Shown here one piece after another: positions 1-64,000 of a stretch of 64,000 nt of DNA (within the stretch, counting starts at the first letter, position 1; each line of letters starts with the position of its first letter). The notes under the pieces were generated by a model. The model was not told the origin of the DNA. It did no database searches and worked only from the letters and a program-made list of their open reading frames with translations. Source of the DNA: Deltaproteobacteria bacterium (GTDB lineage: Bacteria; Myxococcota_A; Polyangia; Polyangiales; Polyangiaceae); the NCBI GenBank assembly GCA_016875405.1, contig VGRJ01000011.1, forward strand, positions 1 through 64,000, in the 5' to 3' direction. The translations under genes and the position numbers were made by a program.

Positions 1-77
1 TCCGCGCCGGGGCGTTCGCGAGCTTCCAGCGGAGCTGGCTCGACCGCCTCGAGGCGGGTGAGCGCGAGGGCGGCTGA
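1..77 (+). CDS. C-terminal fragment of an unidentified protein (…RAGAFASFQRSWLDRLEAGEREGG*)
   Basis: Frame 3 is open from the window edge to TGA at 75-77 with plausible composition; too short to identify. Confidence 0.35.
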   Translation, partial: RAGAFASFQRSWLDRLEAGEREGG

Positions 78-239
78 ACGAACCGGTCTCGGGCTGAAAG
101 ACGAGCCCCCCTCGCGGAGGACGGAGCGCCGCGTCGGCCCTCCGAGCCTCTTGTCGCGAGAGCACAAATGCACCTACCGTACGTCGCTGCCAGGAGACGC
201 CTCTCCCAGGCATTCACGGCCTCTTTCGCGACCGTACGC

Positions 240-2309
240 ATGCGTTTTCATTGCCAGAGTTGCTCGGCGAAGTACCAGATCGCCGACGAGAAGGTCGGGG
301 GCAAGACCATCCGGATGAAGTGCCGCAAGTGCGGCACGACGATCCAGGTTCGACCGACTGGAGATGGCGAGGCCGAGCACGTCGTGGACCCCTCGATCGC
401 CCCGGTGACGATGATGCCGCCGAGCGAGGCCCTCCCACCGAGCCTCGCCCCGACCGCGAGCGTGCCGCGCGAGCCGATGGCTGCGACCGAGGTCCCCGCG
501 ACGAGCGCGGTGACCTCGTCAGCCCCGCCCCTCGGGTCGTTGGCGACCCCCGCCTCGGTCCCCGCCTCGAGCGTGCCGCTGCCGCTCGGCGAAACGATGA
601 GTCCGCGTCCCGCGGCCCTGCCAGGCTTGCCTCCGCGTGCGCTCGGTGCCGCGCCGTCGCTGACCGCGGGCGCACGACCACCCGGTCTACCAGGCTTGCC
701 GCCGCGAGCCGTTCCGCCGCTGCCCGGGGCGCTGCCGTCCGGACTGCCCAAGCCAGGCTTGCCGCCGCGATTGCCTGGGGCTCGCCCGCTGCCTGGCGCA
801 CCGACCCTCGCCGGCGGCGTCGCCTCGCCCTTGTCGGCGGGGCTCGGTGCTACGGCGCCGACAACGGTCGAGGACGCGACGGTCATCGTGGAGGCGCCTC
901 GCATCCCCGCCGTCGAGGCGCCGCCGGTCCCAGTGATCGAGGCCGCGCCCGTGGTGCCGTTCGAGGCCGCGCCCGAGGTGCCGTTCGAGGCCGCGCCCGT
1001 GGTGCCGTTCGAGGCCGCGCCCGTGGTGCCGTTCGAGGCCGCGCCCGAGGTGCCGTTCGAGGCCGCGCCCGTGGTGTCGTTCGAGGGGGCGACCGTGTCG
1101 CTTCCGTCGCTGCCCTCCGGGTCGGGCATCGCGCCGGCGCCGCAGATGTCGGATCCCCTCGTGTTGACAAAGATCAAGGGTGGTCTGCCTGAGCTCCCGG
1201 GCCTTGGCGACCCCTCGAAGCGCGACGCGGCCGATCCCCTCGGCGGCTTCGACGCCGCGGCGCCGTCACCCGCGGTGTCGTCTGCGCAGGACGGTTCGAG
1301 CACGCTCCACAGCGCGGGAGAGGCCCCGTCAACGGGGCTCGAGCAAGTGATCGCCGAGCTCCGCCTCGAGTCTGCCCCGCCTGCGCCCGCTGCTGCTGCG
1401 CCTGCTGCCGCTGCGCCTGCTGCCGCTGCCGCTGCGCCTGCGCCTGCGCCCGCGGCATCCAGTGCGCCTGTCGCGCACTCCGCATCGCCGAGCCTCGATC
1501 GTCCGTCGGAGCTGCCCGAGCTCGAGAACCTCGATCGGCGTCAGCGTCACCGGGGCATCCACCCAATGGCGTGGGGGCTCGTCGCGATGTGCGCCGCGCT
1601 CGGAGCCGTCGCGGCCTGGGTGATCCTCTCGCCCGCTCCGTCGGCGACCGACGTGGAAGCTCGAAAAAACACGCGCGCTGCGGCCTCGGCGTCGAGCGAC
1701 GCGTCGACTCCCGCGTCGACTGCCGCGCTCGCCGCGACCGCCGCAGGTGCCTCGGATCGCCCCGCCGCCCTGGGCTCGGCCGAGCCTGGCGCCGTGCAGC
1801 CCACCGGGACGGGGGTCGGACTCGCAGCCGATCCGTCGACGGCAGGGTCCGCGGCGCTGATGATGGGCTCCGCGGCCGCGGCGTCGGCCGCGGCGCCGAC
1901 GGCGGCGGCGAGCGCCTCAGCGAAGACCGACAAGGGAGGTCCCGCCCCTTGCGATCCTCGCACCGATCCGCTGTGCAGCGCGGTGGGCGGTCCCGATAGC
2001 GGGACCGGCTCTGCCCACTCGGGTGATTCGAGCGCGGGCCTCTCGCCAGAGCAGCTATCGGCGGTGGTCTCTCGAAATCGTGGTGCCGTGCAGCGTGCCT
2101 GTCTACCGCTCGTTCAGAACGGCGCCGTCAAGGTCAACGTCTCGCTCACCGTGGGGCCGTCCGGCAACGTGACCTCGGCCAACGTCAGCGCAGGCGGCGG
2201 CAACTCCGCGGTCGTGAGCTGCGTCAAGAGCCGCGTCACGGGTTGGCAGTTCCCCGCGTCCGGAGGCTCGACGCAGGTGTCGGTGCCGTTCCAGCTGATC
2301 GCCCAGTAG
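240..2309 (+). CDS. MJ0042-type zinc-ribbon protein with long Pro/Ala linker, one TM helix and TonB/AgmX-like C-terminal domain
   Basis: N-term MRFHCQSCSAKYQIADEKVGGKTIRMKCRKCGTTIQV (CxxC…CxxC ribbon); TM GLVAMCAALGAVAAWVIL; C-term SRNRGAVQRACLP…VTSANVS…WQFP resembles the AgmX/TonB C-terminal domain. ATG at 240 is preferred over 168. Confidence 0.85.
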   Translation: MRFHCQSCSAKYQIADEKVGGKTIRMKCRKCGTTIQVRPTGDGEAEHVVDPSIAPVTMMPPSEALPPSLAPTASVPREPMAATEVPATSAVTSSAPPLGSLATPASVPASSVPLPLGETMSPRPAALPGLPPRALGAAPSLTAGARPPGLPGLPPRAVPPLPGALPSGLPKPGLPPRLPGARPLPGAPTLAGGVASPLSAGLGATAPTTVEDATVIVEAPRIPAVEAPPVPVIEAAPVVPFEAAPEVPFEAAPVVPFEAAPVVPFEAAPEVPFEAAPVVSFEGATVSLPSLPSGSGIAPAPQMSDPLVLTKIKGGLPELPGLGDPSKRDAADPLGGFDAAAPSPAVSSAQDGSSTLHSAGEAPSTGLEQVIAELRLESAPPAPAAAAPAAAAPAAAAAAPAPAPAASSAPVAHSASPSLDRPSELPELENLDRRQRHRGIHPMAWGLVAMCAALGAVAAWVILSPAPSATDVEARKNTRAAASASSDASTPASTAALAATAAGASDRPAALGSAEPGAVQPTGTGVGLAADPSTAGSAALMMGSAAAASAAAPTAAASASAKTDKGGPAPCDPRTDPLCSAVGGPDSGTGSAHSGDSSAGLSPEQLSAVVSRNRGAVQRACLPLVQNGAVKVNVSLTVGPSGNVTSANVSAGGGNSAVVSCVKSRVTGWQFPASGGSTQVSVPFQLIAQ
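945..1088 (+). repeat. Six tandem 24-bp units (gcgcccgWggtgccgttcgaggcc) encoding APVVPFEA/APEVPFEA
   Basis: Direct reading; unit order V,E,V,V,E,V. Confidence 0.9.
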
Positions 2310-2318
2310 ACTCGCGGC

Positions 2319-4349
2319 TCAGCGTTGCCAGAAGCGCTCGACCTCCGCGAGGTCGTCGGTTCGCCTCGCGGGGGGCAGGCTCTCGAGCAGCGTCCGCCCG
2401 TAGCCACGCGTGACGAGCCGTCGGTCGAGGATCGCCACGACGCCGCGATCCGAGCGCGTCCGCAGCAGGCGACCGTAGCCCTGCTTCAAGGCGATCGCCG
2501 CCCGCGGCACGCTGTAGTCCGCGAACGGTGAGCGCCCGCGTTCCCGCAGCGCCGTGCTGCGAGCGACCACCAGAGGATCGGTGGGTACCTCGAATGGCAG
2601 GCGATCGATCACCACGAGCCGTAGCGCCGCGCCTGGTACGTCGACGCCCTCCCAGAAGCTCATCGTCGCGACGAGCACCGCCTCCCCCGCCGAGCGAAAT
2701 CGCTCGAGCAGGGCGCGCTTCGGGGCCTCGCCTTGCACGAGCCGCAGGCGCTCGGGGAGCTCTCGCTCGAGCTCGGCCCGAAACGCCCGCATCGCGCGCA
2801 CCGACGTGCAGAGGACGAATGCCCCACCCGGCGTCGCGCGGACGAGCGCCACGATCCTCGCCGCGGCCGCTTCTACGTACGCAGGATCGCTCACGTCGGG
2901 GAGATCCTCGGGCGTGTAGAGCAGCGCGGCTCCGGCGTGGTCGAGCGCCTCCGGGGCGACCAGCTCGTCGACCGGCGCATCGAGCGGCTCGTCGAGCCCC
3001 AGGCGCTGGCGCAGGAACTCGAACGAACGCCCGGCCGTCATCGTCGCGCTGGTCAGCACGACCCCGAGCCCACGCGCGAACAGTCGGTCCCGCAGCATCG
3101 GGCCGATGTCGACCGGAGACGACGCCACGGTCATTCCGCCGCCCGAACGTCGATCGAGCCAGCCGACGCGGGCTCGCTCAGGATACAGGATCGACGACAA
3201 ATCGTCGCGCAGCTTGGTGATGCGTTGGGCGACCTGCGCGAGCGACTCATGCAGCGCGGCGTGTCCACCGAGCACCTGCGCGACCACGCCGAGCGCATCG
3301 TCGACGGCGTAGTAGCGGTCCCTCGCGGCCGGGTGCGCGTCGAGCTCGGGAAGCGGCTCGCGTCCTTCGTCGCCTGGACTTACCGCGATTGCGTTCAGCG
3401 CGGCGAAGAGCTCGTCGGCTCGAGTACGCGCGCTCACGAGGTAGGTCGGCGGGGCGTCCCCTTCGACGAGGCGAGACGCTCGGAGACTGCGCTCGGCATC
3501 GGCGAGGGCCCGGGAGATGCCGCCGCTTGAGACGCTCGAGCCGAAGAACGTGGTCGCGACGTCCTCGACACGGTGCGCCTCGTCGAGGATCAACACGTCG
3601 TAGGGCGGGAGCACGCCGCCTGGGTGGTCCCCCTTCAGCGCGAGGTCTGCGAACAGGAGGTGATGATTGACGACGAGCAACTGCGCTCGCTCGGCGGCGC
3701 GCCGAAGTCGCGTCACGTGGCATGCGTCGTGGTGCTCGCATCGGGGACCGACCCGCGTCTCGCTCGACGAGACGATGAGCGGCCAGATCGGGTGGGACTC
3801 CTCGAGCTCGGCGAGCTCGGCGCGGTCGCCCGTCGTCGTGTCGCGCGCCCAGGCCTCGACGAGCGGTAGCGCTCGGGCGACGTCGCGTCCGGACTTCCCC
3901 CGAGCGGTGTCGACGAAGCCATCGCGAAGCTCCTGAAAGCGTCTCAAGCAGAGGTAGTTGCCGAGACCCTTCACCAGCACGGCGTCGACATCGAGGCCGA
4001 GGTGCTCGGCGATGAGCGGCAGATCCTTCTGAACGATCTGCTCCTGAAGCGCCTTGCTCGCGGTCGAGACGACCACCCGCCGCCCGCTCGCGAGCGCTGG
4101 AACCAGGTAAGCGAGGGTCTTGCCCGTCCCCGTCCCCGCCTCGCAGAGGAGGATCCGATCGTCCCGGAGCGCGCGCTCGACCGCTCGTGCCATCGCGAGC
4201 TGACCTTCGCGCTCCTCGTAACCCACGAGGCGCGCCGCGAGCGGACCGTGCGCGCCGAGCAGCGCCGCCGCGCGTGACGGGCCGTCGCTCTCGGGAGGCA
4301 GCGGCACGCCCCACTCCTGAACATCGATTCCGTCCTCGTCGTGCTCCAC
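2319..4349 (-). CDS. DinG/YoaA-family ATP-dependent DNA helicase
   Basis: Walker A EAGTGTGKTLAYLVPAL, DEAH box LDEAHRVEDVA, C-terminal SFWEGVDVPG and QGYGRLLRTRSDRGVVAILDRR motifs. Confidence 0.9.
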   Translation of the reverse strand: MEHDEDGIDVQEWGVPLPPESDGPSRAAALLGAHGPLAARLVGYEEREGQLAMARAVERALRDDRILLCEAGTGTGKTLAYLVPALASGRRVVVSTASKALQEQIVQKDLPLIAEHLGLDVDAVLVKGLGNYLCLRRFQELRDGFVDTARGKSGRDVARALPLVEAWARDTTTGDRAELAELEESHPIWPLIVSSSETRVGPRCEHHDACHVTRLRRAAERAQLLVVNHHLLFADLALKGDHPGGVLPPYDVLILDEAHRVEDVATTFFGSSVSSGGISRALADAERSLRASRLVEGDAPPTYLVSARTRADELFAALNAIAVSPGDEGREPLPELDAHPAARDRYYAVDDALGVVAQVLGGHAALHESLAQVAQRITKLRDDLSSILYPERARVGWLDRRSGGGMTVASSPVDIGPMLRDRLFARGLGVVLTSATMTAGRSFEFLRQRLGLDEPLDAPVDELVAPEALDHAGAALLYTPEDLPDVSDPAYVEAAAARIVALVRATPGGAFVLCTSVRAMRAFRAELERELPERLRLVQGEAPKRALLERFRSAGEAVLVATMSFWEGVDVPGAALRLVVIDRLPFEVPTDPLVVARSTALRERGRSPFADYSVPRAAIALKQGYGRLLRTRSDRGVVAILDRRLVTRGYGRTLLESLPPARRTDDLAEVERFWQR

Positions 4350-4430
4350 GCGCGCGCCTCTCGCATAGCCCGGAATGGAGCGGGCGGCTCGCCAACGTGC
4401 GACGTCCGTGTTAAGGCCGCCCCCTCACGC

Positions 4431-6155
4431 ATGTCTCGCTCGATCAAACAGGCGGTCTGGGGCGCGGCGATCCTCGCCATCTCGCTGGTGTTCATCATGC
4501 AGTTCCGTCCCGGGGCGCAGCTGCAAGGCATGGGTGCCGATGCCGGCGCGGAGCCGACGTGCGCCGTCGAGGTCGAGCGTCGCTGCATCGTGACGCAGTC
4601 GGACTTCGTCACCGCGTTTCGCCTCGTCGCCTCGGGCAACCTCGAGGACGACAGCCGGCGCGAGATGGTGCGTCAGCTCGTGCTCGAGGGTCTCATTCAG
4701 CGCTGGCTGTTGGTCGAAGACGCGTTTCGCCTCGGCATCGCCGTCTCCGAAGACGACGTCACGCGCGGTCTGTCGCGTGGGTTCGTCCGCGTGTCGTTGC
4801 CCGCCGATCATGAGGACGACATGCTCGCTTACCAGCTCGGCCTGTCGCAGCCCGACGGAGCGGCCCGCGCGATCGCCGTCAAAGATCCGAAGTCGGAGAA
4901 GTTCGACTACGAGCGGTACAAGAAGTGGGTCCAGCGCGTCTCGGGCAAGACCCTCAAGGATTTTCGTGAGTTCGCGTCGAACGAAGAGCTCGCGGCGCGG
5001 ATGCGCGCGCTCATCAGGTCGCGCGTGCGGGTGGCCGAGGCCGATGCGCGCGCCGAGTTCGCGGTGTCGAGCGCGAAGCTCGTCGCCGACTACATCCCGC
5101 TCTCTCGCGACTTCTATCAACGTCGCGCCGACGCTTCGAACGACGCCGTGACGAAGTGGGCGACCGAGAACGCGAAGGAGCTCGACGAGGCCTTCGCCAC
5201 GCGCAAGGAGGAGTTCGCCCCGTCGTGCCGCAAGGCGCGTCACCTGCTCGTGCGTGTCGACGACTCAGGGGATAAGGCCGCCGCCACGAAGAAGGCACGC
5301 GAGAAGATCGACGCGGCCAAGAAGCGCATCGAGAAGGGCGATGACTTCGCCGACGTCGCGCGGACGCTCAGCGAGGACGCGCAGTCCGCTTCCGTTGGCG
5401 GCGCGCTCGGCTGCTTTGCCGCGGGCAAGCTGGCTCGGCCCAACACCGCGAGGGCGGTCGATGACGCCGCGTTCGCGGTCGAGAAAGGCAAGCTCAGCGA
5501 GGTCGTCGAGTCGACGTTTGGCCTGCACCTCGTCACGGTCGACGCGATCCTCGACGGCGAAGCTGCTGAGAAGGAAGGCCGCAGCCAGATCGCCCGCGAG
5601 CGCTACCTCAAGGCCGAAGGGGAGCGCCTTGCCGCCAGCGCCGCGAAGGAGATCGCCACGGCCGTCAAGGGCGGCAAGACCCTCGCGCAGGCGCTCGACG
5701 AGCACCTCTCCGGGCTCACGCCCAAGGTCGATGCGGACGCGGAAGCCGATCGTCCTCAGCTCACGACGAGCAGTGAATTCTCGCTCGCGGGCCCTCCGTT
5801 CCCCGGCGTCGAGAACCCCCTCGCTGCGGCGGGGGCGCTCTTCGCGCTCGAGGTGGGCGGCGTCCCCGCCGACCCGATCAAGACTTACACCGGCTACGCC
5901 GTCGCGCAGGTGAAGGAGAAGAAAGCGCTCGACGAGAAGGACTGGCTCGACAAGCGCGAGACGCTCCTCGACTCGTTGCGCCGCGATCGTGAGCGCGACG
6001 CGCTCGTCCGCTACCTGCATACGCTTCGCGAGAAGTACGCGAAGAGCATCACTTACACGACGAAGGACGAGGGCAAGAAGAAGTCCGGCAAGGGCGAGGC
6101 GCCGAAGGGCCAAGAGCCGCCCGCTTCGCCTGCCGAGCCGCCGGGCGGTCCGTGA
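4431..6155 (+). CDS. Parvulin-type peptidylprolyl isomerase, membrane-anchored (SurA/PpiD-like)
   Basis: N-terminal TM; ARHLLVRV…ARTLSEDAQSASVGGALGCFAAGKL…VVESTFGLHLVTV rotamase motif. Start at internal ATG 4431. Confidence 0.85.
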   Translation: MSRSIKQAVWGAAILAISLVFIMQFRPGAQLQGMGADAGAEPTCAVEVERRCIVTQSDFVTAFRLVASGNLEDDSRREMVRQLVLEGLIQRWLLVEDAFRLGIAVSEDDVTRGLSRGFVRVSLPADHEDDMLAYQLGLSQPDGAARAIAVKDPKSEKFDYERYKKWVQRVSGKTLKDFREFASNEELAARMRALIRSRVRVAEADARAEFAVSSAKLVADYIPLSRDFYQRRADASNDAVTKWATENAKELDEAFATRKEEFAPSCRKARHLLVRVDDSGDKAAATKKAREKIDAAKKRIEKGDDFADVARTLSEDAQSASVGGALGCFAAGKLARPNTARAVDDAAFAVEKGKLSEVVESTFGLHLVTVDAILDGEAAEKEGRSQIARERYLKAEGERLAASAAKEIATAVKGGKTLAQALDEHLSGLTPKVDADAEADRPQLTTSSEFSLAGPPFPGVENPLAAAGALFALEVGGVPADPIKTYTGYAVAQVKEKKALDEKDWLDKRETLLDSLRRDRERDALVRYLHTLREKYAKSITYTTKDEGKKKSGKGEAPKGQEPPASPAEPPGGP

Positions 6156-6763
6156 CCGAGAGGGCTCCCGTGAGCGTTGCCGCGCTCATCGTCGCCTTCC
6201 TCGCGAGCGCGCTCCTCGCTCCGAGCGCGTGCAGCGACGAGGCGGGCGTGTCGGGACCTGGCGCCGGGGGGAGCCTCGCCGTTGTCGCCTCCTCGAGCGC
6301 TTCGGGCAGCTCGACGTTCGCGTCGGCCTCGAGTGCAGGCGGCGCCGCGCCGACCTTCGGTTGCAACCCCGTCTCGGGCGAGGGCTGCGACCAAGGTGAG
6401 ACGTGCGATGTCGACTACGGGGCGCTCGCGTTCTTTTGCTACGAGGGTGACGCGACGCTCGGGCTCTGCGCCTCGTGCGGGCCATCGAAGGGGTACTGCG
6501 CGCCGGGCTCGACCTGTTACCTCGGCGCGTGCCACGCCTTCTGCTGCGACGACGCCGATTGCGGCACCGGGGCGCGCTGCGATCGCGACGTGCTCGCGAC
6601 CTTCGGATCCGGTCAAGTCGGCGTGTGCCGCCTCTTCGACGAGGGAGCGGGTGGCGCGGGGGGAAGTGGCGGAGCTCCCCCGGCCAAGCCTCCGACGCCG
6701 GATTGCGCGGCCTCGACGCCCCGCCCGAGTCAGGGCTCGTGCGTGCCGACCGCCAATAACTGA
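6152..6763 (+). CDS. Cys-rich putative lipoprotein
   Basis: Signal with lipobox-like …LLAPSACSDE, Ser-rich linker, Cys-rich domain; 4-bp GTGA overlap with the upstream CDS. Confidence 0.75.
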   Translation: MTERAPVSVAALIVAFLASALLAPSACSDEAGVSGPGAGGSLAVVASSSASGSSTFASASSAGGAAPTFGCNPVSGEGCDQGETCDVDYGALAFFCYEGDATLGLCASCGPSKGYCAPGSTCYLGACHAFCCDDADCGTGARCDRDVLATFGSGQVGVCRLFDEGAGGAGGSGGAPPAKPPTPDCAASTPRPSQGSCVPTANN

Positions 6764-6783
6764 GGTAAAAAGCAGCGATCCCG

Positions 6784-7116
6784 ATGAGCCAGCCCCCCTC
6801 TGAATCCGAGTTCGAGCGCGCAGCGGATGCCGAACTGAAGCGTCTCATTGAGTGCGTCATCGCCTGCGACGACTCGCTCGACCCCGACCTTCAGGCAGGT
6901 GTCCTGTCGATCGCGTTCGAGGACGGCGCCAAGTACGTCGTCAACAGCCACCGCGCGGCGCGCCAGATCTGGATGGCGGCGGAGCGCAACGCTTGGCACT
7001 TTGACCTCGAGCCCGCGTCGAGCAGCTGGCGAACGCCGGCCGGTGACGAGCTCTGGTCGACGCTCTCGCGCGTGCTCGGCGCAAAGCTTGGCCGCACGAT
7101 CGAGCTGGCTCGCTGA
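6784..7116 (+). CDS. cyaY: Frataxin-like iron donor protein CyaY
   Basis: SESEFERAADAELKRLIECV…GVLSIAFEDGAKYVVNSHRAARQIWMAAERNAWHF matches the frataxin fold motif. Confidence 0.88.
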   Translation: MSQPPSESEFERAADAELKRLIECVIACDDSLDPDLQAGVLSIAFEDGAKYVVNSHRAARQIWMAAERNAWHFDLEPASSSWRTPAGDELWSTLSRVLGAKLGRTIELAR

Positions 7117-7127
7117 GGCTCTACGTC

Positions 7128-8543
7128 GTGAAGGCCCGCGTCCTCGGCCCACCAGGCGCAGCTCAGACGTCGGCCGTGGGCCTCGCCCTTGGGCTCATGG
7201 GGTTCTTTCTCGCGGGGCTTACGAGCGCCGAGGAGCCGCGCGTCGTCGAGCCGACCAGCGCACGGGACGCCGCGGTCTTCGCCTTGCCCGAGGTGACGGA
7301 TCCACTGCTCGAGCCGGTCCCGCGACCACGCCGCGAGGTCACGAGTTTTCGAGAGGCTCGCGAGCTCCTCGAGCGACGAAGCCCCGACCTCGCCCTCGCG
7401 CGCGCCGACGTCGAGCGGGCCCGCGGCATCCTCCGTCAGTCGCTCGCGGGAGCGCTCCCGTCGATCACGAGCACCGCGAGCCTCGCAGGCCGTCCCTTGC
7501 AGCCGACCCTCATCCCGACGCTCACCCCGCCGAGCTACACCTACCTCGCGCAGATCGTGGCGAGCGAGCGCATCGTCGCGCCCGCGACCTGGAAGCTCAT
7601 CGGAGCGAGCGAGCGTGACGTTGAGCGCGCGCAGCTCTCAGCCGAAGACATGCGCCGGCGCGTATACGGCGGCCTCGCCGAGGCACTCCTCGGCGTCGTC
7701 GTCACCGAACGCGCCGCCGAGCTCGCGCGTGACGGGCTTCGCTCCTCGCTGCAGACGCTCACGCTCTGGACGCGTCGACACGACGTCGGGGTTGGCACCG
7801 AGCTCGACCTGGCGCGGCTGTCTCAGGACGTCGCGAGCGCGCGGCTCGCGCTCATCGAGCGGACCGAAGCCGTACGCAGGGCTCACGAAGCGCTCGGCAT
7901 GGCGCTCGGCACCGTCGAACCCTGGGGGCTCTCGGCTGTTGTCGACGCGGCGGCGGTCGAGTCGTCGGTGCGCGCGAGCTGCGCGCCGCAAGCGGGTCCG
8001 AACGCGCGCCCCGATGTCGCGGCCGCGCTGGTCTCGGTCGATGTGGCCGAGCGCATGGTCAAGAAGACCCAGGCCGAGTTCGCGCCGACGGTCGACCTCG
8101 TCACCACGATCGGGATGCAGCCGGCGTCCTTCGCCTCGACGGAGCCTGCCGCGAACGTACAGATCGCAGGCGTCGTCACCTTTTCGATCTGGGACGGGGG
8201 CGCGCGCTACGGGTCGCTGCGGATCGCGCGGGCGAACGTCGACGCAGCCCACGCTCGCCACGACCGGGTCCGCCGCGAGGCCGAGCTCCAAGCGTCGCAG
8301 GCTACGCGCGCCATTGGCGTGGCCGAGGCCGCACTCTCGGCGGCCCGTGATTCGCGCGATCGGGCGCGTGATGCCGATCGTTTGGTCCGCGCGGCGCTTC
8401 GGGTGGGCGTCGGCTCGACGCTCGATCTGGTTCAGGCCCAGGCACTCCTCCGTCGCACCGACACCGAGGTCGCGCTCCGCGAATACGAGGTCGTCCGCGC
8501 GAAGGTCGAGCAGTTCCTCCTCACGTCGAGGTGTTCGCCATGA
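7128..8543 (+). CDS. TolC-family outer-membrane efflux protein
   Basis: Internally repeated coiled-coil TolC architecture, VGVGTELDLARLSQDVASAR and VGVGSTLDLVQAQALLRRTDTEVA; followed by MFP and RND genes. Confidence 0.9.
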   Translation: MKARVLGPPGAAQTSAVGLALGLMGFFLAGLTSAEEPRVVEPTSARDAAVFALPEVTDPLLEPVPRPRREVTSFREARELLERRSPDLALARADVERARGILRQSLAGALPSITSTASLAGRPLQPTLIPTLTPPSYTYLAQIVASERIVAPATWKLIGASERDVERAQLSAEDMRRRVYGGLAEALLGVVVTERAAELARDGLRSSLQTLTLWTRRHDVGVGTELDLARLSQDVASARLALIERTEAVRRAHEALGMALGTVEPWGLSAVVDAAAVESSVRASCAPQAGPNARPDVAAALVSVDVAERMVKKTQAEFAPTVDLVTTIGMQPASFASTEPAANVQIAGVVTFSIWDGGARYGSLRIARANVDAAHARHDRVRREAELQASQATRAIGVAEAALSAARDSRDRARDADRLVRAALRVGVGSTLDLVQAQALLRRTDTEVALREYEVVRAKVEQFLLTSRCSP

Positions 8544-9706
8544 GCGGCGCGCGCTCATCGCGGCGCCGAGGGGCGCTCCTGGCTTCGGCCGTCGTGGCGC
8601 TCACGCTCTCGGCGTGCGGAAAGCGCCCCGACGCTTCGAAGGACGCTCGACCCAAGGAGCTCGCCTTTCCCGTCGAGGCCGCGACGGTCGAGGTGCGCGC
8701 GGTCGAGTATCAGATCGACGCCGTGGGGTCGCTCGAGGCCTTCGAGAGCGTGCAGGCCACCGCGCGCGTCGCGGGAGCGGTGGAGCGAGTGCGCTTCCGC
8801 GAGGGCGACGAGGTGAAGGCCGGCGTGGTCCTCGCCGAGATCGAGCCAGGTCGCTACTCCCTCGCCGTGGATGCTGCGACCGCCGCGCTCGCTCGCGCGA
8901 CCGCTGCAAAGGCCGACGCCGAGCGTGGGCTCGAGCGTCGCCAGAAGATGAGCGCCGAGGGCGTCGCGAGCGCCGAGGACGTCGACACCTTCCGCACGCG
9001 GCGCGAGACGGCCACCGCCGACGAGGCCTCGGCGCGCGCGGGTCTCGCCCTCGCGCAGCTAAACCTTCGCGATGCGTTCGTCCGCGCACCGATCGACGGC
9101 GTCGTTCAGACGCGCACCGTGCAGACGGGCCAGTACCTCCAGCCAGGCGCGGTGCTTGCGACCATCTACCGTCGCGAGCCGCTGCTCGTTCGCTTTAAGG
9201 TGACCGAGGCCGAATCGGCACACGTCGCCGTCGGGCAAGCGGTGCGCTTCAAGGTGCGCGGCGCCGAGACGATGCAGGCCGCGGTCGTGAAGCACGTCTC
9301 GGGCAGGGCCGACTCCACGACGCGCCTCTTCGACGTCGTCGCCGAGGTCGAGAGGGCCGACGTTTCGCTGCGCCCGGGGACCTTCGCCGAGGTGCGCATC
9401 CCAAGCGGCGGCGGCGAAGCGGCCGTGGTGCCTCAGACCGCGGTGCGTCCGAGTGAGCGAGGTTTCCTTGCCTTCGTCATCGAGGACGGCAAGGCGGTCG
9501 AGCGAGCCGTGAAGCTCGGGCGCAGGACGGCCGATGGACTCGTCGAGGTCCTCTCGGGCTTGCGTCGCGACGAGCGCATCGTCGTCCGCGGTGGGGAGGC
9601 GCTCTCGATCGGCTCGGTCGTCCGCGTGGCGGGCCCGGAATCGAGCGCGTCGAGTACGCCCCTCGCTCCGACGCCGACCCCAAGCACGTCCGCGAGCGCG
9701 CCGTGA
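8540..9706 (+). CDS. RND efflux periplasmic adaptor (membrane fusion protein)
   Basis: Lipobox LSAC; barrel-sandwich motifs; APIDGVVQTRTVQTGQYLQPG. ATGA overlap with the upstream gene. Confidence 0.9.
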   Translation: MSGARSSRRRGALLASAVVALTLSACGKRPDASKDARPKELAFPVEAATVEVRAVEYQIDAVGSLEAFESVQATARVAGAVERVRFREGDEVKAGVVLAEIEPGRYSLAVDAATAALARATAAKADAERGLERRQKMSAEGVASAEDVDTFRTRRETATADEASARAGLALAQLNLRDAFVRAPIDGVVQTRTVQTGQYLQPGAVLATIYRREPLLVRFKVTEAESAHVAVGQAVRFKVRGAETMQAAVVKHVSGRADSTTRLFDVVAEVERADVSLRPGTFAEVRIPSGGGEAAVVPQTAVRPSERGFLAFVIEDGKAVERAVKLGRRTADGLVEVLSGLRRDERIVVRGGEALSIGSVVRVAGPESSASSTPLAPTPTPSTSASAP

Positions 9707-12700
9707 GTCTCACCGACCTCTGCATCAAGCGGCCCGTCCTCGCGTGGATGATCATGCTGGCCGCGGTGGTCTTCGGGGTCGTCGCCGCCGCGCGCATCGG
9801 CATCAGCCAGATGCCCGACGTCGACTTCCCAATCATTTCCGTGTCGGTGACCCGCGAGGGCGCGGCGCCGGAGGTGATGGAGGGTGACGTCGTCGATCCG
9901 ATCGAGGAGGCGCTGGCTCAGGTCGAGGGCGTCAAGTCGATCACCAGCGTGTCGCGGCAAGGCAGCGCGAGCATCACCCTCGAGCTCGATCTCGCGCGCG
10001 GTGTCGACGCGGCCCTCCAGGACGTGCAGGCGCGGGTCTCTCAGGCCCAGCAGCGCCTGCCTCGCGACGTGGACCCTCCCGTCATCTCGAAGACCAACCC
10101 CGAGGACCAGCCGATCATGTGGATCGCGCTCTCGGGCCCGTATCCACGCCAGATGATCACCGATTACGCCCGCTACCGTCTGCGCGAAAAGCTGCAGACG
10201 GTGCCCGGCGTGGGCGAGGTGATGATGGGCGGCTACCTCGAGCGCAACGTGCGCGTGTGGGTCGACGCTCGCGAGCTCGAGCAGCGTCGCCTCACCGTGA
10301 ACGACGTCCTCCGCGCGCTCTCGCGGGAGCACGTCGAGCTGCCCGCGGGAAAGATCGAGACCGCGAACCGCGAGATCAAGCTCCGCGTACTCGGTGAGGC
10401 GGCGGATCTGGAGACGCTGCGGGGCATCGTCGTCGACCCGCGCGGGCCGGTCTGTTTGAGGGACGTCGCGATCGTCGAGGATGGCTTCGAGGACGCGAAG
10501 CGCGCTGCACGACGCAACGGCGAGCCCGCGCAGGGCGTCGGCGTGAAGAAGCAGCGCGGGTCGAACGCGGTCGCGGTGGCGAGTGGCGTCAGGCAGGCTC
10601 TCGCCGAGATCGAGAGGACGCTGCCCGAGGACATGAAGGCGCGCATCGTCTTCGACTCGACCAAGTTCATCGACGAGTCGGTCCACGACATCGAGTTTGA
10701 GCTGGTGCTGAGCATTCTGCTCACGGCCCTCGTTTGTTGGATGTTCCTCGGGTCGCTCTCGAGCACCTTGAACGTCCTGCTCGCGATCCCGATGTCGCTG
10801 CTCGGGACCGTCGCCGTCATCTACTTTCTCGGCTTCACGCTGAACACCTTCACGCTGCTCGCGCTCGCGCTCGCCGTCGGCATCGTCGTCGACGATGCGA
10901 TCATGGTGATGGAGAACATCTTCCGTCACTCCGAGCAGGGCAAGGACGGCGTCACGGCGGCGCGCGAGGGGACGAAGGAGATCACCTTCGCGGCGCTCGC
11001 AGCGACGCTTGCGGTGTGCGCCATCTTCATCCCGGTGGCCTTCATGAAGGGCGTGGTCGGGAAGTTCTTCCTGCAGTTCGGCGTCACGCTGTCGCTTGCG
11101 GTGCTGATCTCGTACGTCGAGGCGGTGACGCTCGCACCGGCCCGCTGCGCGCAGCTCCTCACGCGCGTCGCTCACGAGGAGCGGGGCCCCCTCGGGCGGC
11201 TCGTGGACCGCGGCTTTGACGCGTGCAAGGACGCTTACGCGTGGGCGCTCGAGCGAGGCTTACGGCGACCCTGGGTGGTCCTCGTCCTCACGGTGGCGTT
11301 GATGGCGGCGTCGGTCGCCACCATGAAGAGGCTCCCCAGCGAGTTCGTTCCCTCGCAGGACCAGGGGCGGCTCATGGTGCGCATGCAGACCGACGTGGGC
11401 GCGAACTTCGCGGAGATTGATCGCCTCTTCAAGCGCGCCGAGGACTTCGCGGCTACGCGCCCCGAGATCCACAGCACCTTCGCTGTGGTCGGTGGCTTTG
11501 GTGGCACCGGCGTGAACACCGGCGTGATGTTCGTGACGCTCACGCCGCATTCAGAGCGCACGGTGTCGCAGGCCGAGCTCATGGGGGCCCTCCGCAAGGA
11601 GCTCAACTCGTACCCGGGCCTGAAGGCGGTCGTGCTCGATCTGTCCCAGATGGGGTTCTCGGCCCAGCGAGGATTTCCCGTCGAGTTCTCGATCCGCGGG
11701 CGCGACTGGGAGAAGCTCGTCGCGAGCAGCGCGGCGCTCGAGCGGAAACTTGCCGAGACCGGGCTCGTCACCGATCTCGACTCAGATTACCAGCTCGGCG
11801 TCCCGGAGCTGCAGATCCTGCCGGATCGCGCGCGCAGCGCCGACGCAGGCGTCGCCGTCGAAGACATCGCGCGCACCTTGAACGCCCTCGTCGGCGGGGT
11901 TCGCGTCGGGCGCTACAACTCGGGGGGCCGAAGGCTCGACGTACGGGTTCGTATGTTGGCGGATCAACGCGGCTCGCCGGACGATCTCGGTCGTGTCCAG
12001 ATCCGGACCGCGCAGGGCGAGCTCGTCCCGCTCTCGTCGCTGGTCAAGCAGGAGGAGCTCCCCGCCTTGCAGGCGATCACGCGAATGGATCGGGAGCGCG
12101 CGATCAGCCTCTTCGCGAACATCGCGCCCGGTCACGCGCAGGAGGAGGTGCTCCGCAAGGTCGAGGAGCTCGGCAAGGGGCTCCCCGAGGGGCAGCGCCT
12201 CGTGCTCGGCGGCGCGAGCGCGTCGTTCCGAGAGACGGGCCAGAGCCTCGCCTTCGCGCTGCTGCTCGGGATCGTGGTCGCGTACATGATCCTCGGCGGT
12301 CAATTCAACTCGTTCCTCCACCCTGTGACCGTGCTCACGATCTTGCCGCTGTCGCTTGCGGGAGCGGTGTTCGCGCTCGCGCTCGCGGGGAAGTCCCTCA
12401 ACATGTTCAGCATGATCGGGATCCTCCTCCTCATGGGGATCGTGAAGAAGAACTCGATCATCCTCGTGGACTACGCGAACCAGCTCCGTGAGGAGCGTGG
12501 GCTCGGCGCGCTCGACGCGATGCGTGAGGCCGGACCGCTTCGCCTGCGCCCCATTCTGATGACCAGCCTTGCGACGATGATGGCGGCAGTCCCCGCGATC
12601 CTCTCCTTGGGCGCCGGCTCCGAGACGCGCGCGCCGATGTCGGTGGCGGTGCTCGGCGGCCTCGTCGTCTCGACGATCTTGAGCCTGCTCGTCGTCCCGG

Positions 12701-12777
12701 CCTTTTACGTGGTGGCCGATCGCGCGGCAGGCTTCGCGTCGCGGCTCACGCGCCGACGGACGACTGGGGCAGCGTGA
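9703..12777 (+). CDS. RND/HAE1-family efflux permease (AcrB-like)
   Basis: 1024 aa; TM4 GIVVDDAIMVMENI Asp-Asp relay; GIVKKNSIILVDYANQLR; overlaps the adaptor stop. Confidence 0.95.
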   Translation: MSLTDLCIKRPVLAWMIMLAAVVFGVVAAARIGISQMPDVDFPIISVSVTREGAAPEVMEGDVVDPIEEALAQVEGVKSITSVSRQGSASITLELDLARGVDAALQDVQARVSQAQQRLPRDVDPPVISKTNPEDQPIMWIALSGPYPRQMITDYARYRLREKLQTVPGVGEVMMGGYLERNVRVWVDARELEQRRLTVNDVLRALSREHVELPAGKIETANREIKLRVLGEAADLETLRGIVVDPRGPVCLRDVAIVEDGFEDAKRAARRNGEPAQGVGVKKQRGSNAVAVASGVRQALAEIERTLPEDMKARIVFDSTKFIDESVHDIEFELVLSILLTALVCWMFLGSLSSTLNVLLAIPMSLLGTVAVIYFLGFTLNTFTLLALALAVGIVVDDAIMVMENIFRHSEQGKDGVTAAREGTKEITFAALAATLAVCAIFIPVAFMKGVVGKFFLQFGVTLSLAVLISYVEAVTLAPARCAQLLTRVAHEERGPLGRLVDRGFDACKDAYAWALERGLRRPWVVLVLTVALMAASVATMKRLPSEFVPSQDQGRLMVRMQTDVGANFAEIDRLFKRAEDFAATRPEIHSTFAVVGGFGGTGVNTGVMFVTLTPHSERTVSQAELMGALRKELNSYPGLKAVVLDLSQMGFSAQRGFPVEFSIRGRDWEKLVASSAALERKLAETGLVTDLDSDYQLGVPELQILPDRARSADAGVAVEDIARTLNALVGGVRVGRYNSGGRRLDVRVRMLADQRGSPDDLGRVQIRTAQGELVPLSSLVKQEELPALQAITRMDRERAISLFANIAPGHAQEEVLRKVEELGKGLPEGQRLVLGGASASFRETGQSLAFALLLGIVVAYMILGGQFNSFLHPVTVLTILPLSLAGAVFALALAGKSLNMFSMIGILLLMGIVKKNSIILVDYANQLREERGLGALDAMREAGPLRLRPILMTSLATMMAAVPAILSLGAGSETRAPMSVAVLGGLVVSTILSLLVVPAFYVVADRAAGFASRLTRRRTTGAA

Positions 12778-14148
12778 CCACGGAGGTCGCGCCGCCGCCG
12801 TCGGTGCGTCGGTGCTTGATCGTCCCGAGGTGCGCCTCGACGATGCGCTAAACGATGGTCAGGCCGAGGTCCGTGCCCTGCGCGCGCGTCGCGAAGAACG
12901 GCGAGAAGAGCCGGGCTGCGTTGTCGTCGGACACGCCCGGCCGACGGTCGGCGACGGCGATCGTGACGGCCCGCCCCTCGCTTCCCGCGGTGACGTCGAT
13001 GTCGATCGCGGGGCCCTCGACCTGCAACGCGTTCTCGATCAACCTTGCGAGCGCGTGGCGCACGAGCTGCTCGTCGCAGCGGACTTCGCTGAGGGCGTCG
13101 TCGAGCGAGCTGCTCAGTCGGTGCGGGGAGGGCGCGGCGGTGCGAGCGAGCTCCACGGCGGACTGAACGAGCGCGCGAGTGTCGGCCGCTTGCGGGCGCA
13201 GCGTGACGGGGCGCGTGAAATCGAGGAAGTCGTCGACGAGGCGCCGAAGTCGGTCGGCCTCCTCTTGGAGGCTGTCGAGCAGCTCGTTCGTCTGCGTGCT
13301 CTTCGTCGCGCCGAGCTCGCGCCGGAGGCCCGTCAGCGCGTTGAACATCACCGCGAGGGGGTTGCGCACCTCGTGGGCGACGACCGCCGACATCTCACCG
13401 ACCGCGGCGAGTCGCTCAGGGGCGACCAGCTCACGCTGGGCCGCCGCGAGCTTGGTCGCGGACTCGTCGAGCGCGCGCGTCGTCTCGATGAAGCGCGGGA
13501 CGAGCGCGGGGCCGACCGACAAGACGACCACCAACAGCGCGAGATCGAGCACGTAAGGCCTTCGCGTCACCCGCGCGGTGGCCAAGCGGTCGAGGATCGC
13601 GCCTGTCGTCAGGGTCGCGAGTCCGACGAGCTGCGGCAGCAAGCGCCGGTCGCCGCGGTAGACCGCGCGAGCGTAGCGCGCGACGAGCGCGCCGATGGCG
13701 ACGCAGGAGTAGGCGTAGGCCACGATCCCGAGGGGGGGCGGGACGGCGTCGCGGTAGACGAGCCCGAACCAAGCCTCTCGGTCGACGACCACGTTGCTGA
13801 CGAGGAGGCCCGGGACCCACGCGAGCGCGGCAAAGCACCGGGCCACCAGGATCCCCCCGCGCGCGAGGCGCGAGTCACGGCCCGGCGAGTTGTCGATGTC
13901 GTTGGCGACCCACGAGGCGCCGTGCAGCCCTGCGACCGAAAGCGTGAAGCGCGCCGCGAGCTTGATCGGCCCCTCGCTCGCGCGCCGACGATCGCGTTGC
14001 CCGCGCCGAAGAGCGCCGCGAGGAACGACGCGGCCGCGAAGCAGCGCAGCGTCGATTGCCGAGCCCCCCGCACTACCGCGACCGTGACCACTCCGACGAT
14101 GACGCTGATGAGCGCGGTCGCGATCGACAGCACGGACGCGGGAGACAT
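12746..14148 (-). pseudogene. Membrane sensor histidine kinase disrupted by a frameshift and an in-frame amber codon
   Basis: TM N-terminus MSPASVLSIATALISVIVGV… in one frame; from about 13971-13989 the coding frame shifts to …GPIKLAARFTLSVAGLHG…; HisKA VVAHEVRNPLAVMFNAL and HATPase N box intact; TAG at 12850-12848 precedes in-frame RIVEAHLGTIKHRRTDGGGATSVVTLPQSSVGA*. Confidence 0.85.
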
Positions 14149-14224
14149 GCGACGAAGAGCATGCTGCTAGCGGAGTCCGTGCGGCATGGGACCCGAGCGT
14201 CGCGAGGGCGCGGTGCCGGCTGGG

Positions 14225-14656
14225 TCAACCCTCCGTCGCGAGCACCGCCGTCGCCGCAAGCCCGAGGCCGACGCCGACGAGGCGGCGCACGGAGAGCGTC
14301 TCATCGAAGAAGAGCGGCGCACACAGGGCCGCGAGCGCCACACCGCCTCCGAGCGCGATGGTTCCGGTACCCGCGACAGGGCCTCCGAGCCGCAGCGACA
14401 GGAACAGCAAGGTCACGCCGCCCGTGATGCCGAGGCCCGAGAGCGCGGACCACAAGACGCCCGCCTGCGTCGTCGCCACGGCGTCGCGCGAGCCGGCGAG
14501 GTACACGACGACGAGCCCCGCGGCGGCCGCGAGCTCGAGCACGAGGCCGCCGAGCGCATCGCCGATGCGACCGGAGGCCGCGCGCAGCATGAGGTAGTGG
14601 GCGCCGAAGCACAGGCTCGCGGCGAGCGCGGCGAGCGACCAAGGGGCGAGGCTCAT
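14225..14656 (-). CDS. EamA/DMT-like small-molecule transporter, half-size (about 143 aa)
   Basis: MSLAPWSLAALAASLCFGAHYLMLRAASG…GGPVAGTGTIALGGGVALAALCAPLFFDETLSVRRLVGVGLGLAATAVLATEG; four predicted hydrophobic helices. Confidence 0.75.
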   Translation of the reverse strand: MSLAPWSLAALAASLCFGAHYLMLRAASGRIGDALGGLVLELAAAAGLVVVYLAGSRDAVATTQAGVLWSALSGLGITGGVTLLFLSLRLGGPVAGTGTIALGGGVALAALCAPLFFDETLSVRRLVGVGLGLAATAVLATEG

Positions 14657-14660
14657 CGGG

Positions 14661-15668
14661 TCACTGTACGCCGTGGACGGTCTTGATCGCGTGCTCGTGG
14701 ACCTTGAACTCGGAGGCGTCATGGAGCGGATCCTTGAACCAGAAGCGCTTCCACGCGGCCCGGAGTCGCGCAGGTTTGTCCTCGCGCAGGGCCTCCTCGG
14801 GGAAGGCGTACTCGGTGACGGCGTTGAGGGCCGCGGCCGCGTAATTTCGCTCGTCGCCCACGGCGACGCCGAGCGACGAGAGGGCCTCTTGGAGCGCGGC
14901 GAGCTGCTTCTTGCGCGTGCGCTCGACGATCGTGCGCGGGTCGATGCCGAGCACGCGCAGGTCCTTCTCCATGAACTTCAGCTCGGCCATCGCGAGCGCC
15001 ATCAGGCGCACCTGAAATCCGAAGAGCGCGGCGATCTCGCGCTTGCTCATCTTGGCGAGGAAGCTCGGCAGGTACTGCATCCCGAGACCGACGTGGCGCG
15101 CCTCGTCGCGCTCGTAGTAGCGAAGGAGCTCACACAGGACGGGCTCGATGCCGCTCTCGCGCACGGTCTGGAAGATGGTGAGCGCGATCGGCTCGACCAT
15201 TAGCTGCATTCCGAGGAGCTTGTAAGGGAGCTGGTCGGCTTCGAGGACGAGGTCCAGCAACGCCTGTGGCGCGCGGTCGAGCGGCTCTACCTTATAGTCG
15301 AGCTCCTTCAGGTAGTCGTACATCACGTAGAAGTGGCGCGCCTCGTCGAAGGCCTGGCTCGTCGCCGCCATCTTCGCCTCGAGCGGGACGAGGCGGTCGG
15401 CGAGCTGCGACGAGATCTTCCAGGCCGCGAGCTCACCCCAAAGGATGATCGCGAAGACCTGCATGAGGGGCTTTCGCTTGTCGGGATCGAGGCGTACGCC
15501 CCCGTGCTTTTCAAGCAGCATCGGCAGGATGTCCTTGCCGTCCCAGGCCATCTCTTGCCCGCGGTGGTAGATGCGCTCGCACTTCTCGAGCCGGCGGGCC
15601 TCCTCCGCGTCGCGGACGAGGTCGAACATGTCGTAGCGGATCTGCGACGAACCGAAGCCTGGGATCAT
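14661..15668 (-). CDS. Ferritin-like di-iron protein (putative di-iron oxygenase/oxidase)
   Basis: Helical protein with two DEARH motifs: QAFDEARHFYVMYDYL and RYYERDEARHVGLGMQYL. Start at MIPGFGSSQIRYDMF (cat at 15666-15668). Confidence 0.8.
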   Translation of the reverse strand: MIPGFGSSQIRYDMFDLVRDAEEARRLEKCERIYHRGQEMAWDGKDILPMLLEKHGGVRLDPDKRKPLMQVFAIILWGELAAWKISSQLADRLVPLEAKMAATSQAFDEARHFYVMYDYLKELDYKVEPLDRAPQALLDLVLEADQLPYKLLGMQLMVEPIALTIFQTVRESGIEPVLCELLRYYERDEARHVGLGMQYLPSFLAKMSKREIAALFGFQVRLMALAMAELKFMEKDLRVLGIDPRTIVERTRKKQLAALQEALSSLGVAVGDERNYAAAALNAVTEYAFPEEALREDKPARLRAAWKRFWFKDPLHDASEFKVHEHAIKTVHGVQ

Positions 15669-16396
15669 GACGGTTGCTCCGTGGTTTGGCGTGTGGATGT
15701 GCGGGGGCGCGCCTTGGGGCGCGGAGGACGGCGGTCGGACCGCTTGGCGGGCTTGGGCTCGACGAGCCCGAGGTAGCGGACGCACAGCTCGGCGAGCTCG
15801 GCCGCGACGTCGTCGTCGCTCTCGCGCGGCTTCGCGTGACCAGCGGCGACCGCGCGCAGCTCGAGCGCTCCGAAGACGAGCCACACGGCGGTGCGCACAG
15901 CGGCGGCCGGGTCCGGCCTGTCGACGGTCGCGCCGCGCGCGCGGAGGAGCGCGAGCACGAGCCCCGAGACACGCCCGAGCAGCCGATCGCCAAGGAGCCC
16001 GAGGGCGGGCAAGGTGGGCATCCGGGTCAGCATCGCGCCGAGGAGGCCACGCTTCTCGTGGAGCACGTCGACGAGGAAACGCAGCATCGTCTCGAGCGCC
16101 TCTCGAAGCGGGACTCCGTCCCAGCGCGCGGGCTCGAGCGCGACGACTGCGGTGGCCTCCGCCTGCTCGTCGAAGCGCTCGAAGAGGTAGCGCAGCAAGC
16201 CCTCCTTGTCGTGAAAGCGCGCGTAGAAAGCGCCCACCGAGGAGCCCGCGCGCCGCGCAATTTCGGACACGCTCGCCCCCTCGAGCCCACCTTCGGCGAG
16301 GACCGCCTCGGCCGCGTCCAGCAGGCGCTCGAGCGTCTCCCGGCTACGCGCCTGCTGCGGGGTGCGGACCCATTCAAGTTTGTGCGGCGAGGTCAT
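15665..16396 (-). CDS. TetR-family transcriptional regulator
   Basis: RSRETLERLLDAAEAVLAEGGLEGASVSEIARRAGSSVGAFYARFHDKEGLL is a canonical TetR HTH; 4-bp overlap with the di-iron gene. Confidence 0.92.
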   Translation of the reverse strand: MTSPHKLEWVRTPQQARSRETLERLLDAAEAVLAEGGLEGASVSEIARRAGSSVGAFYARFHDKEGLLRYLFERFDEQAEATAVVALEPARWDGVPLREALETMLRFLVDVLHEKRGLLGAMLTRMPTLPALGLLGDRLLGRVSGLVLALLRARGATVDRPDPAAAVRTAVWLVFGALELRAVAAGHAKPRESDDDVAAELAELCVRYLGLVEPKPAKRSDRRPPRPKARPRTSTRQTTEQPS

Positions 16397-16423
16397 CGGC
16401 GACGAGAGGAGAGAGCCAGAATG

Positions 16424-16449
16424 AGAATCAGAATTCGAATTTTGATTCT
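16424..16449. promoter_or_regulatory. 26-bp near-perfect AT-rich palindrome, putative TetR operator
   Basis: AGAATCAGAATTCGAATTTTGATTCT; only one mismatched pair of positions about the centre at 16436/16437; 28 bp upstream of the tetR start. Confidence 0.7.
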
Positions 16450-16521
16450 AGCGCTGGTCGGGCCGGTGTCAACCCGAGCGTCGTCCTCGAACGGCGGAGG
16501 TCGCCCCGCTCGAGTGACGCC

Positions 16522-17291
16522 GTGGCGTTTGAGGAGCTCCGCGTTGGCTTCGAGACTGGCAACCTGGTCCTCCTGCGGCGGATCGGGGCCGGGGCGATGG
16601 GGACGGTCTGGCTCGCCGAGCACCGGACGCTCCGGACGCGCGTCGCCGTGAAGTTCGTGACCGAAGAGCTCCTGCTCGGCGACCCTGTCGCGCTCGAGCG
16701 CTTCGCGCGCGAGGCGGAGATCCTCGCCAGACTGAAGAGCCCGCACATCGTCCAGGTGCTGGACCGTGCGATGACGAACAGCGGCGTGCCCTACCTGGTC
16801 ATGGAGCTGCTCGAGGGGGAGACGCTGTCTCGCCACCTCGCGCGCAGGGGGCCCACGTCACTCGCGATCGTTCGGCGCGTCGTGGAGCACGTTGCCAAGG
16901 CCCTCACGAAGGCACATGCGCTCGGCGTCGTGCATCGCGACATCAAGCCGGACAACATCTTCCTCGCGCGTACCGACGAGGGTCTCGTCTGCAAGGTGGT
17001 GTCGGCCTCGGCGCGGCAGGCCTCGTCGCAGGGGCGGTCGCCGGGTTGATGACATTTGTCAAGGTCGGTCAGCTCGGCGACGCGTGCCCGGGAGGTCGTT
17101 GCCCGGGGAGCGCGCGCAATCTGCATGCGTCGATGGTGACCTCGGCCACGGTCGCGGATGTGGCGCTCCCCATCGGTGCAGCGCTCGTCGGTGCCGGGCT
17201 CGTCGGCGTTGTGGTGACGAGGCCTTCGGACTCGAAGCTCAGCGTGAGCCTCGCTCCGAGGGGCGTCGTCGTCGAAGGGAGGTTCTGGTGA
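16522..17291 (+). pseudogene. Ser/Thr kinase N-terminal half joined out of frame to the C-terminus of an unrelated membrane protein
   Basis: Kinase motifs GAGAMGTVWLAEH, AVKF, HRDIKPDNIF, then loss before DFG and a stop at 17049. The other frame continues GVGLGAAGLVAGAVAGLMTFVKVGQLGDACPGG…ATVADVALPIGAALVGAGLVGVVVT…VVVEGRFW* to 17291. Confidence 0.75.
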
Positions 17292-17977
17292 GCGCGCGAA
17301 GCGGCGGTCTCGTGGTCGTCTCGCTGGGGCTCACGGCATGTCAGGGGCTCGCCGGTGGAGGCGATTTCGAGTTCACGTCAGCGTCGAGCGCGTCCTGCGT
17401 CGAGGTCGCGTCGTCGGTCGCGGTCTCGAGCGTTGCCTCGTCTGTCTCGGCGTCTTCTTCCTCGTCCGCGTCGACGGGCGGAGGCGGAGACGGTGGAGCA
17501 GGTGGCGCGTCGTCGGTCGCCTCGTCGGGGAGCGCCTCGTCGGGGAGCGGGCCTGCCTGCGGCGATGACCTCGCGCCCGTCGGAGGCGCGTGCCCGGCGG
17601 CCTGCACAGACTGCGTGAACGGCGTGTGTCGGATCGCGTGTGACAGGTCGTCTGGCTGCATGCTCGCGACACTCGCTTGTCCCAAGGGATTTCGCTGCAC
17701 GGTCGAGTGCACGAACGACGACGCCTGCTCAATGGCGACCATCGATTGCCCGGACGCCCACTCCTGCTCGCTCGTGTGCAACGGAGCCGCGGCATGCAAG
17801 GACGCGAAGCTCCTCTGCGCGGACGACGCGCCCTGCGGGGCGACGTGCGGCTCGACCACGGCCTGCAACGGCCTCACGATCGACTGCGGCGCCGAGAAGT
17901 GCAGCGCCATGTGCGGCGCGGGCTACAAGACGCCCACCGTAACGTGCGGCTCGTCGTGCAGCTGTACGCCCTGCTGA
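17288..17977 (+). CDS. Cys-rich putative lipoprotein with 23-residue periodic cysteine repeats
   Basis: GTG start; lipobox-like LTACQG; Ser/Ala/Gly linker; C-x6-C-x5-C-x3-C-x5 periodic region. Confidence 0.75.
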   Translation: MSARSGGLVVVSLGLTACQGLAGGGDFEFTSASSASCVEVASSVAVSSVASSVSASSSSSASTGGGGDGGAGGASSVASSGSASSGSGPACGDDLAPVGGACPAACTDCVNGVCRIACDRSSGCMLATLACPKGFRCTVECTNDDACSMATIDCPDAHSCSLVCNGAAACKDAKLLCADDAPCGATCGSTTACNGLTIDCGAEKCSAMCGAGYKTPTVTCGSSCSCTPC

Positions 17978-18011
17978 GCTCCGCGGTGTGTGGCGTCCGC
18001 TTCGCGTGCCG

Positions 18012-18893
18012 TCAGACGACGAGGCCGTTGGCGACGCGCAACAAGTAATCGCCGTAGCCGCTCTTCACGAGTGGCTCGGCCAGCGCGCGCAGCTCCTCCG
18101 CGTCGATCCAGCCCATGCGGAAGGCGACCTCCTCCGGGGCTGCGATCTTCAGCCCCTGCCGGGACTCCACCGCCTGAACAAAGCTCGCGGCCTTGAACAA
18201 ATCGTCGTGTGTCCCGGTATCGAGCCAAGCGTAGCCGCGCCCAAGCGTCTCGACGCGGAGCTTCCCGCGCCCGAGGTAGACCTTGTTGACGTCGGTGATC
18301 TCGAGCTCGCCACGCGCGGAGGGCTTTAGGTTCGCGGCAATGTCGACGACGTCGTTGTCGTAGAAGTAGAGCCCCGTCACGGCGTAGTTCGACCGCGGGG
18401 CCTTCGGCTTCTCCTCGAGGCCCACGGCCTTGCCGGCCGCGTCGAACTCGACGACGCCGTATTGTTCCGGTTGGACGACGGGGTACGCGAAGACCGTGGC
18501 ACCTTCGCCACCTCGCGCCGCGCGTTGAAGGCTCTCCGAGAGCCCGTGCCCATAGAACACGTTGTCTCCGAGGATGAGCGCACAGCCGTCCGCGCCGATG
18601 AACTCACGTCCGATGAGGAACGCCTGCGCGAGCCCCTCGGGCTTCGGCTGCACTTCGTAGCGGAGACGGAGCCCCCAGGCCGAGCCATCGCCGAGCAGGC
18701 GCACGAACTGGCTCTGATCCTCGGGCGTCGTGATGACGAGGATGTCGCGGATCCCCGCGAGCATCAGCGTCGTCAGCGGGTAGTAGATCATCGGCTTGTC
18801 GTAGAGCGCGACGAGCTGCTTGCTGATCGCCTTGGTCACCGGATAGAGGCGCGTGCCCGAACCGCCCGCGAGGATGATCCCCTTCTCGATCAT
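18012..18893 (-). CDS. rfbA: Glucose-1-phosphate thymidylyltransferase
   Basis: [40 protein letters not shown]…[14 protein letters not shown]…[13 protein letters not shown]. Confidence 0.96.
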
Positions 18894-18951
18894 GGGCAGA
18901 GCCGTACCACACCCGGCCTCGAGCGTCGTTGTCGCCCCGTTGCGACGAGCC

Positions 18952-19500
18952 TCAGTGAGGGAGCGCGCCTTCGGGCACGTCGCGGAGCCGAGGGTAGACG
19001 GCGTCCTTCGCCGAGAGCGCGGGAGCTTCGAGCGGCCAAGCGATGCCGAGGTCCGGGTCATTCCATAGGACGCCGTGCTCGTCGGTTGGCGAGTAGAGAT
19101 CGCTGCACTTGTAGGAGAAGAGGGCGTGCTCGCTCGTCACGCAGAAGCCGTGGGCGAAGCCTGCGGGGACGAAGAGCTGTCGGCGGTTCTCGGCGCTGAG
19201 CTCGACCATCACGTGTCGGCCGAAGGTCGGCGAGCCTTGGCGCACGTCGAGCGCGACGTCGACGACGGTCCCCTCGAGCACCTGGACCAGCTTCGCTTGC
19301 GGCCGCGGGTTCTGAAAGTGAAGGCCACGCAGGACGCCCCGCGCGGAGCGCGACACGTTGTCTTGGACGAAGTCGCACGCGATGCCGGCGGCGCGATAGC
19401 GCTCGGCGTGAAAGCTCTCGAAGAAGAAGCCTCGCGCGTCGCCGAACACCTTGGGCTCGATGATCAACACGCCAGGGAGCGCCGTCTCGATCACGTTCAT
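18952..19500 (-). CDS. rfbC: dTDP-4-dehydrorhamnose 3,5-epimerase
   Basis: [30 protein letters not shown]…[12 protein letters not shown]…[12 protein letters not shown]. Confidence 0.96.
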
Positions 19501-19626
19501 GCCCTCCGGGATAGCGCGTCCGGGAAGCCGATTGAAGCGCGCGTCGGAGCGAACCTCGGGGTGGCGAGCGAGGGCCCCCGCTCCCCGACCTCCCGCGCCT
19601 CGCGGTCCTCGGGTAAGGTTCGCGGC

Positions 19627-20517
19627 GTGAAGGTCGTCGTCCTGGGGGCCAACGGACAGGTCGGGCATGAGCTCGTCGGAGCGCTCGCGCCGTGCGCGGA
19701 GGTCACCGCGCTGGGGCGGCGAGGAGGCGATCTCGCCGATCTCGACGGACTTCGCGAGACGCTGCGTGCGCTCCGCCCCGACGCGGTCGTCAACGCGGCT
19801 TCCTACAACGACGTCGACGCAGCCGAGCGGGAGCCCCACGCGGCGCTGCGCGTGAATCGCGATGCGGTCGAGCTGCTCGGACGCGAGGCACTCCATTTGC
19901 GTTTTGCGCTCGTTCACTACTCGACCGACTTCGTCTTCGACGGTCGCGGCAAGCGACCCTACGTCGAGACCGACGAGCCCTCGCCGCTCGGGGCCTACGG
20001 GCGCTCGAAGCTCGCGGGAGAGCGCGCGCTCGAGGCACTCGGGGCCCCCGCCATCGTGTTCCGCACCGCGTGGGTCTACAGCCTGCGACGCAAGAGCTTC
20101 GTCTCGACGATGTTGAAGCTCGGCCGCAGCCGACCTCACCTCCGCGTCGTCTCCGACCAAGTGGGGTCGCCCACCTTCTGCCGCGACCTCGCCGTCGCGA
20201 CCGCGCTCGTCTTGCATCGGCACCGCGACGGTGCCTTCGAGGCCTTCCTCGAGGCTCGCGGCATTTATCACCTTGCGGGCTCCGGCGCCGTAAGCCGCGC
20301 CGAGCTCGCTCGCGCGACCCTGGCGCTCGCGCGGCATCCCGAGGGGCAGCCCATTGCGGAGGTCGAGGACGTTCCGACGAGCGCATTCCCATTGCCCGCC
20401 GCTCGTCCGGCCTACGCGCCGCTCGATGGCGAGAAGACTCGTACGAGGCTCGGCGTGGCGCTCCCTCCTTGGCGCGAGAGCCTCGCGCGGGCTCTCGCCG
20501 ACGAGGAGCGTCCGTGA
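19627..20517 (+). CDS. rfbD: dTDP-4-dehydrorhamnose reductase
   Basis: VKVVVLGANGQVGHELVGAL…PDAVVNAASYNDVDAAE…YSTDFVFDG; GTG start at 19627. Confidence 0.94.
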   Translation: MKVVVLGANGQVGHELVGALAPCAEVTALGRRGGDLADLDGLRETLRALRPDAVVNAASYNDVDAAEREPHAALRVNRDAVELLGREALHLRFALVHYSTDFVFDGRGKRPYVETDEPSPLGAYGRSKLAGERALEALGAPAIVFRTAWVYSLRRKSFVSTMLKLGRSRPHLRVVSDQVGSPTFCRDLAVATALVLHRHRDGAFEAFLEARGIYHLAGSGAVSRAELARATLALARHPEGQPIAEVEDVPTSAFPLPAARPAYAPLDGEKTRTRLGVALPPWRESLARALADEERP

Positions 20518-20580
20518 AGGGACGAACGCTCTTCGATCCGTGCTAGCAAGGCGCGTCTACCCGGGAGAGCCTTTCACCCC

Positions 20581-21648
20581 ATGAGCGCTCGATTCATCGT
20601 CACCGGCGGCGCCGGCTTCATCGGTGCGAACCTCGTCCACCACCTCCTGCGCGAGCGTGACGACGCGCACGTCGTGGTGCTCGACAAGCTTACCTACGCC
20701 GGAAACCTGGACAATCTGGCGGCGGTCGAGCGGTCACCCCGCTACGAGTTCGTGCGCGGCGACATCTGCGATCGCGAGCTCGTGCGCGGGCTCTTCGCGC
20801 GTGTGCGTCCCACGGTCGTGTACAACCTCGCGGCCGAGTCTCACGTCGATCGCTCGATCGATGGCCCCGGCGATTTCGTGAGGACGAACGTGACCGGCAC
20901 CTTCGAGCTGCTCGACGCGGCGCGCGGTCACTTCGCGACCCTCGCGGGGTCGGAGCGCGACGCCTTTCGGTTCTTGCACGTCTCGACCGACGAGGTGTTC
21001 GGCTCGCTCGGGGCCACTGGTTACTTTACCGAAGAGACTCGCTACGCGCCGAACTCGCCTTACTCGGCCTCGAAGGCCGCCGCCGACCACCTGTCCCGAG
21101 CGTGGTTTCACACCTACGGGCTGCCCGTTCTGACGACGAACTGCTCGAACAACTACGGCCCCTATCAGTTCCCCGAGAAGCTCATCCCGCTCGTGACGCT
21201 GAACGCGCTCGAGGGCAAAGCGCTGCCTGTTTACGGAGACGGTTCCAACGTGCGCGATTGGCTCTTCGTGGGCGACCACTGCGAGGCGCTCGCGGCGGTC
21301 GCGGCGCGCGGCGTGCTCGGCGAGACGTACAATGTCGGAGGGAACAGCGAGCGCACCACCCTCGAGGTCGTTCATGCGATCTGCGACGCGCTCGACGAGT
21401 TCTCCCCACGCGCAGGAGGTAGCTCGTACCGCGAGCAAATTCGCTTCGTGACCGACAGGCCAGGGCATGACAAGCGCTACGCCATCGACGCCTCGAAGCT
21501 CGCGCGTGAGCTCGATTGGCGGCCGAGACACGACTTTGCCGACGGGCTGCGCGGGACCGTTCGTTGGTACCTCGACAACCGCTCCTGGTGCGAGCGGATC
21601 ACGACCGGCACCTACGCTCGCGAGCGACTCGGCCTCCATCAGGGGTAG
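20581..21648 (+). CDS. rfbB: dTDP-glucose 4,6-dehydratase
   Basis: MSARFIVTGGAGFIGANLVHHLL…LAAESHVDRSIDGP…YSASKAAADHL…NCSNNYGPYQFPEKLIPL. Confidence 0.97.
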   Translation: MSARFIVTGGAGFIGANLVHHLLRERDDAHVVVLDKLTYAGNLDNLAAVERSPRYEFVRGDICDRELVRGLFARVRPTVVYNLAAESHVDRSIDGPGDFVRTNVTGTFELLDAARGHFATLAGSERDAFRFLHVSTDEVFGSLGATGYFTEETRYAPNSPYSASKAAADHLSRAWFHTYGLPVLTTNCSNNYGPYQFPEKLIPLVTLNALEGKALPVYGDGSNVRDWLFVGDHCEALAAVAARGVLGETYNVGGNSERTTLEVVHAICDALDEFSPRAGGSSYREQIRFVTDRPGHDKRYAIDASKLARELDWRPRHDFADGLRGTVRWYLDNRSWCERITTGTYARERLGLHQG

Positions 21649-21668
21649 TCAAGCCTCTCCTCCTCGCC

Positions 21669-22598
21669 GTGTTGTTGTCCGTCGTCCTCGTCAACTGGAA
21701 CTCCCGCGATGACCTCGCGGCGTGCCTGGACTCGCTGCGTGCCCAGACCCACCGCGACCTCGAGATCATCCTCGTCGACAACGGCTCGACGGACGGCTCG
21801 GTGGAGCTCGTGCGCGAGCGGTACGCCGAGGTGCTGCTGCTCGCCGAGGTCGACAACCTGGGCTTCGCCGAGGGCTGCAACCGCGGCATCGCGCGCGCGA
21901 CCGGCGAGTGGGTCGCCCTCCTCAACAACGACGCGGTCGCCGACCCGGGTTGGGCCGCTGCGATGGTCGAGGCGGCGCAGACCGCGCCCGCGCGCTGCGG
22001 CATGTTGCAGTCGGTGATGTTCTTTCTCGACCGACCCGACACCATCAACTCCCTCGGCCTCTTCCTGACGCGAACCGGTGGCGCAATCGATCGCTGCGAG
22101 CATGAGGCGAAGCGCGCCGTCGCCGACGAGGAGATCTTCTGTCCGACCGGCGGCGCGGCGGCTTACCGACGGACGATGCTCGACGAGGTCCGCCTCCCCA
22201 CGGGCTGGCTCGACCGCGACTACTTCATGTACTCGGAGGATTTCGATCTCGGCTGGCGCGCGCAGCTCGCAGGCTGGTCGGGGCTCCTCGTCGGCCGCGC
22301 GGTCGTCCACCACAAGTTTCACGGGAGCACCGTCCGGCGGGGCAGACCTTGGTTCGTAGAAATGACGCGCATCAATCGACTTCGGACGCTGCTCAAGAAC
22401 GCCTCACCGCGCTTCCTCGTCGAGACCGCGCCCTGGACGCTCTACGAGCTCGCTGAGCTCGCCTGGGTGTCTGGACCTTCGGCTCTGGCGAAGCTTCCGC
22501 GCGCCGTCGCCGAGAGCCTACGTCAGCGTCGCAACGTCGCGTCGCGCGCGACGGAGGAGCGGCGTACCATCGAGCGCCGCTGGGTCGGCCGTCGCTGA
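21669..22598 (+). CDS. Glycosyltransferase family 2
   Basis: LSVVLVNWNSRDDLAACLDSL…LVDNGSTDGS…LGFAEGCNRGI…LNNDAVADPGW; likely GTG start at 21669. Confidence 0.9.
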   Translation: MLLSVVLVNWNSRDDLAACLDSLRAQTHRDLEIILVDNGSTDGSVELVRERYAEVLLLAEVDNLGFAEGCNRGIARATGEWVALLNNDAVADPGWAAAMVEAAQTAPARCGMLQSVMFFLDRPDTINSLGLFLTRTGGAIDRCEHEAKRAVADEEIFCPTGGAAAYRRTMLDEVRLPTGWLDRDYFMYSEDFDLGWRAQLAGWSGLLVGRAVVHHKFHGSTVRRGRPWFVEMTRINRLRTLLKNASPRFLVETAPWTLYELAELAWVSGPSALAKLPRAVAESLRQRRNVASRATEERRTIERRWVGRR

Positions 22599-22608
22599 TC
22601 GAGGAGCG

Positions 22609-23619
22609 TCAGCGCGCGTCGAAGAGCTTGCGGAGCTGCGCGGCGATCTCGCGTCCCAGTGGCTCGGGGGAGGGGACGGTCCAGCGGCGCTCCGTCTCGC
22701 GGCGTCCAACCCGGCCCGACTCGGCGAGGTGCGCGACGTGCCGCCGCTGCGTGAGTCCGTCGCGAGCCGCGGCGCCGAGGTCGCGTAGCGCCGAGGGACC
22801 GTGCCACACGACGAGCTCGCAGGCCTCGTAGAGGCTGCGCGGGAGGCTCGCCCCGACGAAGCCGAGCGAGCCGTTCTTCAACAGCATGCGGATGCGATTG
22901 CGACGCAGGTGTGACCCCACGAACCGCCCGGGCTGACGCTTCGAGCTCGCTTGAAAGGCGTGTCGGACACGCGCCGTCGGGACGTAGCGCGCTTCCCAGC
23001 CGGCGAGCCGACAGCGCCAGCCGAGGTCGACGTCCTCGAAGTACATGAAGAACGTGCGGTCGAAGTAACCCGTCGGGAGGCGCACCTCGTCGAGCATCGC
23101 GCGGCGATAGAGGGCCGCGCCCGCCGTCGGGCAGAAGACTTCCTCCTCGTGGTCGTCCGGGCGTCGAGGCGCGTAGGCGTCGCGATCGGAGGCGTGCCCA
23201 TCGCGATACAGGAGGACGCCCGTCGAGTTGAGGAGCTGCGACTCGCCTAGGAACGTAAGCTCCGACTGAAGCATCCCGAGGCGCGGACCACCCGCTTCGG
23301 CCGCGCGTCGCAGCTCTTCGAGCCACCGCGGGTCGACCACCGTGTCGTTGTTGAGAGTCGCGACCCACGGGCTCGAGGTGGCCTCGATGCCGCGGTTCGA
23401 TCCCTCGGCGAAGCCGAGGTTCTCGCCGGTCTCGAGGACGCGTACCTCGGGGAACGCGCGGCGCACCGCGTCGACCGAGCCATCGCTCGAGCCGTTGTCG
23501 ACGACCACCGTCTCGAAGTCACGGTCGGTCTGGCGGGCGAGCGATTCGAGGCAGCGGAGCGTGTCCTCCCGGCCGTTCCAGTTGACCATTACGACGGAGA
23601 TCGAGCGTGTTCCGGCCAT
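22609..23619 (-). CDS. Glycosyltransferase family 2, paralogue of the 21669-22598 gene
   Basis: ISVVMVNWNGREDTLRCLESL…VDNGSSDGS…LGFAEGSNRGIEAT…LNNDTVVDPRW; shared residues to the C-terminus (RRxVA…ERRW). Confidence 0.9.
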   Translation of the reverse strand: MAGTRSISVVMVNWNGREDTLRCLESLARQTDRDFETVVVDNGSSDGSVDAVRRAFPEVRVLETGENLGFAEGSNRGIEATSSPWVATLNNDTVVDPRWLEELRRAAEAGGPRLGMLQSELTFLGESQLLNSTGVLLYRDGHASDRDAYAPRRPDDHEEEVFCPTAGAALYRRAMLDEVRLPTGYFDRTFFMYFEDVDLGWRCRLAGWEARYVPTARVRHAFQASSKRQPGRFVGSHLRRNRIRMLLKNGSLGFVGASLPRSLYEACELVVWHGPSALRDLGAAARDGLTQRRHVAHLAESGRVGRRETERRWTVPSPEPLGREIAAQLRKLFDAR

Positions 23620-23706
23620 CGCGGTGTCTTGATGTGCGCGAGCACGGCCTAGGATGCAACTACACGCCTCGCGGCATCGCGTCGCGGGACGTGGTACCCC
23701 TCGCTC

Positions 23707-24834
23707 ATGCGCGTCGCGCTCCTCACGAGCTACCGGCAGCAGTGCGGGGTCGCAACGTACGCCGAGAACCTCGTCGAGGCATTTGCCGGAACGAGCATCG
23801 AGCCCGTCGTGTTTGCGCCTCGACTTACGCGAGGGGAGCGCGCGGAGGATGGTCCCGCGCCTGCGCGACTCTGGGGAGCGAACCGAGCGTTTGGTGTGGA
23901 GGCGTTCCCCGTGATGCGGGCGATTCGCGCCGCAGGCTGCGATCTCGTCCATCTCAATGTGAACCTCTCGCTGTTCTCGTCGCGCATCGTCTTCGCGCTC
24001 GTCACGCTGGCGCGGCGCGCGGGCATGCCCGTGGTCGCGACGCTGCATGGTCGCGACGGCGGAGGTCTCGGGCGACGCTTCAAGGTGTGGCGCCTCTACC
24101 GCGCGCTCCGAGGCGCGCACCTCGTCGTACACAACGACGCGCACGCGAGCGAGGCTCGCGCCTTCGGCCACGCGAAAGAGGCGGTCTCGGTGGTCCCACA
24201 TGGGATGCCTCCCGTCGCGCCTCCCCGTCCTCTCGCCGAGGCGCGCCGAGCCCTGGGGCTCGCGCCCGAGCGGCCCGTCCTCGCGCACTTTGGGTTCCTC
24301 GTGCCAGACAAGGGCGTGCTCGAGATGGTGCGTGCGGTGGCGAGCCTGCGCGAGCGGCGAGCGCCCGAGCTCTTCTACTGGGTGAGCGGGGCGGTAAACC
24401 CGCGGGATCCCTCCTCGCTCGCGTACCTCGAGGCGGTCCGCGCGGAGGTGCGACGCCTCGGGCTCGAGGCGCACGTGCATCTAAACGCTGCGTTTGTCTC
24501 GCATGACGAGGCGATCGCGGCGATGCAGGCGGCCGATTGGATCGTGCTGAATTACCAGACGGGCTCGGCGCAGGCGAGCTCTGGCGCCGTGAGTCGGGCG
24601 CTCGCGAGCGGGCGACCGGTCGCCGTCAGCGAGGCGGCGGTCTTCGACGACGTGCGAAGCGCGGTTCATACCCTGCGCGGGCCGCTCGAGCCGGCTCTCG
24701 GCGCGCTGCTCGAGGGGACCGCGCTCGCGGCGGACGTCGCGGAGCGATCAAGGCGGCACATGCAGGAGGCCTCGTGGCCTAGCGTCGCCGAGCTCCATGC
24801 CGCGCTCTACCGCAGGCTCACCCGCGAACCGTGA
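23707..24834 (+). CDS. Glycosyltransferase family 4 (GT-B)
   Basis: MRVALLTSYRQQCGVATYAENL…VVPHGMPP…LAHFGFLVPDKGVLEMVRAV. Confidence 0.87.
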   Translation: MRVALLTSYRQQCGVATYAENLVEAFAGTSIEPVVFAPRLTRGERAEDGPAPARLWGANRAFGVEAFPVMRAIRAAGCDLVHLNVNLSLFSSRIVFALVTLARRAGMPVVATLHGRDGGGLGRRFKVWRLYRALRGAHLVVHNDAHASEARAFGHAKEAVSVVPHGMPPVAPPRPLAEARRALGLAPERPVLAHFGFLVPDKGVLEMVRAVASLRERRAPELFYWVSGAVNPRDPSSLAYLEAVRAEVRRLGLEAHVHLNAAFVSHDEAIAAMQAADWIVLNYQTGSAQASSGAVSRALASGRPVAVSEAAVFDDVRSAVHTLRGPLEPALGALLEGTALAADVAERSRRHMQEASWPSVAELHAALYRRLTREP

Positions 24835-24877
24835 GGACGCGTGCGCTGAGCGACGTCGCCCGGTGCGAGCGCGCCGC

Positions 24878-26971
24878 TCAGTTGATGGTCACGCTGATGC
24901 GCGCCGTCTCGCCGGCCTTGACCATGCCGCCGCCCATTACCGTCTTGCCCTCGCCCGTCTTGCACACGACGGACACGGGGCCGGCGTTGACGCTGATCCC
25001 GGCGACCGGGGTCGGACCGACGTTCTTTCCGTTGACGAGCGTGCTCGCGCAGTAGCCGCCCTTCGAGTTCACGTTGACGGTGCCGGTGCCGCCGCCCGTC
25101 GGAGGAGACGACGCCGCGGTCGCGCTCTCGGCGGCCTTCGCGTTCGGATCCCCCTTCTTCAGCTGGACCTTCACGGTCTTCGTCTCCCCCTTCGCCGCGG
25201 TCCACTTCTCGACGTGCGAGAGGTGGCCCGGCGCCGAGAACACGGCGATGTGCTCGCTTGCGGTCAGGTCGCCGAGCTTCGAGCCCTTCGGCCATCCGCC
25301 GGGCGGCATCGCGACCGCCTTCTTGTCGAGCACGACGCTCGCGGTCTTCGGCTCGACGTCGAAGACGAGCGCCGCCGTGCCGCGCGAGAGCTTGACCGTG
25401 ATCTCGCGCTCGAGCTCGGTCTCCGAGAACGTCACGGTCTGGACGACATCCTCGAAGCCGTCCTTCCAGACCTTCACCTCGAGGGGCGCGTCGGTCGGGA
25501 GCTTCTCCACGACGAGCGGCGTGCGCGTGCCCTGCAGCTCGCCCTGGACCTTGACGTTGGCGTCGTCTGGGTCGCTTCTGACGCTGAGCTTGCCGCGCTT
25601 CGGCTCGGGCTCGGCGGTCACGGCCGGCGGAGGAGCCTGGACGTTGGCCGCGGCGTCCTTCTTCGCCTTCCACGCGAACCAGCCGCCGCCGCCTGCGAGC
25701 ACGAGCACGAGGGCGCCGAGCCCCAAGAAGAGCCGCGTCTGCCGGCGCTTCAGCTCGTGCAGCCCGGTAACGTCGGTGCCGCTCATCGTCACCGCGTTGA
25801 GCCCGATGTTGGTCTCCTTCATCCAGTCGGCGCCGGTGTCGGCTTGCTGCGTCGCGATGACGTCGGCGAGCTGCTTCGCGTCCTGAAGCACCGTCTTTTG
25901 CTGGGCGATCTTCTCCTCGAAGAGGAAGTTCATCCACGTCGAGAGGCTCACCGTCGACGCCGCGATGCGCTCCTCGCGGATGAACGCCTCGAGGTCGGCT
26001 TGCATGTCGCGCGCGCTCTGGTATCGGGTCTTTCGGTCTTTCTCGAGGGCGCGCATCACGATCGCCTCGAGCGCGGCCGGGTAGTCCGGGCGCACCTGAG
26101 ACGGGCGCGGATACTCACGGTCGCAGATGAGCCGGAGCGTGTCGTAGTCGCTCTTCGCCTTGAAGAGTCGGCGCCCCGTCGTCAGCTCGAAGAGCATGAT
26201 GCCGAGCGCGAAGACGTCGCTGCGGTGATCGATGTCTTCACCGCGCGCCTGCTCGGGCGACATGTACGGGACCTTGCCCTTCAGCTGTCCCGAGCTCGTC
26301 TTCTCACCGACCGCCGCCTGCGAGCTCTTCGCGATGCCGAAGTCGACGATCTTCACGTCACCGGTGAAGGTGATGAGGACGTTCTGAGGCGAGATGTCGC
26401 GGTGGACGATGTTGAGCGGCTCGCCGTCAAGCCCGCGCTTCTCATGGGCGTAGGCGAGGCCGGCGCACATGCCGTTGATGATCGTGAGGGTGTGCTCGAG
26501 CGGGATGTCCGTGACGTTCTTGTTCTTCATCCCGCGGACGATCGAGCGGACGTCCTCGCCATTGATGTACTCCATCGCGATGAAGTACGTGCCCTCGTGC
26601 TCCCCGACGTCGAAGGTCTGGACGACGTTCGGGTGATTCAAGGTCGCGGCGGTGCGCGCCTCGGCGAGGAGCATCTCGACGAAATTCGGGTCTCGCGCGA
26701 GCTCAGGCAGGATGCGCTTGACCACGACGAGCTTCTCAAACCCCGCGACGGCGCGCTGGATCGCGAGGTAGACCTTCGCCATGCCTCCCGAGGCAAGCTC
26801 ACGGAGCAGGGTGTACTTGCCGAAGGCGCGCGGGAGCACCTCGGCCCCTGACGGGGCGTTCATCAACGTCGGTCCGTCGCCTGCCCGCGCGACGGGCGTG
26901 GTGGCTGCACCCGGGGCGGAGCCGCGCCTCGAGGGCGGCGTGCCAGAGTTCGTGTTGCCCGGGATCGACAT
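24878..26971 (-). CDS. Ser/Thr protein kinase with C-terminal TM and PEGA-type repeats
   Basis: KYTLLRELASGGMAKVYLA, VVKRILPELA, IVHRDISPQNVLITFTGDVKIVDFGIAKS; TM LGALVLVLAGGGGWFAW; PEGA-like DANVKVQGELQGTRTPLVVEKLP. Confidence 0.93.
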   Translation of the reverse strand: MSIPGNTNSGTPPSRRGSAPGAATTPVARAGDGPTLMNAPSGAEVLPRAFGKYTLLRELASGGMAKVYLAIQRAVAGFEKLVVVKRILPELARDPNFVEMLLAEARTAATLNHPNVVQTFDVGEHEGTYFIAMEYINGEDVRSIVRGMKNKNVTDIPLEHTLTIINGMCAGLAYAHEKRGLDGEPLNIVHRDISPQNVLITFTGDVKIVDFGIAKSSQAAVGEKTSSGQLKGKVPYMSPEQARGEDIDHRSDVFALGIMLFELTTGRRLFKAKSDYDTLRLICDREYPRPSQVRPDYPAALEAIVMRALEKDRKTRYQSARDMQADLEAFIREERIAASTVSLSTWMNFLFEEKIAQQKTVLQDAKQLADVIATQQADTGADWMKETNIGLNAVTMSGTDVTGLHELKRRQTRLFLGLGALVLVLAGGGGWFAWKAKKDAAANVQAPPPAVTAEPEPKRGKLSVRSDPDDANVKVQGELQGTRTPLVVEKLPTDAPLEVKVWKDGFEDVVQTVTFSETELEREITVKLSRGTAALVFDVEPKTASVVLDKKAVAMPPGGWPKGSKLGDLTASEHIAVFSAPGHLSHVEKWTAAKGETKTVKVQLKKGDPNAKAAESATAASSPPTGGGTGTVNVNSKGGYCASTLVNGKNVGPTPVAGISVNAGPVSVVCKTGEGKTVMGGGMVKAGETARISVTIN

Positions 26972-27120
26972 CCGTAAGTCGCCGGAGGATAGTCGGACCC
27001 GGCCCCTCGAAGCAACCAACGGCGTCCGCCTGCGTCACGCTTGATCCGGCTCCCGAGAACGTGACGTCGCGAGCGTTTCAAACCCCGGTGAGCGTGCGTT
27101 TCGGTGTATCCTTTGCTCCG

Positions 27121-27591
27121 ATGAGCCGTTTGCTCCTCCTTGGGACCGCGATGCTCGCGCTCGCCGGCTGCGCGACCTACACGAGTGACTTCGACCGCGC
27201 TCGCGCGCACTACGAGGCGAACGAGTACGACAAGGCCTTGGTGCTGCTCGAGGTCCTCGAGCACGACATCGACTCGCTCTCCGAGCAGGAGCGCGCGCAG
27301 TATGCGTACTACCGCGGCATGAGCCACCTCAGGCTGCAGCAGCCCAAGGACGCGCGGCACTGGCTCGCGAACGCGGCCGCTCGTGAGACGGCAAACCAGG
27401 GGTCGCTCCTCGGGGACTCGAAGTCGCGCATCGCGACCGAGCTGCGCCCCTTGAACGCTCCGTACTACGGCGAGTCGGCGGCGGAAGAGGATGCCAAGTC
27501 GACGTCGTGCAAGACCGACCTCGACTGCGGGGACGGCAGCTTCTGCGACGCCGGGCGCTGCGCGAGTGGCAAGAGCACGTCGGTGAAGTAG
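27121..27591 (+). CDS. TPR-like lipoprotein with C-terminal Cys motif
   Basis: Lipobox LALAGCATY; helical ARAHYEANEYDKALVLLEVLE; CKTDLDCGDGSFCDAGRC. Confidence 0.78.
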   Translation: MSRLLLLGTAMLALAGCATYTSDFDRARAHYEANEYDKALVLLEVLEHDIDSLSEQERAQYAYYRGMSHLRLQQPKDARHWLANAAARETANQGSLLGDSKSRIATELRPLNAPYYGESAAEEDAKSTSCKTDLDCGDGSFCDAGRCASGKSTSVK

Positions 27592-27717
27592 CGGTCCGAG
27601 GTACGCGAGGCTCCGCGGCGCCCCGCCGAACCGTAAGACTTGGGAGAGCGGTCGCCCTCGTTGGGCGATGAGCGGTCGCCTCTTGCGAGCAGCCGGCAGT
27701 CGCGATAGCGCCGATCC

Positions 27718-28653
27718 ATGCGCCATACACAGCGTTGGTTGGTCGCGTCCGCGCTGCTCGTCGGAGCGGGCTGCAAGGGTAAGGATTCGGCGGAGCAGAT
27801 GGCTGCCACTTCGGCGAGCCCGACAAGTGGAGCTGCGTCGATGGCAAGCCCGTCGGGCAGCGGGGCACCAGCGGCGGTGACGGCCAAGGCGAGCGCGTCT
27901 GCGAGCGCTTCAGTCGTCGCCTCGTCCGGCGCCGCGCCTTCGGCTCCGAGCGCTGCCCCCGAGGGCATGATTCGCATCAAGGGAGGCGAGTTCAAGATGG
28001 GCTCCGACGACGGGGAGGCCGATGAGAAGCCGGTGCACACGGTCACCGTGGCGACCTTTGACCTCGACGCCACTGAGGTTACGGTGGCCGCCTACACGGC
28101 CTGCGTGAAAAGTAAGGATTGTACGGATCCGAATCCGGGCGACTGGTCGACCTACTACGAAGCGGACCCCTCGCGCCCGGTCAATTACGTCGATCTCAAG
28201 CAGGCTCAGACCTTCTGCGCGAAGCAGGCCAAGCGCTTGCCGACCGAAGAAGAATGGGAGTTTGCTGCGCGGGGGCCGGAGGGACGCATGTGGGCCTGGG
28301 GCGACACGCCACCCGTCATGGGCGACGGGTGTTGGGGACGCCTCGCGTGGTTGAAGAAGGAGGGGCCGTGTCCGGTCGGCGCCTTCCCGAAGTCTGATAC
28401 GCCCGACGGCGTTCATGACATGTCGGGGAACCTCTGGGAGTGGACGTCGAGCGGTTATTCGTTCGTTTACGAGAAGCCGCGTGACGCTTCGCGTGGTCTT
28501 TATCGCGGCGGCTCCTGGAAGGACCTCGACGCGAAGGGACCGAAGAAGGCCTCGGTGCTCGTCGAGCGGGCGGCGAGGCGTTGGCGCAACATGCCCACGG
28601 TCAAGGGGCCGATGGTCGGCTTCCGCTGCGCGAAAGACGCGACGGGCGGATGA
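27718..28653 (+). CDS. SUMF1/formylglycine-generating-enzyme-domain lipoprotein
   Basis: MIRIKGGEFKMGSDDGEADEKPVHTVTVATFDLDATEVTVAAYTACV…RLPTEEEWEFAARG…GVHDMSGNLWEWTSSG…GFRCAKD. Confidence 0.92.
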   Translation: MRHTQRWLVASALLVGAGCKGKDSAEQMAATSASPTSGAASMASPSGSGAPAAVTAKASASASASVVASSGAAPSAPSAAPEGMIRIKGGEFKMGSDDGEADEKPVHTVTVATFDLDATEVTVAAYTACVKSKDCTDPNPGDWSTYYEADPSRPVNYVDLKQAQTFCAKQAKRLPTEEEWEFAARGPEGRMWAWGDTPPVMGDGCWGRLAWLKKEGPCPVGAFPKSDTPDGVHDMSGNLWEWTSSGYSFVYEKPRDASRGLYRGGSWKDLDAKGPKKASVLVERAARRWRNMPTVKGPMVGFRCAKDATGG

Positions 28654-28712
28654 GCGCCGCGCGAGCGGGGTGCCTCACGGTGCGGCGCGACGCCTCGTGA
28701 CGTGAGCCTCCG

Positions 28713-30209
28713 TCAAGGCACGCGGAAAGCGGCTTGCAGGTACCCGAAGTGCAGCAGCTCTTCTGCGCCCCGTCCCGTGGCCGCGAGGATCTTCCGTGCG
28801 CCCTCGCCCGTGAGCAGCAGACCGTAGCCGGCGTCGAAGGTCAGCTCGCGGATCGGAGAGTAGGCGACCCGCACGTCGACCTCGTGGCCGAGCATGTGGG
28901 AGGTGTTGGTTGGATCCGCACCGACAGGCAGCATGCCCGCGGTCGTCCAGCGGTCTCCGGGTTCGGCGAGGCCGAGGAACGCGTAGCGCGCGCCAACATC
29001 GAAGCCCGAGAACGGCCGCGCGCCGAGCGAGCCTGCGCCCTCGATGAGGTTCGACCAGGCGACGAGGTCCATCATGCCGTGGTGACGATGCACGTCGGCG
29101 AGGAGGGGGTCGAAGCGACGCAGGCTCTCGCCGCGGCCGCCCGAGTCGTCGCCGCTCGCGTAGGCCCCAGAGAGGCCAACGCGGACGTCGGCCGGGAGGG
29201 CTGTCTGCCAGTCGAGGCGCGCGGCCGCCGCGAACGCGTCGACCTCGCGGTTCAGCCCGTAGCTCGCGACGCGACCTCGCTGGTAAGCGCCTTCGGCTGA
29301 GTACGAGACGCCTCGATAATCACCGAAGATGCGGAGGTCCGCGGTGATCGTGTCGCCGCGGGCGAGCTCGGGCGGGAGCGGGTCCCGAGCGATGCGCATC
29401 AGGCCGAGGGCCTCGACGTGCAGCAGCGGGAAGAGGTGCCACGCATTGCGCAGGCCGTAGAGCTGAGCGCCGGTCCCGTCGGAGTGCGTCGCGTCGTTCG
29501 CGCCACGCGGCGGCGTCACCGGGCCGGGCGGCACGAGCAGCGCCGCGAGCGCCTCGAGCTCGGTGAGCCCCCAGCTGTTCGGAGAGGCCGCGCCCCGCCC
29601 AGCACCGAGGTGGGCGCGGAGCCGCACCGCGTCGAGGGTCGCGCCGCCCTGCCACCACGCGCGCACGCCGAGCAGGCGCCCCTCGCCCCAGCTCACCGCT
29701 TGGCGACCGAGGCGCAGCTCGACGGCGGGCTCAGCTTCGCTCGAGCGGACGTCGAGCCACGCTTCGTAGGGCGCGATGTCTCCGCGCCCCGGGGCTTCGA
29801 CGGCCGCCGCGCTCCCTGGGAGCCAGCCGAGCGAGCGCACGTCTTGGAGCGTGACCTGGCCGCGAAACTTCTTGTACTCGAAGCCCATCCCGAGCCGCAC
29901 GCGCTCGGACAGATCGTAAGCGTGGAGCACGCTCGGTAGGCGCTCGACGACTTCGGGTGCGGCCGACCGGAAGCCGTCGAGCTGCAGCGCGCTGGCTTCA
30001 TAGACATCGCCGCCGAGGTCCACCGGACTGCGCCGGTATTCGCCGCGCACCCGCACGTCGATGAGCGGTCGCAGCTTCCAGTCGCCGACCTCGACCACCT
30101 CGGGCCAAGACATCCCCGACGAGCCGTCCTCGGCGAGCGCGGACGTCGCCGCGACGGTGAGGAGGAGGCCCGCCGAGCCGGCTGCGAACGACCGAAACAT
30201 TCGCGGCAT
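28713..30209 (-). CDS. Putative outer-membrane beta-barrel (alginate-export/porin-like)
   Basis: Signal peptide; LRPLIDVRVRGEYRR; DVRSLGWLPG; WLDVRSSEAEPAVELRLGRQAVSWGEGRLLG; alternating pattern to the C-terminus. Confidence 0.7.
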   Translation of the reverse strand: MPRMFRSFAAGSAGLLLTVAATSALAEDGSSGMSWPEVVEVGDWKLRPLIDVRVRGEYRRSPVDLGGDVYEASALQLDGFRSAAPEVVERLPSVLHAYDLSERVRLGMGFEYKKFRGQVTLQDVRSLGWLPGSAAAVEAPGRGDIAPYEAWLDVRSSEAEPAVELRLGRQAVSWGEGRLLGVRAWWQGGATLDAVRLRAHLGAGRGAASPNSWGLTELEALAALLVPPGPVTPPRGANDATHSDGTGAQLYGLRNAWHLFPLLHVEALGLMRIARDPLPPELARGDTITADLRIFGDYRGVSYSAEGAYQRGRVASYGLNREVDAFAAAARLDWQTALPADVRVGLSGAYASGDDSGGRGESLRRFDPLLADVHRHHGMMDLVAWSNLIEGAGSLGARPFSGFDVGARYAFLGLAEPGDRWTTAGMLPVGADPTNTSHMLGHEVDVRVAYSPIRELTFDAGYGLLLTGEGARKILAATGRGAEELLHFGYLQAAFRVP

Positions 30210-30271
30210 CGTGTACCGAGTCCCGTCACCTCGTCACGCAAATCTCGACGGGCCACGCCGATGCCGCGCAG

Positions 30272-31101
30272 TCACATGTCGAAGTCTCCGCCGCCCTTCT
30301 TGGGGGGAGGCGCGGCGCCGCCGCCTGCGGAGCCGCGAATCGGCGCGGAGGACGGCGCGCTCCCGCGGACGCGCGCTCGCCCGTAGGTGCGGCGAGCGGG
30401 CTTCCAGTGCGCCATGGCCTCGTCGCAGCTCGTGTCGCGGTCCGTCGCTCCGCCGGTGTCGACGGCCTCCGCGAGGGCGACGAGCATGAGGGAGCAGGTT
30501 CGCATGTCGGTGAGGAGCTTGCTCTTGACCTTGCCGAGCAAGCGGCCCGCGCCAGCGAGCTCCGCCTCGATCTTTGCGCGATCGGGCGAAGCCTGGCCGA
30601 GCCGCTCGACCTGCTCGCCGAGCTTGGTGCGCGCCTCCTCGAGACGCGTCGCGAGCTCGAGATCTTGCGCGTACTCGCGGTAGGTCGTGAGGGTTCGTAC
30701 GGCGGACTCCTGCACGGCGCGCAGGGTGACCTCGTCGACCTCGTCGTGCGAGAAGTCGCCGTGGTGGACCACCACGATGGGGCTCGGCGTGATCCGGAGC
30801 GACGTCGTCACCCCGAAGGACTTCAGCTTGCCGATTCGCTCGCGCGTGACAACCATCAGGCGAAGTAGCGGCGTGTCGACGCCGACGTCGAAGGCCTCGG
30901 TGAGCGGCTGCCGGAGCGGGAACAGGTCCGAGTCGAGGCGCGACACGCGCTGAGAGAGCTCGAGCACTTCGCCGAGGTAGGTGTCGAAACGGTCTTTGCC
31001 GGTGCGGAGCCGCTGGCCCTTCTCGACGAGCGAGTTGGTAGGTACGCACCCCGCGAGCGCGACGCTCGCGACGACGAGGAGCGAACGAACGATCGGGTTC
31101 A

Positions 31102-31111
<10 letters not shown>
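30272..31111 (-). CDS. Hypothetical lipoprotein
   Basis: Lipobox ASVALAGCVPTNS; 10-bp overlap with the upstream 31102-33492 ORF indicates co-transcription. Confidence 0.75.
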
Positions 31112-33492
<2,381 letters not shown>

Positions 33493-33578
33493 TAGGTGTA
33501 CCGCGGGGCGAGCCTCTGGTCACCGTTGTCGGTGCGCGCGGCGAAACGGGCCGGCCCGCCGCGGCGATGACCAGGTGA

Positions 33579-34220
33579 GTGCCCCTCGATTTCCTCTTCG
33601 ACTCGCTCCTCAATGCCATGACCCGACCGACGTGCGCGAGCTGTGACGTCGAGCTCCGTCGCGCGGCCGTCTTTTGCGCCCCGTGTGCCGAGGCCTTCGT
33701 GCCGGCCGAGCCGTGCTCCCTCGGGGGCCTCGACGTCCACGCCGCGGGCCTCTACGGGGGACCCCTCGCGCGAGCGATCCAGCGGCTCAAATTCGGCGAT
33801 CGGCCTGACCTCGCGCGCCCGCTCGGGGAGCTCCTCCGGCGCCTCGTCCTCGAGCGACGACTTGACGCCGACGTCCTCGTGCCCGTTCCTGTCCCGTCGT
33901 CGCGACTCGTCGAGCGCGGATACAACCAGGCGACGCTCCTCGTGCGGCGCCTCGCCGCTTCGACGCCCGCGCGGGTCGAGGCGAGGGTGCTCTCGAGGCT
34001 CGACTCAGGGGCGCGTCAGGTCGAGCTTGGTCGCGCGGAGCGCCTGAAAAATGCAGCGATTTCATTCGTTGTCGAGGGCGCAGAGCGCGTTCGAGGGCGG
34101 CGGATCTTGCTCGTCGACGACGTGGTCACGACCGGCGCGACGGCTCATGGGTGCGCACGCGCCCTCTGGTCGGTCGGCGCGAGCCGGGTGACGGTCCTCG
34201 CGCTCGCCCGCACGCCCTGA
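33579..34220 (+). CDS. ComF-family phosphoribosyltransferase
   Basis: CASCDVELRRAAVFCAPCAE; VLVPVPVPSSRLVERGYNQATLLVRRLA; RRILLVDDVVTTGATAHGCARAL (PRPP motif). Confidence 0.93.
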   Translation: MPLDFLFDSLLNAMTRPTCASCDVELRRAAVFCAPCAEAFVPAEPCSLGGLDVHAAGLYGGPLARAIQRLKFGDRPDLARPLGELLRRLVLERRLDADVLVPVPVPSSRLVERGYNQATLLVRRLAASTPARVEARVLSRLDSGARQVELGRAERLKNAAISFVVEGAERVRGRRILLVDDVVTTGATAHGCARALWSVGASRVTVLALARTP

Positions 34221-34247
34221 CGGCGGCGGTGCTTGGCGCGTCATTGC

Positions 34248-34793
34248 TCAGCAGCCGTCGCGCCCGAGCTCCCTGGCGCTCGCGAGCGCGTACGAAGCGA
34301 TGGCGCGCGGGAGGCCGCAGGGCGCTGAGCGACGCACGAGATCCGGTGACCTGTCGGTCGGGACTCCGAACTTGCGGAGCACCGCTTCGTGTCGCGCGCT
34401 CACCTCACGCCGATCGGGCACGAGGCGCTGCCCGGTCGCGGCCACGATGCGGAGGAATTCCCCGCTGCCCTCGTCGACGAGCGTCGCGAGGTGCGCGTTG
34501 CTCGCGGCCGTGCGGACCCCCTCGACCTCGTCGACGAGCCGCTCGCCAACCCGCCGCGACCCGACGAGGTGATCGAGATCGACGACCTCGCCCTCGCGCG
34601 CGCGCCCGGCCGGCGTCCTCTGCGACGCCGGTGGGATACGGGCCTTAGCGCACGCCGCCGAAGCCGTGGACGCCGGCGACGAACGTGCCGAGGCCGACCG
34701 CGGCGAGGCATAGGAGCGCAGCCGCGCCGAAACCGACGGCAGCGACTTGACGAAGATCACGCGAATCTCGGGGCGCGAACCAGGCCGCGACAC
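34248..34793 (-). CDS. Hypothetical protein (start uncertain)
   Basis: The C-terminal ~110 aa (EVVDLDHLVGSRRVGERLVDEVEG…) look coding; the N-terminal ~60 aa overlap the neighbouring ORF and look non-coding. Confidence 0.4.
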   Translation of the reverse strand: MSRPGSRPEIRVIFVKSLPSVSARLRSYASPRSASARSSPASTASAACAKARIPPASQRTPAGRAREGEVVDLDHLVGSRRVGERLVDEVEGVRTAASNAHLATLVDEGSGEFLRIVAATGQRLVPDRREVSARHEAVLRKFGVPTDRSPDLVRRSAPCGLPRAIASYALASARELGRDGC

Positions 34794-35094
34794 CCGAGCC
34801 CAGGGTGAGCGCGGTCACGCAGTAGGCGAGGTGCTCCTTCGTCTCGAAGAGCAGGCCCGCCGTCCGGCTCTGGAGAAAGAGCTGCACGCGCACGCGGTCG
34901 ACGTACGCCGGGTAGACGACCAGGCCGGAAGCGAACGCGACCACGACCATCGCGACAGTGAGGGCGACGGCGAGCCGCGTCCGCCACGAGAGCGGTGCCC
35001 CTTTTCGAAGCAGGATCGCCGGGTGCGCGAGCGCGGCCGCGGCCAACACCGCGGCGTGCCCGTGCAGCGTCTCGAGGATGCGCGTGATCAGCAC
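34645..35094 (-). CDS. Hypothetical small membrane protein (4 TM)
   Basis: Four hydrophobic segments in MLITRILETLHGHAAVLAAAALAHPAILL…VAAVGFGAAALLCLAAVGLGTFVAGV. Confidence 0.7.
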   Translation of the reverse strand: MLITRILETLHGHAAVLAAAALAHPAILLRKGAPLSWRTRLAVALTVAMVVVAFASGLVVYPAYVDRVRVQLFLQSRTAGLLFETKEHLAYCVTALTLGSGVAAWFAPRDSRDLRQVAAVGFGAAALLCLAAVGLGTFVAGVHGFGGVR

Positions 35095-35159
35095 CGAGCG
35101 AGAAAGCTAGCAGAGGCCGGGGGTGTGCACGCGCCCGAATCTCGGGTAAAGGCCCCGCC

Positions 35160-36242
35160 ATGACGACGTCCATCGCAGTCCTCGGCGCAGGCAAGATCGG
35201 CCGCATGGTCGCCCACTTCCTCGGGCGTACCGGCGCCTACCAGGTTCGCATCGGCGACGTGAACGGCGACGCGGCGAAGGCGCTTGCGGCGCGGGTTGGT
35301 GGCGGCGCGACGGGGCACGCGGTCGACTTCGACGACGAGCGCACGCTCGGACCCGTGCTCGACGGGACGGCGGCGGTGCTCTCGTGCTGTCCGTTCGAGA
35401 GCAACCCGTTCATCGCCGAGCAGGCGGTGAAGTACGACATCCACTACCTCGATCTCACCGAGGACATCGAGACGACGCGCAAGGTCCTCGAGTTCGAGTC
35501 GAAGTCGAACAAGGCGCTGATCCCGCAGTGCGGCCTCGCGCCAGGCTTCATCACGATCACCGCGATGCACCTGATGAAGCGCCTCGAAAGCTGCGAGAGC
35601 CTGAAGCTCCGGGTCGGCGCGCTGCCCCGCTACCCCAGCAACATGCTGCGGTACAACCTGACCTGGAGCACGCAGGGGCTCATCAATGAGTACGCAAACC
35701 CCTGCGAGGTGCTGCGCGACGGGGAGCTCCAGACGGTCGAGGCGCTGCAGGGGCTCGAGGGGCTCATGGTCGACGGTGTCGAGTACGAGGCGTTCAACAC
35801 CTCGGGCGGCCTCGGGAGCCTGTGCCACACGCTGAAGGGCCAGGTACAGAACATCAACTACAAGTCGATCCGCTACCCGGGCCATAACGAATACATGCGC
35901 CTGCTCATGAACGAGCTGCGCATGACCGACCACCAGAAGACGCTCTGCGAGATCTTCGAGCGCGCCCTGCCGACGACCTTTCAGGATCAGGTTGTCGTGT
36001 TCGTGTCGGCGACCGGCAAGAAGTACGGCACGTACACCGAGTACACGTACGCGCGCACGGTACACCACCAGACCATCTACAACGAGAACTGGTCCGCGAT
36101 TCAGATCACGACCGCCGCCGGAATCTGCGGCGTGCTCGACCTGCTCCTCGAGGGGAAGCTCCCGCAGAAGGGTTTCGTGCGCCAGGAAGACGTCGACTAC
36201 CAGGCGTTCATCACGAACCGCTTCGGCCAGTACTACGCGTGA
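35160..36242 (+). CDS. Saccharopine dehydrogenase-family NAD(P)-binding oxidoreductase
   Basis: MTTSIAVLGAGKIGRMVAHFL Rossmann motif; HYLDLTEDIETTRKVLEF; CGLAPGFITI. Confidence 0.88.
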   Translation: MTTSIAVLGAGKIGRMVAHFLGRTGAYQVRIGDVNGDAAKALAARVGGGATGHAVDFDDERTLGPVLDGTAAVLSCCPFESNPFIAEQAVKYDIHYLDLTEDIETTRKVLEFESKSNKALIPQCGLAPGFITITAMHLMKRLESCESLKLRVGALPRYPSNMLRYNLTWSTQGLINEYANPCEVLRDGELQTVEALQGLEGLMVDGVEYEAFNTSGGLGSLCHTLKGQVQNINYKSIRYPGHNEYMRLLMNELRMTDHQKTLCEIFERALPTTFQDQVVVFVSATGKKYGTYTEYTYARTVHHQTIYNENWSAIQITTAAGICGVLDLLLEGKLPQKGFVRQEDVDYQAFITNRFGQYYA

Positions 36243-36270
36243 ACCCGGGGCGGGGCGGCGTCGCTCGCGC

Positions 36271-38298
36271 TCAGCGCTCGAACCACCAGTAGTGGAAGCT
36301 CGCGAAGCGACGCGGCTCTACGGGGCGGACCACGAGCTCGTCGGCGCCCACCGGGAGTTCGATCGCGCGCTCGTCGAGCGAGTCGGCCGACGCGACGAGC
36401 TCGGCCTCACCGACGCGCTTGCCGTCGGCCCACACCTCGAGCGGTCCGTCCGACATCACACGCATCACGAGGCGTAGCGGCCGCCTCGCGCCGAGCGAGA
36501 ACCGATCCTCGGCGCGCTCGAGGCGCCCTCCGTCGGCGACCTCACGAGCCCCGTCGATGACCGCGAGGCGCACGACCGAATGCGGCTGTCGCGCGTCGTC
36601 GAGCACGAAGCGTCGCTCCGCCTCCGAATCTACGTCCCCGACGTCGAGCCGCCCGACGAGTGTGCCTCCCGCTCGAGAGAACGGCGCCTCCCCGCTGCCG
36701 AGGAGCGAGGAGTCCATCGTCGTCGCCGTCATCGTTCGCCCGCCGAGGATGCTCTGGTCGACGACCGTCGCCTCGGTGAGAAAGTCCCCCTCGACCGCCG
36801 GCATCGCCATCCACTGGCGGTACACGAACAGGTGAGTCGGTAGCTCGGCGCCGAGCTGCTTCCGCCGCTCCCAGTGTTCGAAGCGCGCGCCGGCGCCCCA
36901 TGCCCAGTAGCGCGCCTCGCCCTCGGTCGTGAGCCCGACGACGTCGAAGGTCCGCCGCCCGGAGACGTATGCAATGGCGCCGGTGTCATTGACTCCGATC
37001 AAGGCGTCGGGCGGGAGGTTCTTCGCGGCCCATTCGCCGAGCCACACCTGCTGCAGCGCGATCGCGCGCGCCGAGGTCGCGAGGTCGGCGGTCGCCCAGT
37101 CGAGCTTCATCGCGAGCATGGCCGCGAGCCCGAAGGACAGCGCTGGGGCGACGATGCCCGCCATCGCCACGCGCTTCTGCAGCCGGTCGCCGAGCTCTTC
37201 GAACGCGGTCGCCGCGAGCAGGAACCACGCGGGGGCGAAGGGCCAGAGGTAGCGGACGCGATTCCAGAGGAGCGTCGCGTAGGTGGCAGGGCCCAGGGTG
37301 CCGAGCGCAAGGAGCACAAGCACGAGCGCACGGAAGCCGACGCGGTGACGACGCGCGACGAGCGGGAGTGCGACGAGCCCGCACGCGACCGGCCAAGCGA
37401 AGCCCTCGGGGAGGAACTCCGCGGTGTACGGCCCGCCCATCAGATGCTCGGTCAGGATGTCACGCACGTGCGAGAGCGTGGCGGCGACGAAGCCCGCTCG
37501 ATCGAGGTAGGGGTCGAAGGCGAGGTGCTTCACCATCGCGGTCGAGGACGCGGCGTGCCCTGTCGCGACGAGATGGGACAGCGGTACGAGCGTCGGTCCG
37601 ACGAGCGCCGCGAGCGCCACCCACGCCGTGCGCCGAGGGGTTCGTCGGCCGAGCCGGAGGGCGTCGCGTCCGATCGTGAGGAGTACGAGGAGCGAGGCGA
37701 GCGCGCCCTCGGGGCGGACGAGCGGCGCGGCGAGCGCGAGGAGCGCGAGCTGTCCCTGGGCCCCGAGGCTCGTGAGCGAGCGACGCTCGGCATGCTCGGC
37801 CGCGACGCGCGCGGTGCGGAGCAGAATCCACGCAAACGCGAGGGTCTCCATGCCGCTCCACGCGAACCAAGCGAACGCGCCGAAGGCCGCGCACATGGAC
37901 GCGGCCGCGAGGCCCCCGGGTCCGCCGAGCAGGCCCCGCCCGAAGCGCCAGGTCTCGTAGACGACCCCCGCGTGCGCGAGCGTCCCGAGCGCCCACGCGA
38001 CGGGCACGAGCGCGAGCCCTTTCACCCCGAGCCAGAAGAACGGCACGAACGCGAGCGGCCAGGCGAAGCTCGTCGCGCCCGACGAGTAGCCTCCGCCGGG
38101 CGAGTACTCGAACCAGCTCCCCTCGGCGAGTCGCGCCGCGTACTGGAGGTGGATGAAGGCGTCGTCGAGCGGCAGCGCCGGCCCGCCTGCGCGCGAAAAA
38201 ATGCGCGACGTGCACACGACGGCGAGGAGCGTCGATGGGACGAGCGCGAGCAGGAACGGTCGGACCCACGGCTCGCCCAGGCGCGGCGGAGCGCTCAT
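36271..38298 (-). CDS. Multi-TM GT-C-like membrane glycosyltransferase (putative)
   Basis: N-terminal DDAFIHLQYAARLAEGSWFEYSPG acidic loop motif; about 9-10 TM segments; soluble C-terminus. Confidence 0.7.
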   Translation of the reverse strand: MSAPPRLGEPWVRPFLLALVPSTLLAVVCTSRIFSRAGGPALPLDDAFIHLQYAARLAEGSWFEYSPGGGYSSGATSFAWPLAFVPFFWLGVKGLALVPVAWALGTLAHAGVVYETWRFGRGLLGGPGGLAAASMCAAFGAFAWFAWSGMETLAFAWILLRTARVAAEHAERRSLTSLGAQGQLALLALAAPLVRPEGALASLLVLLTIGRDALRLGRRTPRRTAWVALAALVGPTLVPLSHLVATGHAASSTAMVKHLAFDPYLDRAGFVAATLSHVRDILTEHLMGGPYTAEFLPEGFAWPVACGLVALPLVARRHRVGFRALVLVLLALGTLGPATYATLLWNRVRYLWPFAPAWFLLAATAFEELGDRLQKRVAMAGIVAPALSFGLAAMLAMKLDWATADLATSARAIALQQVWLGEWAAKNLPPDALIGVNDTGAIAYVSGRRTFDVVGLTTEGEARYWAWGAGARFEHWERRKQLGAELPTHLFVYRQWMAMPAVEGDFLTEATVVDQSILGGRTMTATTMDSSLLGSGEAPFSRAGGTLVGRLDVGDVDSEAERRFVLDDARQPHSVVRLAVIDGAREVADGGRLERAEDRFSLGARRPLRLVMRVMSDGPLEVWADGKRVGEAELVASADSLDERAIELPVGADELVVRPVEPRRFASFHYWWFER

Positions 38299-38927
38299 GG
38301 CGTTCGGGGCAGGCGACGGTAGCGGAGCCGCGTGACCGGGAGGCCGTCTTCATCGGCGCGCTTCTCGCGGTTCGAGCGCGCGCCGTATGGATTCGCGTCG
38401 AGGACCGGGCTCTCGGGTTCATCGCCGAACGGCGCGAGCAGCGGGTGCACGAGCAGGCCTTCGTAGCGCTCGGCGCGCTCGAGCACGTCGGTCTGTACGT
38501 AGAGCTCGCCGTCGTCGACGAGGAGTCGCACGAGCTCGGCGACGAGCTCGTCTCCGAGCACCATGCGCTTCGCGTGTCGCGCCTTCCACCAGGGATCGGG
38601 GAAGTGCACGAAGCAGCGCGTCACGCTCGCATCTGGCCTGAGCCTTGGTAGGGCCAGCTTCGCATCCTCGCAGAGCACGCGCGCCCGGTCCCCGTAGCCC
38701 TTCGCGCGCAGGCGACCGTCGACGATCGTCGACCACTTTCGCTTGATCTCGAGGCCGAGAAGGCGCGCCTCCGGGGCTGCGGCGGCACGCTCGAGGATGA
38801 ACATGCCGCGCCCGGGCCCGATCTCGAGCTCGAGCGGGCCGCTGGCCGGCATGACGTCCGCGAGGTCGATCGCGTCCCCCTCGGGGAGTCGCGGCGCCTT
38901 GGCGTATTCCGCGCGGTGATCACGCAT
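38295..38927 (-). CDS. trmB: tRNA (guanine-N7-)-methyltransferase
   Basis: LELEIGPGRGMFILERA…GLEIKRK…VTRCFVHFPDPWWKARHAKRM. Confidence 0.95.
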   Translation of the reverse strand: MRDHRAEYAKAPRLPEGDAIDLADVMPASGPLELEIGPGRGMFILERAAAAPEARLLGLEIKRKWSTIVDGRLRAKGYGDRARVLCEDAKLALPRLRPDASVTRCFVHFPDPWWKARHAKRMVLGDELVAELVRLLVDDGELYVQTDVLERAERYEGLLVHPLLAPFGDEPESPVLDANPYGARSNREKRADEDGLPVTRLRYRRLPRTP

Positions 38928-39024
38928 CGTAAGGACGGGTCTTAGTCGGGGCGCGCGAGGTTGTCGATCCTTCTGGCCGCGTGTCGGGTCGATGAGCGGC
39001 GAGCTCCGATGCTAGCATCCGGCC

Positions 39025-40554
39025 GTGCTCCGGCTCCGTGTCGTCCTCGTCTTCGTGCTCGTTCAGCTCTCGCTCGCGGAGGTCGCCGCTGCGAAGGCGC
39101 TCCCGACCTGCAAAGGCCCGCGCAACGCGGTCGAGTCCGTGTTCGCGTGGCAGGCCGGGAAGCAGCAGAGCCTGGCCAACGCGACCAAGTGCCTCGAGCA
39201 CGGAGGCCGCTCGCAGAAGGCCCTCGAAGAGGCCGCGCGACAGCTGAAGACGCTCTTCGACGCCGAGGGCGTGATCGTCCAGACCGAGAAGCTCTCGGAT
39301 GACTCGGAGTTCCTGGACGGCGACAAGAACTCGCGGCTCGTCGTCACGCCGCGCTACCCCGAGGTGACGGTCGAGAAGCGCGACGGCAAGTGGGTCTGGA
39401 CGCGGGAGTCTCTCGACTGGATCGAAGAGCGCTACGACGACCGGCTCGGGGACTTCGATCGGCTGATCGACGCGATCCCGGACCCGCTGCGCATCACCTA
39501 CCTGGGCCTCGCGCTTTGGCAATACGTCGCGTTCGTCTTGCTGCTCGTCGCCGGCGCGCTTGTGAGCCGCCTGCTTCGCGGCCTGGTCGGCGTCTGGCTC
39601 CGTCGCACCGAGCCTGCCGCCGATGGCGCACGGAGCCTCGCGCGGCGGATGCTCGATCGGGCCGCGGTGCCGCTCGGGATCGGGGTCTCCGCGCTCGTCG
39701 TGAGGCTGCTCTACCCGGAGCTGCGGTTGCCGGTCGCGGTCGCGGCCGGGCTCCACCTCGGGGTGCGGCTCATGTGGACGGTGGCGGCCGTGGTCGCGGC
39801 GTTCCGATTCGCCGACGTCGTCGCCGACGGGATCGCCCAGCGCGCCGAGCGTGCCGAGTCGAGGCTCGACGATCACCTCGTCCCGATCCTGCGAAAGTCG
39901 CTGAAGGGAGGGAGTCTCTTCGTCGGCGCCATGCTGCTCCTTCAGAACCTCAGCATCGACGTCACCGCGCTCTTCGCGACGCTCGGCATCGGCACCCTCG
40001 CCGTCGGCCTCGCGGCGAAGGATGCGCTCGCGAACCTGTTCGGCAGCATCAGCATCTTCATCGACAATCCGTTCAAGATCGGCGACTGGATCTTCGTCGA
40101 CGGCGCGGATGGGATTGTCGAGGAGGTCGGCTTTCGCTCGACGCGCATCCGCACGCAGCACAACTCGGTCGTGATCCTGCCGAACGCGAAGCTCGCCGAC
40201 GCGAAGATCGACAACTACGGCAAGCGGCGCTTCCGCCGCGCCATCGTGACCCTGCACCTCGTTCACGGGACTCCGCCCGAGCGCTGTGACGCCCTGTGCG
40301 CCGCGATCCGCCGCCTTATCGAGGCTCACCCTCACGTGCGTCGTGAGAAGATCGACGTCGTCCTGACCAACATCACGGCTCCGGCGATCGAGCTCACCGC
40401 GACGTTTTTCTTCCCCGCCGAGGCCGAGGTCGACGAGCCCTCCGAGCGGCACCGCCTGCTCTTGGCGACGCTCGAAGAGGTGCGCGCCGCCGGGGTGACG
40501 CTGCACGCTCCGCCCGCGGCGTCGCCCGCCGCGAAGCCCGCTCAGGTCAGCTGA
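39025..40554 (+). CDS. MscS-family mechanosensitive ion channel
   Basis: ATLGIGTLAVGLAAKDALANLFGSISIFIDNPFKIGDWIFVDGADGIVEEVGFRSTRIRTQHNSVVILPNAKLADAKIDNYG. Confidence 0.94.
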   Translation: MLRLRVVLVFVLVQLSLAEVAAAKALPTCKGPRNAVESVFAWQAGKQQSLANATKCLEHGGRSQKALEEAARQLKTLFDAEGVIVQTEKLSDDSEFLDGDKNSRLVVTPRYPEVTVEKRDGKWVWTRESLDWIEERYDDRLGDFDRLIDAIPDPLRITYLGLALWQYVAFVLLLVAGALVSRLLRGLVGVWLRRTEPAADGARSLARRMLDRAAVPLGIGVSALVVRLLYPELRLPVAVAAGLHLGVRLMWTVAAVVAAFRFADVVADGIAQRAERAESRLDDHLVPILRKSLKGGSLFVGAMLLLQNLSIDVTALFATLGIGTLAVGLAAKDALANLFGSISIFIDNPFKIGDWIFVDGADGIVEEVGFRSTRIRTQHNSVVILPNAKLADAKIDNYGKRRFRRAIVTLHLVHGTPPERCDALCAAIRRLIEAHPHVRREKIDVVLTNITAPAIELTATFFFPAEAEVDEPSERHRLLLATLEEVRAAGVTLHAPPAASPAAKPAQVS

Positions 40555-40622
40555 GCGAGCCCTCGCGGAGGCGATCGGCTTGACCCGAGGCGGTAGCTGG
40601 CACAGAGACTCTTCGCAGCATC

Positions 40623-41660
40623 ATGCGCCCCTCGCAGCTTCTCGCAGCACTCCTCCCCGCGTTGTTCGCCGTCACGGCCGCGTGTGAGAGCAGCGCCCCG
40701 AAGCCCGATGCCCCGAAGGCGACGAGCGCCGCGCCGACCGCGTCGGCGGGGCCGACGAAGCTCGACGGTGTCGACACCTCGGCGATGACCACGCGTGAGG
40801 TTCAGCTTTGGTCCGAGCTCGTCGGCAGCCAGCTTGCGCCTTGCAAGGACGTCGCGGTCCCGCTCGGGCAATGCGTCTCCGAGAAGCGGAGCTGCAAGGC
40901 GTGCAAGCCTGCGGCCGAGTTCTTGACGCGCCAGGTGCAGGCCGGCCTCCCGAAGGACGACATCGTTGCGTCTTACGAAGCGCGCTTCAACGCCGACAAG
41001 GTGAAGTCGATCGTGATCGGCGATTCGGCGACGCGCGGTCCGGGCGACGCTCCGGTGACGGTCGTCGAGTTCGCGGACTTCGAGTGCCCGTCTTGCGGCA
41101 ACGCCTATCCGCTCCTCGAGGCGCTGTACACCCAGTACGAGGGCAAGCTCCGCTTCGTCTTCAAGAACTTTCCGCTCCCGAGCCACCCCAACGCGAAGCT
41201 CGCCGCGCAGGCGGCGATCGCCGTACGGAAGCAGGGCCAGTTCTGGCGCATGCACCACGTGCTGTTCGAGAACCAGGCGCGCCTCACCGAGCCCGACCTT
41301 CTGGGGTACGCCGAGAAGGTCGGCCTCGACATGGCAAAGTTCAAGGTCGACCTCCACGCTGCCGAGACGAAGACCCGCATCGAGGCCGAGTTCAAGGAGG
41401 GCGATGAGCTCGGGGTCGACGCGACGCCTACCCTCTACATCAACGGTCGACACTGCGATCTCTCGAAGCTCGGCAACCCTGCTAAGGAGCTCGAGCTGTG
41501 GATTCGGCTGGAGCTCGAGCTCGCCGGCGTCAAGCTCGATCCGCTGCCCGCTCCAGGCTCGAGCGCGGTGGTCGCGGCGAGCGCAGCCCCCGAGGCGAGC
41601 GTCGCTCCGGGTGCGAGCGCGGCGCCTTCCGCTGCGCCGTCCTCGCAGGGCAAGCGCTGA
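40623..41660 (+). CDS. DsbA-family thioredoxin-fold lipoprotein
   Basis: Lipobox AVTAACES; VTVVEFADFECPSCGNAYPLLEAL (CPSC active site); GVDATPTLYINGR. Confidence 0.92.
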   Translation: MRPSQLLAALLPALFAVTAACESSAPKPDAPKATSAAPTASAGPTKLDGVDTSAMTTREVQLWSELVGSQLAPCKDVAVPLGQCVSEKRSCKACKPAAEFLTRQVQAGLPKDDIVASYEARFNADKVKSIVIGDSATRGPGDAPVTVVEFADFECPSCGNAYPLLEALYTQYEGKLRFVFKNFPLPSHPNAKLAAQAAIAVRKQGQFWRMHHVLFENQARLTEPDLLGYAEKVGLDMAKFKVDLHAAETKTRIEAEFKEGDELGVDATPTLYINGRHCDLSKLGNPAKELELWIRLELELAGVKLDPLPAPGSSAVVAASAAPEASVAPGASAAPSAAPSSQGKR

Positions 41661-41672
41661 CGAGGGCAAGCG

Positions 41673-42413
41673 ATGCGCGTCGTCGAGACCTGCGGCTGCT
41701 TTCCGACCGGGAGGCACTACCCGGGGATCGCGCACCTGCTTCAGGTGCAAGCGGTCGGCGTCGCGCGCGAGTTTGCCGTAGACGGCGCGTGGCGCGATTA
41801 CCCGATCGCCTTCGTCGACACCGAGACGACCGGCATCGACGCTCGCAGCGAACGCGTGATCGAGGTGGCGGTCGTCCTCGGCAAGGGCGGCGAGGTCCTC
41901 GACCGGCGCAGCTGGCTCGTCAACCCGGGGATCCCGATCCCGAAGGCCTCGACCGACGTTCATGGGATCACCGACGCCGACGTCGCCGACAAGCCACCCT
42001 TCTCCGCCATCATCCCCGAGCTCGTCGAGACGTTCGAGGGCTCCCTCGCCGCGGCCTACAACGCAGCGTTTGATCGCGGCTTCGTGTTCGCCGAGCTCGA
42101 GCGGGCTGGGCTCGCGCTCGCCTCGCGCCCGCCGGCCTTGCGTGACGACGTCGACTGGATCGATCCGCTGGTGTTCGCGCGAGAGCTCTGGAAGGGGCAG
42201 GGGGAGAGCCGCGCGCTCGGAGCCGTCGCGGCTCGGCTCGGTGTCGCCCTCGAGCGCGCTCACCGCGCCACCGATGACGCCGAGGCCGCGCTCCGCGTGC
42301 TCTACGCGATGAGCCGCGATCCGAGGGTGCCGCGCACGTACGGCGGCCTGGTGCAGGAGCAGCGCCGCCTCGAGCGCTCGCAGCGCGAAGCGCAGAGCTT
42401 CTGGCGGAAGTGA
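41673..42413 (+). CDS. DEDDh 3'-5' exonuclease (DnaQ/PolC-like)
   Basis: IAFVDTETTGIDARSERVIEVAVV; VHGITDADV; AYNAAFDRGFV; HRATDDAEAALRVLY. Confidence 0.92.
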   Translation: MRVVETCGCFPTGRHYPGIAHLLQVQAVGVAREFAVDGAWRDYPIAFVDTETTGIDARSERVIEVAVVLGKGGEVLDRRSWLVNPGIPIPKASTDVHGITDADVADKPPFSAIIPELVETFEGSLAAAYNAAFDRGFVFAELERAGLALASRPPALRDDVDWIDPLVFARELWKGQGESRALGAVAARLGVALERAHRATDDAEAALRVLYAMSRDPRVPRTYGGLVQEQRRLERSQREAQSFWRK

Positions 42414-42414
42414 C

Positions 42415-42936
42415 ATGACTGGCGTCAAGCGTAGGTTGCCGGTGGTCCAGCCTCGAGAGGACGAGGGGGAGCCTCGGCCGCCCTGGCAGTGGTCGGTGCT
42501 CGGCGCGGTCGCGACGCTGCTTGCCTTCGTGCCGCTCGCCTTCGGCGTGATGGCCCTCGCTCGGCGCACTCACTCGGCCTATATCCAGGGAAGCGATGCG
42601 GCCGAGGTGCAGCGTGCGGTCGCGGCGATGACGGCGAGTCAGCGCTTGTGGCTCGGCATCGTCACGGTGCTCGGCCCCTTTGCTGCGCTCGCGACTTCGT
42701 CGTTTGCCGGAGGCCTCCTCGTCGGGCGCTTCGGCGGCGAGGCCGGGAAGAAGGAGGCCGCGGTTGGGGGCTTCATGGCTGCCTGCATCGCGTCGGCGAT
42801 CGCCGCCAGCCAGCTCGTGAGCCAGCCGGGAGGGCTCGCCGTGTGGTTCCTCACCTCGGGCGTGCTGTTCACCGTCGGTGGAGTCGCCGCGTACTTCGGC
42901 GGCCTGCTCGGTGTGCGGCTTCGGCGCTCGGCGTAA
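42415..42936 (+). CDS. Hypothetical membrane protein
   Basis: Four hydrophobic segments; begins 2 bp after the exonuclease stop. Confidence 0.75.
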   Translation: MTGVKRRLPVVQPREDEGEPRPPWQWSVLGAVATLLAFVPLAFGVMALARRTHSAYIQGSDAAEVQRAVAAMTASQRLWLGIVTVLGPFAALATSSFAGGLLVGRFGGEAGKKEAAVGGFMAACIASAIAASQLVSQPGGLAVWFLTSGVLFTVGGVAAYFGGLLGVRLRRSA

Positions 42937-42969
42937 AGGCTCGCAGCTTCGAGCGCGCCTCGGGCGCGC

Positions 42970-45138
42970 GTGACAGGTCGCGACGGATCGCGGATCATGC
43001 GTCGCGTGATGCTCGAGAGGTCCCTCGTCTTCGTCGTCGCGCTCGCAGCGTCGTTGGGGACCTCGCCCGTTCGGGCCGAGGACTACCACGAGGGGAAGCG
43101 CTCGCTTCACGAGCGGGTCGGCGCCTCGCACGGGCGTACGCTCCTCGCCTCGGGGACCTACGAGGACCGGCTGCGTGGAATCGAGCGGCTCGCGCGCACC
43201 GCTCACCGAGAGGCGCTCGACGCGCTCGTCGACACCCTCGACGGCGGAGGCCCGATCGTCACCGATCCCCGGACCCGACTCGCGGCGAGCCGCGCGCTCG
43301 CACCGCACGCGCTCTCCGAGACCGGCCGACGTGGGCTCGTCACGATCCTCGGGCACGCACTCGACGAGGACGCCGATCCCCTTCTCGGCGCGCTCTCGCG
43401 CGACACCGCGGCCTGGGCCCTCGCGAGAGCCGCCGCAGGGCTCACGCGCCGCCCGCCCGAGGAGCGCACGGCTCGAGACGGGGAGACCGGTGCGAGCCGC
43501 GAGGAGCGGGCTCTCGTTCCGCTGCTCGCCGCGATCATCGGCGACACGGGTGCAGCCGAGGTCGCGGCGCGCGCGGTCGTCGCCCACCCGCCCCGCGACC
43601 TCGGCGCGTTCGTTCGCGGCGTCGCGACGATGACGGCCGTCGAGGCGCGGCTCCTCGGCGAGCTGCGCGATCCGCGAGCGATTGGGATGCTGCGGCGCGC
43701 GCTCGTGGCCGGTGACGACGCGCTGAAGGATGCGGCGATGCTCGCCCTCGCCAAGCTCGGAGAGCACACGGCGAGCGCGCGTGCGAAGGAGCTCGTCGCG
43801 CACTCCGATGCCCCTGCCGAGCGGCGGGGCCTCGCCGCCGAGGCGCTGTGCGTCCTTGGTCATGAGGCGTGCGCGAACGCCATCCTCGCGCTACTCGCGG
43901 CGCCCGGGTCGGTCGTGCTTGGCCTCGATCTCGCGGAGCGCTTCGCTCATCCCTCGCTCGTCTCCGGGCTCGTCGGGACGGCTCGCGTCGCGACCGCGCC
44001 CGAGATCGCCGGTCGCGCGCTCACGCTCCTCGGCAAGAGCGGAGCCGACGGCGGCCTCGATGCGCTCGAGGCCGCGCTCCGTGAGCCGACGCGCGCCCTG
44101 TTCGCGCGAGCGGCCCTCGCCGACTGCGAGGCCCCGAAGGCGGACGAGCTCGTGACGCGCTGGCTCGAACGCTCGACCGGCGGAGAGCGTCTCGAGGCTC
44201 TACGTGTTGCGACGGCGCGCGTGTTTGGCCGCGACGGCGTGGCCGACGTGCGCCTGGTCGCGCGGGTCACCTCGGAGGTCGAGCGCGCCATCGCGTCGCC
44301 CGAGCCTCCGCTCGCTTCGTTCGGCTGGTTCGCGGCGACGCTCCTGGGCCAGCGGGAGGTAGGGTTGGGGCTTGCGCATGCCGCGCCCTACGTTCGCGCC
44401 GCGGTGCTCTCGGCCATCGCGTCGCTCGAGCTCACCGAGGCCGCCCCGCTCCTGGAGCCGCTCGCGCGCCGTGCGCTCCACCCCCGCGCACGCGGTGCCG
44501 CGGACTCGATCGACGAGACGGCGCTCGCGCTTGCGTTGCTCACCCTGCCGGACCTCGGCTCTTTCGACGAGCTCGCCCAGCTCGCCGAGGCAGGCACGCT
44601 CGCGAGCCCGCAGGCCGCGTTTCGGCTCGCGACACGCGACCCTCGCGCCTCGCGCGAGCGTGTGGATGCCTTGCTCTTCGGCACCGATCCGACCGTCCGC
44701 GCTCACGTCGCGCTAGGCCTCGGCGACAGCCGAGAGTCCTCCGCAGCGGGGCGCCTCGTCGCGGCCTACCGCGTGGAGACCGAGCCGTCCGTGCGCCGCT
44801 CGATCGTTCGCGCGCTCTCCAATCGCAAGGAAATCGTGCGGGATGCAGCGCTCGAGCGTGCGGCCACGATCGATCCCGACGACGAGGTCCGTGCGCTTGC
44901 AACGCTCGCCCTCGGCGGCAAGCGCCTCGCGACGAGCACCCCGCGCTCGAGGCGGGCGCGTTGGCTGTGGCTCCTCCCCTCGGTGCCCGAGGACCGCGGG
45001 GTAGTCGCGCTGCGCTCCGTTCGCATCGAATCGAACGGCGAGCTCGCAAGGAGCGCCCTCACCGGTCCGGACGGCGTCTTGCTCGCGTTCGCGCCGACGA
45101 AGGGTGAGGTGACGCTGCGTCCGCTGCCGTCGCGCTGA
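42970..45138 (+). CDS. HEAT-repeat protein with signal peptide
   Basis: Signal SLVFVVALAASLGTSPVRAED; repeated helical pairs such as LRDPRAIGMLRRALVAGDDALKDAAMLALAKLGE. Confidence 0.82.
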   Translation: MTGRDGSRIMRRVMLERSLVFVVALAASLGTSPVRAEDYHEGKRSLHERVGASHGRTLLASGTYEDRLRGIERLARTAHREALDALVDTLDGGGPIVTDPRTRLAASRALAPHALSETGRRGLVTILGHALDEDADPLLGALSRDTAAWALARAAAGLTRRPPEERTARDGETGASREERALVPLLAAIIGDTGAAEVAARAVVAHPPRDLGAFVRGVATMTAVEARLLGELRDPRAIGMLRRALVAGDDALKDAAMLALAKLGEHTASARAKELVAHSDAPAERRGLAAEALCVLGHEACANAILALLAAPGSVVLGLDLAERFAHPSLVSGLVGTARVATAPEIAGRALTLLGKSGADGGLDALEAALREPTRALFARAALADCEAPKADELVTRWLERSTGGERLEALRVATARVFGRDGVADVRLVARVTSEVERAIASPEPPLASFGWFAATLLGQREVGLGLAHAAPYVRAAVLSAIASLELTEAAPLLEPLARRALHPRARGAADSIDETALALALLTLPDLGSFDELAQLAEAGTLASPQAAFRLATRDPRASRERVDALLFGTDPTVRAHVALGLGDSRESSAAGRLVAAYRVETEPSVRRSIVRALSNRKEIVRDAALERAATIDPDDEVRALATLALGGKRLATSTPRSRRARWLWLLPSVPEDRGVVALRSVRIESNGELARSALTGPDGVLLAFAPTKGEVTLRPLPSR

Positions 45139-45246
45139 CGGCCAGCTTCGGCAACCTCGATCAAAGGTCTCGCAGGAGCGCGCGCGTGCCCCATCGTTCG
45201 GAACGACCGCGCCATTCGTGCCGACGGTGCTAGGCTCCGCTCGCCC

Positions 45247-46509
45247 ATGGCCAAGACCAAGCGAGCCGACTCCAGCGCGGAGGACTGCGTACGCATCGAC
45301 GGTGAGCTCTACGACGTCCGTCATTGGTCCGCGAAGCACCCTGGCGGCGCGATCCTCAAGCAATTCCTTGGGCGCGACGCGACCGGCGCGTTTGGCGCCT
45401 TCCATGGCGCGGTCGCCCGGAAAATGTTGCGCGGCTTCAAGGCTCGCAACGCCGTAGGCTTCGCGCCCGAGGTCGGCTACTCCGACGACGTCGAGCGCGA
45501 CTTCGCGGCGCTTCGTGGGCGCGCCGTCGAGGCCGGGCTCTTCGAGAGCCGGCCGGTCTGGTTCTACCTTCACGCGGCGCTGCTCTTCTCGGGGATTGGC
45601 GGGGCCATCGCGCTCGTCACCATCGCGCCGGCGTTCTGGCCCATCGCCGCGCTCTTGCTCGCGCTGGTGTGGCAACAGGGAGGCTGGCTCTCGCACGACT
45701 TCCTCCACAACTCGGTCCACGCCGATTACGCCAAGAGTGAGGTCGTCGGCTCGCTTCTCGGCGGCATCGTGCTCGGCTTCTCTGGCGATTGGTGGAAGCG
45801 CAAGCACAACACGCACCACGCGCTCCCCAACGTGCTGGGGGTCGACGAAGACATCGACACGACGCCATTTCTCTCTTTCACCGAGGCCGATCTCGCGCGG
45901 ATGGGGCCCGGGGCGCGGGTGCTCGTGCGGCTTCAGCCCGTCACGGCGCTGCCTGTGATCGCGTTCGCGCGCCTCAACTGGATGGTCGCGAGCGTTCGAT
46001 GGGCGCTCTCCTCCCCGACCGTCGAGCGTCGCGGGCTCGAGCTCTCGGCCATCGCCGTGCACCACGCCTGGTCTATCGGAATGCTCGCGCTTCTCCCGAC
46101 GTGGGGTCAGCGCATCGCCTGCTACGCGCTCGCGCAGCTGGTCTCGGGGCTCTTCACCGGGGCGGTCTTCCTCGTCGGTCACAACGCGCGACCGATATTC
46201 GACAAGACGGAGGCCCCCGGCTTCTGCGCTTTGCAGTGCGCGACGACCCAGAACATTCGCCCATGGCCCGGCATGCGCTGGTTCTTCGGCGGCCTTGATC
46301 GACAGATCGAGCACCACCTCTTCCCGACGATGCCGCGCCACAACCACGCTCGCATCGCGGCGGACGTCCGCGCGCTATGCGCGGCTCATGGCCTCACCTA
46401 CGTCGAGCGCGGCTTCGGCGAGGGGCTCGTCGACGTCGCGCGCGTGCTCGTTCGCGTCTCGCGCGCGGTGTGGCACCGGCTGCCGACGACCGCCGTCGAC
46501 GCGACCTGA
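45247..46509 (+). CDS. Cytochrome b5-domain/front-end fatty acid desaturase fusion
   Basis: N-term YDVRHWSAKHPGGAILKQFLGRDATGAFGAFHG (HPGG haem motif); His boxes HDFLH, HNTHH and QIEHH. Confidence 0.93.
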   Translation: MAKTKRADSSAEDCVRIDGELYDVRHWSAKHPGGAILKQFLGRDATGAFGAFHGAVARKMLRGFKARNAVGFAPEVGYSDDVERDFAALRGRAVEAGLFESRPVWFYLHAALLFSGIGGAIALVTIAPAFWPIAALLLALVWQQGGWLSHDFLHNSVHADYAKSEVVGSLLGGIVLGFSGDWWKRKHNTHHALPNVLGVDEDIDTTPFLSFTEADLARMGPGARVLVRLQPVTALPVIAFARLNWMVASVRWALSSPTVERRGLELSAIAVHHAWSIGMLALLPTWGQRIACYALAQLVSGLFTGAVFLVGHNARPIFDKTEAPGFCALQCATTQNIRPWPGMRWFFGGLDRQIEHHLFPTMPRHNHARIAADVRALCAAHGLTYVERGFGEGLVDVARVLVRVSRAVWHRLPTTAVDAT

Positions 46510-46530
46510 GGGCTTGCGCTCGGGGCGGGC

Positions 46531-46809
46531 ATGGTCGAGGCTCCCACCATGGCAAAGGCCAGGGAAATTACCGCCGATCCCGCTCCTGCGAAGGAAGAGT
46601 CGTTCGAGGCGTCGGCCGAGCGCCTCGGTGACATCGTGAAGCGGCTCGAGGGGGGCGATCTACCGCTCGAGGAGTCGCTGCGCCTCTTCGAGGAAGGCAT
46701 CCAGGTCGCTCGCTCGGCCCAGGCCCGCCTCGAGGCCGCGGAGCGTCGGGTCGACGAGCTGCTCGGGGTCGACGATCAGGGGCGTCCGCTGACGCGACCC
46801 TTCGAATGA
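46531..46809 (+). CDS. xseB: Exodeoxyribonuclease VII small subunit
   Basis: SFEASAERLGDIVKRLEGGDLPLEESLRLFEEGIQVARSAQARLEAAERRVDEL. Confidence 0.95.
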   Translation: MVEAPTMAKAREITADPAPAKEESFEASAERLGDIVKRLEGGDLPLEESLRLFEEGIQVARSAQARLEAAERRVDELLGVDDQGRPLTRPFE

Positions 46810-46828
46810 GCCGCCGAGCAAGCACCTC

Positions 46829-47569
46829 GTGACCCAGAAGCACGCCGCCCTGCTCGTCATCGGAAACGAGCTCCTCAGCGGGAAGGTCGCCGATCAGAAC
46901 ATCGTCGTCCTCGCCCGAATGCTGCGGAGCTTGGGCGTCATCCTCGCGCGTGTCGCGGTAATCCCCGACGAGCGGCCGCTCATCGCGAGCGAGGTTCGAG
47001 CGCTCGCCGCGGCGCATGACGTCGTCTTCACGAGTGGAGGCGTCGGCCCCACCCATGACGACGTGACCATCGATGGTGTCGCGGATGCGTTCGGCGTCGC
47101 GGTCGCAGTCTTCCCCGAGCTCGAGGCGATGCTGCGCGCGCACTATCGGGAGCACCTCACTGAAGGCCACCTGCTGATGGCCCGCGCGCCGGTCGGCGCG
47201 AGGCTCGTCTCGACGGCGGAGCACCCTTGGCCGACCGTGGTAAAGGAGAATGTCTGGATCCTGCCCGGAGTCCCCGCGATCTTCGCCATGAAGATGGCCG
47301 TGATCGGCGCTGAGCTCGGAGGCGCTCCAGGGTTCGTGAGTCAGGCGGTCTATACGACGCTCGATGAGGGGCCTCTCAAGCCGTTGCTCGATCGCGTGGT
47401 CGCAGCGCACCCGGAGGTCGAGGTCGGTTCCTACCCGAAGTGGCGTGATCCGCGCTACCAGACCAAGGTCACCTTCGACGGTCTCGACGAGGCGAAGGTG
47501 CTGGCAGCGCGGCTCGCCTTCGAGGCGTCGCTCCCCGACGGGACGCGCGCGCACGTCGACGACGAGTGA
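46829..47569 (+). CDS. CinA-like molybdopterin-binding (MoCF) domain protein
   Basis: ALLVIGNELLSGKVADQN…VVFTSGGVGPTHDDVTIDGVADAFG…ENVWILPGVPAIF; no C-terminal amidohydrolase domain. Confidence 0.9.
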   Translation: MTQKHAALLVIGNELLSGKVADQNIVVLARMLRSLGVILARVAVIPDERPLIASEVRALAAAHDVVFTSGGVGPTHDDVTIDGVADAFGVAVAVFPELEAMLRAHYREHLTEGHLLMARAPVGARLVSTAEHPWPTVVKENVWILPGVPAIFAMKMAVIGAELGGAPGFVSQAVYTTLDEGPLKPLLDRVVAAHPEVEVGSYPKWRDPRYQTKVTFDGLDEAKVLAARLAFEASLPDGTRAHVDDE

Positions 47570-48245
47570 GCGGACCCTCACGGGACGGGCACACAGCACC
47601 CGCTCCGGCAAAACGGCCTGACGCGACCGGTGCGAGTCCAGGGACCGGCAACGGCTATGCGTGCAGTGGCGCCAGTTGTCCCCCCTGGTGGGTCTCGGCC
47701 CCGAGCGGCGTCTCCCTCGACGCCACGCGCGCGTGCTCGGTGCCGGGGAGGTTGCCCTGGTTCAACGTCACGCCCCTCGAGTCCGAGCACACGTGCGACG
47801 CGCTCGGTGGGCATGTGTGTCGCCTCGACGAGGGCAGGCCGGCTGCCGAGCCGACAGCGGCTGTCGTGGGGGCTACGCGGGGGCTGCGTGCAAGACGGTC
47901 GCGAGCGCCTCGAAATATTGCAACCTGCTCGAGTTCGATTTCTCGACCAGCCTCGCCGGTGCAGAGAGCGGGCTCTTGCCTGGCGGCTCGTCGCTCCTCG
48001 CAGGCTGCGGCGCAGACTTCTCCGGGCTCTACGGCGACGCGACCGCTCAGGTGCGCGACATCACCGGGAACCTTCGCGAGATCGTCCTCGACGACGGCGT
48101 CGGCACGTACCGCTTGATGGGTGGTGGCTTCGGGACGAGCGAGTCGGGGGCGACCTTCGACTTTACGTTCTACGCGGTCGCGCCGCCCTAACAGCCCTAC
48201 GACGCCGGGTTCCGCTGCTGCTTCGACGAGGACCCACGGCTTTGA
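47570..48245 (+). pseudogene. SUMF1-type lipoprotein relic (5'-truncated, 1-nt deletion, in-frame TAA)
   Basis: CSVPGRLPWFNVTPLESEHTCDALGGHVCRLDE | frame change at 47832/47833 | AGCRADSGCRGGYAG…KYCNLLEFDFS…DITGNLREIVLDDGVGTYRLMGGGFG…FYAVAPP | TAA 48189-48191 | QPYDAGFRCCFDEDPRL*. Confidence 0.85.
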
Positions 48246-48290
48246 AGACGCTGGGGGCTCCGGGTCACCGGGAAGGGGCGTCGCGCGGCG

Positions 48291-49046
48291 TCAGTAGTGG
48301 AGGCCGAGGTCGGCGCGGAGCGCGGTCACGCCTTCGCCGATCGCCTCGCGCGCGGCTTCGCGAAGCTGCGGGACGTCTTCGCGCGTGAGGCCCGCCGTCG
48401 GGATCACGGGGAGCACCCGAGCCGACGCCCGCGCGTTGCCGAGCCACTTGGCGCCCTTCGGCATGCAGTCACGCGTGCCGGCGAGCGCGACCGGGAGAAG
48501 GGGGACTCCGGCTTCGATCGCGAGCTCGAATGCGCCGTCTTTGAAGGGCAAGAGCTTGCCGTCCTTCGAGCGCGTTCCCTCGGGGAACATCATCACGCTC
48601 ATGCCGGCCTCGAGCGTCCGTCGGCACTCGGCGAACATCTCGACGACGCTTTCTTTTCGGCCACGTCGCAGCGGAATGTCTCCGCCGTAGGTCATCAGCT
48701 TGCCGAGGATGGGCAGGTTGAAGATCTCCTGCTTGGCCACCCAGCGCATGTCCCACGGGAGGTGCGACAGGAGGAACGGATCCGCCGTCGATTCGTGGTT
48801 CGCGACCACGACGTAGGCGCGGTGGGCGATGTCCTTCGGGCCCTCGCCCTCGACGCGAAAGCGCCACACCGGCGAGAGGTTCGTCGTCGTGCGGCCGAAG
48901 CGTCGCATCCACCGTCCGGGGAGCCGCTGCGTCGGGTCGCCCTCGTGGCGCCGATGACTCACCGCCATGATCGGCAGGAACACCGCCGTACAGAGCCCGA
49001 ACTCGACGAACGAGTAGACGGCGACCGCGACGTCTTTAGGCTTCAT
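48291..49046 (-). CDS. 1-acyl-sn-glycerol-3-phosphate acyltransferase (PlsC-like)
   Basis: VVVANHESTADPFLL (HX4D); MMFPEGTRSKDGKLLPFKDGAFELAIEAGVPLLPVAL. Confidence 0.93.
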   Translation of the reverse strand: MKPKDVAVAVYSFVEFGLCTAVFLPIMAVSHRRHEGDPTQRLPGRWMRRFGRTTTNLSPVWRFRVEGEGPKDIAHRAYVVVANHESTADPFLLSHLPWDMRWVAKQEIFNLPILGKLMTYGGDIPLRRGRKESVVEMFAECRRTLEAGMSVMMFPEGTRSKDGKLLPFKDGAFELAIEAGVPLLPVALAGTRDCMPKGAKWLGNARASARVLPVIPTAGLTREDVPQLREAAREAIGEGVTALRADLGLHY

Positions 49047-49127
49047 GCGCGGGACCTTACGTGAACGCCGCGCGTGACCGCCATCACGATTTGGTCATGG
49101 GCGGGAGGGCTGCGCTCGAGAACGGTT

Positions 49128-50498
49128 TTAGGGCAGCGGCCGCGACGCCGAAGACGGCGCGCCGAAGAGGGTTCGCCGCCCGCCAGTCCACTGGATTCGA
49201 TCGACGAGCGCGAGCCTCCCGGGGGTTTCGTTCACGTAGTCGCTCCGCCAGGCGCGATGGACGAACACGTCGTCGCCCCGCGGGCCTTGCACCACCGAGC
49301 CATGGCCCGGGCCTGCCCACGCGCCGCGCGTCGTGAGGATGGGTGCTCCGAGCTTCACATAGGGGCGGAGCGGCGACTTGGAACGCGCGACGCCGACGGC
49401 GTAGCGTTCGTCGTAGAACGCGTTCACGCTGTAGAAGAGGCCGTAAAATCCGCCGCGGCGCACGACCCAAGGGCCCTCGACGAGCGCGCCCTCCCACGGG
49501 AGATCGTTCGCGAGGAGCTCGACCTTGGCGCCGAGCCGCGCGAGACCGTCCGCGGCGAGCGCTTGCGCGAGGATGGGCGGCGACTTGCCGAACGCGTTGC
49601 CGTCGTCCTTCCACACGAGGTAGTGCGAACCGCTCTCGTCCTCGAAGACGTGCGCGTCGATTTGATCGACCGTCGCTTCGTGTACGAGCGGCGCCCTGAC
49701 GTCGACGTACGGGCCAAGCGCCGAGGAGGCGACCGCGGCGCCAGGCGCGAGGTGCCCGCTCGCATGGCGCGCGCTGTCGTACGCGACGTAGCTCGCGCCG
49801 ATGCGGTGGACCTCGGGCGCCCAGTAGTCGCCCACGCTCCACGCCCCGAAGCCCTTGCCCGTGAGGAGGTGTCCCGCGTCGCTGAGGCCGCTGCAGCCCA
49901 AATATCGGAAGGCGAGCCGGCAATCGTCCTCAAAATGAGGCTGCCATTCGTTCGACAGGCTCGCGGCGCGTACGCTGCCGCCGACTCCGCGACACTCGCC
50001 GTCGCTGAACGCGACGCCCCCGACGTCGTCGTACGCAAGCGGGTGATCGGGTGGCGCCTTGCAGCTCGGACCATAGCCGATGCGCGTCGTGCAGCCGACC
50101 GGCGGGACACCGCAGTCGCCGAAGAAATCGCGGGCGAGCGTGCGCGCATCGTGTCCCAAGTAGACCGGCTCCCATCCGTTCGACAGCGTCGCCAAGGCGT
50201 TGGGCCCGGCGAGCGCGCATTGTCCGTCTCAGGCGACGAGCCCATCGATGACGTCGAACGACTCGGGGTGGTCGGGCGGATGAATCCACCTGTGCCCGTA
50301 GCTCACGCGCGTCGTGCAGGGCTCGGGCAGCGCTCCGCCGCCGCCCACCCCGCTCGACGACGACGGACCCGCGGACGTCGAGGCGCCCGCATCACCGCTC
50401 GCACCCGCTCCGCCGAGGGAGCCTGTCCCCGAGCAGCCGAGGCCGCCGAGGGCTGCGAGGCACGCGACGGCGACGTCCCTCGTCGTGTGCGCCCTCAT
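49128..50498 (-). pseudogene. GH43-like lipoprotein glycosidase interrupted by an in-frame TGA
   Basis: Lipobox N-term MRAHTTRDVAVACLAALGGLGCSG; in-frame TGA at 50231-50229; same frame continues DGQCALAGPNALATLSNGWEPVYLG… and GH43-like DYWAPEVHRIG…HVFEDESGSHYLVWKDDG…VEGPWVVRRGGFYGLFYS. Confidence 0.8.
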
Positions 50499-51321
50499 GT
50501 CTCAAGTCGCTCCTCGCCCGCGTAGACGTTCATCGTCGCGCCACGAAGGAAGCCGATGAGCGTCATGCGAAGGGCGCGCGCGGCCCGGACGGCGAGGCTC
50601 GTCGGCGCGGAGATCCCCGCGAGGATCGGGATTCGTACGGCCGCGGCCTTCTGCACGAGCTCGAAGCTGACGCGCCCCGAGACGACCAGCGCAACTTGAG
50701 TAAAATCAATGCCTGAGGCCGCGGCCTTGCCGAGCGCCTTGTCGACCGCGTTGTGGCGACCGACGTCCTCGCGCGCGAGCACGAGCTCCCCGGCGCGCGT
50801 GAAGAGCCCGGCCGCGTGCACGCCTCCCGTCTTCGCGAAGCCCGCTTGCGCCGTGTAGAGGAGGTCCGGCGCGCCGAGCAGCGCGTCGCGTCGCATCGTC
50901 ATCGGGTCGGGTGACGAGCGGTCGGCCTCCAAGGGGGCGGCGAGCCCACAGGCGCTGGCGATGGTGGCCTTGCCGCAGACGCCACAGCTCGAGGAGGCGA
51001 ACGTGTTGCGGCGGAGCTGCTCGAGGTCGACGCGAACGCCGTCGCGCAGGCGCACGCGCACCACATTGCCGTCGGCCTCCGGATCCGGTGCCGTGGTGCA
51101 GTGGCGCACGCTCACGACGTCCTCGAGGCGCTCGATGATTCGCTCCGTCAGCAGGAAGCCGCGCGCGAGGTCCTCGTCATGGCCGGGCGTGCGCATCAGA
51201 ACCGCGAAGGGTACGCCGTCGAGCTGAAGCTCGAGGGGCTCCTCGTGCGCGACCTCCTCCACGCGTGTCGAGAGCCCACCTTCGTCGAGCCGAAGCACCT
51301 CGTAGTCGGCGGTGGTGTCGC

Positions 51322-51325
<4 letters not shown>
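50495..51325 (-). CDS. fdhD: Formate dehydrogenase accessory sulfurtransferase FdhD
   Basis: EEPLELQLDGVPFAVLMRTPGHDEDLARGFLLTERII; SSSCGVCGKATI; GGVHAAGLF; REDVGRHNAVDKALG. Confidence 0.95.
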
Positions 51326-53604
<2,279 letters not shown>

Positions 53605-53696
53605 GGACTCGAGCGTAGGGCGGTCTCCGGCCGACCGGCAAGCGACGTGGCGGCACTTCCCGTCGCGCGTCGGGGGCTCGAAGGCGCGGCCCTCCC

Positions 53697-56165
53697 TCAC
53701 CTGCCGCGCAGCGTCTGCGAAAGCGCCAGCACGTCAGCGAGTACGCCCGCCGCCGTCACGGCGCCGCCCGCGCCCGCGCCTTGCACGACGAGCGGGTGCT
53801 CGCGGTAACGCTCGGTGGTGAAGGCGACGAAGGCCTCGGTGCCGCGGAGGCGCGTTGCGGGGTGATCGGACGGAACGCCCACGGGCCCGACGCGCAGCGA
53901 TGCGGCCCGCCCCGCGCCCTCGGGCTCGATGGTCGCAAGGTAACGGAGCACCCGTGCTTCACGTCGCAGGCTCGCCATGCGCTCCTCGAAGGCGTCGTCC
54001 TCGCGCCGGAGCGCCTCGAAGAAGGCGTCGAGGTCGTCGTGCGCGAGCAGCTCGGAGCGCACGAACGGCTCGACCGTGACGTCCGAGAGCTCGAGTCGCA
54101 GGCCGAGCTCGCGCGCGAGGATCAGCGCCTTCCGGGCCGCATCGACGCCGCCGAGATCGTCGCGCGGGTGCGGCTCGGTGTAGCCGCGACGTCGGGCTTC
54201 GGCGACTGCGGTCGAGAGCTTCTCGCCCGCGGTGAGGGCGTTCGAGAGGTAGCCGAGCGTGCCGGAGAGCGAGCCCTCGATGAGGAGCACGCGATCGCCC
54301 GTGCGGACGAGGTTCTTCAAGGTCTCGATGACGGGCAAGCTCGCGCCGACGGTGGTCTCGTAGCGGTAGGCACGGTGCGCGCGCCTCGCTGCGTCGAACA
54401 GCTGCGCGCGCTCGCCGAGAGGCAGCGTCAGGGGCTTCTTGTTGGCGGCGACGACGTGGATCCCGTGCGCGAAGGCGGCCTGGTAGAGAGCTTCCATCCC
54501 GGTCGCCGCGGTGCAGTCCACGAGCACCGGGACGGGGAGGCGTGCAAGCGCATCGAGCTGCGCCTCGAGCGGCGCGGTGCCGGCGCGCCCGAGCTCCTCG
54601 GTGGCGTTGGTCGGGTCAAGGCCCCGCTCCGAGAAGAGCACGTGGCGGCTGTCGGCGACGCCGACGAGCCGGAGATCGAGGTCGTGTTCCCGGAGGAGCT
54701 TCGGCTGCTCAGCCGAGAGTTGCGCGAGGAGCTGTCCGCCCACGGTCCCCTTCCCGAGCAAGAACACGCTGACCTGCTCGTGCGCGAGGTTCATCGCGGC
54801 ATGAACCGAGCGCACCGCGAGCGCCGTGTCGCCGCGCTCGACGACGCATGAGATCGCGCGCGACGTCGCGCCCTGAGACGCAGCCTTCACGTTGACGCCG
54901 GCGATCCCGAGCGCGCCGAAGAAGCGGCCTGCGACGTTGACCGTGCGGCCCATCGCCTCGGCGACGAGAGTGACGAGCGTGACGCCGCGCTGCAAACGCG
55001 GTGGGGCGAGGTCTCCGCGACCGAGCTCTCGGGCGAGCTCCTCTTCGAGGATCGCCCTCGCGTGATCGGCGTCCGCGTCAGCCACGGCGAGCGCGACCCC
55101 GTTGCCGCGGGGAGCTTGGGTCTCGAACCACACCGGGACGCTCTCGCGCGCGAGGGCCGACGCGACGCGGGGCCCGAGGTCCGCGCGCGCCGTCCGCTGC
55201 GAGCCCTCGACGTCGATCAGAGTCATCCCCTCGAGCGAGGTCACGCACGTCGCGCGCTCGCTGTCCGTTGCGCCCGTCGCGTCGACGACGGTGCCTGGCA
55301 GCTCGGGCGCCATGGTGTTGCGGATGCGCATCGGGATGCCCGAGGCGAGGAGCGGCAGCACCGTGCGAGGGTGCAGCATACGCAGGCCGAGCCCCGCCAG
55401 CTCGAGGGCCTCGCGGTAGCTGAGGCGAGCCACGGGGTAGGCCTCGTCGACGAGCCCGGGGTCGGCCGACATGACCCCGGGGACGTCGGTCCACACGTGG
55501 AGCTCGTCGGCGCCGCGCGCGCGCGCGAGGAGGGCCGCCGTGTAGTCGGAGCCGTTTCGGCCGAGCGTCGTCGTCTTCCCAGACGCGGTTCGTCCCAGAA
55601 ACCCCGTGTGAACGAGCACGACGTCGGCCGGTCTTGTGAGCGCCGCGAGTCGCGCCGCCGTCGCCTCCCAGAGGACGCTCGCATCCCCGTGTGCTTCGTC
55701 GGTGATCGCCCACTGGCGGGCGTCGACGGCGCGCGCCGAGATGCCCCTCGCGTTGAGTGCTGCGGCCACGAGGACGACCGACGTCCGCTCGCCGAACGAC
55801 AGGAGCTCGTCTCGGCTCACGGGCGAGAGCTCGCCGACCGCGCCGACTCCTCGCAGGAGCCGCTCGAGCGCCTCGCGCAGCTCGGCGAGGAGGGTGTCGA
55901 CCCCTTCGAGCGCGCCGGCCGCCTCGACCGTACGCCTCCGCGAATCCTCGAGGGCCCGCCCGGCGAGCGTGAGCGCGGCGTCGACCTCGCCATTCGCAGC
56001 CTTCGCTCCAGCCTCGAGCAGGTGATCGGTGGTGTCGCCGAAGGCGCTGACGACCACCTCGAGCGACGATGAGGCGTGCTCCTTCGCGACGATGTCGAGG
56101 ACCCGCGCGAGCCGCCCCGGCTTGCCGAGCGACGAGCCGCCGAACTTGAGGACGAGCGAAGCCAT
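53697..56165 (-). CDS. Bifunctional aspartokinase / homoserine dehydrogenase
   Basis: N-term VLKFGGSSLGKPGRLARVLDIV; GRNGSDYTAALLA; ACT region GVNVKAASQGATSRAISCVV; HSD VFLLGKGTVGGQLLAQL…VDCTAA…VAANKKPLT…GASLPVIETLKNLVRTGDRVLLIEGSLSGTLGYL. Confidence 0.95.
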   Translation of the reverse strand: MASLVLKFGGSSLGKPGRLARVLDIVAKEHASSSLEVVVSAFGDTTDHLLEAGAKAANGEVDAALTLAGRALEDSRRRTVEAAGALEGVDTLLAELREALERLLRGVGAVGELSPVSRDELLSFGERTSVVLVAAALNARGISARAVDARQWAITDEAHGDASVLWEATAARLAALTRPADVVLVHTGFLGRTASGKTTTLGRNGSDYTAALLARARGADELHVWTDVPGVMSADPGLVDEAYPVARLSYREALELAGLGLRMLHPRTVLPLLASGIPMRIRNTMAPELPGTVVDATGATDSERATCVTSLEGMTLIDVEGSQRTARADLGPRVASALARESVPVWFETQAPRGNGVALAVADADADHARAILEEELARELGRGDLAPPRLQRGVTLVTLVAEAMGRTVNVAGRFFGALGIAGVNVKAASQGATSRAISCVVERGDTALAVRSVHAAMNLAHEQVSVFLLGKGTVGGQLLAQLSAEQPKLLREHDLDLRLVGVADSRHVLFSERGLDPTNATEELGRAGTAPLEAQLDALARLPVPVLVDCTAATGMEALYQAAFAHGIHVVAANKKPLTLPLGERAQLFDAARRAHRAYRYETTVGASLPVIETLKNLVRTGDRVLLIEGSLSGTLGYLSNALTAGEKLSTAVAEARRRGYTEPHPRDDLGGVDAARKALILARELGLRLELSDVTVEPFVRSELLAHDDLDAFFEALRREDDAFEERMASLRREARVLRYLATIEPEGAGRAASLRVGPVGVPSDHPATRLRGTEAFVAFTTERYREHPLVVQGAGAGGAVTAAGVLADVLALSQTLRGR

Positions 56166-56185
56166 GCTGCTTGTTGTCTTGTAGA

Positions 56186-57001
56186 ATGAACAACTTGTCA
56201 ACTCGCGGCCGCTCGTCCAGTCTCGTGGAGCGCGAGTCCGCCGCCCGGCGGTCGGCCGCGAGGAGCGAGGCGAGCGTGGCGAGCGAGACGAAGAAGCGGA
56301 CGACCGGAAGACGACCGAAGCGTGTGGAGCGCGGTGCCTCGACGGCAGGCGCTCCGCTCCGAGACGAGGACCCGACCGAGCTCGCGCCGTCGATCGCGCT
56401 CCGCGCTGCGGGTACGCCGAAGGGCGACGAGGTCGGGGCTGCCGAGCTCGGGCGCCGCGTCGCCGACAGCCTGCGCCGCATCCGCCGCACGCGAGGGTTG
56501 TCGCTCGATCAGCTCGCCGCCCAGAGCGGGGTGAGCCGCGCGGCGCTCTCGCAGATCGAGGGCTCTCGAACCAACCCGACCCTCGCCGTCCTCTGGAAGA
56601 TCGCGGTGGGGCTAGGCGTTCCGTTCGGGGCGCTCCTCGGCGATCAGGGGGAGCAGCGCTGTCGGCTGCTGCGCGCGGAGGACATCGCTCCGCTTCGCAG
56701 CGTCGATGGACGCGTCGAGAGCCGATTGCTCACGCCGGCCGGCGCGACGCCCGGGCACGAGACGTACGAGCTTCGCTTCGCGCCGCGCGGGCTCCTCTCG
56801 AGCGAGGCCCACGCGCTCGGTACGCACGAGACCATCGTCATGCTGACCGGGACGCTGCGGATCGTCGCGGGCGACGAGACGTTCGACCTCGCGCCGGGCG
56901 ACGCCTTCCACTTCCGCGCCGACGTCGCGCATCGCTACGAGAACCGAGCAACCCGCGAGGCGCGCTTCCTCAACGTGATTCAGTACGGCAGCGAGGCTTG
57001 A
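56186..57001 (+). CDS. XRE-family regulator with C-terminal cupin domain (start uncertain)
   Basis: SLRRIRRTRGLSLDQLAAQSGVSRAALSQIEGSRTNPTLAVLWKIAVGLGVPFGALL HTH; cupin HETIVMLTGTLRIVAGDETFDLAPGDAFHFRADVAHRYEN. The true start is likely downstream of 56186. Confidence 0.88.
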   Translation: MNNLSTRGRSSSLVERESAARRSAARSEASVASETKKRTTGRRPKRVERGASTAGAPLRDEDPTELAPSIALRAAGTPKGDEVGAAELGRRVADSLRRIRRTRGLSLDQLAAQSGVSRAALSQIEGSRTNPTLAVLWKIAVGLGVPFGALLGDQGEQRCRLLRAEDIAPLRSVDGRVESRLLTPAGATPGHETYELRFAPRGLLSSEAHALGTHETIVMLTGTLRIVAGDETFDLAPGDAFHFRADVAHRYENRATREARFLNVIQYGSEA

Positions 57002-57044
57002 GCGAGGCGGGCGGCGGAGCAGGTTGACGGCTGCGATGCAATGA

Positions 57045-58385
<1,341 letters not shown>

Positions 58386-58390
58386 CCTCG

Positions 58391-59215
58391 ATGAGCGCGG
58401 CGGGGCCTCGGGCGACGGAGCGGGCGCTGCGCGTCGGCGTCGTCAACCTGATGCCGCGGCTCGAGACGTACGAGCCGAGCCTCGTCGCGCTGTTCGCCGC
58501 GTCGGGGTACGACGTCGAGCCGGTGTGGCTACGCCTCGCGAGCCACGCTTACCGAAGCAGCGACCCCGAGCATCTCGCCGCGCACTACCGCACCTACGAC
58601 GCGGCGCTCGCGCTTGGGTCGCTCGACGGGCTCGTCCTCACCGGCGCTCCCGTCGAGCATCTGCCGCTCTCCGAGGTGCGCTACTGGCCCGAGCTCTCCG
58701 AGCTGCTCGACGACGCTCGCGCAAACCTCTCGGGTACGCTCGGGATTTGTTGGGGCGCGATGGCGCTCGGTGAGCGCGAGGGGCTGACGAAGGACGTCTA
58801 CTCACGCAAGATCTTCGGCGCCTTCGAGCACGCGCTCACGCCTGCCGCGGGTGAGCTCCTCGGGCTGTCCGGCGAGGGCTTCGTCTGCGCGCAGAGCCGG
58901 TTCGCTGGCTTCTCGCGCGCGACCGTGGCCTTGGCCGAGCGCGAGGGGCGGGTGCTCGGCCTAGGGGACGGCGGCGACGCCGGTCCGACGCTGCTCGCGA
59001 GCGCCGACGGGCGCGTGGTGATGCACCTCGGTCACCCCGAGTACGACGGGCCGCGGCTCGGCTTCGAGTGGCGACGCGATCAGGCGGCCGGCCGCACCGA
59101 CGTCGACCCGCCACGAGGCTACGACCTCGAGGCCGACGCCCCGCTGCGCGGCTGGCACGAGGACTCGGCGGCCTTCAGTCGCGGCTGGCTCGGGTTGCTC
59201 GCGACCCCGGGGTGA
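58391..59215 (+). CDS. Homoserine O-acyltransferase, MetA-like
   Basis: RVGVVNLMPRLETYEPSLVALF; DGLVLTGAPVEHLPLSEVRYWPEL; GICWGAMAL; VVMHLGHPEYDGPRLGFEWRRD. Confidence 0.88.
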   Translation: MSAAGPRATERALRVGVVNLMPRLETYEPSLVALFAASGYDVEPVWLRLASHAYRSSDPEHLAAHYRTYDAALALGSLDGLVLTGAPVEHLPLSEVRYWPELSELLDDARANLSGTLGICWGAMALGEREGLTKDVYSRKIFGAFEHALTPAAGELLGLSGEGFVCAQSRFAGFSRATVALAEREGRVLGLGDGGDAGPTLLASADGRVVMHLGHPEYDGPRLGFEWRRDQAAGRTDVDPPRGYDLEADAPLRGWHEDSAAFSRGWLGLLATPG

Positions 59216-59321
59216 GGCGGCGCCGACGCTGGCGGCGCCACCCCTCCGCCACCGGTTCGCCAGCTCGCGCCACCACAGATGCGAGTGATTTCATTGGGTT
59301 TCGGGTGGCACGGTCGCTGCT

Positions 59322-60092
59322 GTGTCGGGGCTCATGCCTCACGATGACACCCTCGATCTCCGTGCCGACGCGCTTACCTTCGGGCTCGACGCCCTCGACG
59401 ACCCCACGCTCCTCGCCCTGCTGCTCGGCCAGGCGCGCGGTGGCCCTGCACCCGAGGTGACCGCCCGAGAGCTCCTAGACGAGGTGGGCGGTCTCTCCGG
59501 CCTCGCGCGCTACGGTCCGGCCCGGTTCGTTGAGCAGTCGGGGCTCGGGGTGGCGCGCGCCCTGCGACTCGGTGCGGGACTCGAGCTCGCGCGGCGACTC
59601 TCCGACCGAGCGCCGCCGTTCGGGGAGCGGCTCGACTCGCCGGAGCGAGCGGTCGAGTTTTTGACCGGAAAGCTCGGCGCGCTGCTCCACGAGGAGATGT
59701 GGGTCCTCTCGCTCGACGCGAGCAACCGCCTTCGCGGGGCGAGACGCGTCGGGCAGGGCGGCCTCCACGCGCTCTCCATCTCACCAGCCGACGTGCTGCG
59801 CGCGGCGCTCTGGGATGGAGCGGCCTCGTTCATCCTGGCGCACAACCACCCGAGTGGCCGCCTCGAGGCGTCACGCGAGGACGTCGAGACGACGGTGAGG
59901 CTCGGCGTCGTGTCGCTGCAGCTCGGCGTGCCCATGGTGGACCACCTCATCATCACGTCCCGCGGCCACCTGTCCCTCGCCGCGCTCGGCCTCGTCGACC
60001 GTGCCTCCGAGGACCCTGCGCCTCGCCGCTCGAAGCGGCGGGGGCGACCCCACGCGACCACGGCTACCCGCCGCGGTGAGGCGCCGGATTAG
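59322..60092 (+). CDS. radC: RadC-family JAMM-domain protein
   Basis: HEEMWVLSLDASNRLRGARRVGQGGLHALSISPADVLRAALWDGAASFILAHNHPSG…REDVETT. Confidence 0.93.
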   Translation: MSGLMPHDDTLDLRADALTFGLDALDDPTLLALLLGQARGGPAPEVTARELLDEVGGLSGLARYGPARFVEQSGLGVARALRLGAGLELARRLSDRAPPFGERLDSPERAVEFLTGKLGALLHEEMWVLSLDASNRLRGARRVGQGGLHALSISPADVLRAALWDGAASFILAHNHPSGRLEASREDVETTVRLGVVSLQLGVPMVDHLIITSRGHLSLAALGLVDRASEDPAPRRSKRRGRPHATTATRRGEAPD

Positions 60093-61705
60093 TTCTTGCG
60101 AGCGCGCTGCTCGCTCGCGCCGGATCGCAGAGCGGTCTTGGCCTTCGATCCGCCGTCGTTTCGCAGCTTCGCGAGCGACGGGAGGACGACCGCCTTGGAC
60201 GGGAGCTTGCGTGACTCGGGCTCGTCTCCAAGCACCGGGTGCAGCCGCGGCGGCGCCGCGGACGCCCAGCGCTTGGCGAGCTCCGGCAGCGCGATCGCCG
60301 CCATCTGGTGGAGGTGCGCCGCGTGCGCCTCCGGAGTGTTCCCGCGGTAGCCAAGCACGTGGAAGCTGCCGACGCGCGTGTCGAAGGTCGGCTCGAGCGT
60401 GGTGTTGCGGCCGATCGACTTCGCCGCCGCCTTCAGCTTCAGGTGGGCCGGGGCAGGCCCGGTCGCCTTCTCGGCCTTTCGCCCGACCGACGCGAGCAGG
60501 AGGTCGGCGCAGCGGCTCGTGCTGGCGTAGGCGATCGGATCGACCTCGGAGTGGGTCATCGTGAAGAGGATCCGATCGTTCGAGGCGGCGTTCGCGGCGC
60601 GGAGGAACGACTGCACCCCGAGCTCGGCGAGGCGGCTCTTGTCCTCGTCGCGGAAGCCGGTGTGGATTCCGTCGAACACCATCACCGCGTCGAGCGGGTC
60701 GTTCTCGGCGTCGGGGGCTCTTCGCGTCTCGAGGATGCTCTCGATCGCGCCGTAGCCGCCGCTCCACGCCGTGAGCGCCAAGCGCCGCAGCTCCAGGTTT
60801 CGGTAACCCTTGTCCGCGAGGCCAGCTTCGACCCGCGTGAGCAGCTTCTCGAAGCGTCCGGGCTCCTTGTACGTGTTCTGGTAGGGACCGGAGCTGATCC
60901 CCCAGTTGATGATCGCGACCGCCGCGTTGATCCCAGCGATCTCGACGCTCTCGCGGACGATCTTCACGTCGCCGTGGAAGTGGATGATGAGGTCGTAGCC
61001 CCCCTCGCGCGGCTTGAACGTGTTCGGCAGGTGGAGCACGCCGCCGTCGAGCCACACGTGCCCGTCGTGCCCCGCAGGGGTCGTCGAGGCCGCGCTGGTC
61101 GCGTCGCTCGCGACCAGACCCTCGACCGCGGCAGCGTCCGCCTTGGCTGCCGATGGCGTGTCCGCGCCGTCGTTCGGCGTCGCGGCTTCGAGGCGGGCGA
61201 CGAGCGAGCCTTGCGCGACGGCGACCTCCTGCGTCCGGCGGAAGAGCGACGTCCCCACGAGGAGCGAAGCGCACGCGAGCGCTCCCGCGGCCCAGCGGTG
61301 CCAGCGCGGTCGTGGTGACTCGGATGCGACGGGCTCGTGCGCGAGGCCCTGCTCTTCGGGTTTGAGGCTGCGGCGAGGCGGGGCCGACTCCTCCAGGGTG
61401 ACCGCGACGGGCGGAGGGGAGGGGCTCTCGTCGTGGCTCGCGCGGGCCTTCAGGGATTCGGGCGCGATCACGCTCGGCGTCAGGCCCCAACGGTTCGCGT
61501 GCTCGAGGCTCCGGCCACCGAGCGAAGGCGGCGCCGCCTGGCCCTCCTCGGCGTCCGTCAGCGGAGACGGCGTGGCGCCAAGCGGCCCGCTGCCGATACG
61601 ACCCGTGCCCCAGCGGCCGAGGTGGCCGAGCCCACGGTCCGCGACCCGCGCGTCGCCCGACAGGGGGCGCGGGGTCTTTCGACGGACGTTGGGCGGCTGG
61701 GCCAT
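60089..61705 (-). CDS. Hypothetical protein with N-terminal TM and alpha/beta-hydrolase-like C-terminal region
   Basis: YDLIIHFHGDVKIVRESVEIAG…LALTAWSGGYGAIESIL (GxSxGG-like)…DAVMVFDGIH. Confidence 0.72.
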   Translation of the reverse strand: MAQPPNVRRKTPRPLSGDARVADRGLGHLGRWGTGRIGSGPLGATPSPLTDAEEGQAAPPSLGGRSLEHANRWGLTPSVIAPESLKARASHDESPSPPPVAVTLEESAPPRRSLKPEEQGLAHEPVASESPRPRWHRWAAGALACASLLVGTSLFRRTQEVAVAQGSLVARLEAATPNDGADTPSAAKADAAAVEGLVASDATSAASTTPAGHDGHVWLDGGVLHLPNTFKPREGGYDLIIHFHGDVKIVRESVEIAGINAAVAIINWGISSGPYQNTYKEPGRFEKLLTRVEAGLADKGYRNLELRRLALTAWSGGYGAIESILETRRAPDAENDPLDAVMVFDGIHTGFRDEDKSRLAELGVQSFLRAANAASNDRILFTMTHSEVDPIAYASTSRCADLLLASVGRKAEKATGPAPAHLKLKAAAKSIGRNTTLEPTFDTRVGSFHVLGYRGNTPEAHAAHLHQMAAIALPELAKRWASAAPPRLHPVLGDEPESRKLPSKAVVLPSLAKLRNDGGSKAKTALRSGASEQRARKN

Positions 61706-61867
61706 GCGGACACCTGAGCCACAGGTAGTTCCATCGGGCCAAAAAACCCGTGTGCTCGCGCGCCACGCCCCGGTCCGAAACGGCCTGGAGCGGACCTCGA
61801 AGAATCGATTGATTCCATGGGCATGGGCGTGGGAGGCCACGCGCGGACGCCGCGACCCTCGGCGACG

Positions 61868-63187
61868 TCAGCGCGCCGCCGCGAGCCGTCGCAGCGCGGC
61901 CAGCAGGGCGACGTCGTCGCTCCTGGTCGGGTCCGTCGGCACGTCGTCGAGCGTCAGGATTTCGGGGCGCTTCTTGCCCGTCACGACCTCGCTGGGGGGG
62001 GCCTCGTCGGGGGCTCCCGCCTCTTGCTCCAGCGCCCCGTCGAGGTCGCCCTCGCGCACGACCGGGAGCGCCGACTGCGCGTCGTCGTCGTAGCGTACCA
62101 GCACGTCCGGTTGCACGCCGCGCGCCTGGATCGGGCGACCGCTCGGCGTGTAGTACCGCATGGTCGTGAGTCGAAGGCCGCTGCTCCCCGGCAGTTCGTA
62201 GATCGTCTGCACCGAGCCCTTCCCGAAGGTTGGCGCGCCGACGACCGTGGCTCGCCGGGCGTCCTTCAGCGCCCCGACGAGGAGCTCGGAAGACGAGGCT
62301 GAGTACTCGTTTACCAGCGCGACGACCGGCAGGTCGGTCAGCGTCCCTCCGCGGTGAGCTCGCGCCTCCTCCACCACTTTGCCACGATGCCTCATCGAGT
62401 AGATCGACCCTCCCTCGAGGAGCTCGTCCGCGACGGCCTCGGCCTGGTCGACAAGGCCGCCCGGGTTGTTCCGCAGGTCCAGCACGATGCCGACGAGCGG
62501 CGGCTCGTCGGGGCGCCGCAGCGTGGCGAGGGTCGCGAGCCACTCGCGGTGCGTGTCGGCTTGGAACTGCCTGAGGCGCACGTAACCGACGTTGCCGGTG
62601 AGCCGCTTGCCCTCGACGCTGCGGACGTGGACCTCCGCCCGAACCAGCTCGAGCGTCGTCGGCTCGGTGGCGTCCTTCTTCTTCAGGGTTAGTGACACAC
62701 GGCTCCCCGGGGCGCCGCGCATCGCCCGAACGATGGCCTCCGCTGGCATGCCCGCGAGCGGCTTGCCGTCGACCGCGAGGAGCTCGTCCCCGCTGCGGAT
62801 CCCCGCGCGCGCCGCCGGCGAGTCCGGGATCGGCGCGAGCACCAGCACGCGCTGCCGACGGAAGTCGACCTCGACCCCGATCCCCCCGAAGGCGCCGCCG
62901 GTGTCCTCGTTGAACTGCGCGAACTCGCGTGGCGGGAGGAACGCGGAGTGGGGGTCGAGCTCTGCCACCATGCCCTTGATCGCACCCTCGAGCAGGCGCT
63001 GCCGGTCGACCGGATCGACGTAACGATGCTCGACCTGCACCAGCACCCGGGCGAGCTGGGAGAGCGGGGCGTACGGCACCTCCCGTTCGCTCGTCGCGTC
63101 GCTGGCGCGCGCCGCGACGGCCCCCCCGAGGAACGCTGCCCCGACGAGCCGAGCCTCCCCGAGCCACCGCTTGCCCTTCGACGCCAT
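61868..63187 (-). CDS. S41-family C-terminal processing peptidase with PDZ domain
   Basis: DPHSAFLPPREFAQFNEDTGGAFGGIGVEV; PDZ SPAARAGIRSGDELLAVDGKPL; VLDLRNNPGGLVDQA; ASSSELLVGALKDARRATVVGAPTFGKGSVQT. Confidence 0.95.
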   Translation of the reverse strand: MASKGKRWLGEARLVGAAFLGGAVAARASDATSEREVPYAPLSQLARVLVQVEHRYVDPVDRQRLLEGAIKGMVAELDPHSAFLPPREFAQFNEDTGGAFGGIGVEVDFRRQRVLVLAPIPDSPAARAGIRSGDELLAVDGKPLAGMPAEAIVRAMRGAPGSRVSLTLKKKDATEPTTLELVRAEVHVRSVEGKRLTGNVGYVRLRQFQADTHREWLATLATLRRPDEPPLVGIVLDLRNNPGGLVDQAEAVADELLEGGSIYSMRHRGKVVEEARAHRGGTLTDLPVVALVNEYSASSSELLVGALKDARRATVVGAPTFGKGSVQTIYELPGSSGLRLTTMRYYTPSGRPIQARGVQPDVLVRYDDDAQSALPVVREGDLDGALEQEAGAPDEAPPSEVVTGKKRPEILTLDDVPTDPTRSDDVALLAALRRLAAAR

Positions 63188-63284
63188 GAGGGACAAGGTA
63201 GCATCGGACCTCGAAAGGACGCGTCCCCGCGGAGCCCCGCCCGCGCGGTAGCGGGGACACGCGGTTCTCCCTAACGGGATCTCC

Positions 63285-63312
63285 TTGACAGGCGCGCTGG
63301 CTCGGCTAGAGT
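63285..63312 (+). promoter_or_regulatory. Sigma70-like promoter: TTGACA, 16-bp spacer, TAGAGT
   Basis: Exact -35 consensus at 63285-63290 and 4/6 -10 match at 63307-63312, directly upstream of the small-protein/rpsT pair. Confidence 0.65.
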
Positions 63313-63323
63313 CCGGCGCCCCA

Positions 63324-63494
63324 ATGGTCTCCAGCACGCAACAAACCGAACGTGTCCGCGCGCGCCAGCACAAGAACGCCGGCAAGCGCCGCAAGCGCCA
63401 GATGCGCATGGGAAAGACGACGCCGTCGTTCCCTGTGCACCCGGTTGGGTACGACCCGAACGCCGCTGACGCCAAGCCCGCGAAGAAGGACTGA
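63324..63494 (+). CDS. Small basic conserved-looking protein (56 aa)
   Basis: MVSSTQQTERVRARQHKNAGKRRKRQMRMGKTTPSFPVHPVGYDPNAADAKPAKKD; ATG just after the promoter, 15 bp before rpsT. Confidence 0.7.
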   Translation: MVSSTQQTERVRARQHKNAGKRRKRQMRMGKTTPSFPVHPVGYDPNAADAKPAKKD

Positions 63495-63509
63495 CCGAGG
63501 ATCACGACC

Positions 63510-63773
63510 ATGGCAACGCACGCCTCAGCCGAGAAGCGCAACCGTCAGCGCATCACCCGCACCGAGCGCAACAACGCTCTCAAGTCGCACGTCCGCAAGG
63601 CTCTGAAGCAGGCTCGTGAAGCCGTCGCGCAGGGCTCGAGCGAGGCGGCCGCCCTCGTGAAGAGCGTTCACACGCTCCTCGACAGCGCGGCCTCGAAGAA
63701 CGTGCTCCCTTCGAAGCGCGCCTCGCGGCTCAAGTCGCGCCTCTCGCTCGCGCTCGCGAAGACCGCGACGTGA
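63510..63773 (+). CDS. rpsT: 30S ribosomal protein S20
   Basis: MATHASAEKRNRQRITRTERNNALKSHVRKALKQAREAV…AASKNVLPSKRASRLKSRLSLAL. Confidence 0.97.
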   Translation: MATHASAEKRNRQRITRTERNNALKSHVRKALKQAREAVAQGSSEAAALVKSVHTLLDSAASKNVLPSKRASRLKSRLSLALAKTAT

Positions 63774-63849
63774 CCCAGGCCCTCTGCGTCGCCTGAACCG
63801 AGGCGGCGCGGACCCTCGGCCCTCCCGGGGCGCTGCTGGCGCCTCGACG

Positions 63850-63882
63850 AAGCGCCCACCGAGTTTTCGGTGTGGCGCTTTT
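63850..63882 (+). terminator. Rho-independent terminator downstream of rpsT
   Basis: aagcgcc-caccga gttt tcggtgtggcgctt followed by a short T-run; 7-bp plus 6-bp stem with a 1-nt bulge. Confidence 0.75.
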
Positions 63883-63908
63883 CCTGCTTTGTCGCCCTGC
63901 GCTCGCTC

Positions 63909-64000
63909 AGTGCGCGAGCGCCCAACTCTTTCCCCACCCGACGTCGACGACCAGCGGAACCGACAGCTCGGCGACCGACTCCATCGCGCGCCGAACCTTC
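63909..64000 (-). CDS. polA: DNA polymerase I, C-terminal end (truncated by the window)
   Basis: Reverse strand reads …KVRRAMESVAELSVPLVVDVGWGKSWALAH*, matching the Pol I family C-terminal motif. Confidence 0.85.

Follow-up and report, generated by a model that had tools for sequence, protein, structure and literature searches.

A predicted beta-solenoid domain with four cysteines per 23-residue coil in putative surface lipoproteins of myxobacteria

The Tenebrio antifreeze protein is a disulfide-braced beta-solenoid. Disulfide bracing of solenoids is likewise known from other antifreeze proteins, such as ChloroIBP (PMC4838330). In myxobacteria, Cys-rich tandem repeats are found in surface proteins such as TraA (TIGR04201), for which a stalk role has been suggested (PMC3325183). 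Finally, the Knotted Solenoid of Brevundimonas carries a conserved Phe, followed three residues later by a Cys, at its coil starts; its crystals contained no disulfides, half of its members come from Caulobacteraceae, and its defining feature is a 3_1 knot formed by skip-and-backtrack coils (PMC13123833).

Here we describe a Cys-rich lipoprotein gene, which we call D, in the window (the whole 64,000-nucleotide stretch of myxobacterial DNA that was analysed; Table 1). The coding sequence has a GC content of 0.84 at third codon positions as against 0.55 at first positions, and its signal peptide ends, as is typical of bacterial lipoproteins, in a lipobox closing with Cys (LTAC, residues 15-18, with the Cys18 codon at 17339-17341). 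The Cys-rich domain begins at residue 90 and makes up the remainder of the protein. As judged by these sequence features, D is a real-looking, intact gene that encodes a predicted surface lipoprotein: the lipobox suggests lipidation and, taken together with the linker, points to a location on the cell surface.

Table 1. Features of D and of the gene remnants preceding it (window coordinates).
Feature	Position	Strand	Basis
K remnant (5' part of Ser/Thr kinase gene)	16570..16980	+	Pfam Pkinase 4.7e-26, profile positions 3-136 of 263
T remnant (3' end of TPR/PEGA membrane-protein gene)	16962..17291	+	47% identity to residues 230-339 of intact sister T
GGGAGG, ribosome-binding-like, 5 nt upstream of GTG	17277..17282	+	sequence
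Lipoprotein gene D, 229 aa, GTG start, stop included	17288..17977	+	translation; GC3 0.84; homologues of same layout
Lipoprotein signal peptide with lipobox LTAC at its end	17288..17341	+	sequence; lipoboxes of relatives
Ser/Gly/Ala-rich linker, 71 residues	17342..17554	+	composition; similar linkers in relatives
Cys-rich beta-solenoid domain (predicted), 140 aa, 26 Cys	17555..17974	+	family alignment; AlphaFold2 pLDDT 94.7, pTM 0.89
N-terminal cap and partial coil 0	17555..17656	+	Cys conserved in alignment; predicted strands E19-21, E24-29
Coil 1, CMLATLACPKGFRCTVECTNDDA	17657..17725	+	sequence; AlphaFold2
Coil 2, CSMATIDCPDAHSCSLVCNGAAA	17726..17794	+	sequence; AlphaFold2
Coil 3, CKDAKLLCADDAPCGATCGSTTA	17795..17863	+	sequence; AlphaFold2; co-loss of second and third Cys in relatives
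Coil 4, CNGLTIDCGAEKCSAMCG, short loop between second and third Cys	17864..17917	+	sequence; AlphaFold2
Cys-rich C-terminal cap, AGYKTPTVTCGSSCSCTPC	17918..17974	+	conserved in alignment; predicted strand E128-130

The first-pass annotation had proposed that the domain is built of C-x6-C-x5-C-x3-C-x5 units, and this repeat is real: four units lie in a single reading frame at 17657-17917, with the 6/5/3/5 spacing exact in units 1-3 and with four residues instead of five between the second and third Cys of unit 4. Its four units stand, while two flanking elements had gone unnoticed, namely the partial coil 0 (C-x4-C-x3-C-x5) on the N-terminal side of the array and the conserved Cys-rich cap that follows it. 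Of the 92 residues of the array 16 are Cys, and 10 pairs of these stand at lag 23. None of 100,000 composition-preserving shuffles reached 10 Cys pairs at lags 22-24 (the maximum was 9), and the shuffles together with the homologues rule out chance or low complexity as the origin of the repeat. The homologues keep the 23-residue period, which is by far the commonest among the relatives, and the gap between the first two Cys is six residues in 291 of 312 of their units.

AlphaFold2, supplied with an alignment of 25 family sequences, predicts that the domain folds into a regular beta-solenoid with coils of about 23 residues (mean pLDDT 94.7, pTM 0.89), in line with the stacked solenoid first suggested and not an irregular fold. 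Paired strands are placed at 39-41/47-52, 62-64/71-75, 85-87/94-98 and 108-110/116-120 (domain numbering), and partial coil 0 and the cap contain strands as well. A long relative of 344 aa with roughly 14 coils is likewise modelled as a many-coil solenoid (pLDDT 87.7, pTM 0.84; the C-terminal end is less sure), and both models display the stacked coils, short parallel strands and constant period of beta-solenoids. Foldseek found no convincing match among solved structures (best E values 1.0 and 0.37). Strand positions assigned as facing inward, judged from how conserved and variable positions alternate and not from coordinates, are conserved Ile, Leu or Val, and the outward ones vary freely. 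The alignment of relatives contains no invariant polar residue, no conserved surface residues and no conserved binding patch. Together, the variable outward positions and the lack of an invariant polar residue speak for a surface that displays or binds, and not for an enzyme.

How the cysteines might pair is suggested by the pattern of their loss among relatives. In coil 3, the second and third Cys (alignment columns 89/95) are both kept in 74 of 82 relatives and both lost in the remaining 8, with no single loss (Fisher p 3e-11, uncorrected for shared ancestry); the corresponding pair of coil 2 (columns 66/72) is lost jointly in both cases of loss. The replacements at the co-lost pairs differ (G/L, A/L, A/M, S/V and G/T). 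The third Cys of coil 4 (column 118) is always lost together with a cap Cys (column 133; 7 of 7), which fits the shorter loop in this coil. In coils 1-3, neither the first nor the fourth Cys varies among the relatives; by elimination, the fourth Cys of a coil probably pairs with the first Cys of the next, 5 residues away. The relatives most often have 26 Cys, and the number is even in 53 of 79. Since co-loss occurs within coils, the disulfides probably clamp loops inside each coil, one pair (second to third Cys) per coil. The paired losses therefore lend indirect support to the disulfides postulated at the outset, whereas the ladder between stacked coils into which they had been arranged is disfavoured, at least for the second and third Cys. 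In one relative (L127:2012-3040), several coils lack both of these Cys and have longer loops instead, which is consistent with pairing within the coil.

Searches of Pfam-A and NCBIfam returned no family for the domain (the best match, DUF6897, has an E value of 0.47 and was seen in one member of the family), and no recognisable relative was found among PDB sequences, so that these three collections offer no known family for it. Within the same order, relatives are present in 51 of 184 genomes (E<=0.01), some of which carry 9-10 copies; in the 5.02 Mb source genome (218 contigs) a single paralogue lies on contig C44. Across the phylum, the profile matches proteins in 61 of 379 genomes (E<=0.001). 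A scan of public-genome contigs with a six-row alignment yielded nine named loci, all from Polyangiaceae, Polyangia, Myxococcales or Deltaproteobacteria MAGs; the same scan with the single D protein gave no match. For phyla outside Myxococcota, coverage is that of this exact-pattern scan, and a wider occurrence is possible. No match to the domain was seen in phage and plasmid records and no relative was confirmed in two scans of IMG/VR, and we reject an origin from a mobile element. As far as sequence can tell, the domain represents an uncatalogued family with members across the myxobacterial phylum.

In almost all cases the domain comes last in the protein, and a lipobox is present in many relatives; other members have long Cys-rich N-terminal regions, these also without a confident family match. 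In one relative (L029:375-1400), the solenoid domain is preceded at the N-terminus by a separate array, made of short Cys repeats of another kind with Gly/Asp linkers. Coil number ranges from 3 (in L031) to roughly 14. A related group has many more coils, each slightly shorter; profile comparison connects it to the main group with 97.0% and 99.5% probability, scores that are inflated by the Cys-rich composition. Relatives with far longer solenoids (roughly 14 coils), also lipoproteins, are encoded at L115:2390-3421, L118:2033-3064, L119:1569-2600 and L121:2197-3219, in the first three of these loci with a kinase gene directly upstream. At another locus, two adjacent reading frames for solenoid lipoproteins (L126:530-1708 and 1140-2519) lie behind a TPR/PEGA gene.

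In the window, D is preceded by remnants of two genes (together 16570-17291): a Ser/Thr kinase gene (K) breaks off inside the kinase domain and continues, in another frame, into the surviving 3' end of a gene for a TPR/PEGA membrane protein (T), the TGA of which overlaps the GTG start of D. The broken K and T reflect a deletion or an assembly error. An intact T gene occupies the same place upstream of D in a sister genome (G160), the D copy of the genome G159 comes after the tail end of a T-like gene, and a T gene (C44:31728-32666) likewise precedes the D paralogue of the source genome; across the genus, T precedes D in all 7 copies that no contig end truncates. The label TPR/PEGA rests on a confident PEGA plus TPR match in L146, the closest T protein having a sub-threshold TPR match.

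Gene order was also counted over 109 non-redundant D loci, which are not fully independent, so that Poisson probabilities computed from their counts are too small, although the excess of T is large. T lies within 2 kb of D in 27 of the 109, compared to 2.5-4.2 (about 3.5) expected from a density of one T per 82-136 kb, and within 400 nt in 19, of which 15 have T upstream on the same strand. Neither T nor K was detected within 400 nt in 82 loci, partly due to short contigs, and the D-T partnership is therefore not universal. At 18 loci a kinase gene is found within 2 kb, compared to 7-11 expected at about one kinase per 30-50 kb; once this density is counted, K is weakly enriched and the TPR/PEGA link is far stronger, and we do not regard the kinase as the main link in the neighbourhood. 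The full K-T-D order is found in L142/L040, L139/L047 and L146. Downstream of D, 18012-21648 carries what we take, by sequence, to be dTDP-rhamnose-type sugar genes, and glycosyltransferases as well; neither group shows any sign of belonging to the lipoprotein unit.

On balance, with slightly better than even confidence, we favour a role for D as a rigid surface-display or binding head that works with a TPR-based, sometimes kinase-containing, envelope system. After export, the N-terminal Cys of D would be lipidated and the Ser/Gly/Ala linker would reach outwards from the envelope, while the last 140 residues would form a compact beta-solenoid with about five coils, every coil consisting of two short strands and tight connecting loops. 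The loops would be closed by disulfides, from the second to the third Cys within a coil and probably from the fourth Cys to the first of the following coil, with a last disulfide joining coil 4 and the cap. An interior of Ile, Leu, Val and cystine under variable outward positions would make for a rigid, protease-resistant display or binding head. If D is expressed together with T, and sometimes behind K, this head would most likely serve a T-based envelope complex. Co-expression with T, the display or binding role and any contact with T or K are inferred, as are lipidation and the surface location, whereas the domain, its predicted fold, the co-loss of Cys, the family and the gene order come from computation.

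It is possible, if unlikely, that the domain has a structural role alone, serving as a stiff spacer or as part of a matrix without a specific ligand, comparable to the stalk proposed for the TraA repeats. The unconserved surface and the variable coil number, 3 to roughly 14, would suit such an element, but in nearly every case the domain forms the C-terminal tip and is not a stalk with another domain above it. Somewhat less probable is a receptor head, in which the solenoid would bind a specific extracellular ligand and relay this by way of T to the linked Ser/Thr kinase, so that K-T-D would act together as a sensor. Both the same-direction K-T-D order in the loci named above, with its remnants in the window, and the diversification of outward residues among paralogues (up to 10 copies per genome) are in keeping with this; on the other hand, the alignment of relatives reveals no conserved binding patch, and the excess of kinases is weak for genes so common. 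More doubtful still is the extension of this reading to a receptor type spread across the phylum, with variable disulfide-clamped solenoid heads, each paired to a TPR/PEGA transducer of its own and in some cases to a eukaryotic-like kinase as well, that would signal from outside to inside. While the Cys are dense and regular enough to bring a metallothionein-like metal-binding array to mind, we consider this very improbable: D would be exported to where thiols oxidise, the Cys are lost in pairs to hydrophobic or small residues, and no conserved His/Asp ligands are seen in the relatives' alignment. Least credible of all is an ice-binding solenoid with Thr-X-Thr faces since, although Thr is common on both sides of the inward residue of strand 1 and Cys-rich ice-binding solenoids have precedent (PMC4838330), Thr-X-Thr occurs in at most two of the four coils in any of 82 relatives and in no coil of the window protein (TLA, TID, KLL, TID), and there is no contiguous Thr-X-Thr array on one face.

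To our knowledge, the inputs of the large myxobacterial kinase and TPR/PEGA sets are mostly unknown, and the gene order around D offers a first handle on their partners; the phylum-wide receptor type, should it prove true, could explain what some orphan kinases sense. The family itself combines a clear sequence signature and a confident fold prediction with a natural test of disulfide pairing, and a repeat that extends from 3 to roughly 14 coils is a possible stable scaffold.

Among predicted structures (BFVD), the nearest folds are those of two uncharacterised Terrestrivirus proteins, A0A3G4ZKG2 and A0A3G4ZPF6 (Foldseek probability 0.99-1.00, rmsd 2.6-2.8 A over 91-94 columns). With E values of 0.03-0.05, 13-20% identity and TM scores of 0.38-0.54, this match between models is a lead and not a relationship, and may reflect convergence or transfer. 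The Knotted Solenoid, too, is bacterial and has Cys that recur at set places in its coils, but D has four Cys per coil with evidence for losses in pairs, and the Knotted Solenoid was not among the matches of the D model in the PDB fold search. With TraA, D, as a predicted surface protein of myxobacteria, shares Cys-rich tandem repeats; however, the NCBIfam scan gave no match at E<=1, to TIGR04201 or any other model, no PA14 domain or MYXO-CTERM is seen in D, and the domain is the tip of a predicted lipoprotein. The Tenebrio antifreeze protein and ChloroIBP (PMC4838330) resemble D in being secreted and in having short regular coils with Cys at recurring places. They differ from D, which has no Thr-X-Thr array, has 23-residue coils with four Cys each and is a predicted lipoprotein, and the search of PDB sequences found nothing similar to its domain. 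Matching neither the antifreeze solenoids nor TraA in sequence or in defining features, the family nevertheless falls, by prediction, into a known fold class, the beta-solenoid.
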